In this document: positions 1 through 64,000 of the stretch, piece after piece
Position numbering within the stretch: the stretch's first letter is position 1
Layout: each line of letters begins with the position of its first letter
Assembly: GCF_003544935.1 (NCBI RefSeq)
Contig: NZ_CP032098.1
Location: 682,001 to 746,000, forward strand
DNA: 64,000 bases
Direction: 5' to 3'
Origin: Malaciobacter molluscorum LMG 25693
GTDB taxonomy: Bacteria > Campylobacterota > Campylobacteria > Campylobacterales > Arcobacteraceae
The notes under the pieces: model-generated
Told to the model about the DNA's origin: nothing
The model's input: only the letters and a program-made list of their open reading frames with translations
Database searches by the model: none
Made by a program: the position numbers and the translations under genes

Positions 1-1
1 G

Positions 2-436
2 ACAGGAAATGCAGCAATAATAAATACTTTAATTGATTCTACTTATAAATTAAAAGAGTGGAGAGTAGGTGAGCCTGCTGGATTAACTATGAAATATAAA
101 GGTAAACCTGATAATAAAAGAGCTGAATATTATCTATCTCAACAAAGTTTTGCTGCAATTAGAGCAATTTTAGAAACACATGATGATGTTATTGGTGATA
201 AAAAATATAAAAACTTCGCAACAATGGCTGTATATAGTGGAGCAAAACCTCAAGTAATTGAAGTAAGAAAAGCACTTGAAAAAGTAAAAGAAGAGTTAGC
301 AAAATTAAAAACAGATGATTTTTCAAATGCGCAAGATTTATATAAAGCCATGGTAACTTTTCATAATTCATACTATTTGTCACTAATTGAGCAACTTTCA
401 GTTACTGCAAAAATTTTAGAAGCAGATGGTGACTAA
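2..436 (+). CDS. Imelysin-like protein, C-terminal part (5' end outside window)
   Basis: The reading frame is open from the first bases of the window and ends at TAA 434-436, so only the last ~144 residues are present. The visible part is a soluble, helical, Lys/Glu-rich segment with a GEPAGLT stretch and a long amphipathic C-terminus (residues 60-115 after the internal Met at 89), which resembles the end of imelysin/M75-type periplasmic proteins. Imelysin-like proteins often accompany iron-related or cytochrome-peroxidase genes, and the third gene here is a di-haem peroxidase, which fits. The gene lies 2 bases upstream of the sterol-desaturase gene, so they are probably co-transcribed. The family call rests on general similarity only; the diagnostic GxHxxE motif would lie outside the window. 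Confidence 0.5.
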   Translation, partial: TGNAAIINTLIDSTYKLKEWRVGEPAGLTMKYKGKPDNKRAEYYLSQQSFAAIRAILETHDDVIGDKKYKNFATMAVYSGAKPQVIEVRKALEKVKEELAKLKTDDFSNAQDLYKAMVTFHNSYYLSLIEQLSVTAKILEADGD

Positions 437-438
437 TT

Positions 439-1341
439 TTGGATTTTGTACTTGAATATCTTACCAATCCAAATAAAAGAGTATTTTGGGGATTTTTATT
501 AAGTTCTTTTATTATTGCACTTATTTGTGTATATGTAAAAAAAGATAGATCTAAAAGAATACTTTTTTCTTCAAAACTTTGGTGGCATCCAAGTGCAAGA
601 GTTGATTATGTATATTTTTTATTTTCATATTTTATAAAAGTTTTTATGATTTATCCAGTTGTTGTAAGTGCAAAAACTATAGCTTTAGGAGTAAATAGTT
701 TTATGATACAAGAGTTTGGATTTTATAGGATTACTTCTTTATCTTATGGAAGTATTATGATTTTATATACGTTGTGTCTTTTTGTTGTAAGTGATTTTAC
801 AAGATACTGGACACATAGATTTTTACATACTATTCCATTTTTATGGCATTTTCATAAAGTACATCATAGTGCAAAAGTTTTAAATCCATTGACTTTTTAT
901 AGAGTCCATCCAGTTGAGAATATTCTTTTTGGATTTAGATATTCTTTAAGTATTGGAGTTGTTACTGGAGTATTTATATACTATTTTGGTGCGATGTTAA
1001 GTCTTTTTGATATTTTTGGTGTAAATATATTTATTTTTGTATTTTCACTAATTGGTACAAATTTAAGACATTCTCATGTGAAGTTTACTTATTTTTCATT
1101 TCTAGAAAAATGGCTAATTTCACCTTATATGCATCAAATACATCATAGTACAAAACATTTTGATAGAAACTATGGAGGATATTTAGCTATTTGGGATAGA
1201 TTATTTAATACTTTAACTTTATCAAAAGATGTTAAAAGTATGAAGTTTGGATTAAGAAAGGAGCAGATGAAAGATTATGATAATATCTTTAAACTTTTTT
1301 TTACTCCTTTTTTTAGTTTATTAAAAAGGAAACAAAGATGA
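439..1341 (+). CDS. Sterol desaturase / fatty-acid hydroxylase family membrane protein
   Basis: An integral-membrane di-iron oxygenase-type protein of 300 residues. The family signature histidines are all present: HRFLH (residues 126-130), HKVHH (139-143) and HQIHH (232-236), between four or more hydrophobic spans. Members hydroxylate or desaturate lipid substrates; the substrate here cannot be told. The start is a TTG at 439 (an ATT lies one codon upstream), only 2 bases after the preceding stop, so translation is likely coupled. Its end overlaps the next gene's start by 4 bases (ATGA), making a three-gene operon with the imelysin-like and peroxidase genes. All family motifs are intact. Confidence 0.85.
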   Translation: MDFVLEYLTNPNKRVFWGFLLSSFIIALICVYVKKDRSKRILFSSKLWWHPSARVDYVYFLFSYFIKVFMIYPVVVSAKTIALGVNSFMIQEFGFYRITSLSYGSIMILYTLCLFVVSDFTRYWTHRFLHTIPFLWHFHKVHHSAKVLNPLTFYRVHPVENILFGFRYSLSIGVVTGVFIYYFGAMLSLFDIFGVNIFIFVFSLIGTNLRHSHVKFTYFSFLEKWLISPYMHQIHHSTKHFDRNYGGYLAIWDRLFNTLTLSKDVKSMKFGLRKEQMKDYDNIFKLFFTPFFSLLKRKQR

Positions 1342-2495
1342 ATAATTATTTAAAGATTTTAGGATTTTTATTTGTTGGGTTATTTATTGTTGGATGTAAT
1401 AGTTCATCACTAAGTAAAGAACAATTAGCAAAGATACAACTTGAAAAAGAGAAATTAGGGCAAGTTCTATTTTTTGATAAAAACTTATCTAAAAATAGAA
1501 CTCAAAGTTGTTCTACTTGTCATAACCCTCAAACTGGATTTACTGATAATAGAGATAATGGAGTTGAAAAAATGGCTTCATTGGGAGATGATGGAAAATC
1601 AATAGGTGATAGAGAAGCACCAAGTGCTGCATATGCAAAATTTTCTCCAAAATTCCATTATGATGCTAAGAAAAAAGAGTATATTGGTGGACAGTTTTGG
1701 GATGGAAGAGAAGCAACTTTAGCAGGGCAAGCAGGTGGACCTCCATTAAATCCAGCAGAAATGGGAATGCCAAGTAAAAAAGCAGTTGTAAATAGACTAA
1801 AAGAAAATGAATTTTATGTAAAACAGTTCAAAAAAATATATGGTGAAGATATTTTCAAATCAGATGAAAAAGCATATACTGCTATGACTAAAGTAATTGA
1901 AGCATTTGAGATGACAAAAGAGTTTGCACCTTTTGATTCTAAATATGATAGATACTTAAAAGGTGAATATGATTTGACTCCACTTGAAGATTTAGGAAAA
2001 TCGATATTCTTCTCAAACAACAACAACTCTTGCGCAAATTGTCATGTATTAAGAGGAGAAGATAAAGAGTATGAAACTTTTAGTAACTATGAGTATCATA
2101 ATATTGGAACACCAATAAATCATAAACTAAGAGCAAAAAATGGTGTAAAAGCTATAGATAATGGACTTTTAAATAATCCAGCTGTAACTGATGAAAAACA
2201 AAAAGGTAAATATAAAGTACCAACTCTTAGAAATGTGGCAGTAACTGCACCTTATATGCACAATGGAGTATTTAAAGACTTAAGAACAGTAATAGAGTTT
2301 TATGATAAATACAATAACCAAGATAGAAAAATAAACCCAGAAACAAACAAACCTTGGGAAGATCCAGAAGTAAAAGAAAATATCGCTTTAGAAAAACTAA
2401 AAGCAAATAAACTATCAGATAGAAAAGTAGATGCATTAATAGCATTTCTTAAACTACTTACAGATAAAAGATACGAACACTTACTAGAGAAATAA
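1338..2495 (+). CDS. Di-haem cytochrome c peroxidase / MauG-family lipoprotein
   Basis: 385 residues. The N-terminus is a lipoprotein signal (IVGC lipobox, Cys20), so the protein should be anchored on the periplasmic side of a membrane. Two c-type haem sites are visible, CSTCH (58-62) and CANCH (232-236), spaced as in bacterial cytochrome c peroxidase/MauG proteins, and the segment around residues 295-310 (PTLRNVAVTAPYMHNG) is the usual family signature. Such enzymes reduce H2O2 with electrons from c-type cytochromes, or carry out MauG-like oxidations. It overlaps the sterol-desaturase gene by 4 bases and ends just before a strong terminator, so it closes the operon. Peroxidase versus MauG-like activity cannot be decided here. 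Confidence 0.88.
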   Translation: MNNYLKILGFLFVGLFIVGCNSSSLSKEQLAKIQLEKEKLGQVLFFDKNLSKNRTQSCSTCHNPQTGFTDNRDNGVEKMASLGDDGKSIGDREAPSAAYAKFSPKFHYDAKKKEYIGGQFWDGREATLAGQAGGPPLNPAEMGMPSKKAVVNRLKENEFYVKQFKKIYGEDIFKSDEKAYTAMTKVIEAFEMTKEFAPFDSKYDRYLKGEYDLTPLEDLGKSIFFSNNNNSCANCHVLRGEDKEYETFSNYEYHNIGTPINHKLRAKNGVKAIDNGLLNNPAVTDEKQKGKYKVPTLRNVAVTAPYMHNGVFKDLRTVIEFYDKYNNQDRKINPETNKPWEDPEVKENIALEKLKANKLSDRKVDALIAFLKLLTDKRYEHLLEK

Positions 2496-2500
2496 TTGTA

Positions 2501-2535
2501 AAAAAGTGACTAAAACTTAATTTTAGTCACTTTTT
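2501..2535 (+). terminator. Rho-independent terminator after the peroxidase operon
   Basis: Perfect 15-bp stem AAAAAGTGACTAAAA (2501-2515) pairing with 2521-2535, 5-base loop CTTAA. The U-rich 3' arm serves as the tail, and the A-rich 5' arm would let it act in both directions. It separates the peroxidase operon from the CRISPR operon. Confidence 0.85.
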
Positions 2536-2605
2536 ATGACTCCTTTCAGACACTTTAAAATATTATTAGAATAGAATATTTTATATCAATAATAAAGATT
2601 TATTT

Positions 2606-3419
2606 ATGAAATATTCGAAAATTTTATTTAAGCTAAATAGTGAAAACAAACCTGCTTATTTTATGGGTTCTGAAATAAGAGGGACTTTTGGTTATGGACT
2701 AAAAAGAGTAGTTTGTGTAAATCCAAGCTTTGAATGTAGTGATTGTTTTTCAAAAGAACAGTGTATTTTTTATGACTTTTTTGAAAAGAAAAATGTCTAT
2801 CACAAATATAGATTTGATATAGAATTAAATAGTGATAGTTATGAGTTTTCTATAGTTTTATTTTCTAAAGCTTGTGAAAACATACCTTATATAATATCAG
2901 CTTTTTATGAAACTTTTACAAAAATTGGCTTTGGTAAAGATAGATTAAAGTACGAAGACTTTGAAATATATTTAAACTCAAAAAAAATATATAAAGATAA
3001 AAAGCTAAAACTTCCTAAAAAACTCACAAAAAAAATCAAAAAAACAGATGATTATCATAAAAGTGTAGTCATAAATATAAAAACTCCACTTCGTATAAAA
3101 AAAGACTCAACTTATGTGTATGATGAAAGACTTGATTTACATGATATATTGCTCTCTATTTATAAAAGAAGTATCTCTTTAAAAGATAAAAAGTTTAAAA
3201 GAATAGAACTTCAAGATGATTATAAAATCATAGATAAAACACTATGTAAAAGATATATCAAAAGATATAGTGGTATTCAAAAAAAGAGTATGAATTTTAA
3301 TTATAGTAGTAACAAACTTAAATAAACAAAGTTATAACTTATTAAAACTAGGAGAAATCATAGGAGTTGGAAAACAAACAGTCTTTGGACTTGGGAAAAT
3401 AGAGGTTAAGGAGATTTGA
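2606..3419 (+). pseudogene. cas6: cas6 CRISPR RNA endonuclease, frameshifted near its C-terminus
   Basis: Cas6 would cut the array transcript within each repeat to give crRNAs with an 8-base 5' handle. The N-terminal RAMP domain is clear: a GSEIRGTFGYGLKR segment and the cysteine cluster C-x5-C-x2-C-x4-C typical of the large Cas6 type (residues ~33-50). The first frame ends at TAA 3323-3325 after 239 residues. A different frame from about 3303 to TGA 3417-3419 encodes IVVTNLNKQSYNLL and then GEIIGVGKQTVFGLGKIEV, the glycine-rich C-terminal motif expected of Cas6. That frame is closed by a TGA just upstream, so the lesion lies between about 3293 and 3305, most simply a small deletion that removed the usual Gly-containing segment after MNFN. 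Its restored end overlaps cas10 (TGATG). Confidence 0.8.
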
Positions 3420-4999
3420 TGAGTGAAAGAATTGATGTAAAAACTTTATTTGATAAAAATTATGATTATTTAATATATAAAGATAAAATAAATATAGATG
3501 AAATTGTAAAAGATGAAGACGTAACTATTATATGTGCTGATTTTTATGGTATTCAAAACTTTATCTTTGAAAATGTACCATCTTCAAAAGCTTATAAAGT
3601 ATTAAGAGCAAAGTCTGCTTATGTACAAATATTTACTAAAGTATTAGCTAAATACATAGTAGAATTATTAGCTTTAGAAGAAAAAAATATAATATTTAGT
3701 GAAGCTGGAAAGATTGAGATATTATCTAAAAAAGTAGATGATTAGAAAATAAAACAAATTCAAAAAGAGCTTGATAAACATTTTATAAAAGAGTTTTTTG
3801 CACTTGCTGGTGTAAATCTTATATCTATAAATACTTCAAAAGCAAGTTTAAAAAATGTAAATGAATTTAAAGTTTTAAGAGAAAAGCTTGATGAAAAACT
3901 AGAGTTATCAAAGTATCATAAATTTGACTTACAAAATCAAAATACGATTTTAGAACAAACTGAGATGCCTACAAATCAAACATTATGTAAAACATGTGGA
4001 ATTAGAAAAGTAAAAGAGAATAGTGAGGTTTGTAAAACTTGTGATAAGTTTATAACATTGGGAAAAGAACTTACTACAAAAAATAGTATGAAAATTTCAG
4101 AAGAGAAGAGTGAGATAAATATATTTCGAGACTACTTTATATTTTTTAAAGATGAAGAAGATAAAGAGTATAAAAGCTTAGAAAAATTTTGGAAAATAAA
4201 ATCATATGTAAAAGCAGATAAATATGGTATACCTTATAGTTTTGATGTCTTAGCAGAAGAATCAAAAGGAGCTGAAAATATAGCTATACTAAAAGGTGAT
4301 GTAGATAGTCTAGGAAATTTTATCAAAGATAAAAGCAATGCTTTAGACTCTTATGAAAACTACATCTATCTAGCACAAACTTTAAATAACTTCTTTACAA
4401 TAAAAGTAAAAAAACTTTTAGAAGATACATATGAAAATACTTATGTAGTTTTTACAGGTGGCGATGACTTTTTTATCATAGGTGCTTGGAATGAGATAAT
4501 AAAACTTGCCAAAGATATATATGAAGAGTTTAAAATTTTTACAAGTGAAAAACTTACACTAAGTGTAGGAGTTATGCTAAGTAAAGCAAATGTACCAATA
4601 TCATATATGCATACAAAAGTTGAAGAACTACTAGATGAGTCAAAGAGAAATAAAGGAAAAGACTCAATCACACTATTTAATGAAACTATAAAATGGCAAG
4701 AATATATTAAAAATTACGAAATATTAAATATCAAGCTAGAAAATATGAGTGAAGAAGATAAAAAAAGTGCATTTTTTTATAATCTATTAGAACTTATAGA
4801 GATGTCAATAAGAGTAAATGATAAAAATTTACTTGATATAAAAGATGCCATGTGGAAATCAAAACTAAACTACTCATTTAGAAGAAATATAAAAAATCAA
4901 GATGAAGAACTTTTTAAAGTTTTAAATGAGCAAATAGAAAAAAATCCAAAAGCTACAAAGATGATAGTAAGTGAATTTATTTATAAAAGGAGAGATTAG
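3419..4999 (+). pseudogene. csm1: cas10/csm1, HD-less, interrupted by an in-frame TAG
   Basis: Cas10 is the large subunit of the type III-A complex and makes cyclic oligoadenylates on target RNA binding. Starting at ATG 3419, one frame runs to TAG 4997-4999 (526 codons) except for a single TAG at 3743-3745 (codon 109); downstream sequence continues in the same frame with no gap. Visible parts: first Palm-type segment (CADFYGIQNFIF, codons ~41-52), zinc-type cluster C190-x2-C193-x11-C205-x2-C208, and an intact GGDD cyclase motif at codons 347-350. No HD nuclease domain precedes the first Palm region, so the protein is ~200 residues shorter than usual Csm1. A downstream fragment could restart at ATG 3965. 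Nonsense mutation, sequencing error and stop-codon readthrough are all possible; I favour a recent mutation. Confidence 0.85.
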
Positions 5000-5431
5000 A
5001 TGAGTCAAAATGAAAATAAAAATAAAGATGAAGAAAAAGACAGTAATTTAAGTGTTCATAATTTAGATTATGAAAAGGAAACCCAATTATTTGGAGATAT
5101 TGCTCAGGAATGGGCGGATAAAATTTCTAAGGAAAGAGGAAGAAGTAGTCAAAAAAATAAAATTTCCCAATTAAGAGCATTTTATGACAAAGTATATGAC
5201 TTAAATGAAAAGGCTGAAGGATTAAATGATGAAAAATATAAAAAAAGTATTTATCCTTTTGTAGTTATGCTTAATTCAAAAGTAAAATATGCAAAAACAA
5301 GAAATTTAGTTACTGATAGTTTTGTAAAAATGATAAATGAGTGTGTAAAAAGTTGTGAAAATAGTAGCGATAAATTAAATAATTTTAAACTTTTTTTTGA
5401 AGCTGTTATTGGCTTTTATCCTAAGAAATAG
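5000..5431 (+). CDS. csm2: Csm2, small subunit of the type III-A complex
   Basis: 143 residues, starting at the base after the cas10 stop. An acidic/lysine-rich N-terminal tail is followed by an all-helical core (residues ~27-143) with the pattern of Csm2: an AQEWADKIS segment, SSQKNKISQLRAFYDKVY, and a C-terminal FKLFFEAVIGFYPKK end. Csm2 subunits stack along the crRNA-target duplex in the belly of the complex. Size and position (between cas10 and csm3) are both standard. No defect is seen. Confidence 0.85.
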   Translation: MSQNENKNKDEEKDSNLSVHNLDYEKETQLFGDIAQEWADKISKERGRSSQKNKISQLRAFYDKVYDLNEKAEGLNDEKYKKSIYPFVVMLNSKVKYAKTRNLVTDSFVKMINECVKSCENSSDKLNNFKLFFEAVIGFYPKK

Positions 5432-5452
5432 ATAAATAAGAATGGAGATAAA

Positions 5453-6406
5453 ATGAAATATAATTTAAAAGTATTGACAGGATTACATATAGGTACAAGT
5501 GATGATACTATGAATATTGGTGGTATTGATAGTGCAGTTATAAAAAGAGAAATATACGCAGATAAAACTACTGGTAAGATATGTTTTGACTCTTACGAAA
5601 AAGAAAACATAAAAAAACTTAGTGAACCTTATATTCCAGGAAGTAGCTTAAAAGGTAAGATAAGAAGTCTTTTGGAGTGGAAATTTGGATTTTATGATTT
5701 ATTGTATAAAGATTATAAAGAAAAAAGAAAAATTTTAGAAGAATTTTTAAAATCTAAAAATTGGCAATATAAAATTGAGGATTTAGAAAAAACTTTTAAA
5801 AATGATGAAGATAAAAAATTACAGAAAGAAATAAAAGAATCAAATGAATATAAATCATATGATGAAATTAATACTTTAAAAGATAAGCCAATTTCATCTG
5901 ATACTATAAAATATTTAGATAACTTTAAAGCTTTTGAAACAAAACTAGCAAAGCTTATCATAAAACTATTTGGTGAAAGTGCTGGTACAAATAGTAATGA
6001 AGAGATAAAAATAACAAGAGCAGTTTTTAGAGATTGTTATATTACAAATAGGACAAGAAAACTTTTTTTAGAAGATAAAATCAAACTAAAAGAAGAAAAA
6101 GCAGAAAACAGTATAAATCGTGTAGATATTGGTGCAAATCCTAGATTTATTGAAAGAGTTCCATCTGGTGTCGAGTTTGATTTTGAAGTAATTATAAGAA
6201 ATTTTGCAAATGATAATAATGAACTTTTAAAAAATACAATCAAATTAGGACTTTTACTTCTTCAAAATGACGCTTTAGGTGGAGGTGGAAGCAGAGGAAA
6301 TGGACGAATAGAGTTTAATGGTTTAAAAGAAGAAGATATTGAAAAAACCTTTAAATCAATAAAAGAAAAATTAGGAATTGAAAAAGAAGGGAAAGAAGGT
6401 AAATAA
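5453..6406 (+). CDS. csm3: Csm3 backbone RAMP with target-RNA cleaving Asp
   Basis: Csm3 forms the repeating backbone of the effector complex and cuts bound target RNA at 6-base intervals. Seen here: N-terminal RAMP motif GLHIGTSDD (10-18), the segment IGGIDSAVIKRE where Asp26 corresponds to the catalytic aspartate of Csm3 proteins, PYIPGSSLKGKIRSLLEWK, and a C-terminal glycine-rich loop ALGGGGSRGNGRIEF. At 317 residues it is ~100 longer than common Csm3; the extra length is a charged, helical insertion of about residues 85-165. Preceded by an AATGGAGATAAA ribosome-binding region. Intact. Confidence 0.9.
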   Translation: MKYNLKVLTGLHIGTSDDTMNIGGIDSAVIKREIYADKTTGKICFDSYEKENIKKLSEPYIPGSSLKGKIRSLLEWKFGFYDLLYKDYKEKRKILEEFLKSKNWQYKIEDLEKTFKNDEDKKLQKEIKESNEYKSYDEINTLKDKPISSDTIKYLDNFKAFETKLAKLIIKLFGESAGTNSNEEIKITRAVFRDCYITNRTRKLFLEDKIKLKEEKAENSINRVDIGANPRFIERVPSGVEFDFEVIIRNFANDNNELLKNTIKLGLLLLQNDALGGGGSRGNGRIEFNGLKEEDIEKTFKSIKEKLGIEKEGKEGK

Positions 6407-6408
6407 GT

Positions 6409-7311
6409 ATGAAACTACTAAGTTTTGAAATAACTCCCTTATCAGATTTTGGGAGTTTCCCTAAAGGTGATATGCTTTTTTCTCAGATGCTTGCACAAAG
6501 TTTTTGGCAAAGGGAGAATACTTTTGCAAACTATTTAGAAGAAGAACCTAAACTTATAGTATCAGATATGATGCCTTTAGGGTATTTTTATAAGCCCACT
6601 TTGCCTTTTAGTTATTTTGATAAATTATCAAAAAAAGAAAGAAAAAAATCTCTTGATAGAAAAGATTTTAAGAAAAAAGCTTTTATAAAGTGTGATTATT
6701 TAGAAAGTGGAGAACTTTATAAGTGTGAAGAGATAAATTTTTACAGAAAAATAACACAAGGTAAAAACTCTATAAATAGACTTACTTTTACAACAAGCGA
6801 GGGTGACTTTGCACCATATAAAGAAGAACAAATATCTTTTAGTAGTAAGCTTTGGATTTTTTTACTTGTAGATGAAAGTATAGAATCAAAAGCTATAGAG
6901 TTACTAAAAAGTGTAGGTAAATTTGGTTTTGGTAAAAACTCTTCCACAGGAAAAGGGCAGTTTGAAATTAAACAGATAAATAATCCTTTTAACTTAAAAT
7001 CAAGTGATTATTTTATGAGTATTTCTCCTATGATATTAAATCAAGATGAAAATATAAAAAGTTGTTTTTATGAACCTTTTACAAAATTTGGTAAGTTTCA
7101 TATGGCAAACGAATCGAAAAATACTTTTAAAAAGCCATTGCTTTTAGCTAAAAGTAGTGCCGTTTTAGAACAGGTAAAAAAAGTTGATACTTTCTATTAT
7201 GGAAGTAGTATTGATAATAGTTCTGTTCAAGATAAAAAGTCATTTGTACAAGGCTTTAGTGTAAAAATACCTATAAATATAAAGGAAAAACAATGGCTAA
7301 ATACAAAATAA
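6409..7311 (+). CDS. csm4: Csm4, crRNA 5'-handle-binding RAMP
   Basis: Csm4 caps the foot of the complex, contacting Cas10 and the 5' handle of the crRNA. The 300-residue product has the diverged RAMP pattern of Csm4: a start of MKLLSFEITPLSDFGSFPKGD, an SDMMPLGYFYKPTLP segment (~residues 51-65), and two glycine-rich motifs (KFGFGKNSSTGKGQFEI, ~171-188, and a C-terminal FVQGFSVKIP). The gene starts 2 bases after csm3 stops, and its end overlaps csm5 by 19 bases. Intact. Confidence 0.85.
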   Translation: MKLLSFEITPLSDFGSFPKGDMLFSQMLAQSFWQRENTFANYLEEEPKLIVSDMMPLGYFYKPTLPFSYFDKLSKKERKKSLDRKDFKKKAFIKCDYLESGELYKCEEINFYRKITQGKNSINRLTFTTSEGDFAPYKEEQISFSSKLWIFLLVDESIESKAIELLKSVGKFGFGKNSSTGKGQFEIKQINNPFNLKSSDYFMSISPMILNQDENIKSCFYEPFTKFGKFHMANESKNTFKKPLLLAKSSAVLEQVKKVDTFYYGSSIDNSSVQDKKSFVQGFSVKIPINIKEKQWLNTK

Positions 7312-8318
7312 CAGTTCTAACTCCTTTACACATAGGAACAGGAAACTCATATAGCCAAAACTTTAATATGCTGTGTAAAGGTGGCTTTGTATATTTTTAT
7401 GATGAGTTTAAACTTGTAGATTTTCTTCTATCAAAAGACGAATATATACCAGAAGATTTTAATAAATTAAAAGAAAAAATAAAAAACTACAAAGATGAAA
7501 TCATAAAATCAAATCTTCACTTAAGAAAAATAAAAAATGACTTTTCTTCTTTAGAAAATAAAGATGTATTAGAAAATGTATCTTCATCAAATAAACCAAT
7601 AGTTGCAGGAAGTAGTATAAAAGGAGCTATAAGAACGGCTGTTTTAAACTCGCTACAGTTAAAAGATGAACGAAATGAAGATTTATATAATAGTTTAAAA
7701 AATAAAAATATCTACAAAAATAGATTTTCTAAAGGAAGAAAAACTGAAGATACTTTTGATGAAGATTTTAAGTCATTATTTACTTATTTAAAAATATCAG
7801 ATTCAATTGAGTCAAACTTAAATACTCAAATTTTTAAATCTATAAATATCAAAAAAAATAAAAAACATCAAAGTTCAAGAGAAAAAAGAGTAATTAATAT
7901 CCAAAACAATGTAGAGTGCATATCTGCTAAACAAATGTTTTATATAGATATAAAAGATGAAAGTATAAAAAAATATGGTAAAAATATTTTTTCAAATCTT
8001 GGAAAAATTTGTAATAAGTTTTATTTAAATGCTTTTAATAAGGAAAAAGAATTATATTTTAATCTTTTCTCTTTAGGCAAAGATTTTGAAATAAATGAGG
8101 AATCAAATGACGTATTTTTATTAAATATAGGAAGATTTTCAGGTGCAGAGATGAAAAGCTTAGATAATTTTAGATATATAAAAAACTCTAAATCAAAAGA
8201 TAAAAAAGAATCATCAACAAGAACATTTGCACTTAAAGATGATGTTGAAGATAATGTTTATTTTGAAAAAGAGTTGCTACCTTTTGGGTGGGTATTATGT
8301 GAATTGGTAAAGGATTAA
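7293..8318 (+). CDS. csm5: Csm5, crRNA 3'-end-capping RAMP
   Basis: Csm5 sits at the head of the complex and is needed for crRNA 3'-end maturation. The 341-residue product opens with the RAMP motif YKITVLTPLHIGTGNSYSQN and carries VAGSSIKGAIRTAVLNSL (~residues 107-124), the Csm5-type glycine/lysine motif. A late NIGRFSGAEMKSLDNFRY segment and an ELLPFGWVLCELVK end complete the fold. The ATG is preceded by AAAGGAAAAACA inside csm4. Translation is probably coupled to csm4. Intact. Confidence 0.87.
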   Translation: MAKYKITVLTPLHIGTGNSYSQNFNMLCKGGFVYFYDEFKLVDFLLSKDEYIPEDFNKLKEKIKNYKDEIIKSNLHLRKIKNDFSSLENKDVLENVSSSNKPIVAGSSIKGAIRTAVLNSLQLKDERNEDLYNSLKNKNIYKNRFSKGRKTEDTFDEDFKSLFTYLKISDSIESNLNTQIFKSINIKKNKKHQSSREKRVINIQNNVECISAKQMFYIDIKDESIKKYGKNIFSNLGKICNKFYLNAFNKEKELYFNLFSLGKDFEINEESNDVFLLNIGRFSGAEMKSLDNFRYIKNSKSKDKKESSTRTFALKDDVEDNVYFEKELLPFGWVLCELVKD

Positions 8319-8319
8319 G

Positions 8320-8919
8320 ATGAATTTATATGATTTATTAAATAAAATATTTGATATGTATCCGATGGGATTTCCAATTGTTTTTACAATTATTTGTTTT
8401 TTAGTAATTGCAGGAATTGTTGGAATATTATATTTTTTTAATGGTTTAATTGCCGAAAAAGTAATCAATAGATATTTAAAAAAGTATTTTGAAAATAAGA
8501 AAAAAGAATATGGTGAAATAGTTATGAATTTTGAAAGAGAAAAAGAGTTTAAGCAAAAAGAGGTTTTAGTCTTAAATGATGAAAAATCTATCATTTCAAA
8601 AACTTTACATACTTTGGATTATAAGTACACTACAAATGAAGAAAACTGGAAAGGTAAAATGGTAATTTTATATTTGCTTGATGTTGAAGCAAATGATAAG
8701 AATCAAGAAAAAAGACATGAAGTTTTCAAAGAAAAACTTAAAATTTTAAAAACTTTAGATAAAAATGAGCATATTTTACTTATATATGCAACGCAACCAA
8801 ATTTTGAAATTGGTAAATATAAAGATAACTTACCAAAAAAATATACTTTTGTTAATAGTCAATTTACTTTAATAGAAAGACTTTATAGTGCATATATAAT
8901 TTCAAATATTAAGGAATAA
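8320..8919 (+). CDS. Unrecognised single-span membrane protein in the csm operon (candidate signal-activated effector)
   Basis: 199 residues; I do not recognise the family. The ATG lies 1 base after the csm5 stop and has its own AAGGATTAAG ribosome-binding site, so it is the last gene of the csm operon and ends 163 bases before the array. Residues 18-40 form one strong transmembrane helix. Next comes a basic, Lys/Glu-rich helical segment (~43-75), then a compact domain (~88-199) with alternating predicted strands and helices (KMVILYLLDVE; HEVFKEKLKILKTL; EHILLIYATQ; YTFVN). By inference it is an accessory effector: type III systems with a cyclase Cas10 often pair with a nucleotide-binding membrane protein (Csx23, Cam1). 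I see no recognisable CARF or nuclease motif, so this is a hypothesis from position and layout. Confidence 0.6.
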   Translation: MNLYDLLNKIFDMYPMGFPIVFTIICFLVIAGIVGILYFFNGLIAEKVINRYLKKYFENKKKEYGEIVMNFEREKEFKQKEVLVLNDEKSIISKTLHTLDYKYTTNEENWKGKMVILYLLDVEANDKNQEKRHEVFKEKLKILKTLDKNEHILLIYATQPNFEIGKYKDNLPKKYTFVNSQFTLIERLYSAYIISNIKE

Positions 8920-9082
8920 CATTTTCCAACCTTTTTAACTAAAGATTGGATACAATACCTATGAAATAGTAGTTCTTTTAAAATTTATTGTTTTTTATAA
9001 AATGATTGGAAAGAATCTTTAAAAGTATTGTATTTTGGTATTTTATAAGATATTTTTATTTTAAAAGTGCCTATTTTTCTTA
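8920..9082 (+). promoter_or_regulatory. Probable CRISPR leader
   Basis: 163 AT-rich bases between the csm operon and the first repeat; no gene seen. It holds a 9-bp inverted repeat, ATACAATAC (8950-8958) against GTATTGTAT (9025-9033), and a direct repeat GATTGGA at 8944-8950 and 9004-9010. The array's degenerate repeat lies at the other end, which is the usual sign that transcription starts on this side. No clear -35/-10 pair can be assigned. Confidence 0.6.
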
Positions 9083-9906
9083 GTAGAACTCCAACATATA
9101 GGAGATTGAAACTATTTAGTGACAATATATGTTGAACCATGCGGAATTGTAGAACTCCAACATATAGGAGATTGAAACTCTGGTTTTGAGATAGGCAAAA
9201 TATTATATTGCTTGCAGTAGAACTCCAACATATAGGAGATTGAAACGAGTATATTCTATCTCTTTTGTAACCTTGATATTAGTAGAACTCCAACATATAG
9301 GAGATTGAAACCAAAAGATGTTAGTTCTTCTGTATTTAGAAGATATTGTAGAACTCCAACATATAGGAGATTGAAACTGCAGGATTACTTTTAGGTTTAT
9401 TCTCATATCCAGTAGAACTCCAACATATAGGAGATTGAAACAAGCAAATACTAAAAGCAACAAAGATTTACTTACAAAGGTAGAACTCCAACATATAGGA
9501 GATTGAAACAAAAAAACAGAAGAACATAAAACAACAACTTCACACGTAGAACTCCAACATATAGGAGATTGAAACATAATCTAACATTCTCTTTTGAAAT
9601 TGTTAAAATATTATGTAGAACTCCAACATATAGGAGATTGAAACAAACAAACAACAGTACCAAAACTTTATACAGAGCAAGGTAGAACTCCAACATATAG
9701 GAGATTGAAACCAAAGGTATCTTTTAACTTTAAAAGGTGAAGAAGGTAGAACTCCAACATATAGGAGATTGAAACTTTTCACTTTGAATAATGCTACTAA
9801 TAATTTTCGGTAGAACTCCAACATATAGGAGATTGAAACAGTAGAGCTGTAATATTGTTTGCAGTTGCAATAACAAGTAGAACTCCAACATATAAGAGAT
9901 TTAATT
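9083..9906 (+). CRISPR. CRISPR array: 13 repeats of 30 bp, 12 spacers
   Basis: Repeats start at 9083, 9149, 9217, 9282, 9348, 9412, 9480, 9546, 9615, 9682, 9746, 9810 and 9877. The first 12 are identical: GTAGAACTCCAACATA then TAGGAGATTGAAAC. The last is decayed after its first 18 bases (TAAGAGATTTAATT end), marking the leader-distal end. Spacers are 34-39 bp and all different. The 3' ATTGAAAC octamer is the typical 5' crRNA handle of type III/I-B repeats, and CTCC/GGAG can form a short stem, both fitting Cas6 processing of a plus-strand transcript. The array adjoins the csm operon and has no cas1/cas2 in the window, so spacer uptake must depend on genes elsewhere or has ceased. Confidence 0.97.
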
Positions 9907-9986
9907 TTATAAATAACAATATTTTTTAAGAGTTTTGAAACCCTTTGGCTTATATACTATTTGTATAAATTATTTGGGAGGTTATT

Positions 9987-10694
9987 ATGAGCAAAAAAAG
10001 AGTATTAATTACAGGTGGAAATAAAGGTATTGGTCTTGCTGTTTCAAGAGCTATGTTGGAGCTTGGGCATGAGATTATTATTGTTGCAAGGGAGTTTGAA
10101 ACTTGCCCTTTAATTGGAGTAAAAGATGTAACTGCCATTGAGTGTGATTTATCAAAGTTAGATACTTTACCAGCTCTTGCAAAAGAGGTTGGAGATATTG
10201 ATATTTTGATTAACAATGCAGGATATATGCAACCAAAATATACTTATGATAACTATCCAGTAGAAAGAAGAGATAATATTATGAATGTAGATTTGTACGC
10301 CCCTGTTGAACTTATGAATATCTTTTCTGAACATATGAAAAAACAAAAATATGGAAGAATAGTAAATACAGCTTCAATAGCAGGACAAATCGGACATCCT
10401 GATGTTTGGTATGGTATAGCAAAAGCTGGACTTATAAATGCTACTAAGATATATGGAAAACTACTAGGCTCTCATGGTATTACTGTAAATTGTGTAGCAC
10501 CAAGTCCAGTGGAAACTGATATGCAAAAAGATAACTCTGAAGAGAGAAAAAAAGAGTTCAAAAAAACAGTAGCAACAGGAAGATTTGCAGAACCAGAAGA
10601 GATAGCAAAAGCAATAGTATGGTTAGCTACTGATTGTCCTGAATATATAAATGGAATTTGTATAGATATAAATAACTGCTCTTATCCTAGATAG
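9987..10694 (+). CDS. Short-chain dehydrogenase/reductase (SDR)
   Basis: A cytoplasmic NAD(P)-dependent oxidoreductase of 235 residues. It has the classical SDR elements: nucleotide-binding TGGNKGIG (~9-16), NNAG (~76-79), the catalytic serine in NTASIAG (~116-122), the catalytic YxxxK as WYGIAK (~130-135), and an NCVAPSPVETDM segment after it. The C-terminal AEPEEIAKAIVWLATD is typical of FabG-like members. Substrate unknown. It has a strong TTGGGAGGTT ribosome-binding region and a terminator of its own, so it is a single-gene unit unrelated to the CRISPR locus next door. Confidence 0.88.
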   Translation: MSKKRVLITGGNKGIGLAVSRAMLELGHEIIIVAREFETCPLIGVKDVTAIECDLSKLDTLPALAKEVGDIDILINNAGYMQPKYTYDNYPVERRDNIMNVDLYAPVELMNIFSEHMKKQKYGRIVNTASIAGQIGHPDVWYGIAKAGLINATKIYGKLLGSHGITVNCVAPSPVETDMQKDNSEERKKEFKKTVATGRFAEPEEIAKAIVWLATDCPEYINGICIDINNCSYPR

Positions 10695-10698
10695 ATTT

Positions 10699-10730
10699 AA
10701 CTTGGGTTTTTAAACCTGAGTTATTTCTTT
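10699..10730 (+). terminator. Terminator after the SDR gene
   Basis: Ten-base-pair RNA stem AACTTGGGTT (10699-10708) with AACCTGAGTT (10713-10722), including two G-U pairs, tetraloop TTTA, followed by ATTTCTTT. Confidence 0.75.
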
Positions 10731-10803
10731 ATAATGAATTTTATTTTAGCTTTATAATATTTATTTTATAATGTGTATAAGTTAATAAATGCAGGATTTT
10801 ACT

Positions 10804-12135
10804 ATGGTATATAAAGTTATCTTCTTTTTACTTTTTTGTATTAGTAATATTTTTGCACAAGAAAATAGACAAATAATAGATTTAAAACAACTCTATAAAA
10901 ACTCCTTAAAAGATAATCATAAAATCAATATCTCAAATAACAACTTAATAATCGATGATAAACTAAGTTTTAAAATAGATGAAAATAAATCAAAATGTTT
11001 GATTGGATTTTATTGTCAAGGTAACTATAATTCTTTTATTATTTTAGAACAGTTTGCTAAAAAAAACTATGATGAAAAAAAAACAAAAAAAAACAAGATA
11101 CTTTTAGATGAACTTGAAAAACAAAAAAAACATAAATTAAATGATGCTATGCTATTTCAATTATCACTACTTTATTTTGAAGTATTGAAGTTAAAAAAAG
11201 ATGAAGCTTTACTAAAAAATAGAATTTCCTTAGTAAAAGAGAGTTTAGAACTTTTTGATAAAAGAAAAAAAATTGGTCTAAAAGAAGAAGATGATTTAAA
11301 AAGTTGGAAAACAGAACTAGAAAATACAAAAAATGATTTAAAAAGAGTAACTAATTTAAAAAAGAAAATAAAAGAGCAGTTATCATATATCGCTAAAATC
11401 AATTTAGAAGATAAAATCTTACAAGATTATCATATGCAAAGTAAAGAGTTTACTATTTTAAATGAAACAGTAGCTTTTTATTTAAATAATAGTCAAAAAA
11501 TCACAAGTATGACATCAAAAATATCAGATTATATAATAGATAATAATATTGATATTAAAACTTTAAATTATCTAATAAATAGTAAAAAATCAACACTAGA
11601 ACAAACAAAAAAATATAAAAAAGAGTTAGAAAAAAGTAGTGAAGATAATATAAAGCAAGGCAAAAATCTAAGTAATGAACATAAACCTTGGGATAGTAAG
11701 AAATTTGATAAAGTTATAGAAGAGAAACTTCCTTTATATATAAATGCAAAAATTACTCAAAAAGAGGTACAAGATAAAGCACTCTTACAAAATCTAACAT
11801 ATACACTTTCAAATAAAAAAATAAAAATCAAAAAAAATGTAAATGATGTTCTAAAAAAAATAGTATCTTCTTATAAAACTATAAACAATACTTCAATCTC
11901 AAGTAATACTACAAGAAAAAACTTTGTATTTATCAAAAAGTTATATGATAAAGCAAATATAGATATGAAAACTTTACTTGATTCTCAAAATAGTATGATA
12001 ATCTCTAAAAAAAATGAAAACAATTCACAATATGATTATTTAGAAAATATTATCATGCTTTTTTACAATACAAATAAAATAAGAGCAGTTTTTAATAATA
12101 GTGAAAAAAAACAGTTAGAAACGCAGATTTTTTAA
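10804..12135 (+). CDS. TolC-like coiled-coil exported protein (diverged outer-membrane efflux family)
   Basis: From ATG 10804 the product (443 residues) begins with a clean signal peptide (MVYKVIFFLLFCISNIFAQ); an in-frame ATG at 10789 would add five residues before it and is less likely. The body is almost wholly helical and Lys/Asn-rich, with two long coiled-coil stretches (~80-215 and ~245-360). The pattern of a helical hairpin repeated twice recalls TolC/OEP outer-membrane channels, but usual TolC motifs are weak. No adaptor or pump gene lies beside it. The last codons form the left arm of a terminator, and the stop overlaps that of the convergent EamA gene. Function uncertain. Confidence 0.5.
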   Translation: MVYKVIFFLLFCISNIFAQENRQIIDLKQLYKNSLKDNHKINISNNNLIIDDKLSFKIDENKSKCLIGFYCQGNYNSFIILEQFAKKNYDEKKTKKNKILLDELEKQKKHKLNDAMLFQLSLLYFEVLKLKKDEALLKNRISLVKESLELFDKRKKIGLKEEDDLKSWKTELENTKNDLKRVTNLKKKIKEQLSYIAKINLEDKILQDYHMQSKEFTILNETVAFYLNNSQKITSMTSKISDYIIDNNIDIKTLNYLINSKKSTLEQTKKYKKELEKSSEDNIKQGKNLSNEHKPWDSKKFDKVIEEKLPLYINAKITQKEVQDKALLQNLTYTLSNKKIKIKKNVNDVLKKIVSSYKTINNTSISSNTTRKNFVFIKKLYDKANIDMKTLLDSQNSMIISKKNENNSQYDYLENIIMLFYNTNKIRAVFNNSEKKQLETQIF

Positions 12136-12150
12136 ACTCTGCGTTTTTTT
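12121..12150 (+). terminator. Terminator spanning overlapping convergent stop codons
   Basis: Stem ACGCAGA (12121-12127) with TCTGCGT (12138-12144), 10-base loop, then a run of T to 12150. The plus-strand TAA (12133-12135) and the minus-strand TAA (12132-12134) both lie in the loop, so the two genes overlap by 4 bases inside the hairpin. Confidence 0.75.
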
Positions 12151-13028
12151 ATTATTTTGATATTATTTAATATCTTTACTGCAAATAGAGTCATTACAGT
12201 TCCAATGATAATTGATAAACTAACATTTTCTTTTAAAAAAAGTGCACTTAAAGAAATAGCAAAAAATGGAACTAAAAATATAAATGTACTTACTTCATTT
12301 GCTCCTAGTTTTTCTATTCCTATAAAATATATTGTTGTTGCAAAAGTTGTAGAGATAACAGAGACAATAAATAAGTTTATCCAAAAAATAGAATCAAAAC
12401 TACTATAATTTATATTTGAAAAATCTACAAAAAATATACTTGTAATAATAGTCATAATTACATACATATAAAATGAAAATACCATTGGTGAAGTCTTTGT
12501 ACTTTTTGCGCTAACTATTGTCACAAGTGCCCAAAGAACAGAACCACAAAGAAAGTATAAGTTGTCTATTGAAAATATTTGTTCAATATTAAAAGTCCAA
12601 ACATGAAGTATAGTTAAAACTCCAAATCCACCTAAAATAAGTGCAAATATATCTTTTCTTTGAATCTTCTTTTTATAAAATATAGCCATAAGAATAAAAG
12701 TATTTATGGGTATAAGTGTAGTTACAAGTGCTCCACCTAAACTTGCTGTTCCATATTTTGTACCTAAAAAGTAGCACTTCATATATGCAATCATTAAAAC
12801 TGAAGCTACTATACAAAGTAAAAAACTTCTTTTATTTATATAAAAATAGTTTCTTGAATATATTAAAACAGGTGCAAGTGTAATAATAGTAAAAAAGTTT
12901 CTAAATACAATCATTTCATATTCATTTATATAAGAACTTAATACTTTTGCATTTACCCATGATGCTCCCCATCCTGCCATTGCTAATACCATAAGTATGT
13001 AAAATATATTTTTGTTTGTTTGTGTCAT
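12132..13028 (-). CDS. EamA/DMT-family transporter
   Basis: A 298-residue inner-membrane protein with about ten transmembrane helices in two EamA repeats. The N-terminal half begins with the usual MAGWGASWVNAKVL and GTKYGTASLGGALVTTLIPI segments; the second repeat ends IIIGTVMTLFAVKILNN and a basic tail. DMT proteins export or import small metabolites; the substrate cannot be inferred. It runs convergent to the TolC-like gene and is 66 bases downstream of the Fur-family gene on the same strand, so it may be read from that promoter too. A second EamA gene lies at 16.0 kb on the other strand. Confidence 0.85.
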   Translation of the reverse strand: MTQTNKNIFYILMVLAMAGWGASWVNAKVLSSYINEYEMIVFRNFFTIITLAPVLIYSRNYFYINKRSFLLCIVASVLMIAYMKCYFLGTKYGTASLGGALVTTLIPINTFILMAIFYKKKIQRKDIFALILGGFGVLTILHVWTFNIEQIFSIDNLYFLCGSVLWALVTIVSAKSTKTSPMVFSFYMYVIMTIITSIFFVDFSNINYSSFDSIFWINLFIVSVISTTFATTIYFIGIEKLGANEVSTFIFLVPFFAISLSALFLKENVSLSIIIGTVMTLFAVKILNNIKIIKKRRV

Positions 13029-13093
13029 CTTTTTCTCATGTGTTAAAGTAGATGTATTTAATAATAGATTTGATTTTTAAGTAGAGAATATTA

Positions 13094-13462
13094 CTATTTT
13101 TTTAAACAATTAGGACAAATTCCTTTTATAATGATATTATCAATTTTATGTTTAGGTAGATTAAAATCAATATTTTCAGGAATACACTCTATATTTGAAC
13201 ATTTACAACAAATAAAGTGTGCATGTGGCTTATTCTGAATTTCATAATATCTTTTCTTATCATTTGATTCAAAGCTATTTATAATATTTTCATCTTCAAA
13301 TTTCGTGATATTTCTATAAAACGTAGCTTTATCCATAGATAAACTACTTTTAATATCATCATAGCATAAGGGTTTTTCAGAGTCAATTAGTATTTCTAAT
13401 ATCACTTTTCTTGCTGTTGTGAGTTTAAAGTTTTTGTTATCTATTAGTTTTTCTACATTCAT
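13094..13462 (-). CDS. Fur-family metalloregulator, probably a zinc repressor (Zur-like)
   Basis: A 122-residue DNA-binding repressor. The N-terminal winged helix (LTTARKVILEILIDSEKPLCYDDI, DKATFYRNITKFEDENII) is followed by the metal-binding dimerisation domain with HAHFICCKCSNIEC (~80-93) and a final CPNC (~117-120), the paired-cysteine structural zinc site of Fur proteins. It is divergent from znuA with two dyad operators between them, so Zur-like control of zinc uptake is the natural reading; PerR or Fur function is not excluded by sequence alone. At 122 residues it is slightly short for the family because of a brief N-terminus. Confidence 0.8.
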   Translation of the reverse strand: MNVEKLIDNKNFKLTTARKVILEILIDSEKPLCYDDIKSSLSMDKATFYRNITKFEDENIINSFESNDKKRYYEIQNKPHAHFICCKCSNIECIPENIDFNLPKHKIDNIIIKGICPNCLKK

Positions 13463-13507
13463 AGATGAGATTATATCAATTTTTTATTAAAATATAATTA
13501 TTTAAAT

Positions 13508-13567
13508 GCAACTAAGTTGCGTTAAAGTTTTATTATAATAGAATTCTGCAAATGCAACAAGGTTGCA
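13508..13567. promoter_or_regulatory. Two dyad operators around a -10 box (Zur-type sites)
   Basis: Site 1 is GCAACTAAGTTGC (13508-13520); site 2 is TGCAACAAGGTTGCA (13553-13567). Both have GCAAC/GTTGC arms three bases apart. A TATAAT (13534-13539) lies between them, and site 2 touches the znuA ribosome-binding site (AAAAGGAG). Binding here would block the znuA promoter and could autoregulate the divergent Fur-family gene. Confidence 0.75.
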
Positions 13568-13579
13568 AAAGGAGAAAAA

Positions 13580-14479
13580 ATGAAAAAACTTTTAATGCTT
13601 TTTTTAGCATTTAGTATAGTGGCTTTAGCAAAAGAAGTAACTGTAAGTATTGTTCCACAAAAATATTTTGTAGAAAAAATAGCAAAAAATAAAATATCAG
13701 TTAATGTGATGGTAAGACCTGGATTTGAGCCAGCAACTTATGAACCAAAAGCTTCTCAAATGAGAAAATTAGTATCTTCTTCTGTTTATTTTTCAATTGG
13801 TGTACCTTTTGAAAAAGTATGGTTAGAAAAGTTTAAAAATGCAAATAAAAATCTTTTGATTGTAGATACTTCAAAATCAATTGATAAATTACCAATGGCA
13901 GCACATCACCATCATGATGAACATCAACATCATGAAGATGAAGAGCATGAATCACATGAACATCATGAACATGAATCACATGAACATGGTAGTTTAGATC
14001 CACATATTTGGCTTGATCCATTACTTGTTAAGATTCAAGCAAAATCTATTTATGAAACATTAGTAAAAATTGATTCACAAAATAAAGAGTTTTATAAAAC
14101 TAATTATGAAGAGTTTATAAAAGAGATTGATTCTTTATATATGCAAATTAAAAATATTTTAAAACCAGTAAAAGGTAAAACTTTTATGGTATTTCATCCT
14201 GCATGGGGATATTTTGCAAAAAGATTTGATTTAAAACAAATGCCAATTGAGATAGAAGGAAAAGAGCCAAAACCTAGTCAATTAGCAAACTTAATTGAAG
14301 AGGCAAAAGAGCATAATATAAAAGTTGTTTTTGTTGCACCTGAATTTTCTCAAAAAAGTGCGAAAGTTATAGCAAAAAGCATAGATGGTGTAGCTGTTGC
14401 TATGAGTCCACTAAAAGCAAATTGGTCACAAAACCTAATTGAAACTGCAAAACAAATAGTAAGTTCTTATAATAAATGA
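13580..14479 (+). CDS. znuA: ZnuA-like zinc-binding periplasmic protein
   Basis: Solute-binding component of a high-affinity zinc uptake system; 299 residues with a signal peptide (MKKLLMLFLAFSIVALAKE). The family hallmark is present: a His/Asp/Glu-rich flexible loop (~110-137, many HH and HEH repeats), flanked by a GFEPATYEPKASQM segment and a HIWLDP segment containing metal-ligand histidines; a further ligand is in MVFHPAWGYFAKRF. Regulated by the dyad operators just upstream. The stop overlaps the next ATG (ATGA). No ABC ATPase or permease (znuC/znuB) gene is adjacent; instead a NicO-type permease follows. Confidence 0.9.
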   Translation: MKKLLMLFLAFSIVALAKEVTVSIVPQKYFVEKIAKNKISVNVMVRPGFEPATYEPKASQMRKLVSSSVYFSIGVPFEKVWLEKFKNANKNLLIVDTSKSIDKLPMAAHHHHDEHQHHEDEEHESHEHHEHESHEHGSLDPHIWLDPLLVKIQAKSIYETLVKIDSQNKEFYKTNYEEFIKEIDSLYMQIKNILKPVKGKTFMVFHPAWGYFAKRFDLKQMPIEIEGKEPKPSQLANLIEEAKEHNIKVVFVAPEFSQKSAKVIAKSIDGVAVAMSPLKANWSQNLIETAKQIVSSYNK

Positions 14480-15924
14480 TAAAAAGAATTTTAATTTTTT
14501 TATTTATAGCAAAAAGCATAGCCTTTGGCTGTGCTTTATGTGCTATTTATTCACCTGAAACAAAAGTTGCTATTGATGTACGTTCAACTGATACTAAAAT
14601 CACATCAATAGATATAAAATGGGTAATTACTAAGCAATTTACTGACCAACTAAAACAAGTATATGATACAAATCTAGATAATAAAATAGATGATAATGAA
14701 CTCAAATTTGTAGAAAAAGCACTTGTTGATTATACAAAATATAAAAATTATATGACTCACATATCATATGGTGAAGTAATAAACAAAGAAAAATCAGATA
14801 AATTTGAAGTAACAAAACATAAAGTAAAAATCATAAATGGCATTTTGCATTTTTTTTATACTATCAAAGTTGATTATGATATAAAAAATGATTATAGTTT
14901 ATATATACATTTAAATGATGATGAAAACTATTTTGTATTATTACTTGAAAAAAACTTTTTAAATTTTAGAAATAGGGCGAAAGTATCTAAAGTTACAGAT
15001 AATCAAAGTGTAATATTTTTGATACAAAATGCTCATATTCCAAAGCAACAAATACAAAAAGATGAACAGCCAAAAGAATTAGAAAAAAAAGAAGAGATAA
15101 CTACTACTTTAAAGACAACAAAAGAACAAAAAGAACCAACTCTTTTAACTAAATTTGTAAATAAAGTAAAAAAATATCTTTTAGAAGTACAAAAAGGCAA
15201 TAACTTTGCACTTTTAACTTTACTTTTTGTTTCATTTATATATGGAGTTATTCATGCTTTAGGGCCAGGTCATGGTAAAACTTTGGCGTTTTCTTATTTT
15301 ACGACAAATAAAAGTAGTTATAAAAAAGCATTTATTATCTCAATATCTTCGGCTTTCGTACATATTATTGGAGCATTGATATTAGTATGTATTTCTGTAT
15401 TTATTCTTGAAACAGTTTTAAATAATTTTGTAAAAGATAGTGTGAAGATTTTAACTCAAATCTCTGCTGTTATGATTATGCTTTTGGCTTTTTATATTCT
15501 TTTACAAAAACTAAATAATAAAGGTTGTGGTTGTAGTTCTTGTAGTTCAAAAAAAGATTCTATATCTTGGAGTAATACAAAAAATAAGAATTTAAAACCA
15601 AATTCAAATATCAATTTTAATAAACTAAAGAAAAAAAGAAGTGATTTATATTTTGTATTGACAGCTGGTCTTATACCTTGTCCTGGAACTGTTATACTTT
15701 TTATTTATGCATTTATTTTAAAGACTTATTTTGCAGTATTATTAGCTTCAATTGCTATTAGTTTAGGTATGGGGATTGTGATATTTGCAAGTTCATTTTT
15801 GGGTGTTAGTTTACATAAAATAAGTTCAAAATCACATAAGTTCACTTATATTTTAGAACTTATTTCTCCTGTGATTATGTTTATTTTAGGTTTATTACTT
15901 CTTTTTAGTTCAAATAACTTATAA
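14476..15924 (+). CDS. DUF1007-NicO (RcnA-like) fusion metal permease
   Basis: 482 residues. A signal peptide leads into a periplasmic DUF1007-like domain (~20-195), then a charged linker (~198-235) and a six-helix membrane domain with the NicO/RcnA signature HALGPGHGK (260-268), a Cys cluster GCGCSSCSS (~354-362) in the cytoplasmic loop and a second GLIPCPG motif (~399-405). NicO proteins move Ni2+/Co2+; DUF1007-linked members are found in Zur regulons, so zinc is plausible here. The 4-base overlap with znuA indicates one operon under the same operators. The Cys cluster could bind metal. Direction of transport cannot be read from sequence. Confidence 0.78.
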   Translation: MIKRILIFLFIAKSIAFGCALCAIYSPETKVAIDVRSTDTKITSIDIKWVITKQFTDQLKQVYDTNLDNKIDDNELKFVEKALVDYTKYKNYMTHISYGEVINKEKSDKFEVTKHKVKIINGILHFFYTIKVDYDIKNDYSLYIHLNDDENYFVLLLEKNFLNFRNRAKVSKVTDNQSVIFLIQNAHIPKQQIQKDEQPKELEKKEEITTTLKTTKEQKEPTLLTKFVNKVKKYLLEVQKGNNFALLTLLFVSFIYGVIHALGPGHGKTLAFSYFTTNKSSYKKAFIISISSAFVHIIGALILVCISVFILETVLNNFVKDSVKILTQISAVMIMLLAFYILLQKLNNKGCGCSSCSSKKDSISWSNTKNKNLKPNSNINFNKLKKKRSDLYFVLTAGLIPCPGTVILFIYAFILKTYFAVLLASIAISLGMGIVIFASSFLGVSLHKISSKSHKFTYILELISPVIMFILGLLLLFSSNNL

Positions 15925-15950
15925 GATTAGAAAAAAGCTTTCTAATCTTA
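15922..15950 (+). terminator. Terminator after the zinc operon
   Basis: Perfect 12-bp stem TAAGATTAGAAA (15922-15933) with TTTCTAATCTTA (15939-15950), loop AAAGC. The first TAA is the stop codon of the NicO gene. The tail is weak (GTTGATTTAT). Confidence 0.7.
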
Positions 15951-16022
15951 GTTGATTTATGGAAGTAAGTCTATATTAATTGAATTTAATTATAATATAT
16001 CAAAATTAAATAATGAGATATT

Positions 16023-16898
16023 ATGTTCAAAAACTTACCTTCCATAGCATTCTGGCTAATAGGAATAATCTGGGGATCAAATTTTATATATATGAAATGG
16101 GCAAGTGAGTACCTTAGTGCTTCTCAGGTTGTTTTTATTAGAGTGCTTTTTGGATTTATCCCTGTTCTTTGTTATGCTTTGTATTTGAAAGTTATAAAAC
16201 TAGAACACTTTAAATATGCTATACATTTTTTTATTATGTCTTTACTTGGAACAACAGTATATTACTATTTCTTTGTAAAAGCAGCAGCACTTTTATTATC
16301 TGGAGTAAATGGAGCATTAAGTGGTTCAATACCTCTTTTTACTTTTATTTTATCAATAATATTTATAAATGAAGAAAGAGCTACATTTCGTAGATTTTTG
16401 GGTATAATTGTAGGGTTATTGGGAGTCGTTTTAATAGCTAAGCCATTTGATGCAAATCTATTGCAAACAAACATAAATGGAGTTATCTATATTGTCACTG
16501 GCTCATTAGTTTTAGGTATGTCTTTTGTATATGCAAAAAAGTTTTTAACTAGATTAAAAATACATTTTGCTGCACTTACAACTTATCAGTTAGGTTTTGC
16601 ACTATTGGTTTTAGTAATATTTACAGACTTTACAAATATTACTAATATTTTAAATAATACACATGTATTTCTTGGAGCTTCAATTGGTCTTGGATTACTA
16701 GGAACAGGATTGGCTTTTATTTTATACTATTATTTAGTAGAAAAATTAGGAGCTGTAAATGCCTCAACTGCTACTTATATACCTCCTGTTGTAGCACTTA
16801 TTATTGGATATTTTTTCATTGGTGAAAATATTACTTTAGTTGATATTTTAGCAACAATGCTTATCTTCTCAGGTGTATTTTTAATAAATAAAAAATAA
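16023..16898 (+). CDS. EamA/DMT-family transporter
   Basis: 291 residues, about ten transmembrane helices in two EamA repeats. Typical pieces are IIWGSNFIYMKWASEYLSA near the N-terminus, SGVNGALSGSIPLFTFILS at the end of repeat one, and LGAVNASTATYIPPVVALIIGYFFIGE in repeat two. Probable inner-membrane metabolite exporter; substrate unknown. The MATE exporter gene begins 15 bases downstream, and the OmpR-like regulator follows that, suggesting a three-gene unit. Only a distant paralogue of the 12.1-kb EamA gene. Confidence 0.87.
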   Translation: MFKNLPSIAFWLIGIIWGSNFIYMKWASEYLSASQVVFIRVLFGFIPVLCYALYLKVIKLEHFKYAIHFFIMSLLGTTVYYYFFVKAAALLLSGVNGALSGSIPLFTFILSIIFINEERATFRRFLGIIVGLLGVVLIAKPFDANLLQTNINGVIYIVTGSLVLGMSFVYAKKFLTRLKIHFAALTTYQLGFALLVLVIFTDFTNITNILNNTHVFLGASIGLGLLGTGLAFILYYYLVEKLGAVNASTATYIPPVVALIIGYFFIGENITLVDILATMLIFSGVFLINKK

Positions 16899-16913
16899 TT
16901 ATAAAAGAAAAAA

Positions 16914-18251
16914 ATGTTAACTTCAAAACCATTAAATGTATTTTTTAAATATGCTATTCCTGCTGTTTTTGGATTAGTTGCAATATCATCAGCTTCTATA
17001 ATTGATGGATATTTTGTAGGAAATTATGTAGGTCCTGTAGCACTTGCAAGTTTAAATATGAGTTATCCAATTGTTACTATTATTATAGGATTTGCTTTTA
17101 TGTTTGCAGCTGGTAGTAGTGTGATTTGTGCCAAATTAATTGGAGAAAAAAATGTAAAAGAAGCAAATAATATCTTTACAAAAGCTATTATTTTTATTGT
17201 ATTATCTTCTATTTTGATTGTATCTATATTATTAGTTAATCTTGACAATATATTTACACTATTTCATGCAGAGAATAAATTAAAAGAGCTTACAATTGAG
17301 TATTTATCAATACTTTTATATTTTTTACCAATTGTTATGACAGCTATAGTATTAGATTATTTTGTAAGAGTAGATGAAAGACCAAATTTAGCCTTTTTTG
17401 CACTATTTTTTAGTTCAGTTTTAAATATAATATTAGACTATTATCTAATAGCAATAAAAGGTTATGGAATAAGTGCAGCAGCATATGCAACTGGAATATC
17501 ACAATGTTTTATTTTTATTATATTAATAATTTATTTTCTATTGGGTAAATCAAATTTTAGTTTTATTGCTCCATATGGTGGAATAAACACTATTATGAAA
17601 GCTATAAAAAATGGTTCATCAGAGTTTGTAAATGAAGCTTCAAGTGGAATTACTATAATTATATTTAACTATGTAATGCTTAAAAATTTTGGAACTTATG
17701 GTGTAACTGCTTTTACTGTTATTGGATATTTTATTATGGCAAGTTTAGTTGTGAACTTTGCAGTTGCTGATTCTATGCAACCAGTTATTAGCAAAAATTA
17801 TGGAGCTTTAAATTTTAAAAGAATAAAAAAGATATTAAAAATTGCAGTTACTTTTTTAATATTTTATGGAATTATTTTAGCTTTTATTATTTTAAGTTAT
17901 CCAAATATCTTAATTGAACTTTTTTTAGAAGGTGAAAATAAAAAAGTTATAGAAACTTTAACTTTAAGATTTGTATTTTATATTTGGCCTGCATTTTTAT
18001 TTTCAGGTATTTGTATATTAATTACATCATATTTTACAGCACTTCATAGACCTATGGACTCTATAATTATTGCTATTTCAAGAAGTTTGATATTGCCTAT
18101 ATCATTGATAATGATATTGCCAAAACTTTTAGGTGATATTGGAATTTTTATAACTATTCCTCTTAGTGAGTTTATAACTTTCTTAATAGCAAGTTTTCTT
18201 TTTATTAGACTAAAAAGTGATAAATCTTTTGTAAAACTAACACATAATTAA
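16914..18251 (+). CDS. MATE-family multidrug/metabolite exporter
   Basis: A 445-residue, twelve-helix inner-membrane antiporter in two MatE halves. Recognisable features: IPAVFGLVAISSASIIDGYFVGNYVG at the N-terminus, FMFAAGSSVICAKLIGEKN (the first-half GxG...G loop), and NEASSGITIIIFNYVMLKNFG in the second half. MATE proteins expel cationic drugs or metabolites using Na+ or H+ gradients. It lies 15 bases after the EamA gene and 33 before the OmpR-like regulator. No defect is seen. Confidence 0.88.
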   Translation: MLTSKPLNVFFKYAIPAVFGLVAISSASIIDGYFVGNYVGPVALASLNMSYPIVTIIIGFAFMFAAGSSVICAKLIGEKNVKEANNIFTKAIIFIVLSSILIVSILLVNLDNIFTLFHAENKLKELTIEYLSILLYFLPIVMTAIVLDYFVRVDERPNLAFFALFFSSVLNIILDYYLIAIKGYGISAAAYATGISQCFIFIILIIYFLLGKSNFSFIAPYGGINTIMKAIKNGSSEFVNEASSGITIIIFNYVMLKNFGTYGVTAFTVIGYFIMASLVVNFAVADSMQPVISKNYGALNFKRIKKILKIAVTFLIFYGIILAFIILSYPNILIELFLEGENKKVIETLTLRFVFYIWPAFLFSGICILITSYFTALHRPMDSIIIAISRSLILPISLIMILPKLLGDIGIFITIPLSEFITFLIASFLFIRLKSDKSFVKLTHN

Positions 18252-18284
18252 TAAATATATTCTAAAATAAAACACACATGTGTT

Positions 18285-18959
18285 ATGGAGAATAGTTTGA
18301 ATGCAATAAAAATTTTAGTTTTAGAAAGTGTAGATAGTAATATTTCTCAAATTATAAAGATTTTAAAAGATAATAACTTTCAAATAAAAATTTGTAATGA
18401 TAACAATGAATTTTTTGAATGTATTTATAATAATTTATATGATTTGTATATTATAAATATAAATCAAATGTCATTGTCTAGATTTCATCTTATTAAATTA
18501 TTAAATGATTTTCATGACATGACAATGAAAATGGTAATAACTTCAGCTTCTAATATAATAGTACCTTCCTTTATTTATGGTTGTGATGAATGCATTATTA
18601 AAAATATAGATAAAAAAGAGATTTTATTAAGAATAAAAGCATTAATTAGAAGACAATTTCATATACATACAGATAGAATATTACTCAAAAAAAATATTTC
18701 TTATGACATTTTTAGCAAAAAAGTTTTGAAAAATGATGAAGAACTTTTCTTAGGAGAAAAAGCACAATTAATTTTAGATTATTTGCTTAAATATCGAGGG
18801 AATTTTGTATCTTCAAGTGATTTGGAAAGTGCAGTATATCCAGTAAGCAATAATTGTAAGAATGGTTCAATAAGATTTCATATTCATAAAATTAGACAAT
18901 TAATTGGAAATGATGTAATTATTTCTAATAGGACAAATGGTTATAAAATAGATGAATAA
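18285..18959 (+). CDS. OmpR-like transcription regulator with a degenerate receiver
   Basis: 224 residues from ATG 18285; the in-frame TTG at 18297 is better placed behind GGAG (18287-18290) and may be the real start. An N-terminal receiver-like domain (~8-118) is joined to a C-terminal winged helix (~125-224; RFHIHKIRQLIGNDVIISNRTNGYKI is the recognition-helix/wing region of OmpR proteins). In the receiver the phospho-acceptor aspartate is replaced by Asn58 (DLYIINI) and one of the N-terminal acidic pair by Ser (LES), although the conserved Lys is kept (CIIKNI). It thus looks phosphorylation-independent. No histidine kinase is nearby. The palindrome ACACATGTGT (18274-18283) just upstream may be its operator. 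Confidence 0.8.
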   Translation: MENSLNAIKILVLESVDSNISQIIKILKDNNFQIKICNDNNEFFECIYNNLYDLYIININQMSLSRFHLIKLLNDFHDMTMKMVITSASNIIVPSFIYGCDECIIKNIDKKEILLRIKALIRRQFHIHTDRILLKKNISYDIFSKKVLKNDEELFLGEKAQLILDYLLKYRGNFVSSSDLESAVYPVSNNCKNGSIRFHIHKIRQLIGNDVIISNRTNGYKIDE

Positions 18960-18983
18960 AAAGGAAGTAAAAACTTCCTTTTT
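18958..18983. terminator. Bidirectional terminator between convergent genes
   Basis: Stem AAAAAGGAAGT (18958-18968) with ACTTCCTTTTT (18973-18983), loop AAAA. A-rich and T-rich arms serve both strands, between the regulator (plus) and the oxidase-like pair (minus). Confidence 0.85.
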
Positions 18984-18985
18984 AT

Positions 18986-20179
18986 TTATAAAGAGTTTTT
19001 AAATAATATGAAAAATCCCCAAGCAAAATAAACTATACACCAAATTGATAAAATCCATAATACACTATTTGCTAATAATGTAACTGTTTTATCTTTTGTT
19101 GCATCAAAATAACCATTATTTTTCCCAACTTTCCATGCCATTGTACAAATAAATGTTACTCCAATTCCTCCCAATGATACAAATGTTAATATAAACATAC
19201 TAATTGAAGTCCACTCTATATTTAATGGATAATCATAAATATTATATCCTATATTATTCATAATATTAAATTTAATATACTCTCTAAATCCTGATATTAT
19301 TAATAATAATATGATAAATAAAGCACTTGAAATATAACTATTTTTTATATTTTTTGTTAATAATAAAAATATCAATAAATAAATACAAATTACAATAGAA
19401 AAAATATCAGTAATTTTTCCTAATTGAAATGACCATGCTATAAATAATACAAAATTAATTATTATTGCAAACGTTGTAATTTTACTACCTAGATTTTTAA
19501 TATAATTATCATATGATTCTAAAAATGCTTTATTTGATTTTATAAAATCACTATAGTTTTGTAAAAATAAACCAATTGCAGTGATACTTAGACTAATAAG
19601 AAACAAAAATCTAATAGTATTTACATGAAAGTTAAGACCTGAAGTATCAACAACTCCATTTGGTGCATACCATTGCATCCATTTTTCAGGTTGAATTGAT
19701 TGAACTGCAAAAGAGTGCATTAATAATCCTGCAAAAATAAGAAGCAAAAATGAAACTGCACCTATTAATTTGCTACTGCTTTTATTCGCTTTATTTGCAT
19801 AATAGTACCAATAATACATACTATATCCAACTAATAAACAATATATAAAAATAACAACCCATAATCCTGATAAAGTATTTATTGTGTACCAGTTTGGATC
19901 ATATATAACTTGTGTGAAAAGTAATGGAGCAACTCCTAATACTATAAGTAAAGATACACTAATCTTCCCAACTTGTATTAAATGAGGAGTTAATATACTC
20001 CAATTTTTATCTGTTTTTTGTCTAAGTGTACCATAAAGTGATAATCCCAAAGCTCCCAAAGATAAAAATACAAATAATGCATGTAAAGCCCATGTCAAAA
20101 TATATAAACCTTGAAAAACTACAGGATAAAATGGAAGACCAGCTGGGTCTCTTAATAAATTTAATATATCTGCATTCAT
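18986..20179 (-). CDS. Second membrane subunit of the bd-oxidase-like complex
   Basis: 397 residues, about ten transmembrane helices. The gene overlaps the CydA-like gene by one base, so the two products almost surely form a complex. It is not a standard CydB: the N-terminus (DPAGLPFYPVVFQGLYILTWALHALFVFLSLG) and a loop with PEKWMQWYAPNGVV look more like a diverged CydA-type scaffold. By inference it is the partner (CydB or CydA' role) in a cytochrome bd-superfamily quinol-linked enzyme. It contains several histidines in helices but no CxxCH motif. Function is therefore set by context rather than by motif. Confidence 0.55.
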   Translation of the reverse strand: MNADILNLLRDPAGLPFYPVVFQGLYILTWALHALFVFLSLGALGLSLYGTLRQKTDKNWSILTPHLIQVGKISVSLLIVLGVAPLLFTQVIYDPNWYTINTLSGLWVVIFIYCLLVGYSMYYWYYYANKANKSSSKLIGAVSFLLLIFAGLLMHSFAVQSIQPEKWMQWYAPNGVVDTSGLNFHVNTIRFLFLISLSITAIGLFLQNYSDFIKSNKAFLESYDNYIKNLGSKITTFAIIINFVLFIAWSFQLGKITDIFSIVICIYLLIFLLLTKNIKNSYISSALFIILLLIISGFREYIKFNIMNNIGYNIYDYPLNIEWTSISMFILTFVSLGGIGVTFICTMAWKVGKNNGYFDATKDKTVTLLANSVLWILSIWCIVYFAWGFFILFKNSL

Positions 20180-21522
20180 TATTTTTCCTTATTATTTTGA
20201 GATTCAATCCAAGTAGCCATTGCATCAAACTCTTTATCTGGTAAATTTATTTTTGGCATATATGCAATTGCACCTTGTGCAAGAGTGTATTTCATAAATG
20301 ATTTAATCATATCTTTATCTTGTCCTTTAAATTTAGGTAATAATGGTCTAAATTTACCATTTAACTCTAATGAATGACAATTTGAACATGCAATTTTTGT
20401 AAGTAATTCACCAACTTCAAGTTTATTTTCTGGCGTGATAGTTTTTAGTCTTTTAGGAATCCAAACATTTACATTTAATAAACCATGCTTTGCAATAATA
20501 TCTACTTCATTTTTAATATTTTTACCTGGAACATCTCTCCCCATTACTTGATTACTATATACATATTGTCCTACTACATAAGGTTTTCTAATGCTCTCTC
20601 TTAATTTTTCTCCTGGCCATAATCCAATAATCCCAATAACAAACAACATAGTTATTGAAACAGCTTTATTTATAAAGTTTGGTTTGAAAATTGCTACTGC
20701 AAAATATATTGAGAATAGAACAATCAATATGATTCTAGTATTTATAATTTGAGGAAGATAAATATCAAGTAATGTTTTTGCATTTTCAGGTAGTGTTGTT
20801 ATATACCACATAAAACTAACTAATGTTAAAAATCCTCCAATAATACTTATTACACCCATCTTTTTAGTAAGTTCAAGTCTTAATTCTTCTTGTTTTAATG
20901 CACTTGTAATTATCAATCCAATTACACCTGACATCATTATCATAAAACCAAGTCTTAAAAATAAATGAGGAAAAGTATTTATACCAAAGAATGCATCACT
21001 TACTGAACCTGTTTGATAAAATGCATCATTCCCTGGCCACATCATAAAACTTATAATCCCGATGATTAAAAATAAAGTTCCAACAGAAGCTAGCGCAAAT
21101 GCATATGTTAATTTAAGATGAGTTTTTCTATCAATCTTCTCAATAAAATAAACTAAAGCAAAAACTCCAATAACTTCAAATAAGAAAAATACCCATTCTG
21201 TTGCCCACACCCAAACAAAGTTATGAATTAATGCACTAATACCTCTAGGACTAGCAGCTGTTGCTGTATACCAAATACCTGGACCAGTAATTGAACCTAT
21301 TACATAAGAAAAAATAAGTAAAAACATTCCATATTTTTTCATATAAGAATAAAGTTCAGGTCTATCTTCTTTATATGCTTTGTGTGCTAAAAAAGCAAAA
21401 AGCAATGCAGCACCAACTGATGTATGTGAGGCAAGTATGTGAATAGTTCCTGTTATTCCCATAATCCATGCAGAACCTATTTCTGGAAAATAAAAAAGAG
21501 GAAACATACCAATTTGTTCCAT
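20179..21522 (-). CDS. CydA-like membrane subunit with C-terminal cytochrome c domain
   Basis: 447 residues: about nine transmembrane helices (1-320) followed by a periplasmic domain with one c-type haem site CSNCH (379-383) and a probable Met ligand in IAYMPKINLP. The membrane part resembles CydA of bd oxidases: IHILASHTSVGAALLF (His ligand region), IGSITGPGIWYTATAASPRG, and WATEWVFFLFEVIGVFALVYF corresponding to the helix with acidic haem-pocket residues. Bd-superfamily members with a fused cytochrome c are known (the 'OR-C' type of the superfamily), so electron exchange with periplasmic c-type cytochromes is likely. Ribosome-binding site AAGGAGAAAAG upstream. Whether it reduces O2 cannot be read from sequence. 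Confidence 0.7.
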   Translation of the reverse strand: MEQIGMFPLFYFPEIGSAWIMGITGTIHILASHTSVGAALLFAFLAHKAYKEDRPELYSYMKKYGMFLLIFSYVIGSITGPGIWYTATAASPRGISALIHNFVWVWATEWVFFLFEVIGVFALVYFIEKIDRKTHLKLTYAFALASVGTLFLIIGIISFMMWPGNDAFYQTGSVSDAFFGINTFPHLFLRLGFMIMMSGVIGLIITSALKQEELRLELTKKMGVISIIGGFLTLVSFMWYITTLPENAKTLLDIYLPQIINTRIILIVLFSIYFAVAIFKPNFINKAVSITMLFVIGIIGLWPGEKLRESIRKPYVVGQYVYSNQVMGRDVPGKNIKNEVDIIAKHGLLNVNVWIPKRLKTITPENKLEVGELLTKIACSNCHSLELNGKFRPLLPKFKGQDKDMIKSFMKYTLAQGAIAYMPKINLPDKEFDAMATWIESQNNKEK

Positions 21523-21829
21523 TCTTTTCTCCTTTTTTTATATTTAGTTTGCACCTTGTGCTAAAACTTAATGTTATGTTAATCCTATATTGTTAAGTTT
21601 ATGTTATTAAATGGTCATTTTATTTAGTAGAGTTTTATCAGAAATATTAGTAGGAGACTGATTTTTAATAAAGTGTATGATTTAAATGACCATTGGTGAA
21701 ATAATAAATTAGTATTGTTAATTTTTTGTTTGTTGTAATAAAAAATAAATACAAATAATAAAACTACCTCTTAATAACTAATTAAATTATTTTTATATAA
21801 AATATCAAAAATTATAATTAGGTTATAAA
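21523..21829. promoter_or_regulatory. Divergent promoter region with an 11-bp inverted repeat
   Basis: 307 AT-rich bases between the oxidase-like operon (minus) and the DUF4280 gene (plus); no gene seen. AATGGTCATTT at 21610-21620 is repeated in inverted orientation at 21684-21694 (AAATGACCATT), 63 bases apart. This could be a pair of regulator half-sites or a long hairpin. No convincing -35/-10 pair. Confidence 0.4.
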
Positions 21830-24800
21830 ATGGGCAATAAATATAATGTAATAGAAGCAGGAGTAATACAATGCGCATGTGGAGGTAAAGTAAAGCTTAC
21901 ATCAACAGCAAAAGTAGAAAGAATAGCAGGAAAAAAACCATTATATTTAACTGATATAATAGGAGCACCAGTAGATTGCCCAAGAAGTAAAAATCCTTGT
22001 ACAAAAGTAGCTTCAGTATCAACTGCAGGAACCCAAACAAATGTAAAATCAACATCAAAATATTTTTTATTAAGAACAGATGGATTTAAAACAGATAAAG
22101 GAAGAGCAGTAGTATTAGTAGATCCAGGACAAGGAACATCTCAAATAAGCTCGCCTCCAAGTATAGAAAGTAGTGTAGTAAAAGAAGAAGAACCACTAGA
22201 AGAGACTATAAAACAAGAAGAAGAGATAAAACAAACAGAAAAATACTCTTTGTATTTAGTAAGAAAAAGTGAAGATGTATATAGAGCACTTAGACCAACA
22301 AGAGCATTTTTAAAAAGTGATGATACATATGTAGGGAAAAAAGAGTATGTTCAAATAAAAGATAATGTGCATGTACATACGTTTGCATATGTATATATTA
22401 TTCAAAATGATAAAGTACAAGAATATAAAGTAATAAGTAGAGGGACTTTGTATAGTGAAAAACTACAAGAGATATTTTTTGAAAATACAAAAACAAAAAT
22501 AAAATATAACTATATTCCACTGTATGATGATACACAAACAACTATTTCATATAGTAGTATAAAACTAATAAATAAAGCAGATATACTAAAACTAAAAAGA
22601 CAAATAATAGATCCAAAACAACCAGATAATAAAAATAGTTTTTACTTTAAAGACTCAAATAGTATAAATAAAATAGTATTAACTGAGGATGATTTAAAGA
22701 CTGAGAAAAAATATAAAGTAAATGAAGAAGATAAAAATAAAAGATTAAATATTCTTTGTATAATAGAAGATATCTTAGCCCAAATAGAAGATATGTATGA
22801 AAAATACTACACAAACTATAAACTTGCATATGCTTATAATAATAGTATTATTGAAGATATAAAAAAACAAAATTCATATGTACATACTATCTCAAAGCTA
22901 GTAGATGTATTTTATATAGATGAAAAACAAGAAAAAGATGCAAAAGAGTTAAAAGATACTTATCAAGAATTAGTTACTATACTTTTAAGTGATAAAATAT
23001 GTAGTTCTATACTAACATCTTCAAATAATCTTGCAAATATATTAGATAAAAAAACTTTTGATATTGCAAAATCATATATAAAAGATATAGTAAAATATCA
23101 TGTAGATAAACATAGCTTTGTAACAAAAGATTATTATAAATATCTAAATCCAAATGCAACATATAAAGAAAAAGAATTATTAAAAGAGAGTAAAAACTAT
23201 AAACAGTTATATTTTTATGGAGATAATCCAGAATTTACTAAAATACAAGAAGACCCAAGAGTAGTTGTATCTTATCTTATGTTTGCAATATTTTTTGCAA
23301 ATAAATATGAAGAAAAAATAAGAAAAAGTGAAAAGTTTAAAATAATAGATAGTTTAAGAAAAAAACTATATTTTAAAATTAAACAAATGGCACCTTATCC
23401 CTTAATTTCAGAAGAAAATGCAAGAGATATAAAAAATGTAATAAAAAGACAGCAAAATAGTTATTTTAAAATTATAGAAAGAGAAGATAAATTATTTGAT
23501 GATTATGATAGTTTAGAAACTCAACTTATAAAAAGATCATATGAATTTGATACTTCTCCAATTGAATTTAAATCAAATTTTTTATATTCAAATAAAGAGA
23601 AGTTTTATAAAAATGAAGCAAAATTACAAACTCCAAAAAGTATTTTAAAAAAAATAGAAAAACAACTGCAAAATGAAGAGTTAAAAAAACTATTAAAAAT
23701 ATATGAAGAGATTAAAATAGAAGATAAAGAAGCATATATAATAAGTTGTATGAATATAGTTTGTCTATTAAGTTATCCAAGAATAAAGTTAGATGAAGAA
23801 ATAGATAAAATTAGTTTTTTTGATTCTAAATTAAAACATATCTATACTTTTGTAGAAAATTTGACAGATAGAAGAATACTTTTAAGTGATGAAATAAAAG
23901 ATAGAATTACAAATGAATATAAAATATCAGATGTATATTTAGATATGATATTAAGACTTATAAAATATGCTTATTTTTCTAATGATAATCAAAAAGCAAA
24001 TGCAAAAAGTTTTATAACAAAATATGAAAAAAAAGAAAAGAGAAATTATTTTGTAAAATTAGAAGATATAAATGACCACCTATTTGATGAAAAATTTCAA
24101 TCAAAAAATCTTACAGAAGATATAACAAGTGCATTATATACAATAAATGGATTTAGTCAAAAGACTATTGATTTATTTGAAAATTTTGATAAAAAAAATT
24201 ATAAAATTGAAAAATATAAAAATTTAGAAAAATTTATAGATAAATTAACCGAAACAACCAATAAAATAAAAGTAGCATCTGGAATTATCGCTCTTCTTTC
24301 ACTAGGAATATATATTTTTAGAAAAGATAAAAATATTCAAAATACAATGAGTGTAATTGATGATATATTACACATGACAAAAGTAGTAACAGAAAGAATG
24401 TTAGTAAATTCTGTAAATGCAAATAAATCAGCAGGAACAGTAGAAAAAACAATACAAGAAATATTAAAAGATAAAAAAATCCAATCTATGTCAAAAAGAA
24501 CACTAGAAATAATTACAAAAGTAGGAGTTCCCCTTATTATTATAAATGGTACTTACTCATCATTGAAATTATTGTCAAATGGTGATTATGATGCAAGTTT
24601 TTTAAGTGGATTAAAAACTGTATTGACTGTATCCTTACTTATTGCTTCTGGTGTAACATCTTATATTTTATTATTTTTATTAGAAATAGTTTGGAACTAT
24701 TTTTCTCATTATATAATAGATAGTAGTATAGAAAAATATCTTTATAAATCACTTCTATATGAAGATATATATAAACATAGTGGATTTATAAATTTTTTAT

Positions 24801-25444
24801 TTTTTTTATCAAATATCAATTATAAAGCTTACTATTTATTAGAAACTACAAATAAAAAAGAAGAACTAAAAAGTATAAATAGTGAAGGATTTAAAAATCC
24901 AAAAAAACTAATCAATTTTATAGGAGAGAATTATGAAGAGAATAAAGAATATTTTGATACAGCATTAAGAAATGAACTAAGTTTCTTTAAATCATCACTA
25001 TTTGGATATAAATTAGAACTATTAAATGAAACAAAAAGAGTTAAAAAACTAAAAAATAAGTATGATATAGATATTGTATTAAATGAAAGAACATATATTA
25101 AAATTCCAAAAAATCTATATGAACAAAAAGATATTAAATTTATTTTTGTTTATAATAATAAGTATAAAGTATTAGATGATGAAAATATTGAGTTGTTTAA
25201 AAAAGATAATAACTCAATAATATTTGATTTATATAATCAAAATTTTACTTATTTAAAAGAATTAGCACAATTAAAGAATAAAAAAGCTTCAATTATTGTA
25301 CATTCCCCACAAATAGAGTTAAAATACGATTTTATATATGATTACAAAGAATTAAATTATCTTTTTGCATTAGATTTTAAACAGTCAAGTTTTACATTAA
25401 AAGATATAGAAGAGTTAGAAAAATTAAAAGAAAAAAAGGATTAA
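21830..25444 (+). CDS. PAAR-like (DUF4280) protein with large membrane-active C-terminus, putative type VI effector
   Basis: 1204 residues. The N-terminus (1-~105) is a PAAR-like DUF4280 domain with Cys15, Cys17, Cys50 and Cys57 and the GAPVDCPRSKNPC segment; such domains tip the VgrG spike of type VI secretion systems and carry cargo. An acidic linker (~118-142) leads into a long Lys/Glu/Tyr-rich region of unknown fold (~145-800). Hydrophobic helices follow at ~812-830 and ~923-958 (two to three spans), then a soluble tail of ~240 residues. By inference this is a toxin, perhaps membrane-inserting, with the two lipoproteins downstream (4 bases after the stop) as immunity proteins. No vgrG or other secretion gene is in the window. 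No enzymatic motif is seen. Confidence 0.7.
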   Translation: MGNKYNVIEAGVIQCACGGKVKLTSTAKVERIAGKKPLYLTDIIGAPVDCPRSKNPCTKVASVSTAGTQTNVKSTSKYFLLRTDGFKTDKGRAVVLVDPGQGTSQISSPPSIESSVVKEEEPLEETIKQEEEIKQTEKYSLYLVRKSEDVYRALRPTRAFLKSDDTYVGKKEYVQIKDNVHVHTFAYVYIIQNDKVQEYKVISRGTLYSEKLQEIFFENTKTKIKYNYIPLYDDTQTTISYSSIKLINKADILKLKRQIIDPKQPDNKNSFYFKDSNSINKIVLTEDDLKTEKKYKVNEEDKNKRLNILCIIEDILAQIEDMYEKYYTNYKLAYAYNNSIIEDIKKQNSYVHTISKLVDVFYIDEKQEKDAKELKDTYQELVTILLSDKICSSILTSSNNLANILDKKTFDIAKSYIKDIVKYHVDKHSFVTKDYYKYLNPNATYKEKELLKESKNYKQLYFYGDNPEFTKIQEDPRVVVSYLMFAIFFANKYEEKIRKSEKFKIIDSLRKKLYFKIKQMAPYPLISEENARDIKNVIKRQQNSYFKIIEREDKLFDDYDSLETQLIKRSYEFDTSPIEFKSNFLYSNKEKFYKNEAKLQTPKSILKKIEKQLQNEELKKLLKIYEEIKIEDKEAYIISCMNIVCLLSYPRIKLDEEIDKISFFDSKLKHIYTFVENLTDRRILLSDEIKDRITNEYKISDVYLDMILRLIKYAYFSNDNQKANAKSFITKYEKKEKRNYFVKLEDINDHLFDEKFQSKNLTEDITSALYTINGFSQKTIDLFENFDKKNYKIEKYKNLEKFIDKLTETTNKIKVASGIIALLSLGIYIFRKDKNIQNTMSVIDDILHMTKVVTERMLVNSVNANKSAGTVEKTIQEILKDKKIQSMSKRTLEIITKVGVPLIIINGTYSSLKLLSNGDYDASFLSGLKTVLTVSLLIASGVTSYILLFLLEIVWNYFSHYIIDSSIEKYLYKSLLYEDIYKHSGFINFLFFLSNINYKAYYLLETTNKKEELKSINSEGFKNPKKLINFIGENYEENKEYFDTALRNELSFFKSSLFGYKLELLNETKRVKKLKNKYDIDIVLNERTYIKIPKNLYEQKDIKFIFVYNNKYKVLDDENIELFKKDNNSIIFDLYNQNFTYLKELAQLKNKKASIIVHSPQIELKYDFIYDYKELNYLFALDFKQSSFTLKDIEELEKLKEKKD

Positions 25445-25447
25445 AAA

Positions 25448-26263
25448 GTGAAAATAAAAAAGGTATTAAAATTACTATTAGTAATAAATATAATATTTAT
25501 ATTTACAGGATGTAATGATACTAGTGATAATGAAAAAAAAGAAGTAAAATATAAAGCAAGTTTACCAATGCCAAATACTAAAGGAATTAGAGAAATAGGA
25601 GCAATATCTTTTTTACATCAAGCAAAAACAGACCCAAGTGCAGCAACAAAGATAGGATACTCATACTCAGAAGAATTAAAAGATTATGATAAAGCTATCA
25701 AATGGTATAAATACTCAAACTCGATGAAACCAACAGGAGTAAATTCAAATTATATGTGTTATGCATATCAAATGAAAAAAGATTATGATGAAGCAATAAA
25801 ATGGTGTAAAAATGCAATTGATTTAGGGAATAAAGAAGCATTAGATAATATTGCATCTTTATATTATGATAAAAATAATTATGAAGAAGCAATAAAATAT
25901 TATAAAGAGTTGGCAAAAAAATATAAAAGTAAAAAAGCAATGTTTAATCTAGGATATATTTATAAAGAGAATATAAAAAATTATAAAGAATCGGAAAAAT
26001 GGTATAAAGAAGCAATAAAAAACAATAAATTGAAAGCATATAAAAACTTATCAAATTTGTATTATGAAAAATTAAAAGATAATGTAAAAGCAAGTGCATA
26101 TGCAATTGCTTTAATAAATACAAAATATTCAAAAGAATCAGTAATTAAAATATTAAAAGAAAGAAACTTTTCAAACGAAACAATAAAAAAAGGTTATGAA
26201 CTACAACTAAATTCAGATGAATTTCCAATAAAATATAAAGGTAAGTTAGATTTAGATGAATAG
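25448..26263 (+). CDS. Sel1/TPR-repeat lipoprotein, putative immunity protein (copy 1)
   Basis: 271 residues from GTG 25448, behind AAGGATTAAAAA. Lipoprotein signal with lipobox FTGC (Cys22). The mature part is a series of Sel1/TPR-like helical repeats (YDKAIKWYKYS, YDEAIKWCKNAIDLG, YEEAIKYYKELAKK, YKESEKWYKEAIKN). It starts 3 bases after the effector stop, so it is co-translated with it. Lipoprotein location suits an immunity protein against a toxin acting in the periplasm or inner membrane. Copy 2 follows with an identical last ~20 residues and a nearly identical central block. Confidence 0.7.
   Translation: MKIKKVLKLLLVINIIFIFTGCNDTSDNEKKEVKYKASLPMPNTKGIREIGAISFLHQAKTDPSAATKIGYSYSEELKDYDKAIKWYKYSNSMKPTGVNSNYMCYAYQMKKDYDEAIKWCKNAIDLGNKEALDNIASLYYDKNNYEEAIKYYKELAKKYKSKKAMFNLGYIYKENIKNYKESEKWYKEAIKNNKLKAYKNLSNLYYEKLKDNVKASAYAIALINTKYSKESVIKILKERNFSNETIKKGYELQLNSDEFPIKYKGKLDLDE
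25622..25838 (+). repeat. 217-bp near-identical block, copy 1 of 2
   Basis: Matches 26436-26652 at a constant offset of 814 bases with about three mismatches, inside the two lipoprotein genes. Flanking parts of the same genes are far more diverged, but the last 61 bases (26203-26263 versus 27017-27077) are again identical, a mosaic pattern. Confidence 0.9.
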
Positions 26264-27077
26264 TGTGAAGATAAAAAAGGTACTAAAATTACTATTTGTA
26301 ATAAATATAATATTTATATTTACAGGATGTAATGATAGTAGTGAAAAAATAGTAAATAATAAGATTGCTTTGCAAATACCCAAAGTTAATGAAAATGAAA
26401 TTGGGAAATATTATAATTTTAGTGATTATTTAGATGCAAAAACAGACCCAAGCGCTGCAACAAAGATAGGATACTCATACTCAGAAGAATTAAAAGATTA
26501 TGATAAAGCTATCAAATGGTATAAATACTCAAACTCGATGAAACCAACAGGAGTAAATTCAAATTATATGTGTTATGCATATCAAATGAAAAAAGATTAT
26601 GATGAAGCAATAAAATGGTGTAAAAATGCAATTGATTTGGGGAATAAAGAAGTATATGCAAATTTAGGAGATATGTATTTTAATATGAAGAAATATGAAG
26701 ATTCTATAATAATATATAAAGAAGGTTATAAAAAAACAAATAATACTGACTTGTTAACAAATATTGCATACATATATGATGAAGAAAAGAAAGATTATAA
26801 AGAAACAGAGAAATGGTATATAAAAGCATCAAAAGAAGGAAACTTAAAAGCATATCAAGGACTTTCTTATTTATATTTTTCTAAATTAAATAAGAAAATC
26901 AAGTCCTCTGCATATGCAATAGCATTAATAGAAAATAAATATAGTAAAAGTTCAGTAATTAAAATATTAAAAGAAAGAAACTTTACTAAAGATGTAATCC
27001 AAAAAGGTTATGACTTACAACTAAATTCAGATGAATTTCCAATAAAATATAAAGGTAAGTTAGATTTAGATGAATAG
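26256..27077 (+). CDS. Sel1/TPR-repeat lipoprotein, putative immunity protein (copy 2)
   Basis: 273 residues from ATG 26256, overlapping copy 1's stop by 8 bases; the paralogue's start instead corresponds to GTG 26265 (MKIKKVLKLLF). Either way translation depends on read-through coupling, since no separate ribosome-binding site is seen. Lipobox FTGC as in copy 1. Central repeats are shared with copy 1, whereas the segments ~28-60 and ~135-240 differ. Duplicated, diverging immunity genes are common behind polymorphic toxins and may protect against variant effectors. Lack of a matching second effector here leaves that as inference. Confidence 0.68.
   Translation: MNSVKIKKVLKLLFVINIIFIFTGCNDSSEKIVNNKIALQIPKVNENEIGKYYNFSDYLDAKTDPSAATKIGYSYSEELKDYDKAIKWYKYSNSMKPTGVNSNYMCYAYQMKKDYDEAIKWCKNAIDLGNKEVYANLGDMYFNMKKYEDSIIIYKEGYKKTNNTDLLTNIAYIYDEEKKDYKETEKWYIKASKEGNLKAYQGLSYLYFSKLNKKIKSSAYAIALIENKYSKSSVIKILKERNFTKDVIQKGYDLQLNSDEFPIKYKGKLDLDE
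26436..26652 (+). repeat. 217-bp near-identical block, copy 2 of 2
   Basis: Second copy of the block described at 25622-25838; differences at GCGCTG versus GTGCAG near the start and at one wobble base near the end. Confidence 0.9.
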
Positions 27078-27086
27078 ATAAAGTTA

Positions 27087-27109
27087 AAAGTCTTAAGAAA
27101 TAAGACTTT
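27087..27109 (-). terminator. Terminator of the PLP-enzyme operon (minus strand)
   Basis: Nine-bp stem AAAGTCTTA (27087-27095) with TAAGACTTT (27101-27109), loop AGAAA. On the minus strand the arm is followed by TTTTAAC. The stop codon of the minus-strand gene (27093-27095) is inside the stem. Confidence 0.6.
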
Positions 27110-28598
27110 CTACTCTTTTAAATTCGTTGATAATATCTTCAATATTTTCAGTTCCAACTGAAATACGAAGTAAATCAATAGGTAAGTTTATTTTTTTTAA
27201 AAACTCTTGGCCTTTTTTACAAGAGATATAATCATAATGTGCTAAATAAACATATGGCATAAGCAAAGTGAATTCAGTTCCTAGACTTGGTCCTTTTGCA
27301 AAGTTTAAGTTATCATATATTTTTCTAAAATCTTTTTTAAATGTTACAGAAATTAGTCCTGAATATGAGTTATCATCAATCATTGCTATTTCATAGTTTT
27401 TTTTATTTTCTTCATTACAACAGTAATAAATTCTATCTATAAGTGGGTTTTGTTTAAAATATTTTATAAGTTTTTTTGTATTTGCACTTATTTTTTTTAC
27501 TCTTTTTTCGTATCCTTTTATTTCATAAGCTAATCTTTGAATATCTTTTATATATACCATATCAAGATGTTTGAAAAATTCACCTTGCATATGTGAAATT
27601 TTGAAGTTTTCATTTAATATAACTGCTCCCATTAATACATCTGCATTTCCACAGGCAAATTTAGTAAGTGATTCTACTAAAATATCTGCATATGGTTTTA
27701 GATTTAGATTATATGGTGTTGCTAAAGTTGCATCAATAACAAGTGGAATATTGTATTTATCACATAATTGTCTTAATCTTTTTACATCAACACTTTGAAT
27801 TAATGGGTTTGTAGGAATTTCAGTAATTATTGCAGATACATTTAATCCATTTTTTTCTAAAAACTCTTCTACTATATCAAGATTTGAAATATCAAGAAAC
27901 TTTTTTGTTCTATCATAATGATGCTCAACTATATTCATAGTATCAAGGTATAACCATCCAAGTTGAACTAAAATAGTTCTATTACTTTTTTCTTGGATTT
28001 TTTTCAAACCTCTTACAACAGAGTATATTGCATTCATACCTGATGGCGCAAGTCCTATGTTTTCTATTGGTTGATTGTATGCTTTTGCAAGAGTATTTTT
28101 TAGTGTAAATGTTGCAGTTTTTTCATCTTCTAATTCTTCTTTGTGAATTGTATCGATTATTTTTACTTTATATAAATAATCTTGTGCAAATCTTGAAGAT
28201 AAATTACAACCAACATGTTGAATAAAAGTAAGAACTTTTTGAAGTTGTGTTGTTCCTTTTATTACTAAAATTACACCAAAAGGTTCATCAATATCTATTT
28301 TATTATAAATAAAATATTTATCACTTACAATTTTTACAGCCTCTTGTGAACTTAAAAGTACAACTTCATAATTGTCACAAACACTATATTTTTCTTTGAT
28401 ATATTTTGCAAGAATTTTTAAATAAGGATGCAAAATAAATCTAGGATAAGCACTTTTTATTTTTTCTAGTATTTCAGGAGTATGCTCTTCATAATCTATG
28501 ACATCTTGAAGTGTTGGCATACTTACTGAAACTGCATGAATATTTTTTATAGGTAGTGTTTCCCCACAAGCAATGTGCTTAAATACTTCTTTTTTCAT
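27093..28598 (-). CDS. Cystathionine gamma-synthase-like PLP enzyme with N-terminal extension
   Basis: 501 residues. The C-terminal ~330 residues are a Cys/Met-metabolism PLP-dependent fold: GLAPSGMNAIYSVVRGL (phosphate-binding region), ITEIPTNPLIQSVD, LVIDATLATPYNLN (PLP-contacting Asp) and the Schiff-base lysine in ESLTKFACGNADVLMG. The first ~160 residues are an extra domain not found in the shorter neighbour, like the long cystathionine gamma-synthase type of fungi and some bacteria. Usual family length is ~380-400. It lies 7 bases after the 383-residue enzyme, so the two probably form one sulfur-amino-acid operon. Exact reaction is not decidable. Confidence 0.72.
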   Translation of the reverse strand: MKKEVFKHIACGETLPIKNIHAVSVSMPTLQDVIDYEEHTPEILEKIKSAYPRFILHPYLKILAKYIKEKYSVCDNYEVVLLSSQEAVKIVSDKYFIYNKIDIDEPFGVILVIKGTTQLQKVLTFIQHVGCNLSSRFAQDYLYKVKIIDTIHKEELEDEKTATFTLKNTLAKAYNQPIENIGLAPSGMNAIYSVVRGLKKIQEKSNRTILVQLGWLYLDTMNIVEHHYDRTKKFLDISNLDIVEEFLEKNGLNVSAIITEIPTNPLIQSVDVKRLRQLCDKYNIPLVIDATLATPYNLNLKPYADILVESLTKFACGNADVLMGAVILNENFKISHMQGEFFKHLDMVYIKDIQRLAYEIKGYEKRVKKISANTKKLIKYFKQNPLIDRIYYCCNEENKKNYEIAMIDDNSYSGLISVTFKKDFRKIYDNLNFAKGPSLGTEFTLLMPYVYLAHYDYISCKKGQEFLKKINLPIDLLRISVGTENIEDIINEFKRVESLIS

Positions 28599-28605
28599 CT
28601 ACTTT

Positions 28606-29757
28606 TTACTTTACTGATTGTTCTATATCTTCTATTAAATCTTCAACATTCTCTAAACCAATAGAAAATCTTACTGTACTATCACTTATTCCAATAGCAG
28701 CTAATTCTTCTTTTGAAAAACTTGCATGTGATATTTTTGCAGGAATTTCTACTCTTGAATCTGGACTACCAAAAGAGCATTTTTCTCCAAAAAATTTAGT
28801 ATTTTCAATAAACTTTTCTGCTAACTCTTGAGTTGTGAAATCTGCACAAAATACACCTGGAATATATTTCATCTGTTTATTTGCTAACTCATATTGAGGA
28901 TGAGATTTTAAAGCAGGGTGAGTTACTTTTTTTATATAGTCTTGTTTTTCTAAAAATTGTGCAATTTTTAGTGAACTCTCTTGGTGCTCTTTCATTCTTA
29001 CTTTTAGTGTTGGAATACCAAGTGATATTAAATATACATCCATTGGATTTTGGCTTCTACCATGTGCATTTGCATAATAGTGAATTTGTTGGCTTAACTC
29101 TTTTGTTTTTGCAACAATTGCACCTGCAACTACTGCTCCATGACCTGAAATATATTTTGTAGTAGAAAATAGACTAAAATCAGCTCCTAAATCTAAAGGT
29201 CTTTGACTTATAAAAGTAGCAAGTGAATTATCAACTGCAAAAAGTGAATTATATTTATGTGCTAAAGTTGCAACTTCTTCTAAATCAATTATTTTAAGAC
29301 CAGGATTTGTTGGACTTTCACATAATACTAAATCAATTGGATTAGTTTTTAAAATCTCTTCTAATTTATCAAACTCTAAAAAGTTTGCAAAGTGAACTGT
29401 AATATTATATTTTTCTTTAAATACTTTTAATAATCTAAAAGTTCCACCATAACAATCAGCTTCTACAACAATATGAGAATTTGCTTTTAGAACTGTTTCA
29501 AATAGAAGTGCAACAGATGCAATTCCTGTATGTGTACAAACACATCCTGCACCATTTTCAACTTCTGTGAAAAGATTTTCTAACATCTCTCTTGTTGGGT
29601 TATCACTTCTTGTGTAATCATAAATTTTATCACCATTTTGTTTTTTTAAATCAAATGTTCCTGTGTTATAAATTGGAAAATGTGAAGCTCCAGCTACATC
29701 TTCAAACGGAGCAAATTTTGCTATATGGCTTAATGTTGTTTCAATATTTTTATACAT
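28606..29757 (-). CDS. Cys/Met-metabolism PLP enzyme (cystathionine gamma-synthase/MetB type)
   Basis: 383 residues, the normal family length. Landmarks: an N-terminal YDYTRSDNPTREMLENL, the phosphate-binding HTGIASVALLFE, CESPTNPGLKIID, FAVDNSLATFISQRPLD (PLP-contacting Asp) and the PLP lysine in FSTTKYISGH. The C-terminal RFSIGLENVEDLIEDIEQS is the standard end. Family members join an activated homoserine to cysteine or sulfide, or cleave cystathionine; the sequence does not separate these. First gene of a two-gene operon; ribosome-binding site GGGGAATAA. Confidence 0.8.
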   Translation of the reverse strand: MYKNIETTLSHIAKFAPFEDVAGASHFPIYNTGTFDLKKQNGDKIYDYTRSDNPTREMLENLFTEVENGAGCVCTHTGIASVALLFETVLKANSHIVVEADCYGGTFRLLKVFKEKYNITVHFANFLEFDKLEEILKTNPIDLVLCESPTNPGLKIIDLEEVATLAHKYNSLFAVDNSLATFISQRPLDLGADFSLFSTTKYISGHGAVVAGAIVAKTKELSQQIHYYANAHGRSQNPMDVYLISLGIPTLKVRMKEHQESSLKIAQFLEKQDYIKKVTHPALKSHPQYELANKQMKYIPGVFCADFTTQELAEKFIENTKFFGEKCSFGSPDSRVEIPAKISHASFSKEELAAIGISDSTVRFSIGLENVEDLIEDIEQSVK

Positions 29758-29830
29758 TTATTCCCCATGATTTCTTGTAATATATAATATTTTACTATAA
29801 AAAAGATTATATAAAGTTATAGATATAAAA

Positions 29831-31486
29831 TTATATATTTTTTTCAAAATTTGTTACTATTTGTTTTTCTCTATATATTAAAAATGGGTCTTCATAATAT
29901 CTGTTTTTAGTTGTGTTTGAACCTTGTTTTATTATAAGCGCTTTTATGTCAGTTCTATTTATATTAAAATCTTCATAAATAAAACCAGCTTTTGCAAAAC
30001 CTGCTTTTATTATGGAGTTATTTTGTGAGCAAATGATAATCGCATCTTTATTTAAAACCACTTTTAATAGTATAAAAAAATTATAAGTTAAAAGTGAAGG
30101 GTTTAGATTTGGTAAGAAAGCATCCAAAAAAACTATGTCATATTTTTTTTCTAGTTTTGTAATAGTAAATCTTGCATCACCTAGTAATAATTGCAAAGAG
30201 TTATTAGAATCTTCATATTTTAATGTTTCAAATATAGAATCTAAAATCTTTTTTTCATCACTATTATTATTTAGATTTGATGAGTGTTTTATTATGATTC
30301 TATTTTTATCAAGTGCTGTTATATTTACTTTTTTTTCTTTCGGAAGTTTTATTATAGCAAGAGAGTTATAACCCATGCCAAAACCAATATCAAGAATATT
30401 CAAATCATTTTTTTGTAGTTTTTCTTCTAGTTTTGATTGTTTTATAAAAAGTTCATCTGCTTGAGTATAAGCACCACTTTTTGGATGATAAAAATCTTTA
30501 TATGTTTTATCCCAAATAGTTACACTATTATCTTCTAATTTAAAGCTATTTTGTTTTTTTAAATCTATAGTTTGTTTATCTAATAAATCACCTTGAGCGT
30601 AACCTTGATAAAACATAGTTTCATTTATATATTCTACAAATTGTCCTTTTTGCATATGCCAAATAGGTGCTACTAAATCATTAGATGAAGTATCTGTTGA
30701 AGTTCTTATTATTGGAATTTCTTTAGGTATATTTCTAATCAAGAAGATAAGTTCATCTGCATATTCATATTCGTTATATACTTTAAAAGCTCTATTCTCA
30801 AACTGTTTATGTAATTGAGTGTTTTTTATTATATGTAAATTGTGTATTTTTATTCCGTCAACTTTTTGTTTTACAATATTTTGTACTGTATTTAGCCAAT
30901 CTTCTCTTGTCTCGTTTTCAAACCCTACAATAATATGAGCAAATACTTTTAAGTTATATTTTTTTATCTTTTTTATAGCTTCAATACTGCATTTTGAGTC
31001 ATGACCTCTATTTATATCTTTTAAAGTTGAATCATTTAAAGTTTGAATACCTAAGTCTATATAAACATCTATTTGTTCATTTAACTCTTGTAAATATTCT
31101 AATGTCTTTGTATTTAAACAATCTGGTCTTGTACCTATGCTAATGGCTTTAAATTTATATAAATTTAGTAATTTTGAATATATTTGTTTTTGATTTATTA
31201 CTGAAGTAAATGTACCTGTATAAGCTTGGATATAAAGCATAAATTCATTTGCATTGTATCTATTTTTTGAAAATGATATTGCATTTTTTATTTGCTGTTC
31301 TACATCTTTTGCATCTAAAAGTTGTGCTGCTCTTGCTCCGTTTTCAGGACAAAAAGTACAACCACCAATTCCATCTTTTGTTCTATTTGGACAACCTAAA
31401 TCTAAATCAATTGGAATAGTATGAAGTGCAGTATTGTAGATATTTTTCATATATGCTTTAAAAGTAAAGTAGGGTGCTTCTTGCAT
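29831..31486 (-). CDS. Radical-SAM (YhcC/YtqA type) fused to MnmC2-like methyltransferase
   Basis: 551 residues in two domains. Residues ~1-290 are a radical-SAM protein of the YhcC/YtqA type, with iron-sulfur ligands Cys32, Cys43 and Cys46 (GGCTFC) and SIGTRPDCL and DLGIQTLND motifs. Residues ~305-551 resemble the DUF752/MnmC2 tRNA methyltransferase: FYHPKSGAYTQADELFIKQS, the SAM-binding LDIGFGMGYNSLAI, LLLGDARFTI and DIVFLDAFLPNLNP. MnmC2 makes mnm5(s2)U34 in tRNA. In Bacillus the radical-SAM protein YtqA (MnmL) and methyltransferase YtqB (MnmM) replace the two MnmC activities, so the fusion suggests one enzyme for cmnm5U to mnm5U. That role is inference; the domain calls are firm. Confidence 0.82.
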   Translation of the reverse strand: MQEAPYFTFKAYMKNIYNTALHTIPIDLDLGCPNRTKDGIGGCTFCPENGARAAQLLDAKDVEQQIKNAISFSKNRYNANEFMLYIQAYTGTFTSVINQKQIYSKLLNLYKFKAISIGTRPDCLNTKTLEYLQELNEQIDVYIDLGIQTLNDSTLKDINRGHDSKCSIEAIKKIKKYNLKVFAHIIVGFENETREDWLNTVQNIVKQKVDGIKIHNLHIIKNTQLHKQFENRAFKVYNEYEYADELIFLIRNIPKEIPIIRTSTDTSSNDLVAPIWHMQKGQFVEYINETMFYQGYAQGDLLDKQTIDLKKQNSFKLEDNSVTIWDKTYKDFYHPKSGAYTQADELFIKQSKLEEKLQKNDLNILDIGFGMGYNSLAIIKLPKEKKVNITALDKNRIIIKHSSNLNNNSDEKKILDSIFETLKYEDSNNSLQLLLGDARFTITKLEKKYDIVFLDAFLPNLNPSLLTYNFFILLKVVLNKDAIIICSQNNSIIKAGFAKAGFIYEDFNINRTDIKALIIKQGSNTTKNRYYEDPFLIYREKQIVTNFEKNI

Positions 31487-31618
31487 GTAATAAATCCTTT
31501 GCGCAATTATATTTATATTTTCATTAAAATTTATTTTTTGTTTAAAAAATCAATATAATAGAAAGAGTATAGGAGAAAAACTATCTTATTTTGTTAGTTT
31601 AAAATAAAAAGAGATTTT

Positions 31619-33079
31619 ATGAAATTAGATGAATTAGAATTTCAAACAAAATATTTAGATAGTGTTGATAAAAAATTTTACCAACTATTAGATGCAACTG
31701 CCCTTGATGATGCTTTTTTAATATCTTACAATAAAAAACTTTGTGATGAAATAGAACTTGATTATAAAGAGTGTGAAACAAAAGATTTTGTTGATTTTAT
31801 AAATGGTAAAAAAGTATTAAAAGGTTCAATTCCTTATTCTATGGTTTATGCAGGACATCAATTTGGGCAGTTTGTTCCAAAACTTGGAGATGGAAGAGCA
31901 ATAAACTTAGGAAGTATAAAATCTTGGCATTTACAAACAAAAGGTTCTGGACTTACAAACTATTCAAGACAAGGTGACGGAAGGGCAGTTTTGCGTTCAA
32001 GTATAAGAGAGTATATAATAAGTGAAGCAATGTATGCTTTAAATATACCAACAACAAGAGCTTTGGCTATTATTGGTTCAGACCACGATGTTTATAGAGG
32101 TCCTTTTGAAATAGAAAAGGGTGCTGTGGTTTTAAGAGCAAGTAGTTCATGGATAAGAATAGGTACTTTTGAATTTTTTGCAAGAAGTGAAGACCCTAAA
32201 AAGAACTTAACTTCATTGGCAGATTTTGTAATTAGTGAAAACTATAAACATTTAGAAAATGATAAAAATAAATATGAAAAGTTTTTTTATGAATTAGTTG
32301 ATAAAACAGCACTTCTTATAGCAAAATGGCAAGTTTATGGATTTATGCATGGAGTTATGAATACAGATAATATGAGTGTAGATGGTATTAGTATTGATTA
32401 TGGACCATTTAGTTTTATGGATTATTTTGAAAAACATTATATTTGTAATCATACAGATGTTGAAGGAAGATACTCTTATAATAATCAACCATATATTGCA
32501 AAATGGAATCTTTTTGTTTTAGCTGATTCTTTGAGTTTTATTGCAGATTTTGAGAATTTACAAAAGTATTTGAAAAACTTTTTTTCTTTACATGAAGAGG
32601 CATATTTAGAACTTATGAATGAAAGATTAGGACTTGATATTAATCTAAGTGGAGATAGAAATCTTGATTTAATTATAAGGTTATTAAAAGCATTGGAAGA
32701 GTCAAAAATTGACTATAATTTTTTCTTTTATTTATTGTCAAAAATTGAAAATCCAGATGATTTTGCATCTGTTTTAGATAATTGTATTTATCCTGAACAT
32801 ATGAAAAAATGGATAGAAGATTATAAAAGAGTTTTACTTTTAGATCCAAGAACTCATAATCAAAGATGTGAAGAAATGAGTAGAGTAAATCCAAAATATA
32901 TAATAAAAAATTATATATTAGAAGAAGCAATAAAAGATGCACAAAATGATGATTTTAAGTTAGTAAATGATTTATTAAATATTGCTCAAAACCCTTTTTC
33001 TGAGCACAAAGAGTTTGAACGATACTCTAAAGCAACACCATTAAAGTATGCAAATATTAAGTTATCTTGTTCTTCCTAA
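31619..33079 (+). CDS. selO: SelO/YdiU protein adenylyltransferase
   Basis: A 486-residue pseudokinase-fold enzyme that transfers AMP to Ser/Thr/Tyr of target proteins, linked in other bacteria to redox stress. Signature pieces are present: YSMVYAGHQFGQFVPKLGDGRA, LQTKGSGLTNYSRQGDGRAVLRSSIREY, the central GFMHGVMNTDNMSVDGISIDYGPF stretch holding metal-binding Asn/Asp, and NPKYIIKNYILEEAI near the C-terminus. No C-terminal selenocysteine is expected in this type, although the chain ends CSS. Ribosome-binding site AAAGAGA. It is a single-gene unit closed by a shared terminator. Confidence 0.92.
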   Translation: MKLDELEFQTKYLDSVDKKFYQLLDATALDDAFLISYNKKLCDEIELDYKECETKDFVDFINGKKVLKGSIPYSMVYAGHQFGQFVPKLGDGRAINLGSIKSWHLQTKGSGLTNYSRQGDGRAVLRSSIREYIISEAMYALNIPTTRALAIIGSDHDVYRGPFEIEKGAVVLRASSSWIRIGTFEFFARSEDPKKNLTSLADFVISENYKHLENDKNKYEKFFYELVDKTALLIAKWQVYGFMHGVMNTDNMSVDGISIDYGPFSFMDYFEKHYICNHTDVEGRYSYNNQPYIAKWNLFVLADSLSFIADFENLQKYLKNFFSLHEEAYLELMNERLGLDINLSGDRNLDLIIRLLKALEESKIDYNFFFYLLSKIENPDDFASVLDNCIYPEHMKKWIEDYKRVLLLDPRTHNQRCEEMSRVNPKYIIKNYILEEAIKDAQNDDFKLVNDLLNIAQNPFSEHKEFERYSKATPLKYANIKLSCSS

Positions 33080-33083
33080 ATGA

Positions 33084-33108
33084 AAAGTAAAAGTCAAACT
33101 TTTACTTT
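33084..33108. terminator. Shared terminator between selO and the DoxX gene
   Basis: Ten-bp stem AAAGTAAAAG (33084-33093) with CTTTTACTTT (33099-33108), loop TCAAA, between convergent genes. The right arm overlaps the last codons of the DoxX gene (stop at 33102-33104). Confidence 0.75.
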
Positions 33109-33497
33109 CCATCTACAGAGATTTTTCCTGCACCTAAAAGCATAATTGCAATATAACCAAATATATACAAATATATAGTTTCTAATACAGGTGCATTATA
33201 TTCTGATAATAAAAATAAATCTTGTGGGTGAGCAAGATAAATAGCTACAATCATATTAATTATAATAATCAAAGCGCAAAGTCGTGTTTTATATCCAATA
33301 ATAATTAAAATTGGTGCTATTATTTCACCTATATAAGCTCCATAAGCTAAAAAAGAAGGCATATTATTTTTTATTAATAATCCTTCAACAAAACTTACTC
33401 CATATTTAATTTTTGCATATCCATGAAAAAGCATTAATATTGCAAGTGTTAATCTTAAAAGTAGTTTCCCTAAATCTTCTGATGTCGTAGTATTCAT
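33102..33497 (-). CDS. DoxX-family membrane protein
   Basis: 131 residues, four transmembrane helices. Typical DoxX features: LGKLLLRLTLAILMLFHGYAKIKYG at the N-terminus, the GAYIGEIIAPILIIIGYKTRLCALIIIINM central segment and a C-terminal YLYIFGYIAIMLLGAGKISVD. DoxX proteins are linked to quinone or thiol redox chemistry, but no reaction is established for this one. Its promoter region carries two Fur-like dyads, so iron-responsive expression is likely. Confidence 0.85.
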   Translation of the reverse strand: MNTTTSEDLGKLLLRLTLAILMLFHGYAKIKYGVSFVEGLLIKNNMPSFLAYGAYIGEIIAPILIIIGYKTRLCALIIIINMIVAIYLAHPQDLFLLSEYNAPVLETIYLYIFGYIAIMLLGAGKISVDGK

Positions 33498-33517
33498 CCC
33501 TAATACCTTTATAAATT

Positions 33518-33571
33518 ATAATAATCTTTATTATGCACTAGTTGTACTTAAAAGTTAATAATGATTATTAA
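33518..33571. promoter_or_regulatory. Two Fur-box-like dyads upstream of the DoxX gene
   Basis: Dyad A is ATAATAA-TCT-TTATTAT (33518-33534); dyad B is TTAATAATGATTATTAA (33555-33571, arms perfect). Both resemble the repeated NAT(A/T)AT pattern of Fur operators. They lie 20-75 bases upstream of the DoxX start and 167 upstream of the small gene at 33738 on the other strand. Confidence 0.5.
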
Positions 33572-33737
33572 AAAAACTTAAAATATAATAATTATACAAA
33601 GGATGTATTGCTTTTTTTATTTTATTATGTTATATTGATTTTACTTTCTTTTACAACTTACTTGTTTTCTTAGGTCTCTTTTTATGTCGTTTATATAAAT
33701 AAACAATAAATTAATAAATAAAAACAAAGGAGAATAT

Positions 33738-33905
33738 ATGTCAATTACACATATTAAAAAACAAAAAAAAGTTGAAGTATTTTTAAGACTTTTAGAAGAA
33801 AAAGAGAATTTAATCGATGCTTGTTCAAAAGCAGGTTTAGATGTTAAATCTTTTTTATTAGAAAACAAAGATAAGTTACTTAAATTTTCAAAAAAGTCTA
33901 AATAA
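33738..33905 (+). CDS. Small protein, 55 residues, possible helix-turn-helix
   Basis: An ATG behind a strong AAAGGAGAATAT ribosome-binding site opens a 55-codon frame ended by TAA 33903-33905 and a good terminator 14 bases on. The product is basic and helical: VEVFLRLLEEKENLIDAC, then SKAGLDVKSFLLENKDKLLKF, whose spacing suits a helix-turn-helix. I do not recognise the family. The ribosome-binding site, terminator and codon use all support a real gene. A small DNA-binding protein is one possibility. It sits alone between the DoxX gene and the TetR operon, downstream of Fur-like dyads that could control it. Confidence 0.65.
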   Translation: MSITHIKKQKKVEVFLRLLEEKENLIDACSKAGLDVKSFLLENKDKLLKFSKKSK

Positions 33906-33918
33906 TACTCGCTACATT

Positions 33919-33945
33919 ATCAACCAATTTATGGTTGATTTTTTT
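33919..33945 (+). terminator. Terminator after the 55-residue gene
   Basis: Eight-bp stem ATCAACCA (33919-33926) with TGGTTGAT (33932-33939), loop ATTTA, followed by six Ts. Confidence 0.8.
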
Positions 33946-34019
33946 CTTTAAATAATTTTCATTTTCACTTCAAAATATTTTTAAAAACATATTAAAAATG
34001 TAAAATAAATTATTTTATA

Positions 34020-34110
34020 TTGACTATAAGTCAATTAAAGATACTATTAAGAATCTTTAATTATAATTTTATCGACTAATAGTCAATAATAAATATTGTT
34101 AGTTAACTAA
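34020..34110 (+). promoter_or_regulatory. Nested operators upstream of the TetR-RND operon
   Basis: Site 1 is TTGACTATAAGTCAA (34020-34034), a perfect dyad. Site 2 is GACTAATAGTC (34074-34084), the same arms, 52 bases further on, with an outer CAA matched imperfectly. Between them AATTAAAGAT (34033-34042) is repeated inverted at 34053-34062. A third palindrome, TTAGTTAACTAA (34099-34110), lies 23 bases before the TetR start. Autoregulation by the TetR protein is the simplest reading. Confidence 0.7.
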
Positions 34111-34133
34111 ATTATTTTAATAATGGAGAGATA

Positions 34134-34721
34134 ATGCCAAAAATCGTAAATAAAGAATTAAAAAGAAAAGAGATAGCAATATCATGTATGGATTTAATTT
34201 ACGATGTAGGAATTAGAAAACTAACAGTAGATGAAGTGGCTAAAAAAGCCAATATTGGTAAAGGTACTGTATATGAATATTTTGAAAATAAAGAAGATAT
34301 AGTTTTTGAAATTATAAATATGCATATACAAAAAGCACAACAAGACTTTTGTAAAAAGATCAAAAAACTTAAAACAACTAGAGAAAAGATTTATGAGGTT
34401 TTTTCTTTTGTTTTGGATAATAGTGAAAATAGTGTTAGGCGATTTAACTATTATAAAGAATATGTTTCTATTGTATTATCTAATGAGAATGAAAATATGC
34501 TTAAATTTAATTGTAATTGTAAAGATTTCATTACACAACAAATAGAAAATATTTTAAATGAAGCAGTCAATAAAGGTGAGTTAAATGGTAATGCATCTGA
34601 ATTAGTTGAGGTTATACTTATTTTTGAAAAGGGTTTAGCTTTTTTAAAAATGACACAAAAAGATATTGAATTAAAAAATATATGTTTAAATTTTATTGAT
34701 CTAATTTTAAAAAAATCTTGA
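34134..34721 (+). CDS. TetR-family repressor of the RND efflux operon
   Basis: 195 residues. The N-terminal DNA-binding domain is typical (LTVDEVAKKANIGKGTVYEYFENKEDIVFEI, ~26-56: helix-turn-helix plus the YxYFxxK motif). The rest is a helical ligand-binding domain with a CNCKDF cysteine pair. It is the first gene of a four-gene unit with adaptor, pump and outer-membrane channel, and dyads directly upstream are the likely binding sites. Release by a toxic pump substrate is the usual mode for such repressors. Ribosome-binding site TGGAGAG. Confidence 0.88.
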   Translation: MPKIVNKELKRKEIAISCMDLIYDVGIRKLTVDEVAKKANIGKGTVYEYFENKEDIVFEIINMHIQKAQQDFCKKIKKLKTTREKIYEVFSFVLDNSENSVRRFNYYKEYVSIVLSNENENMLKFNCNCKDFITQQIENILNEAVNKGELNGNASELVEVILIFEKGLAFLKMTQKDIELKNICLNFIDLILKKS

Positions 34722-34758
34722 TTAATAATTGGTTTTGTTTACTTTAAAAGGAGAGAGA

Positions 34759-35796
34759 GTGATAAAAAAGTTATTGTTAGTTGTTATCATATTTACAACT
34801 TCATTATTAGCACAAGGTGAAGCTTTAGTAAATACAGAAGTTTTAAAAAGAGGAAAGATTAATCCTTTAACTGAATTTATTGGAACTGTGAAGTTTGAAA
34901 ATAGTTCTAATCTTGCAAGTGAAACAGATGGATTGGTGAAAAATATCTATATTGAAGTAGGAAAAAATGTAAAAAAAGGTGATGTTTTAATAAAAGTAGA
35001 TTCTTTAATATTAGATGCACAAATAAATTCAGCAATTGCACAAGTTAATATTGCAGAAGTTGAACTAAAAAATGCGAAAAATGATTATGAAAGATATTTA
35101 GTTTTGATAAATAAAAAATCAATTGCACAAAAAACTTTTGATGATATAAAATTGGCTTATGAATTAGCTAAACAAAAATTATATTCAACAAAAGCTAATT
35201 TAAAACAACTAACTATTCAAAGAGATAAAAAGTCAATAAAAGCACCATATGATGGAGTTATTGTATCTAAAAATGTAAATTTAAATGAGTGGGTTAATAG
35301 TGGTAGTGTAGTTGCAAAAATAGTGAATACAAAAAATATTGAAATGACTTTTAACTTACCTCTTTCATATGTGGATAATTTAGATAAAAAGCATAATTAT
35401 GAAGTTGTTTTACCAAATATGACAGTTAATGCACAATTATATGCAGCTATTCCAAGTGGAGATAAACTAACAAGAACTTTTCCCGTTAGATTTAAAACAA
35501 AACTTTATAACAAATTTATTTTTGATGGAGCCCAAGCAAAAGTTAAATTATCAAAAAATATAAAGACTAATGCTTTTATTATAAATAGAGATGCCGTTAT
35601 TAAAAGATTTGGTCAAAATGTTATTTTTGTAATAAATAATAAATCAATAGCAAATATGATACCAGTAGAAGTAATTGGTTTTGATGGATTAATCGTTGGT
35701 ATAAAAGCGAGTGATCTTAAAGAAGGAATGAATGTAGTTGTAAAAGGAAATGAACGAGTATTTCCAAACCAAGCTGTAAAAGTTTTAAATAAATAG
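34759..35796 (+). CDS. RND efflux periplasmic adaptor (membrane fusion protein)
   Basis: 345 residues from GTG 34759, chosen because AAAAGGAGAGA precedes it and a signal peptide (MIKKLLLVVIIFTTSLLAQ) begins there; an upstream TTG at 34729 would spoil the signal. Landmarks are the lipoyl/barrel halves (SNLASETDGLVKNIYIEVGKNVKKGDVLIKVDS and KAPYDGVIVSKNVNLNEWV) and a helical hairpin (~80-140) between. It bridges the pump and TolC-like channel across the periplasm. The gene stands 37 bases after tetR and 8 before the pump gene. Confidence 0.9.
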   Translation: MIKKLLLVVIIFTTSLLAQGEALVNTEVLKRGKINPLTEFIGTVKFENSSNLASETDGLVKNIYIEVGKNVKKGDVLIKVDSLILDAQINSAIAQVNIAEVELKNAKNDYERYLVLINKKSIAQKTFDDIKLAYELAKQKLYSTKANLKQLTIQRDKKSIKAPYDGVIVSKNVNLNEWVNSGSVVAKIVNTKNIEMTFNLPLSYVDNLDKKHNYEVVLPNMTVNAQLYAAIPSGDKLTRTFPVRFKTKLYNKFIFDGAQAKVKLSKNIKTNAFIINRDAVIKRFGQNVIFVINNKSIANMIPVEVIGFDGLIVGIKASDLKEGMNVVVKGNERVFPNQAVKVLNK

Positions 35797-35804
35797 GAAA
35801 ATTT

Positions 35805-38800
35805 ATGGATTTAATAAAATTCTCAATTAAAAACCCAGTTACAATAATTGTGTCTGTTTTAATTGTTGTAATGTTTGGTTTATTATCATTGAGAAGCTTA
35901 CCTTATCAGCTTACTCCAAATGTTACAAAACCAGAGATTACTATCTCAACAACATGGCCTGGTGCTACTCCTTATGAAATAGAAAGAGAGATAATTGAAG
36001 AGCAAGAAGATGTAATAAAGAGTTTAAATAATTTAGTAAAATATGAATCATCATCAAATGATGATTATGGTGAAATAAAATTAACTTTTAAACTTGGAAC
36101 AGATTTAAGAGCAGCTCTTCAAGATGTATCGAATAAACTTAATGAAGTGAATTCTTATCCTAATAATGTTGATGAACCAGTAATTGAGACAGCAACTGCA
36201 AGTCCTGTTATTTGGATGATGCTTCAAACATTAGATAATAATCAAAGACATATTGATGAATATAGAACATATTTTGAAGATGAAATAAAACCTATTATAA
36301 AAAGAGTTAATGGCGTTTCTGGAACCATGGATGGTGGTGGTCGTGAAAAGCAAATGCAAGTTAAGATTGATATAAATAAATTAGCTTCATATAATTTGAC
36401 AGTAAATAAAGTTATTGATGTGTTAAGAAGTGAAAATATTGATGTTTCTGCTGGTATTCAAAATATGGGAAGACGCGCATATAGAATTAGAACTGTGCAT
36501 AAATTTAGATCAACAACAGATATAGAAAAAATAGTTATTGTGTCAAATAGAGACCAAAGAGTAACTATTGGAGATATTGCTGATGTTGACTTTGGATATC
36601 AAACAGCAAATAGTGTGGCTATGTTTATGGGAATTGATGGAATTTTCTTAGGAGTTCAACCAAATTCTGATGTAAATACAGTAAAACTTACAGAAGAGGT
36701 AGAAAAAGTAGTTAATCATTTAAATGATACAGTTTTAAAAGAAAAAGGCTTAAAACTAAAATGGATTTATGATCAAAGGAATTATATTGTTGGTTCTGTT
36801 GATTTAGTACAACAAAATATTATAATAGGTGGTGTCTTAGCAATATTTATTTTGATATTATTTTTAAGAGCAATTTCTCCTACAGCTGTTGTTTCTATTG
36901 CAATTCCAATTTCTGTAATAGGTACATTTATAGTTCTGGATTTATTAGGTCGAAGTTTAAATACAATTTCACTTGCAGGAATATCTTTTGCTGTTGGGAT
37001 GCTTGTAGATAGTGCAATTGTTGTACTTGAGAATATTGATAGGCACAGAAAAGAAGGAATGAGTGTGTCCCAAGCTGCTTATGTTGGAGCTAAAGAAGTT
37101 TGGGGTGCATTAATTGCAAGTGCATCAACAACAATGGCAGTTTTTATTCCAATTATTTTTTTAGAAGATGAAGCAGGACAATTATTTAAAGATATTGCAA
37201 TTGCAGTAACATCTTCTGTTTTATTTTCATTATTTGTTTCAATTGCTGTTATTCCTATGCTTTGGAAGAAATTTGCAAGTATAAGTGGAAAAGAACCAAG
37301 AGGACAAAGTTCACTTACAAAACTTGGAAATAGTATTGTAGATAAATTTATGTATGTTGTTCACTTATCACTGAAAAATACTTTTACAAAAGTTACAACT
37401 ATTCTAATTTTAGGTATCTCTTCAATAACAGTAATATGGGTATTATTTCCTAAGATGGATTATCTTCCTCAAGGAAATAAAAATATGATTTATAATATAT
37501 TAATTCCACCTCCTGGTTTATCTTATAAAGAAAGATATAATATGGGTGCTCATTTGATGAATGAAATAAAACCTCATTTTAATAAAGATGTTGGAGATTA
37601 TCCTGGTATAAATAGAGCATTTTTTGTATCTTTTGGAGATTTCTCACTTTTAGGTGTAACTTCAATGCACGAAAGCAGAGCAAGGGAATTGATTCCTTTA
37701 TTAAGACCTATTGTAAACTCAATCCCTTCAACTTATGGAGTAACTATACAAAGTGGAGTTTTTGAAAGTGGAGTAGGTGAAGGTAATAACATTGATATTG
37801 ATATTAGTGGTGAAAGTATTGACGAAATTGCAAATGTAGGTACACAACTTTTTATGGCATCACAACAAATTTTAAAAGGCGCACAAGTAAGACCAGTTCC
37901 ATCAATTGAATTACTTTATCCTGAAGTTAGATTAATACCAAAACAAGATGCATTAAAATCTTTAGATATGAGTTCAAATGATTTAGGTATTATTGCTGAT
38001 GTTTATATGGATGGAAGAAATATAGGTGATTTTGAGCAAGATGGAAAGAAAAAAATTGACTTAATTGTAAAAGCAAAAGATAGTCAAATTAGAACACCAC
38101 AAGATATTTTAAATGCGCAGGTTGTTTTACCAAATAGTTCTTTAGTTCCTTTGAGCTCTTTAGCTAAACATGAAAATACTACAGGTATTAGTGAAATTAG
38201 ACATCTAGATGGAAAAAGAACAATTACATTACAAGTTACACCTCCTGAAGGAATGACAATTGAAGAAGCAATGACTATTTTACAAGGTACAATTAATAAA
38301 TTAGATTCTCAAGGGAAAATCTCAAAAAATGTAAAAGTTAATATTAGTGGTACAGCAGATAAATTATCTCAAACTATTGATATGTTAGGTACAAACTTTA
38401 TTTTGGCATTGGTTATTATCTATTTATTAATGGCTGCGTTATTTGGAAACTTTTTATATCCAATTGTTATTATGTTTACAGTTCCTTTAGCTACAGCGGG
38501 AGGTTTTATAGGTTTGGCATTAACAAATAAATTTATTGCTGCTCAACCATTAGATGTTTTAACAATGTTAGGATTTATTATTCTTGTAGGTATAGTTGTA
38601 AATAATGCTATTTTAATTGTTCATCAAAGTTTAAACTTAATAAGAGATCATGCTTATGAACATAAAAAAGCAGTAATTGAAGCAACAAAAACAAGAATTA
38701 GACCAATTTATATGAGTTCTTTAACTTCAGTATTTGGTATGTTACCTCTTGTATTAATTCCTGGACCTGGAAGTGAATTTTATAGAGGTTTAGGTTCTGT

Positions 38801-38915
38801 TATAACTGGTGGATTAGCATTATCAACTGTATTTACTATTTTTATTACACCTGCTTTGTTAATGTTTTTTATTAAATTAGAACAAACAGTTAAAAAAAAG
38901 AAAAAAAACATTTAG
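35805..38915 (+). CDS. RND-type multidrug efflux pump (AcrB-like, HAE1 type)
   Basis: 1036 residues, twelve transmembrane helices and two large periplasmic loops, the standard length for drug-exporting RND proteins. Seen: N-terminal MDLIKFSIKNPVTIIVSVLIVV, PEITISTTWPGATPYEIE, the transmembrane helix 4 relay GMLVDSAIVVLENIDRH, NNAILIVHQSLNLIRD in the second half, and RPIYMSSLTSVFGMLPLVL in helix 11. Proton-driven export of drugs, dyes or bile-like compounds is usual. Controlled with its operon by the TetR gene. Basic C-terminus (KKKKKN). Confidence 0.93.
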   Translation: MDLIKFSIKNPVTIIVSVLIVVMFGLLSLRSLPYQLTPNVTKPEITISTTWPGATPYEIEREIIEEQEDVIKSLNNLVKYESSSNDDYGEIKLTFKLGTDLRAALQDVSNKLNEVNSYPNNVDEPVIETATASPVIWMMLQTLDNNQRHIDEYRTYFEDEIKPIIKRVNGVSGTMDGGGREKQMQVKIDINKLASYNLTVNKVIDVLRSENIDVSAGIQNMGRRAYRIRTVHKFRSTTDIEKIVIVSNRDQRVTIGDIADVDFGYQTANSVAMFMGIDGIFLGVQPNSDVNTVKLTEEVEKVVNHLNDTVLKEKGLKLKWIYDQRNYIVGSVDLVQQNIIIGGVLAIFILILFLRAISPTAVVSIAIPISVIGTFIVLDLLGRSLNTISLAGISFAVGMLVDSAIVVLENIDRHRKEGMSVSQAAYVGAKEVWGALIASASTTMAVFIPIIFLEDEAGQLFKDIAIAVTSSVLFSLFVSIAVIPMLWKKFASISGKEPRGQSSLTKLGNSIVDKFMYVVHLSLKNTFTKVTTILILGISSITVIWVLFPKMDYLPQGNKNMIYNILIPPPGLSYKERYNMGAHLMNEIKPHFNKDVGDYPGINRAFFVSFGDFSLLGVTSMHESRARELIPLLRPIVNSIPSTYGVTIQSGVFESGVGEGNNIDIDISGESIDEIANVGTQLFMASQQILKGAQVRPVPSIELLYPEVRLIPKQDALKSLDMSSNDLGIIADVYMDGRNIGDFEQDGKKKIDLIVKAKDSQIRTPQDILNAQVVLPNSSLVPLSSLAKHENTTGISEIRHLDGKRTITLQVTPPEGMTIEEAMTILQGTINKLDSQGKISKNVKVNISGTADKLSQTIDMLGTNFILALVIIYLLMAALFGNFLYPIVIMFTVPLATAGGFIGLALTNKFIAAQPLDVLTMLGFIILVGIVVNNAILIVHQSLNLIRDHAYEHKKAVIEATKTRIRPIYMSSLTSVFGMLPLVLIPGPGSEFYRGLGSVITGGLALSTVFTIFITPALLMFFIKLEQTVKKKKKNI

Positions 38916-38939
38916 ACAAATAAAGCACAAAGGAAAAAA

Positions 38940-40178
38940 ATGAAAAAGAGTTTATTATTACTTAGTATTTTATTTTTAATAGATCTTAATGCATTAGATA
39001 TAAAAAGTGCAATAGATATTGCTTTAAAGAATAATAATCAAATAAAACAAAAAACTTATGAATTTGATGAATCAAGAGAAAATATTACTTTAAATAAATC
39101 AGGCTTTAAACCTAAGTTTGATTTATCCTATGGGTATAGTGATATGTCAAAAGTATTATCAGGTAAAAAAAGAAATTCAACTGCAACAGCAGCTTTTTCT
39201 TATAATTTATTTAATGGTTTTTCTGATTTTAATCTAGTAAAAAGTGCAAAATATAATTCTCAATCATCAAAACTATTGTTGTACGCCTTTAAAGAAGATA
39301 TAGTTTACTCAACAAAAGTTGCATATATAAATTATTTAAATGCAATGAAAAATAAAAAAAGTTATGAAGTTGAATATACTTTATTTAAAAAACAATATGA
39401 AGATTCAAAGAATAGATTTGAACAGGGTTTAATTGCAAAAAATGATATATTGGATGTGCATGTAAAAATGCTTAGAGCAAAACAGAGTCTTACAAGAGCT
39501 TCAAGTGATTTAAAAATTGCAAAATTTGAATTGAGTAATATTCTTGGTGGGATTAATCTAGATAATGTAGAAATTGATGAATTAAATGAAAAAAATATAA
39601 GTTTAAAAAAATATGATAAAAAGTTTTTAGATAATAGAAGTGAGATAAAAGCTTTGAAAAAAACTATTCAAAGTTTAAAATCTAAATTGGATTCAACCAA
39701 AGGTACTTTTTTACCATCAATTGATACTTCTTTATCTTATAATAAATTTGGTGATGACATAAATCCTCATAATCAAGAATTAGATAATCAAAAAGTTGCA
39801 CAAATAACTTTAAAATGGAATTTATATAATGGTGGTACTAATCATTCTCAAATGAAAATAGAAAAGTTAAAGATTAGACAAATTAAAGAGCAATTACAAA
39901 AAACTAAACTTGATATAAAATTGCAGTATCAAGAAGCAAAAAGTAATTTTGAAGTTGCAAATTTAAATTTGGATAGTGCGAAACTTGCATTAACACAAGC
40001 AAAAGAAAACTATAAAATTGTTAGTGATAAATTTGATGAAGGAATAGTAAAATCTACTGATTTAACTGATGCAAACTATTTACTTACAAGTGCAAAACAA
40101 TTATATTTCCAAGCATATTATGATAAATTTTTAGCAATAGCAAAATTAGATAGAATTTTTGAAAAAGGCATGAATTAA
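38940..40178 (+). CDS. TolC-family outer-membrane efflux channel
   Basis: 412 residues with a signal peptide (MKKSLLLLSILFLIDLNA). Two OEP repeats are visible: DIKSAIDIALKNNNQIKQ, SYGYSDMSKVL and FEQGLIAKNDILDVHVKMLRAK in the first half, and LDSTKGTFLPSIDTSLSYNKFGD with KFDEGIVKSTDLTDANYLL in the second. This is the outer-membrane exit of the pump. It starts 24 bases after the pump gene behind AAAGGAAAAAA and ends the operon. All expected structural repeats are intact. Confidence 0.9.
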   Translation: MKKSLLLLSILFLIDLNALDIKSAIDIALKNNNQIKQKTYEFDESRENITLNKSGFKPKFDLSYGYSDMSKVLSGKKRNSTATAAFSYNLFNGFSDFNLVKSAKYNSQSSKLLLYAFKEDIVYSTKVAYINYLNAMKNKKSYEVEYTLFKKQYEDSKNRFEQGLIAKNDILDVHVKMLRAKQSLTRASSDLKIAKFELSNILGGINLDNVEIDELNEKNISLKKYDKKFLDNRSEIKALKKTIQSLKSKLDSTKGTFLPSIDTSLSYNKFGDDINPHNQELDNQKVAQITLKWNLYNGGTNHSQMKIEKLKIRQIKEQLQKTKLDIKLQYQEAKSNFEVANLNLDSAKLALTQAKENYKIVSDKFDEGIVKSTDLTDANYLLTSAKQLYFQAYYDKFLAIAKLDRIFEKGMN

Positions 40179-40197
40179 TATTTAAATATTAATTTTA

Positions 40198-40230
40198 GAA
40201 AAAAGTGCACTTTATGGAATAAGGTGCACT
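40198..40230 (-). terminator. Terminator serving the minus-strand small-protein genes
   Basis: Stem AGTGCACTTTAT (40204-40215) with ATAAGGTGCACT (40219-40230), one G-U pair, loop GGA. The A-run at 40198-40203 is a U-tail on the minus strand. It may also stop the efflux operon in the other direction, though the plus-strand tail is A-rich. Confidence 0.6.
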
Positions 40231-40245
40231 AAATAAAAAATAAGA

Positions 40246-40398
40246 TTAATCAAAGTATTTGAAGTCATCATCTTCTCTTCCATCTTTTTTTCTGTTTTTA
40301 AATTTCCACATTGTTTTTGTAAACTGAAAAGTTTTAAAACTTAAAAAAATAGCAATAATAAAAACTATTACCATTGATATAGCATATAAAAGTTCCAT
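40246..40398 (-). CDS. Small single-span membrane protein, 50 residues
   Basis: An ATG behind AAAAAGGAGTCTTT opens 50 codons ending TAA. The product has one transmembrane helix (LLYAISMVIVFIIAIFLSF, ~4-22) and then a highly charged cytoplasmic tail ending KKDGREDDDFKYFD. Not recognised. It follows the 96-residue membrane protein by 32 bases on the same strand and precedes a minus-strand terminator, so the pair is likely an operon. The strong ribosome-binding site and charged tail support a real gene. Its role could be in a membrane complex; no partner is evident. Confidence 0.65.
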   Translation of the reverse strand: MELLYAISMVIVFIIAIFLSFKTFQFTKTMWKFKNRKKDGREDDDFKYFD

Positions 40399-40430
40399 AA
40401 AGACTCCTTTTTATGGAGTTGTCTATTTGA

Positions 40431-40721
40431 TTACTTCTTATTTTTTGAACTTTCGTATTGTAGAAAGTTCTGACTTCCTCCACCTTTTGCGTTTTCTTCT
40501 GCTCCATCATTATTGTCTCCATGCCCAAACCTAAATGGCTTTTCCCATTGTAAAGGTCTTGGCATATGTTGGTTTACTGGTTTAGAAGAATCTCCACTAG
40601 GTGAAAAAATTCCACTCATTAATCCTCTATCACTTTTTAATACCATAAATATAAGTATGATAATTAAAAAAATAATTATAGTAAGTAGCATTGGAACACT
40701 ACTTTGCTTAGTTTTTGCCAT
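40431..40721 (-). CDS. Small single-span membrane protein, 96 residues
   Basis: A 96-residue product with one transmembrane helix (SVPMLLTIIIFLIIILIFMVLK, ~8-29) and a Pro/Gly/Asn-rich tail outside it (PSGDSSKPVNQHMPRPLQWE, FRFGHGDNNDGAEENAKGGG). Not recognised. It lies upstream of the 50-residue membrane protein and downstream of the suf cluster on the same strand, but 64 bases separate it from the nearest suf gene's coding end on the other side, so it may have its own promoter. Low-complexity tail, so homology calls would be weak. Confidence 0.55.
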   Translation of the reverse strand: MAKTKQSSVPMLLTIIIFLIIILIFMVLKSDRGLMSGIFSPSGDSSKPVNQHMPRPLQWEKPFRFGHGDNNDGAEENAKGGGSQNFLQYESSKNKK

Positions 40722-40785
40722 AACATCACTTTAAAATAATTTTAAATTTAATTATCTCATAAAGAAAATTAATTATATATTATAT

Positions 40786-41136
40786 TTAAATCATAGTTCC
40801 ATTCATCATTAAAAGGTCTTTTCCTTCTTCTGAAATCATCTCTTTATTCCATACTGGATCAAAAACTAGATGTACATAAGCTTCATCTACTAATTCAACT
40901 GCTTGTGTAACATACTTTACTTGATCAATTAAAGCATCAGCAACTGGACAAGCTGGGCTTGTTAATGTCATTGTAATTGTAACATATAAATATGGATCTT
41001 TTTGTTCAAAATCTATTTTATAAATTAAACCTAAATCATAAACATTTACTGGTATTTCTGGGTCATATACTTGTTTTAAATTAAATATTATTTTTTCTTC
41101 AATTTCTTTTAATTGTTCTTTTGTAAAATTGCTCAT
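40786..41136 (-). CDS. DUF59/MIP18-family Fe-S assembly factor (SufT-like)
   Basis: 116 residues. The DUF59 fold is recognised by EIPVNVYDLGLIYKIDF, YVTITMTLTSPACPVADALIDQV (with the conserved Cys) and VYVHLVFDPVWNKEMIS-like end (here AYVHLVFDPVWNKEMIS). Such proteins help load iron-sulfur clusters onto targets. It is the last gene of the six-gene suf run, 9 bases after sufE, which supports the role. Intact. Confidence 0.85.
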   Translation of the reverse strand: MSNFTKEQLKEIEEKIIFNLKQVYDPEIPVNVYDLGLIYKIDFEQKDPYLYVTITMTLTSPACPVADALIDQVKYVTQAVELVDEAYVHLVFDPVWNKEMISEEGKDLLMMNGTMI

Positions 41137-41145
41137 TAAAACTCC

Positions 41146-41553
41146 TTATGCAAAGGCTTTTGCATATTCATTAATTCTTTTTATCATACCTTGTACACCA
41201 CTTTGTCTATTTGGTGTAATTATCTCTTCAAGTTTTAGTTCCTGAAGTATTTGTTTGTCCATTTGTAAAATTTCATTTGGTGTTAATCCAGAATAAATTG
41301 TAAGTAGTATTTTTACTAACCCTTTTACAATTGCTGCATTTGAATCTGCTTTAAAAATTAATTTATCATCTTTCTTTTCACAAATAAGCCAAACTTTTGA
41401 AGTACATCCTTGTACTAAATTCTCATCTTTTTTTTGTTCTTCTTCTAGAGGTTCTAAACTTTTACCTAAATCTATTATATATTCATATTTTTGTAAATCA
41501 TCATCGAAAATTTCTAAATCATCTTTTATCTCTTCAATTTTATTTTCAATCAT
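41146..41553 (-). CDS. sufE: SufE sulfur-acceptor protein
   Basis: 135 residues. SufE takes persulfide sulfur from SufS and passes it to the SufBCD scaffold. The active cysteine is in VQGCTSKVWLICEK (~Cys50), and IVKGLVKILLTIYSGLTPNEIL is the typical second half. It begins 3 bases after sufS, consistent with tight co-expression. Normal family length. Confidence 0.9.
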   Translation of the reverse strand: MIENKIEEIKDDLEIFDDDLQKYEYIIDLGKSLEPLEEEQKKDENLVQGCTSKVWLICEKKDDKLIFKADSNAAIVKGLVKILLTIYSGLTPNEILQMDKQILQELKLEEIITPNRQSGVQGMIKRINEYAKAFA

Positions 41554-41556
41554 TTG

Positions 41557-42741
41557 TTAATCCTTTAGCATTGTTATTGCTTTTTTTAATCCTTTGATAA
41601 ATTTATCAATATCATCTTTAGTATTATAAAAAGCAATACTTGCTCTAATTGTACCATCAATATTTAGTTTTTTCATAATTGGTTGTGCACAGTGATGTCC
41701 TGCTCTAACTGCTATATGCATTTTATCTAATAATATTCCAATATCTTCACAATTGATATTTTCTATATTAAAACTTTTACTAGCAATTGAATTTGACACA
41801 TTATTATATAGAATTATTCCAGGTATTTTTTCAAGTTTAGAATTTAAATATTTATATAATTCATCTTCTATTTCAAAAACTTTTTCAATACCAATATTGT
41901 TTAAATAGTTTAAAGCTTGTGAAAAACCAATAACTCCTGCAATATTTTGAGTTCCTGCTTCAAATTTGTATGGAGAATCAAGCATAATACTTCTTTCATA
42001 ATTTACATCATTTATTGTTGCTCCACCTGTTTGATAAACTGGAAGTTCTTTTAATAACTCTTCTTTTATATAAAGTGCACCAACTCCTGTTGGTCCGTAT
42101 GTTTTATGTCCAGACATTGCATAAAAATCAACATCTAAATCTTGTACATCAACTTTAAAATGAGCTAAACTTTGTGCTGCATCAATCATAATATAACTAT
42201 TATATTTATGTGTCAATTTAGCTATCTTTTTTATATCATGTTTTGTTCCAAATGCATTTGAAACATGAGTTACACTAACAAGAGAATTTGGATTTACTTT
42301 TAATAATTCTTCAAAATGTTCAAAATCAAATTCTAAATTATCTTTGATATTTACAACTTCTAATCCATCATTAAGTGTTCTTCCTTGCATATGCCAAGGA
42401 GTAATATTTGAATGATGTTCAAGTGAAGAGATAATTACAGTTTTGAATTTTTTTGCATATGTTGAAGCTATTAAATTTAAAGATTCTGTGATTCCTTTTG
42501 TAAAGATAATCTGTTTTGCATCTTTTGCATTAATAAAGTCTTTTAAAATATTTCTAGTATTTTCAAACTCTTTAGTAGCTTTATTTGCATCACCAAAATT
42601 ACTTCTATGTGTATTAGCACAAAAGTGTGTATAGTATTCAACAATTTTATCTATTACCACATTTGGTTTTTGTGTTGTTGCTGCATTATCTAAATATACA
42701 GTATTTGTATTTTTAAAAAAAGGAAAATCTTTTTTATACAT
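41557..42741 (-). CDS. sufS: SufS cysteine desulfurase (group II)
   Basis: A 394-residue PLP enzyme that withdraws sulfur from cysteine for Fe-S clusters. Landmarks: YLDNAATTQKPNVVID near the N-terminus, SLEHHSNITPWH, the PLP lysine in SGHKTYGPTGVGALYIK, and the active cysteine in RAGHHCAQPIM, followed by the short loop typical of SufS rather than NifS/IscS. It overlaps sufD by 8 bases. A second, NifS-type desulfurase is encoded at 48.0 kb. Confidence 0.92.
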   Translation of the reverse strand: MYKKDFPFFKNTNTVYLDNAATTQKPNVVIDKIVEYYTHFCANTHRSNFGDANKATKEFENTRNILKDFINAKDAKQIIFTKGITESLNLIASTYAKKFKTVIISSLEHHSNITPWHMQGRTLNDGLEVVNIKDNLEFDFEHFEELLKVNPNSLVSVTHVSNAFGTKHDIKKIAKLTHKYNSYIMIDAAQSLAHFKVDVQDLDVDFYAMSGHKTYGPTGVGALYIKEELLKELPVYQTGGATINDVNYERSIMLDSPYKFEAGTQNIAGVIGFSQALNYLNNIGIEKVFEIEDELYKYLNSKLEKIPGIILYNNVSNSIASKSFNIENINCEDIGILLDKMHIAVRAGHHCAQPIMKKLNIDGTIRASIAFYNTKDDIDKFIKGLKKAITMLKD

Positions 42742-43858
42742 GATTTAATCTTTTTAAGTTTTTTATGTATCTTCTAATTGCTTTTAACTCAATTCTTTTA
42801 ATTACTTTTAATTCTATAGAGTCAATTATCATCTCTTTCGCTTTTTCTTTGCTAATTCCTCTTGAGCATAAATAATATAATTGATCTTCATCTAATGCTC
42901 CACAACTTGCACCATGTGCTGCTTCTAATTCATCAATAAATATCTCTAATCTTGGATTTGCATTTATTCTTGCATCATCACTTAATAAAATAGTTTGACT
43001 ATTTTGAAAAGCTTTTGAATATAAAGCACTATTTTGAACTTTTGATGCCACATCAAATAAAGCATGTGCTTGACCATCTAATAGATGCTTTATTTTTACA
43101 TCACTAATACTACTTTTAGCAATATGCTCTACAAACATAATATTTGCACTTTTTTGGTTTTCATTATTTTTTATAATTCCATCAAAATTGAAGTTTGCAT
43201 TTTCATATTCAAGTTTACTATCAAAAATATTTACCGCAAGATTTGCTTTGTATTCTAAATTTACTAAGTTTAAAGTAGCATTTTCTTCAACTTGAGTTTT
43301 ATAATTTACTATTATTTGTGCATTATTCAAAGTTTGTACTTTTGCAATATTTGCTTTAATATCTTTTTTTACTAGATATTTTCTATTCGCACTTATAAAA
43401 GAGTCTTTATTTATTTCATTATGAAATGTTTCTAATATATCACAGTTTACTTTAGCCTCAATATTTAATGAACTCGTAAAGAATTTATTATCACCTTCAA
43501 AAATATTTATAATATTTAAAGGTTTTTCTAACTCTTTTTTTATCTTTAAAGTTGTTACTTCTTTATCTAAATAACTATTTAACTTATACAAACTATTAAA
43601 GCTATTTTCAAAATTTTCATATGTAATTTCAATAAATTCATCAATTTTATCTTCTAAAACAATTTTATTATTTACAAAAAAGATATTTATAAAATGTTCA
43701 TCTTTTAAAAATGAATATTTATTTAAATCTATATTTTCTACTTTTTTAAAATCAAAATCTTTTTCAAAATAAGGATATATATTGAAGCTTCTAAACTCTT
43801 CAACTTTTTTAGTTGGTAAGATACTTATATCTAAGTTTTTTATATCAATTACCTTCAT
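42734..43858 (-). CDS. sufD: SufD, Fe-S scaffold subunit
   Basis: 374 residues. SufD pairs with SufB on SufC to build clusters. The N-terminus is diverged, but the C-terminal half has the SufB/SufD core: LLDGQAHALFDVASKVQNSALYSKAFQNSQTILLSDDARINANPRLEI, then AHGASCGALDEDQLYYLCSRGISKEKAKEMII, with the family His and Cys. The start overlaps the end of sufC by one base and the end overlaps sufS by 8. Intact. Confidence 0.87.
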   Translation of the reverse strand: MKVIDIKNLDISILPTKKVEEFRSFNIYPYFEKDFDFKKVENIDLNKYSFLKDEHFINIFFVNNKIVLEDKIDEFIEITYENFENSFNSLYKLNSYLDKEVTTLKIKKELEKPLNIINIFEGDNKFFTSSLNIEAKVNCDILETFHNEINKDSFISANRKYLVKKDIKANIAKVQTLNNAQIIVNYKTQVEENATLNLVNLEYKANLAVNIFDSKLEYENANFNFDGIIKNNENQKSANIMFVEHIAKSSISDVKIKHLLDGQAHALFDVASKVQNSALYSKAFQNSQTILLSDDARINANPRLEIFIDELEAAHGASCGALDEDQLYYLCSRGISKEKAKEMIIDSIELKVIKRIELKAIRRYIKNLKRLNHV

Positions 43859-44601
43859 TATCCTTCTCCTAATCCTTCAAAACCTTTTTCTTGAAGCTTT
43901 AATGCAAGTGAATAATCACCAGATTTTGAAATTTTACCATCTTTTAAAATATGTACATAATCAGGTTTTATTAACTCTAATAATCTATCATAGTGTGTAA
44001 TCATAAGAACAGATCTTTTACCATCTAATAAAGAGTTAACAGCTTTTGCTACAAGTTTAATAGCATCAATATCTAAACCTGAATCAATTTCATCTAGCAA
44101 AATTAAATCTGGCTTTAAAAGAAGCATTTGAAGCATTTCATTTTTCTTTTTTTCTCCACCACTAAAACCTTCATTTACATTTCTTTTAATGATTTCATCA
44201 TTTATATTATATTCTTTAATGATAGATTTTACTTCTTTTAAAAAGTGTGCAGAGTTTACATCTTCTTCTTTATTGTATGCTCTTTTTTCATTTACTGCTG
44301 TTTTAAGAAAGTACATATTATTTACTCCCTCAACTTCAACAGGATTTTGAAAACTCATAAAAATACCTTCATTTGCACGTTCACTTGCATCAAGTTTTAA
44401 TAAGTTTTTACCTTTGAAATCAATTCTTCCACTACTTACTTCACAGTCATAATGATCACTTAATGCTTTTACTAATGTAGATTTTCCTACACCATTAGTT
44501 CCCATAAGAACGTGAACTTCGCCCTCTTTAATTTCTAAATTAAAATCTTTTAATATATGTTTATTTGCAATACTTACATTTAAATTTTCTATTTTTAACA
44601 T
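43858..44601 (-). CDS. sufC: SufC, ATPase of the Fe-S assembly complex
   Basis: 247 residues, a soluble ABC ATPase. Walker A GTNGVGKSTLVKAL (~34-47), signature NEGFSGGEKKKNEMLQ (~148-163), Walker B LILLDEIDSGLDIDA and the switch His in MITHYDR are all intact. ATP hydrolysis drives rearrangement of SufB-SufD. Located between sufB and sufD, the usual order. Confidence 0.93.
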   Translation of the reverse strand: MLKIENLNVSIANKHILKDFNLEIKEGEVHVLMGTNGVGKSTLVKALSDHYDCEVSSGRIDFKGKNLLKLDASERANEGIFMSFQNPVEVEGVNNMYFLKTAVNEKRAYNKEEDVNSAHFLKEVKSIIKEYNINDEIIKRNVNEGFSGGEKKKNEMLQMLLLKPDLILLDEIDSGLDIDAIKLVAKAVNSLLDGKRSVLMITHYDRLLELIKPDYVHILKDGKISKSGDYSLALKLQEKGFEGLGEG

Positions 44602-44616
44602 CTATTTTTTCCTTTC

Positions 44617-46050
44617 TTAACCAACACTACCCTCTAATGATATATCTAAAAGCGCTTTTGCTTCAACAGCGAACTCCATTGGTAATTCTTCTAACACATC
44701 TTTACAAAAACCATTTACTATTAATGAAACTGCATCTTCTTCTTTTATACCTCTTTGTTTAATATAAAAAAGTTGTTCATCTGATATCTTTGAAGTTGTT
44801 GCTTCATGTTCAATTTTTGCAGTTGAGTTTCTTATCTCTTGATACGGATATGTATGTGCAGCACTTTTTGAACCTATTAGTAATGAATCACATGATGATA
44901 TATTTCTTGCATTTTTTGCACTTTTAGCTATTTTTACTAAACCTCTATAAGCATTAACCCCATTTAATGCAGAAATACCTTTTGAAATAATAGTTGATTT
45001 TGTATTTTCACCTATATGAATCATTTTTGTACCAGTATCGGCTTGCTGAGCTAAAGAAGTAAGTGCAACAGAATAAAATTCTCCACTACTATTATTCCCT
45101 TTTAAAATACATGAAGGATATTTCCAAGTTACAAGTGAACCTGTTTCAACTTGTGTCCAAGATATTTTTGAGTTATCTCCTTTACAAATACCTCTTTTTG
45201 TAACAAAGTTTAAAATACCACCTTTACCATCTTTATCCCCAGGATACCAATTTTGAATAGTTGAGTATTTTATATGTGCATCTTTTAATGCAACTAATTC
45301 AACAACAGCTGCGTGTAATTGACTATCATCTCTAATTGGAGCAGAACACCCTTCATTATATGATACATAACTTCCTTCATCACAAATAATTAAAGTTCTT
45401 TCAAACTGTCCTGTATTTAAAGCATTTATTCTAAAATAAGTTGATAATTCCATCGGACATCTTGTATTTGGTGGAATATAAACAAAACTTCCATCTGTAA
45501 ATACAGCACTGTTTAATGTTGCAAAATAATTATCAGAATATGGTACTACTGAAGCAAGGTATTTTTTTAATAAATCTGGATATTTATTTGCTGCTTCTGA
45601 AATAGAACAAAATATAATTCCTAAGTCTTCAAGTTCTTTTTGAAATGTTGTTTTTACAGATACTGAGTCAAAAACTGCATCAACTGCAACTCCTGCAAGT
45701 TTTTTTTGTTCTTCAAGTGGGATACCTAATTTTTCATATGTTTTTAAAATCTCTGGGTCAACTTCATCTAAAGAATCAAGCGGTTTTTTTGGTGCAGAAT
45801 AATAAGAAAAATCTTGGTAGTCTATTTTATTATATTTTAAACCTGCCCAATTAGGTTCTTCCATAGTTAACCATTTTTTATATGATTTTAATCTAAATTC
45901 AAGCAGCCATTCAGGTTCTTCTTTTTTTGCTGAAATAGCTTTTATTACATCTTCATTTAGACCTTTTGGAAATGTTTCACTATTTACAATAGTTTCAAAT
46001 CCTAAGCTATAATCATTAGATATTACATTGTTAATTTTTTCATTTTTCAT
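44617..46050 (-). CDS. sufB: SufB, Fe-S scaffold subunit
   Basis: 477 residues, first gene of the suf operon. It shows the expected SufB segments: [95 protein letters not shown] and [26 protein letters not shown], and the [19 protein letters not shown] end. The SufB catalytic cysteine region is preserved. Promoter region carries two copies of ACATAAATTGT. Ribosome-binding site TAGGAGATTAG. Confidence 0.94.
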
Positions 46051-46066
46051 CTAATCTCCTAAATAG

Positions 46067-46108
46067 GACATAAATTGTCTTATTTTTAAAATTGTAACAT
46101 AAATTGTT
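46067..46108 (-). promoter_or_regulatory. Twin operator-like motif upstream of sufB
   Basis: ACATAAATTGT occurs at 46068-46078 and 46097-46107, 29 bases apart. Each copy is an imperfect dyad: GACA-TAAAT-TGTC (46067-46079) and AACA-TAAAT-TGTT (46096-46108). They lie 17-58 bases before the sufB start, a likely regulator site for iron or Fe-S control; the protein is unknown. Confidence 0.55.
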
Positions 46109-46131
46109 TAAGTTGTAAAGATAATAACAAC

Positions 46132-46920
46132 TTATTTAATACTTTTTTCTAACTTTTTTGTATAAAACGAAATAGGATAAGTTAATAGTAAATAACCTAT
46201 GGCTAAAGGTATATAACTTTCAAGTGTTGAATATGTATAAGCATTCACTTCTTGTGCATTCATAGTAAATTCACTAATTGATATAATCGAAAGTAGTGAA
46301 GAATCTTTTATTATTGAAGCAAATTGTCCTGTTAATGCAGGTAACATTCTTTTAAATGCTTGTGGAAAGATTATATATCTATACATTTGATAATTTGTCA
46401 TTGCTAGACTTATACTTGTTTCATATTGTTCTATTTCTATTGATTGAATTGCTGCACGAATTATTTCACATACATATGCAGCAGAAAATATTGCTAATAT
46501 AAATACTCCGACAATATATCTATTTTCAAAACCTAAATTATTAGCAAAAACATAAAAAAATATAAGTATTTGTACTAATAATGGAGTTCCTCTAATAACT
46601 TCTACATAAAATCTTGCAAAAAATCTTAAAAATATTATTCTTGAACTCTGTGCATATGCAAAAAATAGTCCTAATATTAAACTTAATATTAATGCAAATA
46701 TTGAAATGATAATTGTCATAAAAAAGCCGTCAATAAATTTTTGCTTATATTTATATACGCTAGCCCAATTAAACTCATACATTATATTTGAAAACATAAA
46801 GTAAAGTGTAATTAATACTAAAAAAATTAATAAAATAGTATTAAAAGCATAAACTCTTTTTTTTAAAAAGTTTTGCTTTTTATATGAAAGTTCATTTATA
46901 AAATAATCTTTTATATTTAT
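46132..46920 (-). CDS. Amino-acid ABC transporter permease, apparent ATA start
   Basis: A polar-amino-acid ABC permease (HisM/GlnP type). From the first ATG (46797) the product would have 221 residues and lack its first transmembrane helix. The frame is open upstream to TAA, and the extra 41 codons encode a hydrophilic start and a helix (FNTILLIFLVLITLYFMF) just where the family has one. The first usable codon is ATA at 46918-46920, six bases after GGAG and nine after the binding-protein stop, giving 262 residues. Core motifs remain: GFFMTIIISIFALILSLILG, EVIRGTPLLVQILIFFY and the EAA loop (AISLAMTNYQMYRYIIFPQAFKRMLPALT). No ATPase gene is in the window. Confidence 0.8.
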   Translation of the reverse strand: MNIKDYFINELSYKKQNFLKKRVYAFNTILLIFLVLITLYFMFSNIMYEFNWASVYKYKQKFIDGFFMTIIISIFALILSLILGLFFAYAQSSRIIFLRFFARFYVEVIRGTPLLVQILIFFYVFANNLGFENRYIVGVFILAIFSAAYVCEIIRAAIQSIEIEQYETSISLAMTNYQMYRYIIFPQAFKRMLPALTGQFASIIKDSSLLSIISISEFTMNAQEVNAYTYSTLESYIPLAIGYLLLTYPISFYTKKLEKSIK

Positions 46921-46929
46921 TTCTTACTC

Positions 46930-47736
46930 CTAAAAGAAAAATGGTATATTTAAAGAATCAAATGTTTTTTTTGCATCTTCTAAATATTTATAAGCAAAGT
47001 CATCAAATGTTCCATCATCTTTTGCTTTTTTTATAAATTCATCAACTTTTTCTTTTAAATCAGTATCACCTTTTCTTAAAGCAACTCCCCAATATTCAAA
47101 GTTTTTTTGAAATGGTTTTAAAAGTGCAACTGTTGTATCTTTATGTTTTACATTATTTCTATATATTGTTAATTGGTCATATAAAAAACCATCCGCTTTA
47201 CCTTGTACTACTTCTAGTACACAAGCACTCTCTTTATCAAATACTAGAATATTTGCATTTTTTAGATGCTCTTTTGCATATAGATGACCAGTTGAACCTT
47301 TTTTTACTGCAACAGTTTTACTTTTTTGATTTAAATCATCTATAGTCTTTATATCTGAATTTTTATTTGCTAAAATTGCAAGTGATGTTTTTGCATAAGG
47401 TATTGAAAAATTAATTGATTCTTTTCTTTCATCTGTAATAGTCATAGAAGATATAATCATATCAATTTTTCCAGTTTTTAGTGATGGAATTAATCCATCC
47501 CATGCAATATTTTCTATTTTTAATTCTTTATTCATCGATCGAGCTAACATCTTTGCAAAATCTACTGATATTCCAGTTGGGTTTCCTTTTTGATCACTCA
47601 TTTCAAATGGTGGATAAGCTAATTCCATTCCTACAGTTAGAGTGTTTTTATCTTCTACTTTTTTTTCATTGTCTTGACATCCTGAAAAAACTAAAGTTAA
47701 CGTTATTATACATATGACATAAAACAATCTTTTCAT
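46930..47736 (-). CDS. Amino-acid ABC transporter substrate-binding lipoprotein
   Basis: 268 residues; lipoprotein signal (FSGC lipobox, Cys20). Mature domain is a bacterial extracellular solute-binding family 3 protein: LTVGMELAYPPFEMSDQKGNPTGISVDFAK, WDGLIPSLKTGKIDMIISSMTITDERK, AVKKGSTGHLYAKEH and FEYWGVALRKGDTDL. Binds a polar amino acid; specificity unknown. The permease gene follows directly in the same operon. The C-terminus ends IPFFF. Confidence 0.9.
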   Translation of the reverse strand: MKRLFYVICIITLTLVFSGCQDNEKKVEDKNTLTVGMELAYPPFEMSDQKGNPTGISVDFAKMLARSMNKELKIENIAWDGLIPSLKTGKIDMIISSMTITDERKESINFSIPYAKTSLAILANKNSDIKTIDDLNQKSKTVAVKKGSTGHLYAKEHLKNANILVFDKESACVLEVVQGKADGFLYDQLTIYRNNVKHKDTTVALLKPFQKNFEYWGVALRKGDTDLKEKVDEFIKKAKDDGTFDDFAYKYLEDAKKTFDSLNIPFFF

Positions 47737-49224
<1,488 letters not shown>

Positions 49225-49245
49225 AAAGATTTCAAAGGAAAATAG

Positions 49246-50226
49246 ATGGCGAAAAATGATTTAGTAAGTGGATCAATTTGGGATGAATACTCAAATCAAG
49301 TTGTAAATAGAATGAATAATCCTCAACACCAAGGGGAAATTACAGAGCAAAGAGCAAAAGAGTTAAATGCAAAATTAATTATTGCAGACTTTGGTGCAGA
49401 ATCATGTGGTGATGCAGTGAGACTTTATTGGGCAGTTGATGAAGCAACTGATAAAATTTTAGAGTCTAAATTTAAATCTTTTGGATGTGGTACAGCAATT
49501 GCTTCAAGTGATGTTATGGCTGAACTTTGTATTGGAAAAACTGTTGATGAAGCAGTAAAAATTACAAATATTGATGTTGAAAAAGCTTTAAGAGATGAAC
49601 CTGATACTCCAGCTGTTCCTCCTCAAAAAATGCACTGTTCTGTAATGGCATATGATGTAATCAAAAAAGCAGCATCTCAATACAAAGGTGTTGATATGGA
49701 ATCTTTTGAAGAAGAAGAAATTGTATGCGAATGTGCAAGAGTATCTTTAGCAACTATTAAAGAAGTAATTAGAATTAATGATCTAAAAACTGTAGAAGAG
49801 ATAACAGATTATACAAAAGCAGGTGCATTTTGTAAATCATGTATTAAACCAGGTGGACATGAAGAAAAAGATATTTATTTAGTAGATATTTTAGCAGATA
49901 CTAGAGCTTCAATGGAAGAAGATAGATTAAAAACAGCTGCTGATGCAAGTGCAAATGGTGATCTTTCTTTTGATAAAATGACTTTAGTTCAAAGAATTAA
50001 AGCTATTGATACTGTATTAGATGAAGATATTAGACCAATGCTTGTAATGGATGGTGGAAATATGGAAATCATTGATATAAAAGAGAATTTGCCTCATTAT
50101 GATTTATATATTAGATATTTAGGTGCATGTTCTGGATGTGCGTCTGGAAGTACTGGTACACTTTATGCTATTGAATCAATTTTACAACAAAAAATTGATG
50201 AAAATTTAAGAGTATTACCAATTTAA
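49246..50226 (+). CDS. nifU: NifU modular Fe-S scaffold
   Basis: 326 residues in three parts: an IscU-like scaffold (~20-145; ESCGDAVRLYWAV, KSFGCGTAIASSDVM, KMHCSVMAYDVI give its three cysteines), a central [2Fe-2S]/BFD-like domain (~160-205; CECARVSL and CKSCIKPGG), and a C-terminal NFU domain (~240-326) with LGACSGCASGS. Builds clusters with sulfur from NifS and delivers them. The full modular form is typical of Campylobacterota and nitrogen fixers. Confidence 0.94.
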   Translation: MAKNDLVSGSIWDEYSNQVVNRMNNPQHQGEITEQRAKELNAKLIIADFGAESCGDAVRLYWAVDEATDKILESKFKSFGCGTAIASSDVMAELCIGKTVDEAVKITNIDVEKALRDEPDTPAVPPQKMHCSVMAYDVIKKAASQYKGVDMESFEEEEIVCECARVSLATIKEVIRINDLKTVEEITDYTKAGAFCKSCIKPGGHEEKDIYLVDILADTRASMEEDRLKTAADASANGDLSFDKMTLVQRIKAIDTVLDEDIRPMLVMDGGNMEIIDIKENLPHYDLYIRYLGACSGCASGSTGTLYAIESILQQKIDENLRVLPI

Positions 50227-50235
50227 TAAATAAAA

Positions 50236-50261
50236 AATAAAAGAGGTATTTCTCTTTTATT
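50236..50261 (+). terminator. Terminator after nifU
   Basis: Ten-bp perfect stem AATAAAAGAG (50236-50245) with CTCTTTTATT (50252-50261), loop GTATTT. Tail only moderately T-rich. Confidence 0.65.
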
Positions 50262-50326
50262 GATTATAATCAATTAATAACTTCTTTTTTTTATGTAAAA
50301 TTATCAAAAAAGATAAGGATACATAA

Positions 50327-50773
50327 ATGAGTGAAACAATCAAATCATTCTTAACTGACGATCATAGAACTTGTGATAATCAATTTGCTGCTTTAGAAAA
50401 TTTAGTAGCATTAGAAAATTGGCAAGAAGCAACAACGAACTTTTATAAATTTGAAAAAGAGTTAAATATCCATTTTGATATGGAAGAAAAAGTAATGTTT
50501 CCAGCATTTGAAAATAAAACAGGAATGAGTGCAGGTCCAACACAAGTAATGAGAATGGAACATGCACAAATGTTGAATGTTGTATCTTCAATGAAAGAAG
50601 ATATAGAAAAAAAAGATAAAAATCATTTTTTAGGTTTAAGTGAAAGTTTGATGATGCTTTTACAACAACATAACATGAAAGAAGAACAAATGTTATATGC
50701 TATGGCAGATGCACATTTACAAGAAGAGAGTGCTTCTATTATAGAAAAAATGAGAGAATTAAAAAGAGATTAA
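50327..50773 (+). CDS. Hemerythrin-domain protein
   Basis: 148 residues, four-helix bundle. The di-iron ligands are recognisable in order: LTDDHRTCDNQF, NIHFDMEEKVMFPAFE (HxxxE), RMEHAQM and LLQQHNMKEEQMLY (HxxxE). Hemerythrins bind O2 or NO or guard iron centres. It ends 2 bases before a polytopic membrane protein gene with a histidine-rich helix pattern, suggesting a joint role in O2/NO handling. Sequences of this type also occur as Ric/YtfE-like Fe-S repair proteins, but it lacks their N-terminal domain. Confidence 0.85.
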   Translation: MSETIKSFLTDDHRTCDNQFAALENLVALENWQEATTNFYKFEKELNIHFDMEEKVMFPAFENKTGMSAGPTQVMRMEHAQMLNVVSSMKEDIEKKDKNHFLGLSESLMMLLQQHNMKEEQMLYAMADAHLQEESASIIEKMRELKRD

Positions 50774-50775
50774 AG

Positions 50776-52047
50776 ATGTTTAACCAAGGATTATCATTAG
50801 AACAGGCTCCTCCAATTTCAGTACCATTTAGATTTTTTTTGACAGCACCTTTTTTTGCCATTTTAATTGGTATTATGTTTTTAGTTTATCCTGCTGATGT
50901 AATTACAAATAGATATTCAAATGAATCTATTGCTGTTGCACATTTATTTACATTAGGTGTTTTATCAATGATAATTTTTGGTGCTATGCAACAAATGTTA
51001 CCAGTTTTAGCAGGTGCTATTATTAAAAAAGCTAAACTTTTTGCTTTTATTGTACATACTTCTTTAACTTTAGGTACTTTATTTTTTGCAATCAATTTTT
51101 TAAGTGCAAATAAGCTCTTTTTATTAGCTGCAATTGTTTGTTTAGCAATATCTTTTTTTACATTTTTTCTAGTTGCAATATATCTATTATTTAAAGTTAA
51201 ATATTTAACTTCTACAGTAAATGTAATGAGACTTTTTGCTATTACTGGTTTATTAACAGTTATTTGGGGTATATATTTAGCTATTTCACATTTTACTGGT
51301 AATTTAAATTCTAATCATTTTAATTTTGTAAATATTCATATAATACTTGGTATTTTTGGTTTTGCAAGTTTATTAATAATAGGTGTCTCTTTTCAAGTTA
51401 TTCCTATGTTTTATGTGGCTTTGTCATTTCCTAAGAATTTACAGGATAGACTTCCTTTATCTATATTTATTCTAATTATCTCTTATATTGCTTTTGCATT
51501 TTTAGATTTGGATTTTTATATTTATAAGATTTTATTTACAATTTTTTTAATTATATATGCATTTAATGCATTAAATGCATTAAATAATAGAAAAAGAATA
51601 GTTGAAGATGTAACACTTTGGTTTTGGAAAATATCTTTATATTCATTAGTAATTGCGATGTTAAATTGGTTATTTGTTCCTCAAGATTCTTCTTATTTTC
51701 TTACAGTTTTATTTGCTTTTGGTTTTTTATATTCACTTCTTCAAGGAATGATATATAAAATTATTCCTTTTTTATGTTGGTTTCATTTAAGTTCAAAAGG
51801 ATATTTTAATATACCAACTATTAGAGAAATCATAAATGAGGATTTAATTAAGATTCATTTTTATGTGTATATATTATCTTTAGTTTTCTTTATTTTGTAT
51901 GGTTTTTTTAATGAATTATTTTTTAATATTGCTGCATGTTTATTTATATTATCAAATATTTTATTTTTAATAAATTGTATTATTGGTATGAAAAAATATA
52001 CAACTATCTTAAAAGAGGACTCTTTTCAAACTTTTGTGCAATCATAG
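50776..52047 (+). CDS. Twelve-helix membrane protein, haem-copper-oxidase-like pattern
   Basis: 423 residues, about twelve transmembrane helices. Segments AVAHLFTLGVLSMIIFGAMQQMLPVLAG and NIHIILGIFGFASLLIIGVSFQVIP put single histidines within helices as in subunit-I-like haem proteins, and the general look recalls CcoN/NnrS-type membrane proteins. I cannot place it in a named family. It starts 2 bases after the hemerythrin gene stops, so they are co-expressed. Copper or haem binding and involvement in NO or O2 stress are inferences from context. Confidence 0.45.
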   Translation: MFNQGLSLEQAPPISVPFRFFLTAPFFAILIGIMFLVYPADVITNRYSNESIAVAHLFTLGVLSMIIFGAMQQMLPVLAGAIIKKAKLFAFIVHTSLTLGTLFFAINFLSANKLFLLAAIVCLAISFFTFFLVAIYLLFKVKYLTSTVNVMRLFAITGLLTVIWGIYLAISHFTGNLNSNHFNFVNIHIILGIFGFASLLIIGVSFQVIPMFYVALSFPKNLQDRLPLSIFILIISYIAFAFLDLDFYIYKILFTIFLIIYAFNALNALNNRKRIVEDVTLWFWKISLYSLVIAMLNWLFVPQDSSYFLTVLFAFGFLYSLLQGMIYKIIPFLCWFHLSSKGYFNIPTIREIINEDLIKIHFYVYILSLVFFILYGFFNELFFNIAACLFILSNILFLINCIIGMKKYTTILKEDSFQTFVQS

Positions 52048-52087
52048 TTATGTTATAATAATTGAAATTATATAAAAGGAATATATT

Positions 52088-52273
52088 ATGACTGCACAAG
52101 ATAAAGAGTTAGAACAACTTCATGATACTATTGTTTCTGATGTAAATTCACTTGTTGAAAAATATATGGATATTGTTGGATGGGATGTTCCTGAATATGA
52201 TGAAGTAGAAGCAAAACAAAGAATAATCGCAATTATAAAAAAAACTATTAATAAAATTGAGGAAGATAATTAA
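52088..52273 (+). CDS. Small conserved-looking protein, 61 residues, upstream of argH
   Basis: An acidic, helical 61-residue protein ([20 protein letters not shown], then [21 protein letters not shown]). It has an AAAGGAATAT ribosome-binding site, and its final stop overlaps the argH ATG by one base, so the pair is co-translated. Not recognised as a known family. The helix-rich acidic character could suit a small adaptor. Its strict linkage to argH suggests only shared expression. Confidence 0.7.
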
Positions 52274-53667
52274 TGTCAAATAGTGATAATAATCAGATTT
52301 TAAAAAATACAAATGCTCAAATATTAGATGAATTTAATGCATCAGTAATGTTTGATAAAGAACTTTATTCACAAGATATAAAAGGTTCAATAGCTCACAG
52401 TCAAATGCTTTTTGAACAAGGAATCTTATCAAAAGAGGATAAAGATGCTATTCATAATGGTCTTTTACAAGTAAAAGATGAAATAGAAAGTGGAAAATTT
52501 GAGTTTAAAATTGAGCATGAAGATATTCATATGGCAGTTGAGAGTAGATTAACACAAATTATTGGGGATGCAGGTAAAAGATTACATACAGCTAGAAGTA
52601 GAAATGATCAAGTTGCAACAGATTTTAGATTATATGTACAAGAAAAATCTTTAAGTATAAAAGAACAATTAAAAGAAGTTATAAATACTTTTATTTCTGT
52701 TTCTCAAAATCATACAACTACTTTAATTCCAGGTATGACTCATTTACAGCATGCACAACCAATTAATTTTGCTTATCATTTGCTTGCATATGCAAATATG
52801 TTTAAAAGAGATTATGAGAGATTTGAAAGTTCATATGAAAGAAATAATTATTCACCATTAGGTAGCGCAGCACTTGCTGGAACTCCACATAATATTAATA
52901 GAGAAAGTACAAGTAAACAATTAGGATTTACATCCCCTACAATTAATGCGATGGATAGTGTAAGTGATAGAGATTTTGCATTGGAAATTTTATTTAATAT
53001 AAGTACAACTATGATGCATGTAAGTAGAATATCTGAAGAGTTAGTAACTTGGTCTTCATATGAATTTCAATTTGTAAAAATGAGTGATGAGTATGCTACA
53101 ACTTCTTCAATTATGCCTCAAAAGAAAAATCCTGATGTTCCTGAATTATTAAGAGGGAAAACAGGAAGAACATATGGAAATCTAATTTCACTTTTAACAG
53201 TAATGAAAGGTTTACCACTTGCATATAATAAAGATACACAAGAAGATAAAGAGGGTGTATTTGATTCTGTTAAAACAATAGAAATTTCATTAAAAATATT
53301 AAATGAAGTGATTAAGACTATGCATGTTAATATTGACAGAATGAATGAAGCTTGTAAAATAGGTCATTTGAGTGCAACTGATTTAGCTGATTATTTAGTT
53401 CAAAAACAAAATATGCCTTTTAGAACTGCTTATTATATTACAAAAGATGTAGTTGCCATGGCTAATAGTTTAAATAAAGATATTAGTGAACTTTCAATTG
53501 ATGAAATTAGAAATTCAAATGAACAAATAAAAGATATAAATGATGAAATAGTTATGTATCTTGATTTAAAATCTTCAATGAATGCTAGAAACTCTTTTGG
53601 TGGAACATCAACAAAACAAACAGAAAAACAAATAGAAATCTTAAAAGATTGGTTAAAAAATAAGTAG
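52273..53667 (+). CDS. argH: Argininosuccinate lyase
   Basis: 464 residues, cytoplasmic. Splits argininosuccinate to arginine and fumarate, the last step of arginine synthesis. Family signatures: [46 protein letters not shown], the catalytic-loop [19 protein letters not shown] and [15 protein letters not shown]. Full length, all motifs intact. No other arg genes adjoin. Confidence 0.96.
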
Positions 53668-53685
53668 ATGAGTAAAACTCATCTA
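53665..53685. terminator. Hairpin between convergent argH and cheV
   Basis: Nine-bp stem TAGATGAGT (53665-53673) with ACTCATCTA (53677-53685), loop AAA. The argH stop is its first three bases. No strong T-tail, so termination strength is uncertain. Confidence 0.55.
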
Positions 53686-53687
53686 TC

Positions 53688-54596
53688 TTAAGTTAAAAGG
53701 AATTTTTTAGTTGCTTCATATAGTGCTTGTACATCAGTTTTACCAATAAACCAATCAACACCTATAGATCGCATTTTATTTTTTACTGCATCAGTTGTCA
53801 TAGATGAGTTTACTACAACTGGAATATGACTATATTTGCTATTTTCTTTTATAAATGCTGCAACTTGAAAACCATCAGCTTCTGGCATTTCAATATCAGT
53901 AATAATTAATCCAATCTCTTCTGGATCTAATTCTTGAAATCTTTTTAATAACAGTGCACCATTATTATAAATTTCAAAATTAATATTTGCTTTTTTGAAA
54001 AATTTTCTTAAAATTTCTCTTGCAACACCTGAATCTTCTGCTGCTAATACTAATTTACTTGATGTAATTGGTCCATCAACATATTTATTAATAGCATCTT
54101 CACCATCATCAGTCCAACCAATATCTTTTAAAAGTTGTTCTGCATTAAATACTGTACAAAGCTCATCTTTTTCGTGAACTTTTACATACGTAGTATAAGT
54201 AATTTTTGAGTTTGTCTCTTCTGTATGTCTTAAATCTTCTGTAGTTTTTTCTACAATATCAAGCATATCTTTTATTAAAAAACCTACTTTTTTATGATTA
54301 AACTCACAATAAATAATAAGTTTATACTCTTCCATAGGTATTTTTTGTTGACCTAGCCACGCATCTAGATTTACTAATGTTACAGGTTCTCCTCTAATTG
54401 TTGCAATCCCTGCAATTATAGTTGAATCACTAGGTGTATCATTAATAGTTACTTCATCTTTAATAACAAATGCTTTAACCTTAGCGATATTTATAGCGTA
54501 AATATTGTTATGACTTGTATAAAATACTGCTAACTGTTGAACATTTCTTCTATGACCTTGAGTCATTTGTTCAACGCTACTACTGATGTCACTCAT
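53688..54596 (-). CDS. cheV: CheV-type chemotaxis coupling protein (CheW-REC)
   Basis: 302 residues: a CheW-like coupling domain (~15-165; AVFYTSHNNIYAINIAKVKAF, IAGIATIRGEPVTLVNLDAWLG) and a receiver domain (~172-302) with an intact acidic pair (AAEDSG), the phospho-acceptor Asp in IITDIEMPEADGF and Lys in WFIGKTD. CheV tethers CheA to receptors and is tuned by phosphorylation. Such proteins are frequent in Campylobacterota. The gene is alone here, not in a che operon. Confidence 0.92.
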   Translation of the reverse strand: MSDISSSVEQMTQGHRRNVQQLAVFYTSHNNIYAINIAKVKAFVIKDEVTINDTPSDSTIIAGIATIRGEPVTLVNLDAWLGQQKIPMEEYKLIIYCEFNHKKVGFLIKDMLDIVEKTTEDLRHTEETNSKITYTTYVKVHEKDELCTVFNAEQLLKDIGWTDDGEDAINKYVDGPITSSKLVLAAEDSGVAREILRKFFKKANINFEIYNNGALLLKRFQELDPEEIGLIITDIEMPEADGFQVAAFIKENSKYSHIPVVVNSSMTTDAVKNKMRSIGVDWFIGKTDVQALYEATKKFLLT

Positions 54597-54668
54597 AATA
54601 TTCCTTTTTATGTGATTTTAAATTATATATACTTTTTTCTTATAATTAACTTGTTTCTTAAAGTTATT

Positions 54669-55313
54669 TTAATACTTTTTAATTAACTTTTGAACTGTAA
54701 TTGATGCCATCATTAAACCAAATGAACCTGTAACTCCTTCAAAACTTCCTTTTTCAATACATTTTGGCTCTTCTGATGAAAAAACTACTTTAAATTTTTT
54801 CTTAAATCCTTGAGCTTTTAATTCTGTTCTTATTTTTCTAATAAAAGGGTCGTTGTAAGTGTCCCAAATTGACTTGTATTCTATTTTACTTGGATCAATT
54901 CTTTTTGCTCCACCACTTGTACTAATAACTTTAGTGAAGTATTTTTTTATTAGATGAACTTTTGGTGTTACATCATCAATTGCATCTAAAATATAATCAT
55001 ATGATGAAAAATCAAAATTGTCAATCCATTCTTTAGTAATCTTAACATGAATTGGTGTAACTTTTGGATATTTTTTTGCTAATGCATCAACTTTTACTTC
55101 CCCAATATTCCCTTCACTACCCATTTGTCTATTTAAATTTGACTCTTCATATGTATCAAAATCGACAATAGTAATATTTGTAATACCAGTTCTATATAAT
55201 GCATCAAGTGCAAAACTTCCTACACCTCCTACTCCTAGAAGAATAATCTTTGCATTTTGAAATTTTTGGAAATTTTCATCACCAAAAAGTTTTTTTGTTC
55301 TGTCATATCTCAT
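54669..55313 (-). CDS. tcdA: ThiF-family E1-like enzyme, probably tRNA ct6A dehydratase TcdA
   Basis: 214 residues. The nucleotide-binding GVGGVGSFALDALYRTGI, the MoeB/ThiF-type IVDFDTYEESNLNRQMG, DYILDAIDDVTPKVHLI and the C-terminal EGVTGSFGLMMASITVQKLI match TcdA, which cyclises the t6A37 modification of tRNA using ATP. No ubiquitin-like partner or rhodanese is adjacent. Slightly shorter than E. coli TcdA, which has an extra C-terminal part. Divergent from greA. Confidence 0.87.
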   Translation of the reverse strand: MRYDRTKKLFGDENFQKFQNAKIILLGVGGVGSFALDALYRTGITNITIVDFDTYEESNLNRQMGSEGNIGEVKVDALAKKYPKVTPIHVKITKEWIDNFDFSSYDYILDAIDDVTPKVHLIKKYFTKVISTSGGAKRIDPSKIEYKSIWDTYNDPFIRKIRTELKAQGFKKKFKVVFSSEEPKCIEKGSFEGVTGSFGLMMASITVQKLIKKY

Positions 55314-55373
55314 ATAATTTACTCTTTTAAAAATTTTAGATATTATATCATAAAATAATTTATGGAGTAGTTG

Positions 55374-55859
55374 ATGGAAAAAGAACCAATGACAATATCT
55401 GGTTATGAAAAAATTACAAATAATCTAGATTTTTTAAAAACAAAAGAGAGACCAGAAACTGTAATTGCATTAGATGAGGCAAGACAATTAGGTGATTTAA
55501 AAGAAAATGCTGAATATCATGCTGCAAAAGATAAATTAAAAATTATAGATTCTCAAATTGCAGAATTAGGAAATATTATTAGTAAAGCTGTTATTATTGA
55601 TCCTTCAACTTTACCTCATGATAAAGTAAGTTTTGGATCTACTGTTAATTTAGTTGATGTGGATACTGAAAAAGAGTATACTTATACAATAGTTGGTGGA
55701 GTAGAATCAAATGCAGACAAAGGATTAATATCTTTTAATTCTCCTTTAGCAAAACAGTTAATGGGAAAAGAAGAGGGTGATGAAGTTCAAGCAACACTTC
55801 CAGGTGGTCTTTCTACATTTGAAGTTGTTGAGGTTTATTACAAAGAAATACAACTTTAA
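55374..55859 (+). CDS. greA: Transcription elongation factor GreA
   Basis: 161 residues from ATG 55374; a TTG directly upstream is less likely since GGAG lies six bases before the ATG. The N-terminal coiled coil (LGDLKENAEYHAAKDKLKIIDSQI, with the D-x-x-E tip acidic residues that stimulate RNA cleavage) and the globular C-terminal FKBP-like domain (VDVDTEKEYTYTIVGGVESNADKGLISFNSPLAKQLMGKEEGDEV) are complete. Rescues backtracked RNA polymerase. Confidence 0.95.
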   Translation: MEKEPMTISGYEKITNNLDFLKTKERPETVIALDEARQLGDLKENAEYHAAKDKLKIIDSQIAELGNIISKAVIIDPSTLPHDKVSFGSTVNLVDVDTEKEYTYTIVGGVESNADKGLISFNSPLAKQLMGKEEGDEVQATLPGGLSTFEVVEVYYKEIQL

Positions 55860-55878
55860 TAGTTATAAAAAGTAATAT

Positions 55879-56583
55879 ATGTTTTTTGAACTAAAAGAAA
55901 ATTCACTTTTTGTAGCTGACTCTCACTACAATGAAAAAAATAAACAATTCTTAATCTTTTTAGAAAAGTTAAAATCTAAAGAGATTGAGTGTAAACAACT
56001 TATTTTAATGGGGGATATGTTTGATTTTATATCTTCTGAAAGCAAATATTTTGTAAAACGAAATCAAAAATTACTTGATATTATTAATGAACTATCAAAT
56101 GATATAGATATTTTATACTTTGAAGGAAATCATGATTATAATATGCAACCTTTATTTAAAAATGTTAAAGTAATAAAAAGAGAAAAACAACCATTATTAC
56201 TTAATTATAAAAATAAAAAAATTGCAATATGTCATGGTGATATTTTTACTCCAAAATCTTATGATATATATTGTAAAGTAATTAGAAATCATTATTTATT
56301 AATATTTTTAAATATGTTAGATATTAAAAACTTTATATCAAAAAAAATTTATTATGCATTAATTAAAAAAATTATTTGTTTTGATTTTAAAGAGTTTGAA
56401 ACTTTGGCTTTAAAACGTAGTAGAAATTTTGATGCTGATATTATAGTTGAAGGACATTTTCACCAAGGCAAACAATATACTTTTGGTAATAAAAGATATA
56501 TAAATATTCCTTCTTTATGCTGTAGTCAAGAGTATAGTATATTAAAAGATGAGCAATTCATAAAAATTAAACTTAATAAATAA
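55879..56583 (+). CDS. LpxH-like metallophosphoesterase (UDP-2,3-diacylglucosamine hydrolase type)
   Basis: 234 residues of the calcineurin-like phosphoesterase fold: LFVADSHYN (metal ligands), LMGDMFDF, YFEGNHDYN, IAICHGDIF and IVEGHFHQGKQY. The order and spacing match LpxH, which releases lipid X in lipid A synthesis at the inner membrane. Positions of the binuclear metal ligands are all present. It follows greA by 19 bases, so shared transcription is likely. LpxH activity is inferred from family resemblance. Confidence 0.75.
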   Translation: MFFELKENSLFVADSHYNEKNKQFLIFLEKLKSKEIECKQLILMGDMFDFISSESKYFVKRNQKLLDIINELSNDIDILYFEGNHDYNMQPLFKNVKVIKREKQPLLLNYKNKKIAICHGDIFTPKSYDIYCKVIRNHYLLIFLNMLDIKNFISKKIYYALIKKIICFDFKEFETLALKRSRNFDADIIVEGHFHQGKQYTFGNKRYINIPSLCCSQEYSILKDEQFIKIKLNK

Positions 56584-56645
56584 TTTTATTAAAATATAAA
56601 GCAAATATTGTTATATAATCAGATAAATGTGAAAAAGGATAAAAA

Positions 56646-58619
56646 ATCGCAAAATTTGAAGTAGTAAGTGAATATTCACCATCTGGAGATCAACCTCAAG
56701 CAATTGAATTATTAAGTAAATCAATAGATGAGGGAAATAAATATCAAACACTTTTAGGAGTTACTGGAAGTGGTAAAACTTATACTATGGCAAAAGTTAT
56801 TGAGAAAGTTCAAAAACCAACTTTAATAATGACACATAATAAGACTTTAGCCGCTCAATTATATAGTGAATTTAAAGCTTTTTTCCCAAAAAATCATGTT
56901 GAATATTTTATTTCATATTATGATTATTATCAACCTGAAGCTTATATCCCTAGAAGTGATTTATTTATAGAAAAAGATTCTTCAATAAATGAAGAATTAG
57001 AAAGATTAAGATTAAGTGCAACAGCATCACTTTTATCTTTTGATGATGTAATTGTTATTGCTTCTGTTTCTGCAAACTATGGTTTAGGTAACCCAGAAGA
57101 ATATAAAGCTATGGTTCAAAGAATAGAAGTTGGTTTTGAATATTCTCAAAAACAGTTTTTACTTAAATTAGTTGAGATGGGTTATAAAAGAAATGATAAG
57201 TTTTTTGATAGGGCTGATTTTAGAGTAAATGGTGATGTGATTGATATTTTCCCTGCTTATTATGAAGATGAATTTATAAGAGTTGAATTTTTTGGTGATG
57301 AAGTTGAATCTATTACAAAACATGAATACTTGACAAATACAAAAACAAAAAGTTTAGATGAGGTTATAATATATTCTGTTAATCCATTTGTTGTTTCAAA
57401 TGATAAATTAGAAATTGCAAAAAAACAAATAGAAGATGAATTAAAAGAGAGATTAGAATTTTTTAAACAGGAAGATAAACAAGTTGAATATCAAAGACTT
57501 AAACAAAGAGTTGAATTTGATTTAGAGATGATTGAAAGTACAGGTATGTGTAAAGGTATTGAAAATTATGCAAGACACTTAACTGGACAAAAACCAGGTG
57601 AAACTCCATATTCTCTTATGAACTATTTTGAACAAATGAAAGAAGATTTTTTATTAATAGTTGATGAATCTCATGTATCTTTACCACAATTTAGAGGGAT
57701 GTATGCAGCTGATAGAAGTAGAAAAGAAGTATTAGTTGAGTATGGTTTTAGACTTCCCAGTGCCCTTGACAATAGACCATTAAAGTTTGATGAATTTATT
57801 AAAAAAGCTCCTCACTTTTTATTTGTGAGTGCTACTCCAAATGAACTTGAAATAGAAAAAAGTTCAGTTGTTGCAGAACAAATAATCAGGCCAACTGGAT
57901 TACTTGATCCTGTAATTGAGATCATGGATAGTGAATATCAAGTAGAAAAACTTTATGATGAAATAAAAAAAGTAGTAGAGAAAAATCAAAGAGTTTTAGT
58001 AACAGTATTAACTAAAAAAATGGCAGAAGAATTGACATCATATTATTCAGATTTAGGAATAAAAGTAAAATATATGCATAGTGAAATTGATGCAATAGAA
58101 AGAAATCAAATAATAAGAGAGTTAAGGTTAGGCGAGTTTGATGTATTAGTTGGAATTAATTTACTAAGAGAAGGGCTTGATATTCCTGAAACTTCATTAG
58201 TTGCAATACTTGATGCAGATAAAGAAGGGTTTTTAAGAAGTAAAACTTCACTTATTCAAACAATGGGTAGAGGTGCAAGAAATGAAAATGGAAGAGTGAT
58301 CTTATTTGCAAAAAGAGTAACAGATTCTATGCAGTATGCAATTGATGAAACAAATAGAAGAAGAGAAATACAAAAAGAGTATAATAAAGAACACAATATT
58401 ATTCCTAAATCAACAAAAAGAAAAATTGATGAAAATCTTAAACTTGAAGAGTATGATGATCTAGCATGGAAAAAACAAAAATTAGAAAAAATGCCAGCAA
58501 GTGAAAGAAAAAAGATCTTGCTCGAATTAAATAAAAAGATGACAAAAGCTGCAAAAGATTTAAATTTTGAAGAAGCTATTAGATTAAGAGATGAGATTGA
58601 AAAACTAAAAAAAGCATAA
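56646..58619 (+). CDS. uvrB: UvrB excision-repair helicase, apparent ATC start
   Basis: UvrB verifies DNA damage and loads UvrC in nucleotide excision repair. Its N-terminus ([19 protein letters not shown]) is read from ATC at 56646-56648; the frame is closed by TAA two codons earlier, and AAGGAT lies at ideal spacing (six bases between GGA and ATC). The first ATG in frame, 56787, would delete the Walker A motif GVTGSGKT, so it cannot be the functional start. From ATC the protein has 657 residues, the normal length. The beta-hairpin region, helicase motifs ([24 protein letters not shown]) and C-terminal UVR domain ([20 protein letters not shown]) are intact. Confidence 0.93.
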
Positions 58620-58627
58620 TAATTAAA

Positions 58628-59176
58628 TTAATATGTAATTACTTTATAAATTTCAATCTTTACTAGTTTATTATTAATAAATTTTGGTGTAAAAGATATT
58701 AATAAATTCTCTTCATCTATATCTTTATTAATATTTTTTATTTTCTTATTTTTTTCATAAAAGTAAGTTTTTTTATCTTTTTTTAAATCTTTTACAATTT
58801 TTAAGAACTCTTTTTTTTCAATACCAATATATAACTTTTCCCATAATTGTAGATTTAAATTTTCTATAATCTTAAAAGGTTCTTTTGGAGCGTTTTTATA
58901 AATTATAAATGAAGTTATTATATCTCCACCACCCATTTCACTTGAGTTAAAAGTTATATAATAATTATCTTTTTTTATAAAATAGTTAATTCTTGTTGAT
59001 GAATTTGCAGCATCACCACTTTTAATAATGTTAGTTTTGCCTAATGTATTTAAAATTTCTTTTAAAGAAGTTTTATTAAGTTTAAATTCTCCTAATTTTG
59101 TATATTTTTCTATAGAAGTATTTGCAAAAATATTTGTTATAAAAAATAAAATAAAAACAAAAAATATTTTTTTCAT
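58628..59176 (-). CDS. Exported protein of unknown function
   Basis: 182 residues with a signal peptide (MKKIFFVFILFFITNIFA). The mature part is Lys/Ile/Asn-rich with an alternating strand pattern (ITFNSSEMGGGDIITSFIIYK) and no motif I recognise. It ends 8 bases from the uvrB stop, in convergent orientation, with no clear hairpin between. Probably periplasmic; no functional neighbour. Confidence 0.6.
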   Translation of the reverse strand: MKKIFFVFILFFITNIFANTSIEKYTKLGEFKLNKTSLKEILNTLGKTNIIKSGDAANSSTRINYFIKKDNYYITFNSSEMGGGDIITSFIIYKNAPKEPFKIIENLNLQLWEKLYIGIEKKEFLKIVKDLKKDKKTYFYEKNKKIKNINKDIDEENLLISFTPKFINNKLVKIEIYKVITY

Positions 59177-59278
59177 ATTAAAAAAATCCCTATTATAAGT
59201 AATATTACTAAAAAGTATATATAATTTTATCTTAATAAAAACTCATTACAATTCTAAAAAATTTAAATAGGATTTATT

Positions 59279-59932
59279 TTGGCTAATTTAAAAAAAGCTA
59301 CAAAAGCAGAAATACAAATCATAAAAGAAGCATTTCAACAAAAGTTCTCAAATGCAGTTACTGAATTAAATTATAGAAATGATTATGAATTATTAATTGC
59401 TATTATTTTATCAGCACAATGTACAGATAAAAGAGTAAATATTATAACTCCAGCACTTTTTGGAAAATATCCTAGTGTATTTGAACTAGCTGATGCTAAA
59501 CTTAAAGATGTAAAAGAATTATTAAAAAGCTGTTCTTTTTTTAATAACAAGTCAAAAAATATTATAAAAATGGCTCAAAGTGTAATTGCAAATTATGATG
59601 GAAATATTCCCCATAATCAAAAAGAGTTAATTAAACTTGCTGGTGTTGGAAATAAAACTGCAAATGTTTTTATGATAGAGTTTGAAGGAGCAAATCTTAT
59701 GGCTGTAGATACTCATGTATTTAGAGTTTCTCATAGACTTGGACTTTCGTATGAAAAAACAGTTGAAAAAACTGAAGCTGAGTTGGTAAAAAAGTTAAAA
59801 GATGATTTGCATATATTTCATCAAGCTATGGTTTTATTTGGAAGATATACATGTAAAGCTTTAAGTCCTGAGTGTGATAAATGTCTTTTCCCTCATGTTT
59901 GTAAAACTAAAAGTTCTTTTAAACCAGGCTGA
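59279..59932 (+). CDS. nth: Endonuclease III (DNA glycosylase/AP lyase)
   Basis: 217 residues from a TTG start behind ATAGGATT. Removes oxidised pyrimidines in base-excision repair. The helix-hairpin-helix with catalytic lysine (LAGVGNKTANVFMIEF), the catalytic Asp in MAVDTHVFRVSHRLGL and the [4Fe-4S] ligands (C-x6-C-x2-C-x5-C, from CKALSPECDKC to the PHVC segment) are all present. Separate from uvrB by the divergent unknown gene. Confidence 0.94.
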   Translation: MANLKKATKAEIQIIKEAFQQKFSNAVTELNYRNDYELLIAIILSAQCTDKRVNIITPALFGKYPSVFELADAKLKDVKELLKSCSFFNNKSKNIIKMAQSVIANYDGNIPHNQKELIKLAGVGNKTANVFMIEFEGANLMAVDTHVFRVSHRLGLSYEKTVEKTEAELVKKLKDDLHIFHQAMVLFGRYTCKALSPECDKCLFPHVCKTKSSFKPG

Positions 59933-59947
59933 TAAATTTTTTATAAT

Positions 59948-60154
59948 TTATCGCTGTTTTTTTATTCTTTGTTTAAACTCTTCTTTTGAAATATATTTAC
60001 TATTTGAAGAAAAACTTTTTTGTGTTTTATCCTCTTGTTCAATTATTTTATCTTCAACTTTCAAATTTTTGATTAAACCAATTTTTAAATTTTTTAAAAT
60101 TGTTAAAACTGTTGTTAGATTTTTATTATCAACTTCAAATGAAACTTTTGCCAT
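59948..60154 (-). CDS. Small basic helical protein, 68 residues, antitoxin-like
   Basis: 68 residues from ATG behind AAAGAGGTTTC: MAKVSFEVDNKNLTTVLTIL, NLKIGLIKNLKVED, and a C-terminal YISKEEFKQRIKKQR. The N-terminal strand followed by helices, and the Lys-rich tail, recall small antitoxins or ribbon-helix-helix regulators, but no toxin gene adjoins. Of the two overlapping open frames here this one has the better ribosome-binding site and codon pattern. Not recognised. Confidence 0.55.
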   Translation of the reverse strand: MAKVSFEVDNKNLTTVLTILKNLKIGLIKNLKVEDKIIEQEDKTQKSFSSNSKYISKEEFKQRIKKQR

Positions 60155-60247
60155 GAAACCTCTTTTTATTTAAATTATATCAAAAAATTAATTTAACTTT
60201 AAATTAACACATCAAAGTTACGATTCCAAAAACACAAAAGGAAAAGA

Positions 60248-62212
60248 ATGAAAAGAGAGGTAGTTTTATCATTTTTAATTGCTTCAAATTTAATTGGAAA
60301 TGATAATGTAACTTTGGAACCAGTTTTAGTAACATATAAGATAAATTCGAAAGTAATAAAAAATGTAAGTAAGGAAAATATTAAATCTGCTGATTTAGCA
60401 GATGCTTTAATGAAAAATGTTCCTTCAGTTTCTATTGTTAGACGATCAGGAGTTGCAAATGATGTTATTTTAAGAGGACAAAAAAAAGATAATATTAATA
60501 TATTAATTGATGATGCAAAAATATATGGAGCATGTCCAAATCGTATGGATCCTGCAATTTCTCATATATTAACAAATAATGTAGAAAATATAAATATTAT
60601 AGAAGGACCTTATGATGTTGAGAATTTTGGTACATTAAGTGGAAAAATTGATATAAAAACAAAAGAACCAAAAAAAGGTTTAGATGGTGAAGTTAATTTA
60701 AGTATGGGAAGTTTTGGGTATAAAAAATTAAGTACACAAATTAATGGAGGGAATGATTTTTTTAAATATTTAATATCTGCTTCAAAAGAAAAAAGTGAGC
60801 AATATAAAGATGGTAATGGTGATGATTTTTTTTCACAACAAAAAAAATCAGATATGCCTATATCTAATCAATATTCATCTACTCATAATAATATGGATGC
60901 ATATGAGAAAAAAACTTTTCTTGCAAAAACTATTTTTAATATAGATGATTCATCTGAAATTAAACTATCATATATTGCAAATAGAAGTGATGATATTTTA
61001 TATCCAACTGGTGGAATGGATGCTCTTTATGATAATTCAAATATATATACTTTGGGATATACAAAAAGAAATTTAGGACAATATTCTAAAAAATTAGATA
61101 TAGATTATTACTATTCTGATGTTGATCACCCAATGAGTACAAAATATAGAAATAGTGGAAAAATGATGTATATGACAAGTCACATGAAAACTTCAATATG
61201 GGGTGCAAAAATTAAAAATAGTATGAATATTTCAAATGCATTACTAACAGTTGGATTAGATACAAGTGAAAGAAACTGGAGAAGTAATAATTATATGAAA
61301 AATATAATGACTGGAATGAAGATATCAAGACCTAAAAGCTTTCCTTCAACAGATACGAAAAATAAAGCTATATTTACAAAGTTAGAAAAAAACATAGAAA
61401 ATTTCAATATTAAATTTGGTTCAAGATATGATTATACAAAAATTGAAAATAGTATTGATGAAAGAAAATTTGCAGCACTTAGTGCAAATATTTTTACTTC
61501 ATATAAACTTGATGATAAGACAAATATATTCGCAGGAATTGGTAAGTCTTCAAGAGTTCCTGATGCAAGAGAACTTTATTACAGCTCTATGATGAGTGGT
61601 TTTAAGTCAAATCCTAATTTAGAAGATACGAAAAATTATGAAGTTGATTTTGGATTTGATAAAAATATTGGTGATTTATATGTTAAGACACAATTCTTTT
61701 ATTCGAATCTAAAAGATTATATTTATAATATGGGAAATAAATTTGAAAATATTGATGCAAAAGTTTTTGGATTTGATATAAGTGGGACTTATTTATTAAC
61801 TGATTCATTATTTTTTGATTATGGTATTGCTTATCAAAAAGGTAAGAAGGATGGAAATTATAATGATAAATATTTAGCTGAAATACCACCATTAAAAGCA
61901 AATTTTGCATTAAATTATGAATTTAAAGATTCAAAGTTAATTACAGAAGTTATAGCTGTTGATAGTTGGAGTAGTTATGATAAAGAAGCAATGGAGCAAA
62001 AATTAGGTGGTTATGCAATTTTTAATATGAAATTTAATCAAAAAGTAAATAAAAATTTAGATATTACATTTGGTATTGATAATATACTTGATAAAACATA
62101 TAATTCAACAAATACTTATCAAGATATATCATATGTCTCAGTTGATTCTAAAAGAGTTTTATTTAATGATCCTGGAAGAAATATATATTTTAATTTGCGA
62201 TTTTTATTTTAA
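60248..62212 (+). CDS. TonB-dependent receptor, OprC/NosA copper-receptor-like
   Basis: 654 residues: short signal, a TonB-box-like LEPVLVT (~21-27), a plug domain (~35-150) and a 22-strand barrel ending in RNIYFNLRFLF (aromatic last residue). The plug contains GACPNRMDPAISHI, close to the CPxxMDPP motif of OprC/NosA copper receptors, and Met/His-rich loops (YMTSHMKT, MKNIMTGMKIS) fit Cu binding. Transport across the outer membrane would use the TonB system. Its ribosome-binding site is AAAGGAAAAG. Copper specificity is inferred from those motifs; siderophore receptors are the alternative. Confidence 0.75.
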   Translation: MKREVVLSFLIASNLIGNDNVTLEPVLVTYKINSKVIKNVSKENIKSADLADALMKNVPSVSIVRRSGVANDVILRGQKKDNINILIDDAKIYGACPNRMDPAISHILTNNVENINIIEGPYDVENFGTLSGKIDIKTKEPKKGLDGEVNLSMGSFGYKKLSTQINGGNDFFKYLISASKEKSEQYKDGNGDDFFSQQKKSDMPISNQYSSTHNNMDAYEKKTFLAKTIFNIDDSSEIKLSYIANRSDDILYPTGGMDALYDNSNIYTLGYTKRNLGQYSKKLDIDYYYSDVDHPMSTKYRNSGKMMYMTSHMKTSIWGAKIKNSMNISNALLTVGLDTSERNWRSNNYMKNIMTGMKISRPKSFPSTDTKNKAIFTKLEKNIENFNIKFGSRYDYTKIENSIDERKFAALSANIFTSYKLDDKTNIFAGIGKSSRVPDARELYYSSMMSGFKSNPNLEDTKNYEVDFGFDKNIGDLYVKTQFFYSNLKDYIYNMGNKFENIDAKVFGFDISGTYLLTDSLFFDYGIAYQKGKKDGNYNDKYLAEIPPLKANFALNYEFKDSKLITEVIAVDSWSSYDKEAMEQKLGGYAIFNMKFNQKVNKNLDITFGIDNILDKTYNSTNTYQDISYVSVDSKRVLFNDPGRNIYFNLRFLF

Positions 62213-62303
62213 AAAATGAATTAAAAAATGTTCTTAAACTTATAAGTACCTTTATTCTAGTATAATTATAATTCCGTTATAAAATATACACAAAGGATAC
62301 AAG

Positions 62304-62948
62304 ATAAAAGAGCAAGACCCCAATATAATCAAACAAGAATCAAAAGATATTATAATAGATAATTTAAAATATTTAGGAGTAGTTGTAACTATTTTTTTAG
62401 TTGTTAATTTAGCATTAAGACTTGATGTGAATTATTTAGTTACTTACACAAGTGAAAGATCTTTTACTGAAGGTTTCCAACTTGCTTTTATTGTTTTTAC
62501 AATTTTTACTTTTGCAAGAACTTTACCAAAAAGAAAAGATGTAAAACATGCACTTACTTTAATAATTGGATTTTTTATAGTTATTTTAATTAGAGAATTA
62601 GATTCTCTATTTGATATGGTTTATCATGGATTTTGGAAAGTCCCAGCAGGAATAGTTACATTATCAGCAATATTTTATGCTTTTAGAAACCTTGCTGTAG
62701 GTGTAAATGAATTAGCTGTAGTTTTAAAAGTAAGAGCAATGAAAATGATGATTTGTTCTGTTATGCTTTTATTTGTTTATTCAAGATTATTTGGTATGAA
62801 AGTTTTCTGGAAAGATGTATTACACGAAAGTTATATTTATCAAATAAAAGTTATTGCAGAAGAAGGAACTGAGTTATTAGCATATGGACTTATTGCATAT
62901 GCAGCATATTTAATATGTAAAAATTTAAAAAAAAATGTTATTGATTAG
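62304..62948 (+). CDS. Inner-membrane protein of unknown function, apparent ATA start
   Basis: The frame is open from TAA 62280-62282 to TAG 62946-62948. The first canonical start, GTG 62427, has no ribosome-binding site and would drop the first transmembrane helix (LGVVVTIFLVVNLALRL). ATA at 62304 stands six bases after AAAGGA and gives a 214-residue protein beginning with a charged cytoplasmic segment (KEQDPNIIKQESKDIIIDNLK). Five or six transmembrane helices follow, with FARTLPKRKDVKHALT in a cytoplasmic loop and LIRELDSLFDMVYHGFWK in another. Not recognised. Confidence 0.7.
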   Translation: MKEQDPNIIKQESKDIIIDNLKYLGVVVTIFLVVNLALRLDVNYLVTYTSERSFTEGFQLAFIVFTIFTFARTLPKRKDVKHALTLIIGFFIVILIRELDSLFDMVYHGFWKVPAGIVTLSAIFYAFRNLAVGVNELAVVLKVRAMKMMICSVMLLFVYSRLFGMKVFWKDVLHESYIYQIKVIAEEGTELLAYGLIAYAAYLICKNLKKNVID

Positions 62949-62968
62949 ACTTTTTTAAGTCTAATCAA
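62941..62968. terminator. Bidirectional terminator enclosing both convergent stop codons
   Basis: Perfect 12-bp stem TTGATTAGACTT (62941-62952) with AAGTCTAATCAA (62957-62968), loop TTTT. Each arm contains one gene's stop (62946-62948 and, on the other strand, 62961-62963). Confidence 0.75.
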
Positions 62969-64000
62969 AATCTAGAATAGTTTGAGTCTGTCCTGTACTT
63001 CCAAACTCTTCATCAATCTCTTTTGCAATTTGTTTAAAATCAATATTTTCTATTTTTTTAAGAGTTTTATATATATGTTTTTTACCACTTTGAAGTTCTT
63101 TTGATTTTATTCCATGTGAGATTGATAAACTAGCTTCAATAAAAGCAGATAATTTATCACACTGTTTTAATGCCTCTCCATCAATTGCATTATATTTATC
63201 TAAATTATATTCACTAATATTATCAATTATTTTTATTTTATTGTTATATTTTATTTTATTTAAAAACTCATCTTTCTTTTTATCTTCATATAGACCTAAA
63301 AGATATGAAAACTCATCTTTTAAATTATCTGGAATAAAAGGTAAAATATCATCTTCTATTTTTATTATTTCATATTCGGCTATTATATTTGATAGCTCAT
63401 CAACACTATATTTTACAGGTGAAATTATATCCTTAGTTAAAGCTTCTGGTAAATCATGAAATAGAGCAGTATAAAAATTATTTTGTAATCTTTGATCACA
63501 AGCATCAATATTTTTTGAATAAAAATATGCAAAAAGTGCAACAGTTAGCATATGTCCTAATACTGAAGTTTCAGGTATTCTTGGAGTTTGTGCCCATCTT
63601 TTTTGAAATCTTAATCTTCCACTTAAATCTATAATTCTTGATAACTTTTTGTTTAGTGCAATCTTTCTTACGCCAATTAGTTCATAATAATCTTCAATTT
63701 CATCTTCAACACTTCTTTTTACATTTTCTATATCTGTTAAAAATTTTGATGTTTGATATACAATTGAAAATTCCCATTTTGTTGCTAAATATGATGCTGC
63801 TTTTAAAATAAAACGTTCTTTTTTATACATATTTAAATCAGTTAAATACTCTTCAAATTTTTTAAGAAATGTTCCATTTTGAATTGGTTCTAATGAATCT
63901 TTTAATTTCTCAATTACCCATGAGTTTATCTCTTTTGATTTTTTTTGTAAAGCTTTTCTAAATACATCTGGTCTTATATCTGTAACTACTATTCTTCTTA
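62961..64000 (-). CDS. HD-domain hydrolase (YfbR-like), 5' end outside window
   Basis: The minus-strand frame is still open at the window edge (…RRIVVTDIRPDVF), so at least 346 residues are present and the internal Met at 63830 is not the start. An HD-type metal site is visible in VLGHMLTVALFAYFYS and ALFHDLPEALTKDIISPVK (His, HD, then Asp further on), the pattern of YfbR-like nucleotidases and related phosphohydrolases. The C-terminus ends GQTQTILDFD. Substrate unknown. Confidence 0.75.
   Translation of the reverse strand, partial: RRIVVTDIRPDVFRKALQKKSKEINSWVIEKLKDSLEPIQNGTFLKKFEEYLTDLNMYKKERFILKAASYLATKWEFSIVYQTSKFLTDIENVKRSVEDEIEDYYELIGVRKIALNKKLSRIIDLSGRLRFQKRWAQTPRIPETSVLGHMLTVALFAYFYSKNIDACDQRLQNNFYTALFHDLPEALTKDIISPVKYSVDELSNIIAEYEIIKIEDDILPFIPDNLKDEFSYLLGLYEDKKKDEFLNKIKYNNKIKIIDNISEYNLDKYNAIDGEALKQCDKLSAFIEASLSISHGIKSKELQSGKKHIYKTLKKIENIDFKQIAKEIDEEFGSTGQTQTILDFD

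Follow-up and report, generated by a model that had tools for sequence, protein, structure and literature searches.

The fusion gene and its neighbourhood

The window, i.e. the whole analysed stretch of 64,000 bp, belongs to the complete 2.80-Mb genome of Malaciobacter molluscorum. It contains, on the minus strand, a gene encoding a 551-aa protein in which a radical-SAM domain of the MnmL/YtqA type is joined to a methyltransferase of the MnmC2 type. The ORF starts with an ATG at position 31486 and ends with a stop codon at 29831–29833. The plus strand of the same interval (29831–31486) has no open reading and contains stops throughout. The features of the gene are listed below; all are on the minus strand.

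31495..31500, minus: AAAGGA, a Shine-Dalgarno-like sequence 8 nt before the fusion ATG (sequence read directly)
29831..31486, minus: fusion CDS, 551 aa, MnmL/YtqA-type radical SAM plus MnmC2-type methyltransferase (HMMs, AlphaFold2, fold search)
30581..31471, minus: radical-SAM domain, residues 6–302, TIGR01212, PF04055, PF16199 (HMMs; Elp3-like fold)
31349..31393, minus: Fe-S cluster motif C32-(x10)-C43-x2-C46 (invariant across aligned fusions)
30527..30580, minus: variable interdomain linker, residues ~303–320 (alignment, dN/dS analysis)
29834..30526, minus: MnmC2-type methyltransferase domain, residues 321–551, PF05430 (HMMs, structure matches)
30365..30394, minus: conserved SAM-binding motif L365-DIGFGMGYN374 (alignment of fusions)
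30089..30124, minus: post-SAM motif D455-AFLPNLNPSLL466, in which the Asp corresponding to E. coli D178 is retained and L stands in place of W189 (alignment; roles from PMC3648344)

The AlphaFold2 model of the protein has a pLDDT of 83.5 and a pTM of 0.85 and consists of two known folds. Full-length fusions were found again in dozens of genomes, with identity down to ~38–40%. Both halves evolve under purifying selection, the dN/dS ratio being ~0.10–0.20 for the radical-SAM half and 0.11–0.31 for the methyltransferase half. This recurrence and the low dN/dS rule out a chance ORF or a sequencing join. Hence, the radical-SAM and MnmC2-like fusion proposed in the earlier note is confirmed by HMMs, AlphaFold2 and recurrence, and its strand, which the note does not give, is minus.

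The genes surrounding the fusion are as follows.

27093..28598, minus: second enzyme of the PF01053 family (family match)
28606..29757, minus: downstream neighbour, Cys/Met metabolism PLP enzyme (PF01053), separated by a 73-nt gap and adjacent to the fusion gene in most members of the genus
31619..33079, plus: divergent neighbour, SelO (PF02696; family match)

In Sulfurospirillum the neighbours are a YgbA_NO gene and a molybdopterin oxidoreductase. Since the contexts differ between lineages, the neighbours were not used for assigning function. In two Sulfurospirillum-like loci, L176 (4796–5143) and L177 (6602–6949), the small upstream gene overlaps the fusion gene by one base; the L176 gene matches PF11756 (YgbA_NO) with 51.5 bits, and visual comparison suggests that L177 has the same gene. 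In E. coli, YgbA has been connected with nitrosative stress. Elsewhere in the window (21830–27077), a 1204-aa protein is followed by two small lipoproteins that are near duplicates of each other and contain Sel1-like repeats (25448–26263 and 26256–27077), which by eye looks like a putative effector/immunity arrangement.

The radical-SAM half

Residues 6–302 match the NCBIfam equivalog TIGR01212 ("tRNA modification radical SAM protein MnmL/YtqA") with 251.5 bits, above the cut-off of 180. The score for TIGR01211, 65.7 bits, is far under its cut-off of 350. Residues 18–300 of the AlphaFold2 model superpose on the radical-SAM domains of Elp3 with Z-scores up to 22.4. The fusion thus resembles the Elp3/Elongator radical-SAM domain in fold, and both have the wobble uridine as their target, assigned by prediction in the case of the fusion. 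Unlike Elp3, the fusion lacks an acetyltransferase domain and would catalyze a different reaction.

The roles of MnmL (YtqA) and MnmM (YtqB) in B. subtilis are described in PMC12548931 and PMC9976899. The radical-SAM half shares the TIGR01212 family with B. subtilis MnmL, which is a protein separate from MnmM, whereas here the radical-SAM domain and the methyltransferase are fused. Membership in TIGR01212 alone does not prove the conversion of cmnm5 to nm5, since E. coli has an MnmL/YhcC-family protein in addition to MnmC. In E. coli K-12, yhcC, which belongs to the family of the radical-SAM half (L165, 3122–4051), is found together with a full mnmC (L166, 2765–4771). To our knowledge, the cmnm5-to-nm5 step of YtqA/MnmL is based on genetics, and its chemistry has not been worked out.

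The methyltransferase half

Pfam PF05430 (Methyltransf_30) matches residues 419–502 with 52.4 bits, passing the gathering score of 22. The NCBIfam MnmC2 model NF033855 matches residues 327–505 with 78 bits, below its curated cut-off of 136; no match in 42 genomes, stand-alone Campylobacterota MnmC2 proteins included, reaches this cut-off. As it is missed here, we refer to the C-terminal half as MnmC2-type rather than as an MnmC2 equivalog. The stand-alone MnmC2/DUF752 protein of Aquifex aeolicus (3vyw) is its best match both by sequence (E-value 1.2e-17 among solved structures) and by fold, with residues 308–551 of the AlphaFold2 model superposing at Z 24.5 and 3.2 Å over 234 residues with 27% identity. 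Unlike the Aquifex protein, this domain is fused, and its substrate-side Trp/Pro motif has diverged in Campylobacterota.

MnmM (YtqB) belongs to a methyltransferase family other than MnmC2. No YtqB-type family is among the Pfam and NCBIfam matches listed for the C-terminal half. The parallel with Bacillus YtqA and YtqB drawn in the earlier note therefore holds for the radical-SAM half, which is of the MnmL/YtqA type, and fails for the methyltransferase half, which is of the MnmC2 type.

The SAM site of MnmC2 is formed by the FGxG loop, an acidic residue binding the ribose, and Asp178 (PMC3648344). The corresponding residues of the fusion are F369, G370, G372, N374, D393 (Glu replaced by Asp), D437 and D455. 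Apart from single exceptions, the fusions keep the FGxGxN loop and the Asp equivalent to D178. In the sampled Campylobacterota fusions, Asp nearly always takes the place of the ribose-binding Glu, and the position of W189 is invariably occupied by L, V or I instead of Trp (L466 in the window protein). The equivalent of Pro182 is retained as P459 in the window protein; most relatives lack it, and in Campylobacterota fusions it is often E or H. All sampled fusions from the Kiritimatiellota group and all stand-alone MnmC2 proteins keep both the Trp and the Glu.

As the substrate-side motif has diverged in Campylobacterota, the methylation step is less certain than the radical-SAM step, and in this phylum the methyltransferase half may have another or a weaker activity. 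Purifying selection shows that this half is in use, and its decay is rejected by the dN/dS of 0.11–0.31. One may suppose that only the radical-SAM half acts as predicted, yielding nm5(s2)U34, while the methyltransferase half in Campylobacterota has been repurposed to modify another group or tRNA, or mainly to bind tRNA, in which case mnm5 would come from another methyltransferase or not be formed at all. The altered equivalents of W189, P182 and E101 are consistent with such a change, as is the stem branch, which is longer for the methyltransferase half (0.93) than for the radical-SAM half (0.3). We nonetheless consider it unlikely, given the retained SAM core (FGxGxN and the Asp178 equivalent) and the low dN/dS; moreover, a search limited to MnmC2-like proteins found none besides the fusion in genus g41 of Sulfurospirillaceae.

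Other wobble-uridine genes of the genome

Both MnmE and MnmG, which would supply the substrate of the fusion, are encoded in the genome of M. molluscorum. A family search additionally identified the following genes.

C1:1657025-1658134: stand-alone MnmC1-like FAD protein, 383 aa (TIGR03197, 149–153 bits, cut-off 174)
C1:189845-190435: stand-alone MnmC2
C1:279754-280680: separate stand-alone MnmL/YhcC-type protein

For the 383-aa protein, TIGR03197 is the best family, the best non-MnmC family being ThiO with 48 bits, and its only matches among solved structures are MnmC proteins of the E. coli/Yersinia type. The stand-alone MnmC2 gene adjoins what we take by eye to be luxS, and the stand-alone MnmL/YhcC gene adjoins a presumed purF. 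Pfam and NCBIfam scans of the fusion protein itself gave no DAO or TIGR03197 match.

Judging by sequence, the fusion in M. molluscorum is thus an extra copy of both activities. With MnmC1, MnmC2 and another MnmL/YhcC protein also encoded, this genome may not depend on the fusion for mnm5U. The earlier note suggested that the radical-SAM domain takes the place of the oxidoreductase, and named a full MnmC elsewhere in the genome as something that would refute its reading. Such an MnmC is present here in split form, as the stand-alone MnmC1-like and MnmC2 proteins, and the suggestion does not apply to this genome.

Distribution of the fusion and absence of MnmC1

The fusion is encoded in all six genomes of Malaciobacter and in two of the 16 genomes of a sister genus in Arcobacteraceae (g10). 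Loci assigned to Malaciobacter halophilus and to Arcobacter sp. CECT 8985 contain the same fusion sequences as members of this genus. In a set of 397 Campylobacterota genomes, it was also found in most members of Sulfurospirillaceae (f10) seen and in one member of another family, f4. Outside this phylum, Kiritimatiellales turned up as carriers when named genomes were scanned, and 195 genomes of the Kiritimatiellota/Verrucomicrobiota group contained ~41 full-length or near-full-length fusions. Hence, the survey for the same fusion proposed in the earlier note shows that it recurs in two phylum-level groups.

The Arcobacteraceae that carry the fusion retain MnmC1, MnmC2 and the stand-alone radical-SAM protein. 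In contrast, no full MnmC1 was found in the 19 fusion-bearing genomes of Sulfurospirillaceae when all candidates were scored; there was one weak partial match (59 bits). In 18 of these 19 genomes, including all 15 of g41, the fusion is the sole MnmC2-like match, and in two genomes (G331 and G353) it is also the only TIGR01212 protein. Another genus of the same family, g44 (G161 and G405), has MnmC1 and no fusion. A similar pattern is seen in genus g64 of family f4, where one genome, G432, contains the fusion and lacks MnmC1, and its ten congeners contain MnmC1 and lack the fusion; only four candidates per genome were scored in f4, which makes these absences less firm than those in Sulfurospirillaceae.

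A fusion able to take over the function of MnmC1 would be expected to give this distribution, with MnmC1 absent from genomes that carry the fusion. The suggested substitution of the oxidoreductase thus stands for Sulfurospirillaceae and G432, which lack a full MnmC1, and not for Malaciobacter, and the proposed link of the fusion to the wobble uridine is strengthened by the fusion-bearing Campylobacterota outside Arcobacteraceae. Campylobacterota show just two clear cases of replacement, and with so few events the correlation stems mostly from common descent.

In genome G231 (L094, 1360–3096), purF-like, mnmL/yhcC-type and mnmC2 genes stand in a row, the TAG stop of the mnmL/yhcC-type gene being directly followed by the GTG start of mnmC2. 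We rejected this locus as a divergent fusion, since these are two abutting genes; their arrangement independently supports joint action of the two proteins. The 1.5-Mb genome G270 (Sulfurospirillaceae, genus g58) has no match to the fusion, MnmC1 or MnmC2 and encodes only a stand-alone TIGR01212 protein. It may have lost the mnm5 branch.

The same data bear on two other explanations. The radical-SAM half could act on a position or substrate other than cmnm5U, as YhcC may do in MnmC-containing E. coli, with the fused domains sharing tRNA binding only. In its favour, E. coli has a TIGR01212 protein alongside MnmC, and Arcobacteraceae have such proteins alongside MnmC1/MnmC2. We regard it as highly improbable, because the fused radical-SAM domains form a lineage apart from the stand-alone proteins of Campylobacterota and E. 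coli on the trees, and because it is the fusion specifically that the absence of MnmC1 goes with. According to the second explanation, the Malaciobacter fusion serves a subset of tRNAs or a wobble derivative different from those served by the stand-alone MnmC1/MnmC2 pair. All tested members of the genus keep the fusion under selection beside a complete stand-alone set, and in E. coli the final wobble product differs from one tRNA to another (PMC3936742). The outright replacement of MnmC1 outside Arcobacteraceae points instead to the same reaction, and we deem a different subset rather improbable.

Evolutionary history

On the trees of each half, the Campylobacterota fusions form one clade, in which those of Arcobacteraceae are nested within those of Sulfurospirillaceae. 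This clade adjoins or falls within the fusions of the Kiritimatiellota/Verrucomicrobiota group. Since the placement is the same in both trees, the two halves have travelled together. The simplest reading of the trees is a transfer from the Kiritimatiellota/Verrucomicrobiota group to Campylobacterota and then to Arcobacteraceae, its direction being inferred.

A single clade of all fused radical-SAM domains was weakly rejected (p-AU 0.044). Stand-alone radical-SAM proteins of the Verrucomicrobiota group that have no methyltransferase half (L167, L168, L170–L172) are placed among the fused domains. Hence, either the methyltransferase half was lost there or fusion occurred more than once.

Proposed function

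The fusion very probably completes a modification of tRNA. We think it probable that it is a bifunctional, oxygen-independent enzyme of the tRNA wobble uridine, converting cmnm5(s2)U34 to nm5 and then to mnm5, and that in Malaciobacter it acts beside the FAD route. The radical-SAM domain, with a 4Fe-4S cluster and SAM, would generate the 5'-deoxyadenosyl radical, which would strip the carboxymethyl group from MnmEG-made cmnm5(s2)U34 to give nm5(s2)U34. This probably proceeds by abstraction of a hydrogen from the glycine-derived carbon, after which oxidation gives an imine that is hydrolyzed. With a second SAM, the C-terminal domain would then methylate nm5 to mnm5.

Many carriers of the fusion belong to anaerobic or microaerophilic groups. 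MnmC1 resembles glycine oxidase (PMC3648344), and since in the fusion a radical enzyme replaces this FAD-containing, glycine-oxidase-like domain, the fusion should work without oxygen. In Sulfurospirillaceae, and probably in Kiritimatiellota, it would be the route in use. In Malaciobacter it would have been gained atop stand-alone MnmC1 and MnmC2, providing a second, probably anoxic, route.

In its widest and more speculative form, the scenario places the origin of the fusion, as an oxygen-independent equivalent of MnmC, in the Kiritimatiellota/Verrucomicrobiota group. From there it would have passed to Campylobacterota and displaced MnmC1 at least twice; in Malaciobacter it would form an anoxic/oxic pair with the FAD route, and its methyltransferase would be drifting to a new specificity. 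We consider this full sequence of events possible, with the odds against it.

Relation to known systems

Like the bifunctional MnmC of E. coli (3ps9/3awi), the fusion combines in one polypeptide an MnmC2 methyltransferase (fold Z 19.1) with a domain for the cmnm5-to-nm5 step. In E. coli MnmC, however, the methyltransferase is N-terminal and joined to the FAD domain MnmC1, whereas here it is C-terminal and joined to a radical-SAM domain. The radical-SAM MnmL and the bifunctional MnmC were known already, and the radical-SAM/MnmC2 fusion in reversed order is a variant of these. The abstract of the key MnmL paper by Jaroch et al. 2024 reportedly mentions "fusion proteins" in this pathway. We found nothing further in the literature on YhcC and MnmL/MnmC2 fusions, and the fusion may partly be published already. 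What appears to be new is the pattern in which MnmC1 is replaced, the persistence of the complete FAD route beside the fusion in Malaciobacter, the occurrence of the fusion in more than one phylum, and the divergence of its methyltransferase motif.

Standing in for MnmC1, the fusion is a self-contained protein for reconstitution of both steps, and it allows one to test a radical enzyme as an oxygen-free alternative to a flavin enzyme. Moreover, genomes annotated as having no MnmC may nonetheless make mnm5U.
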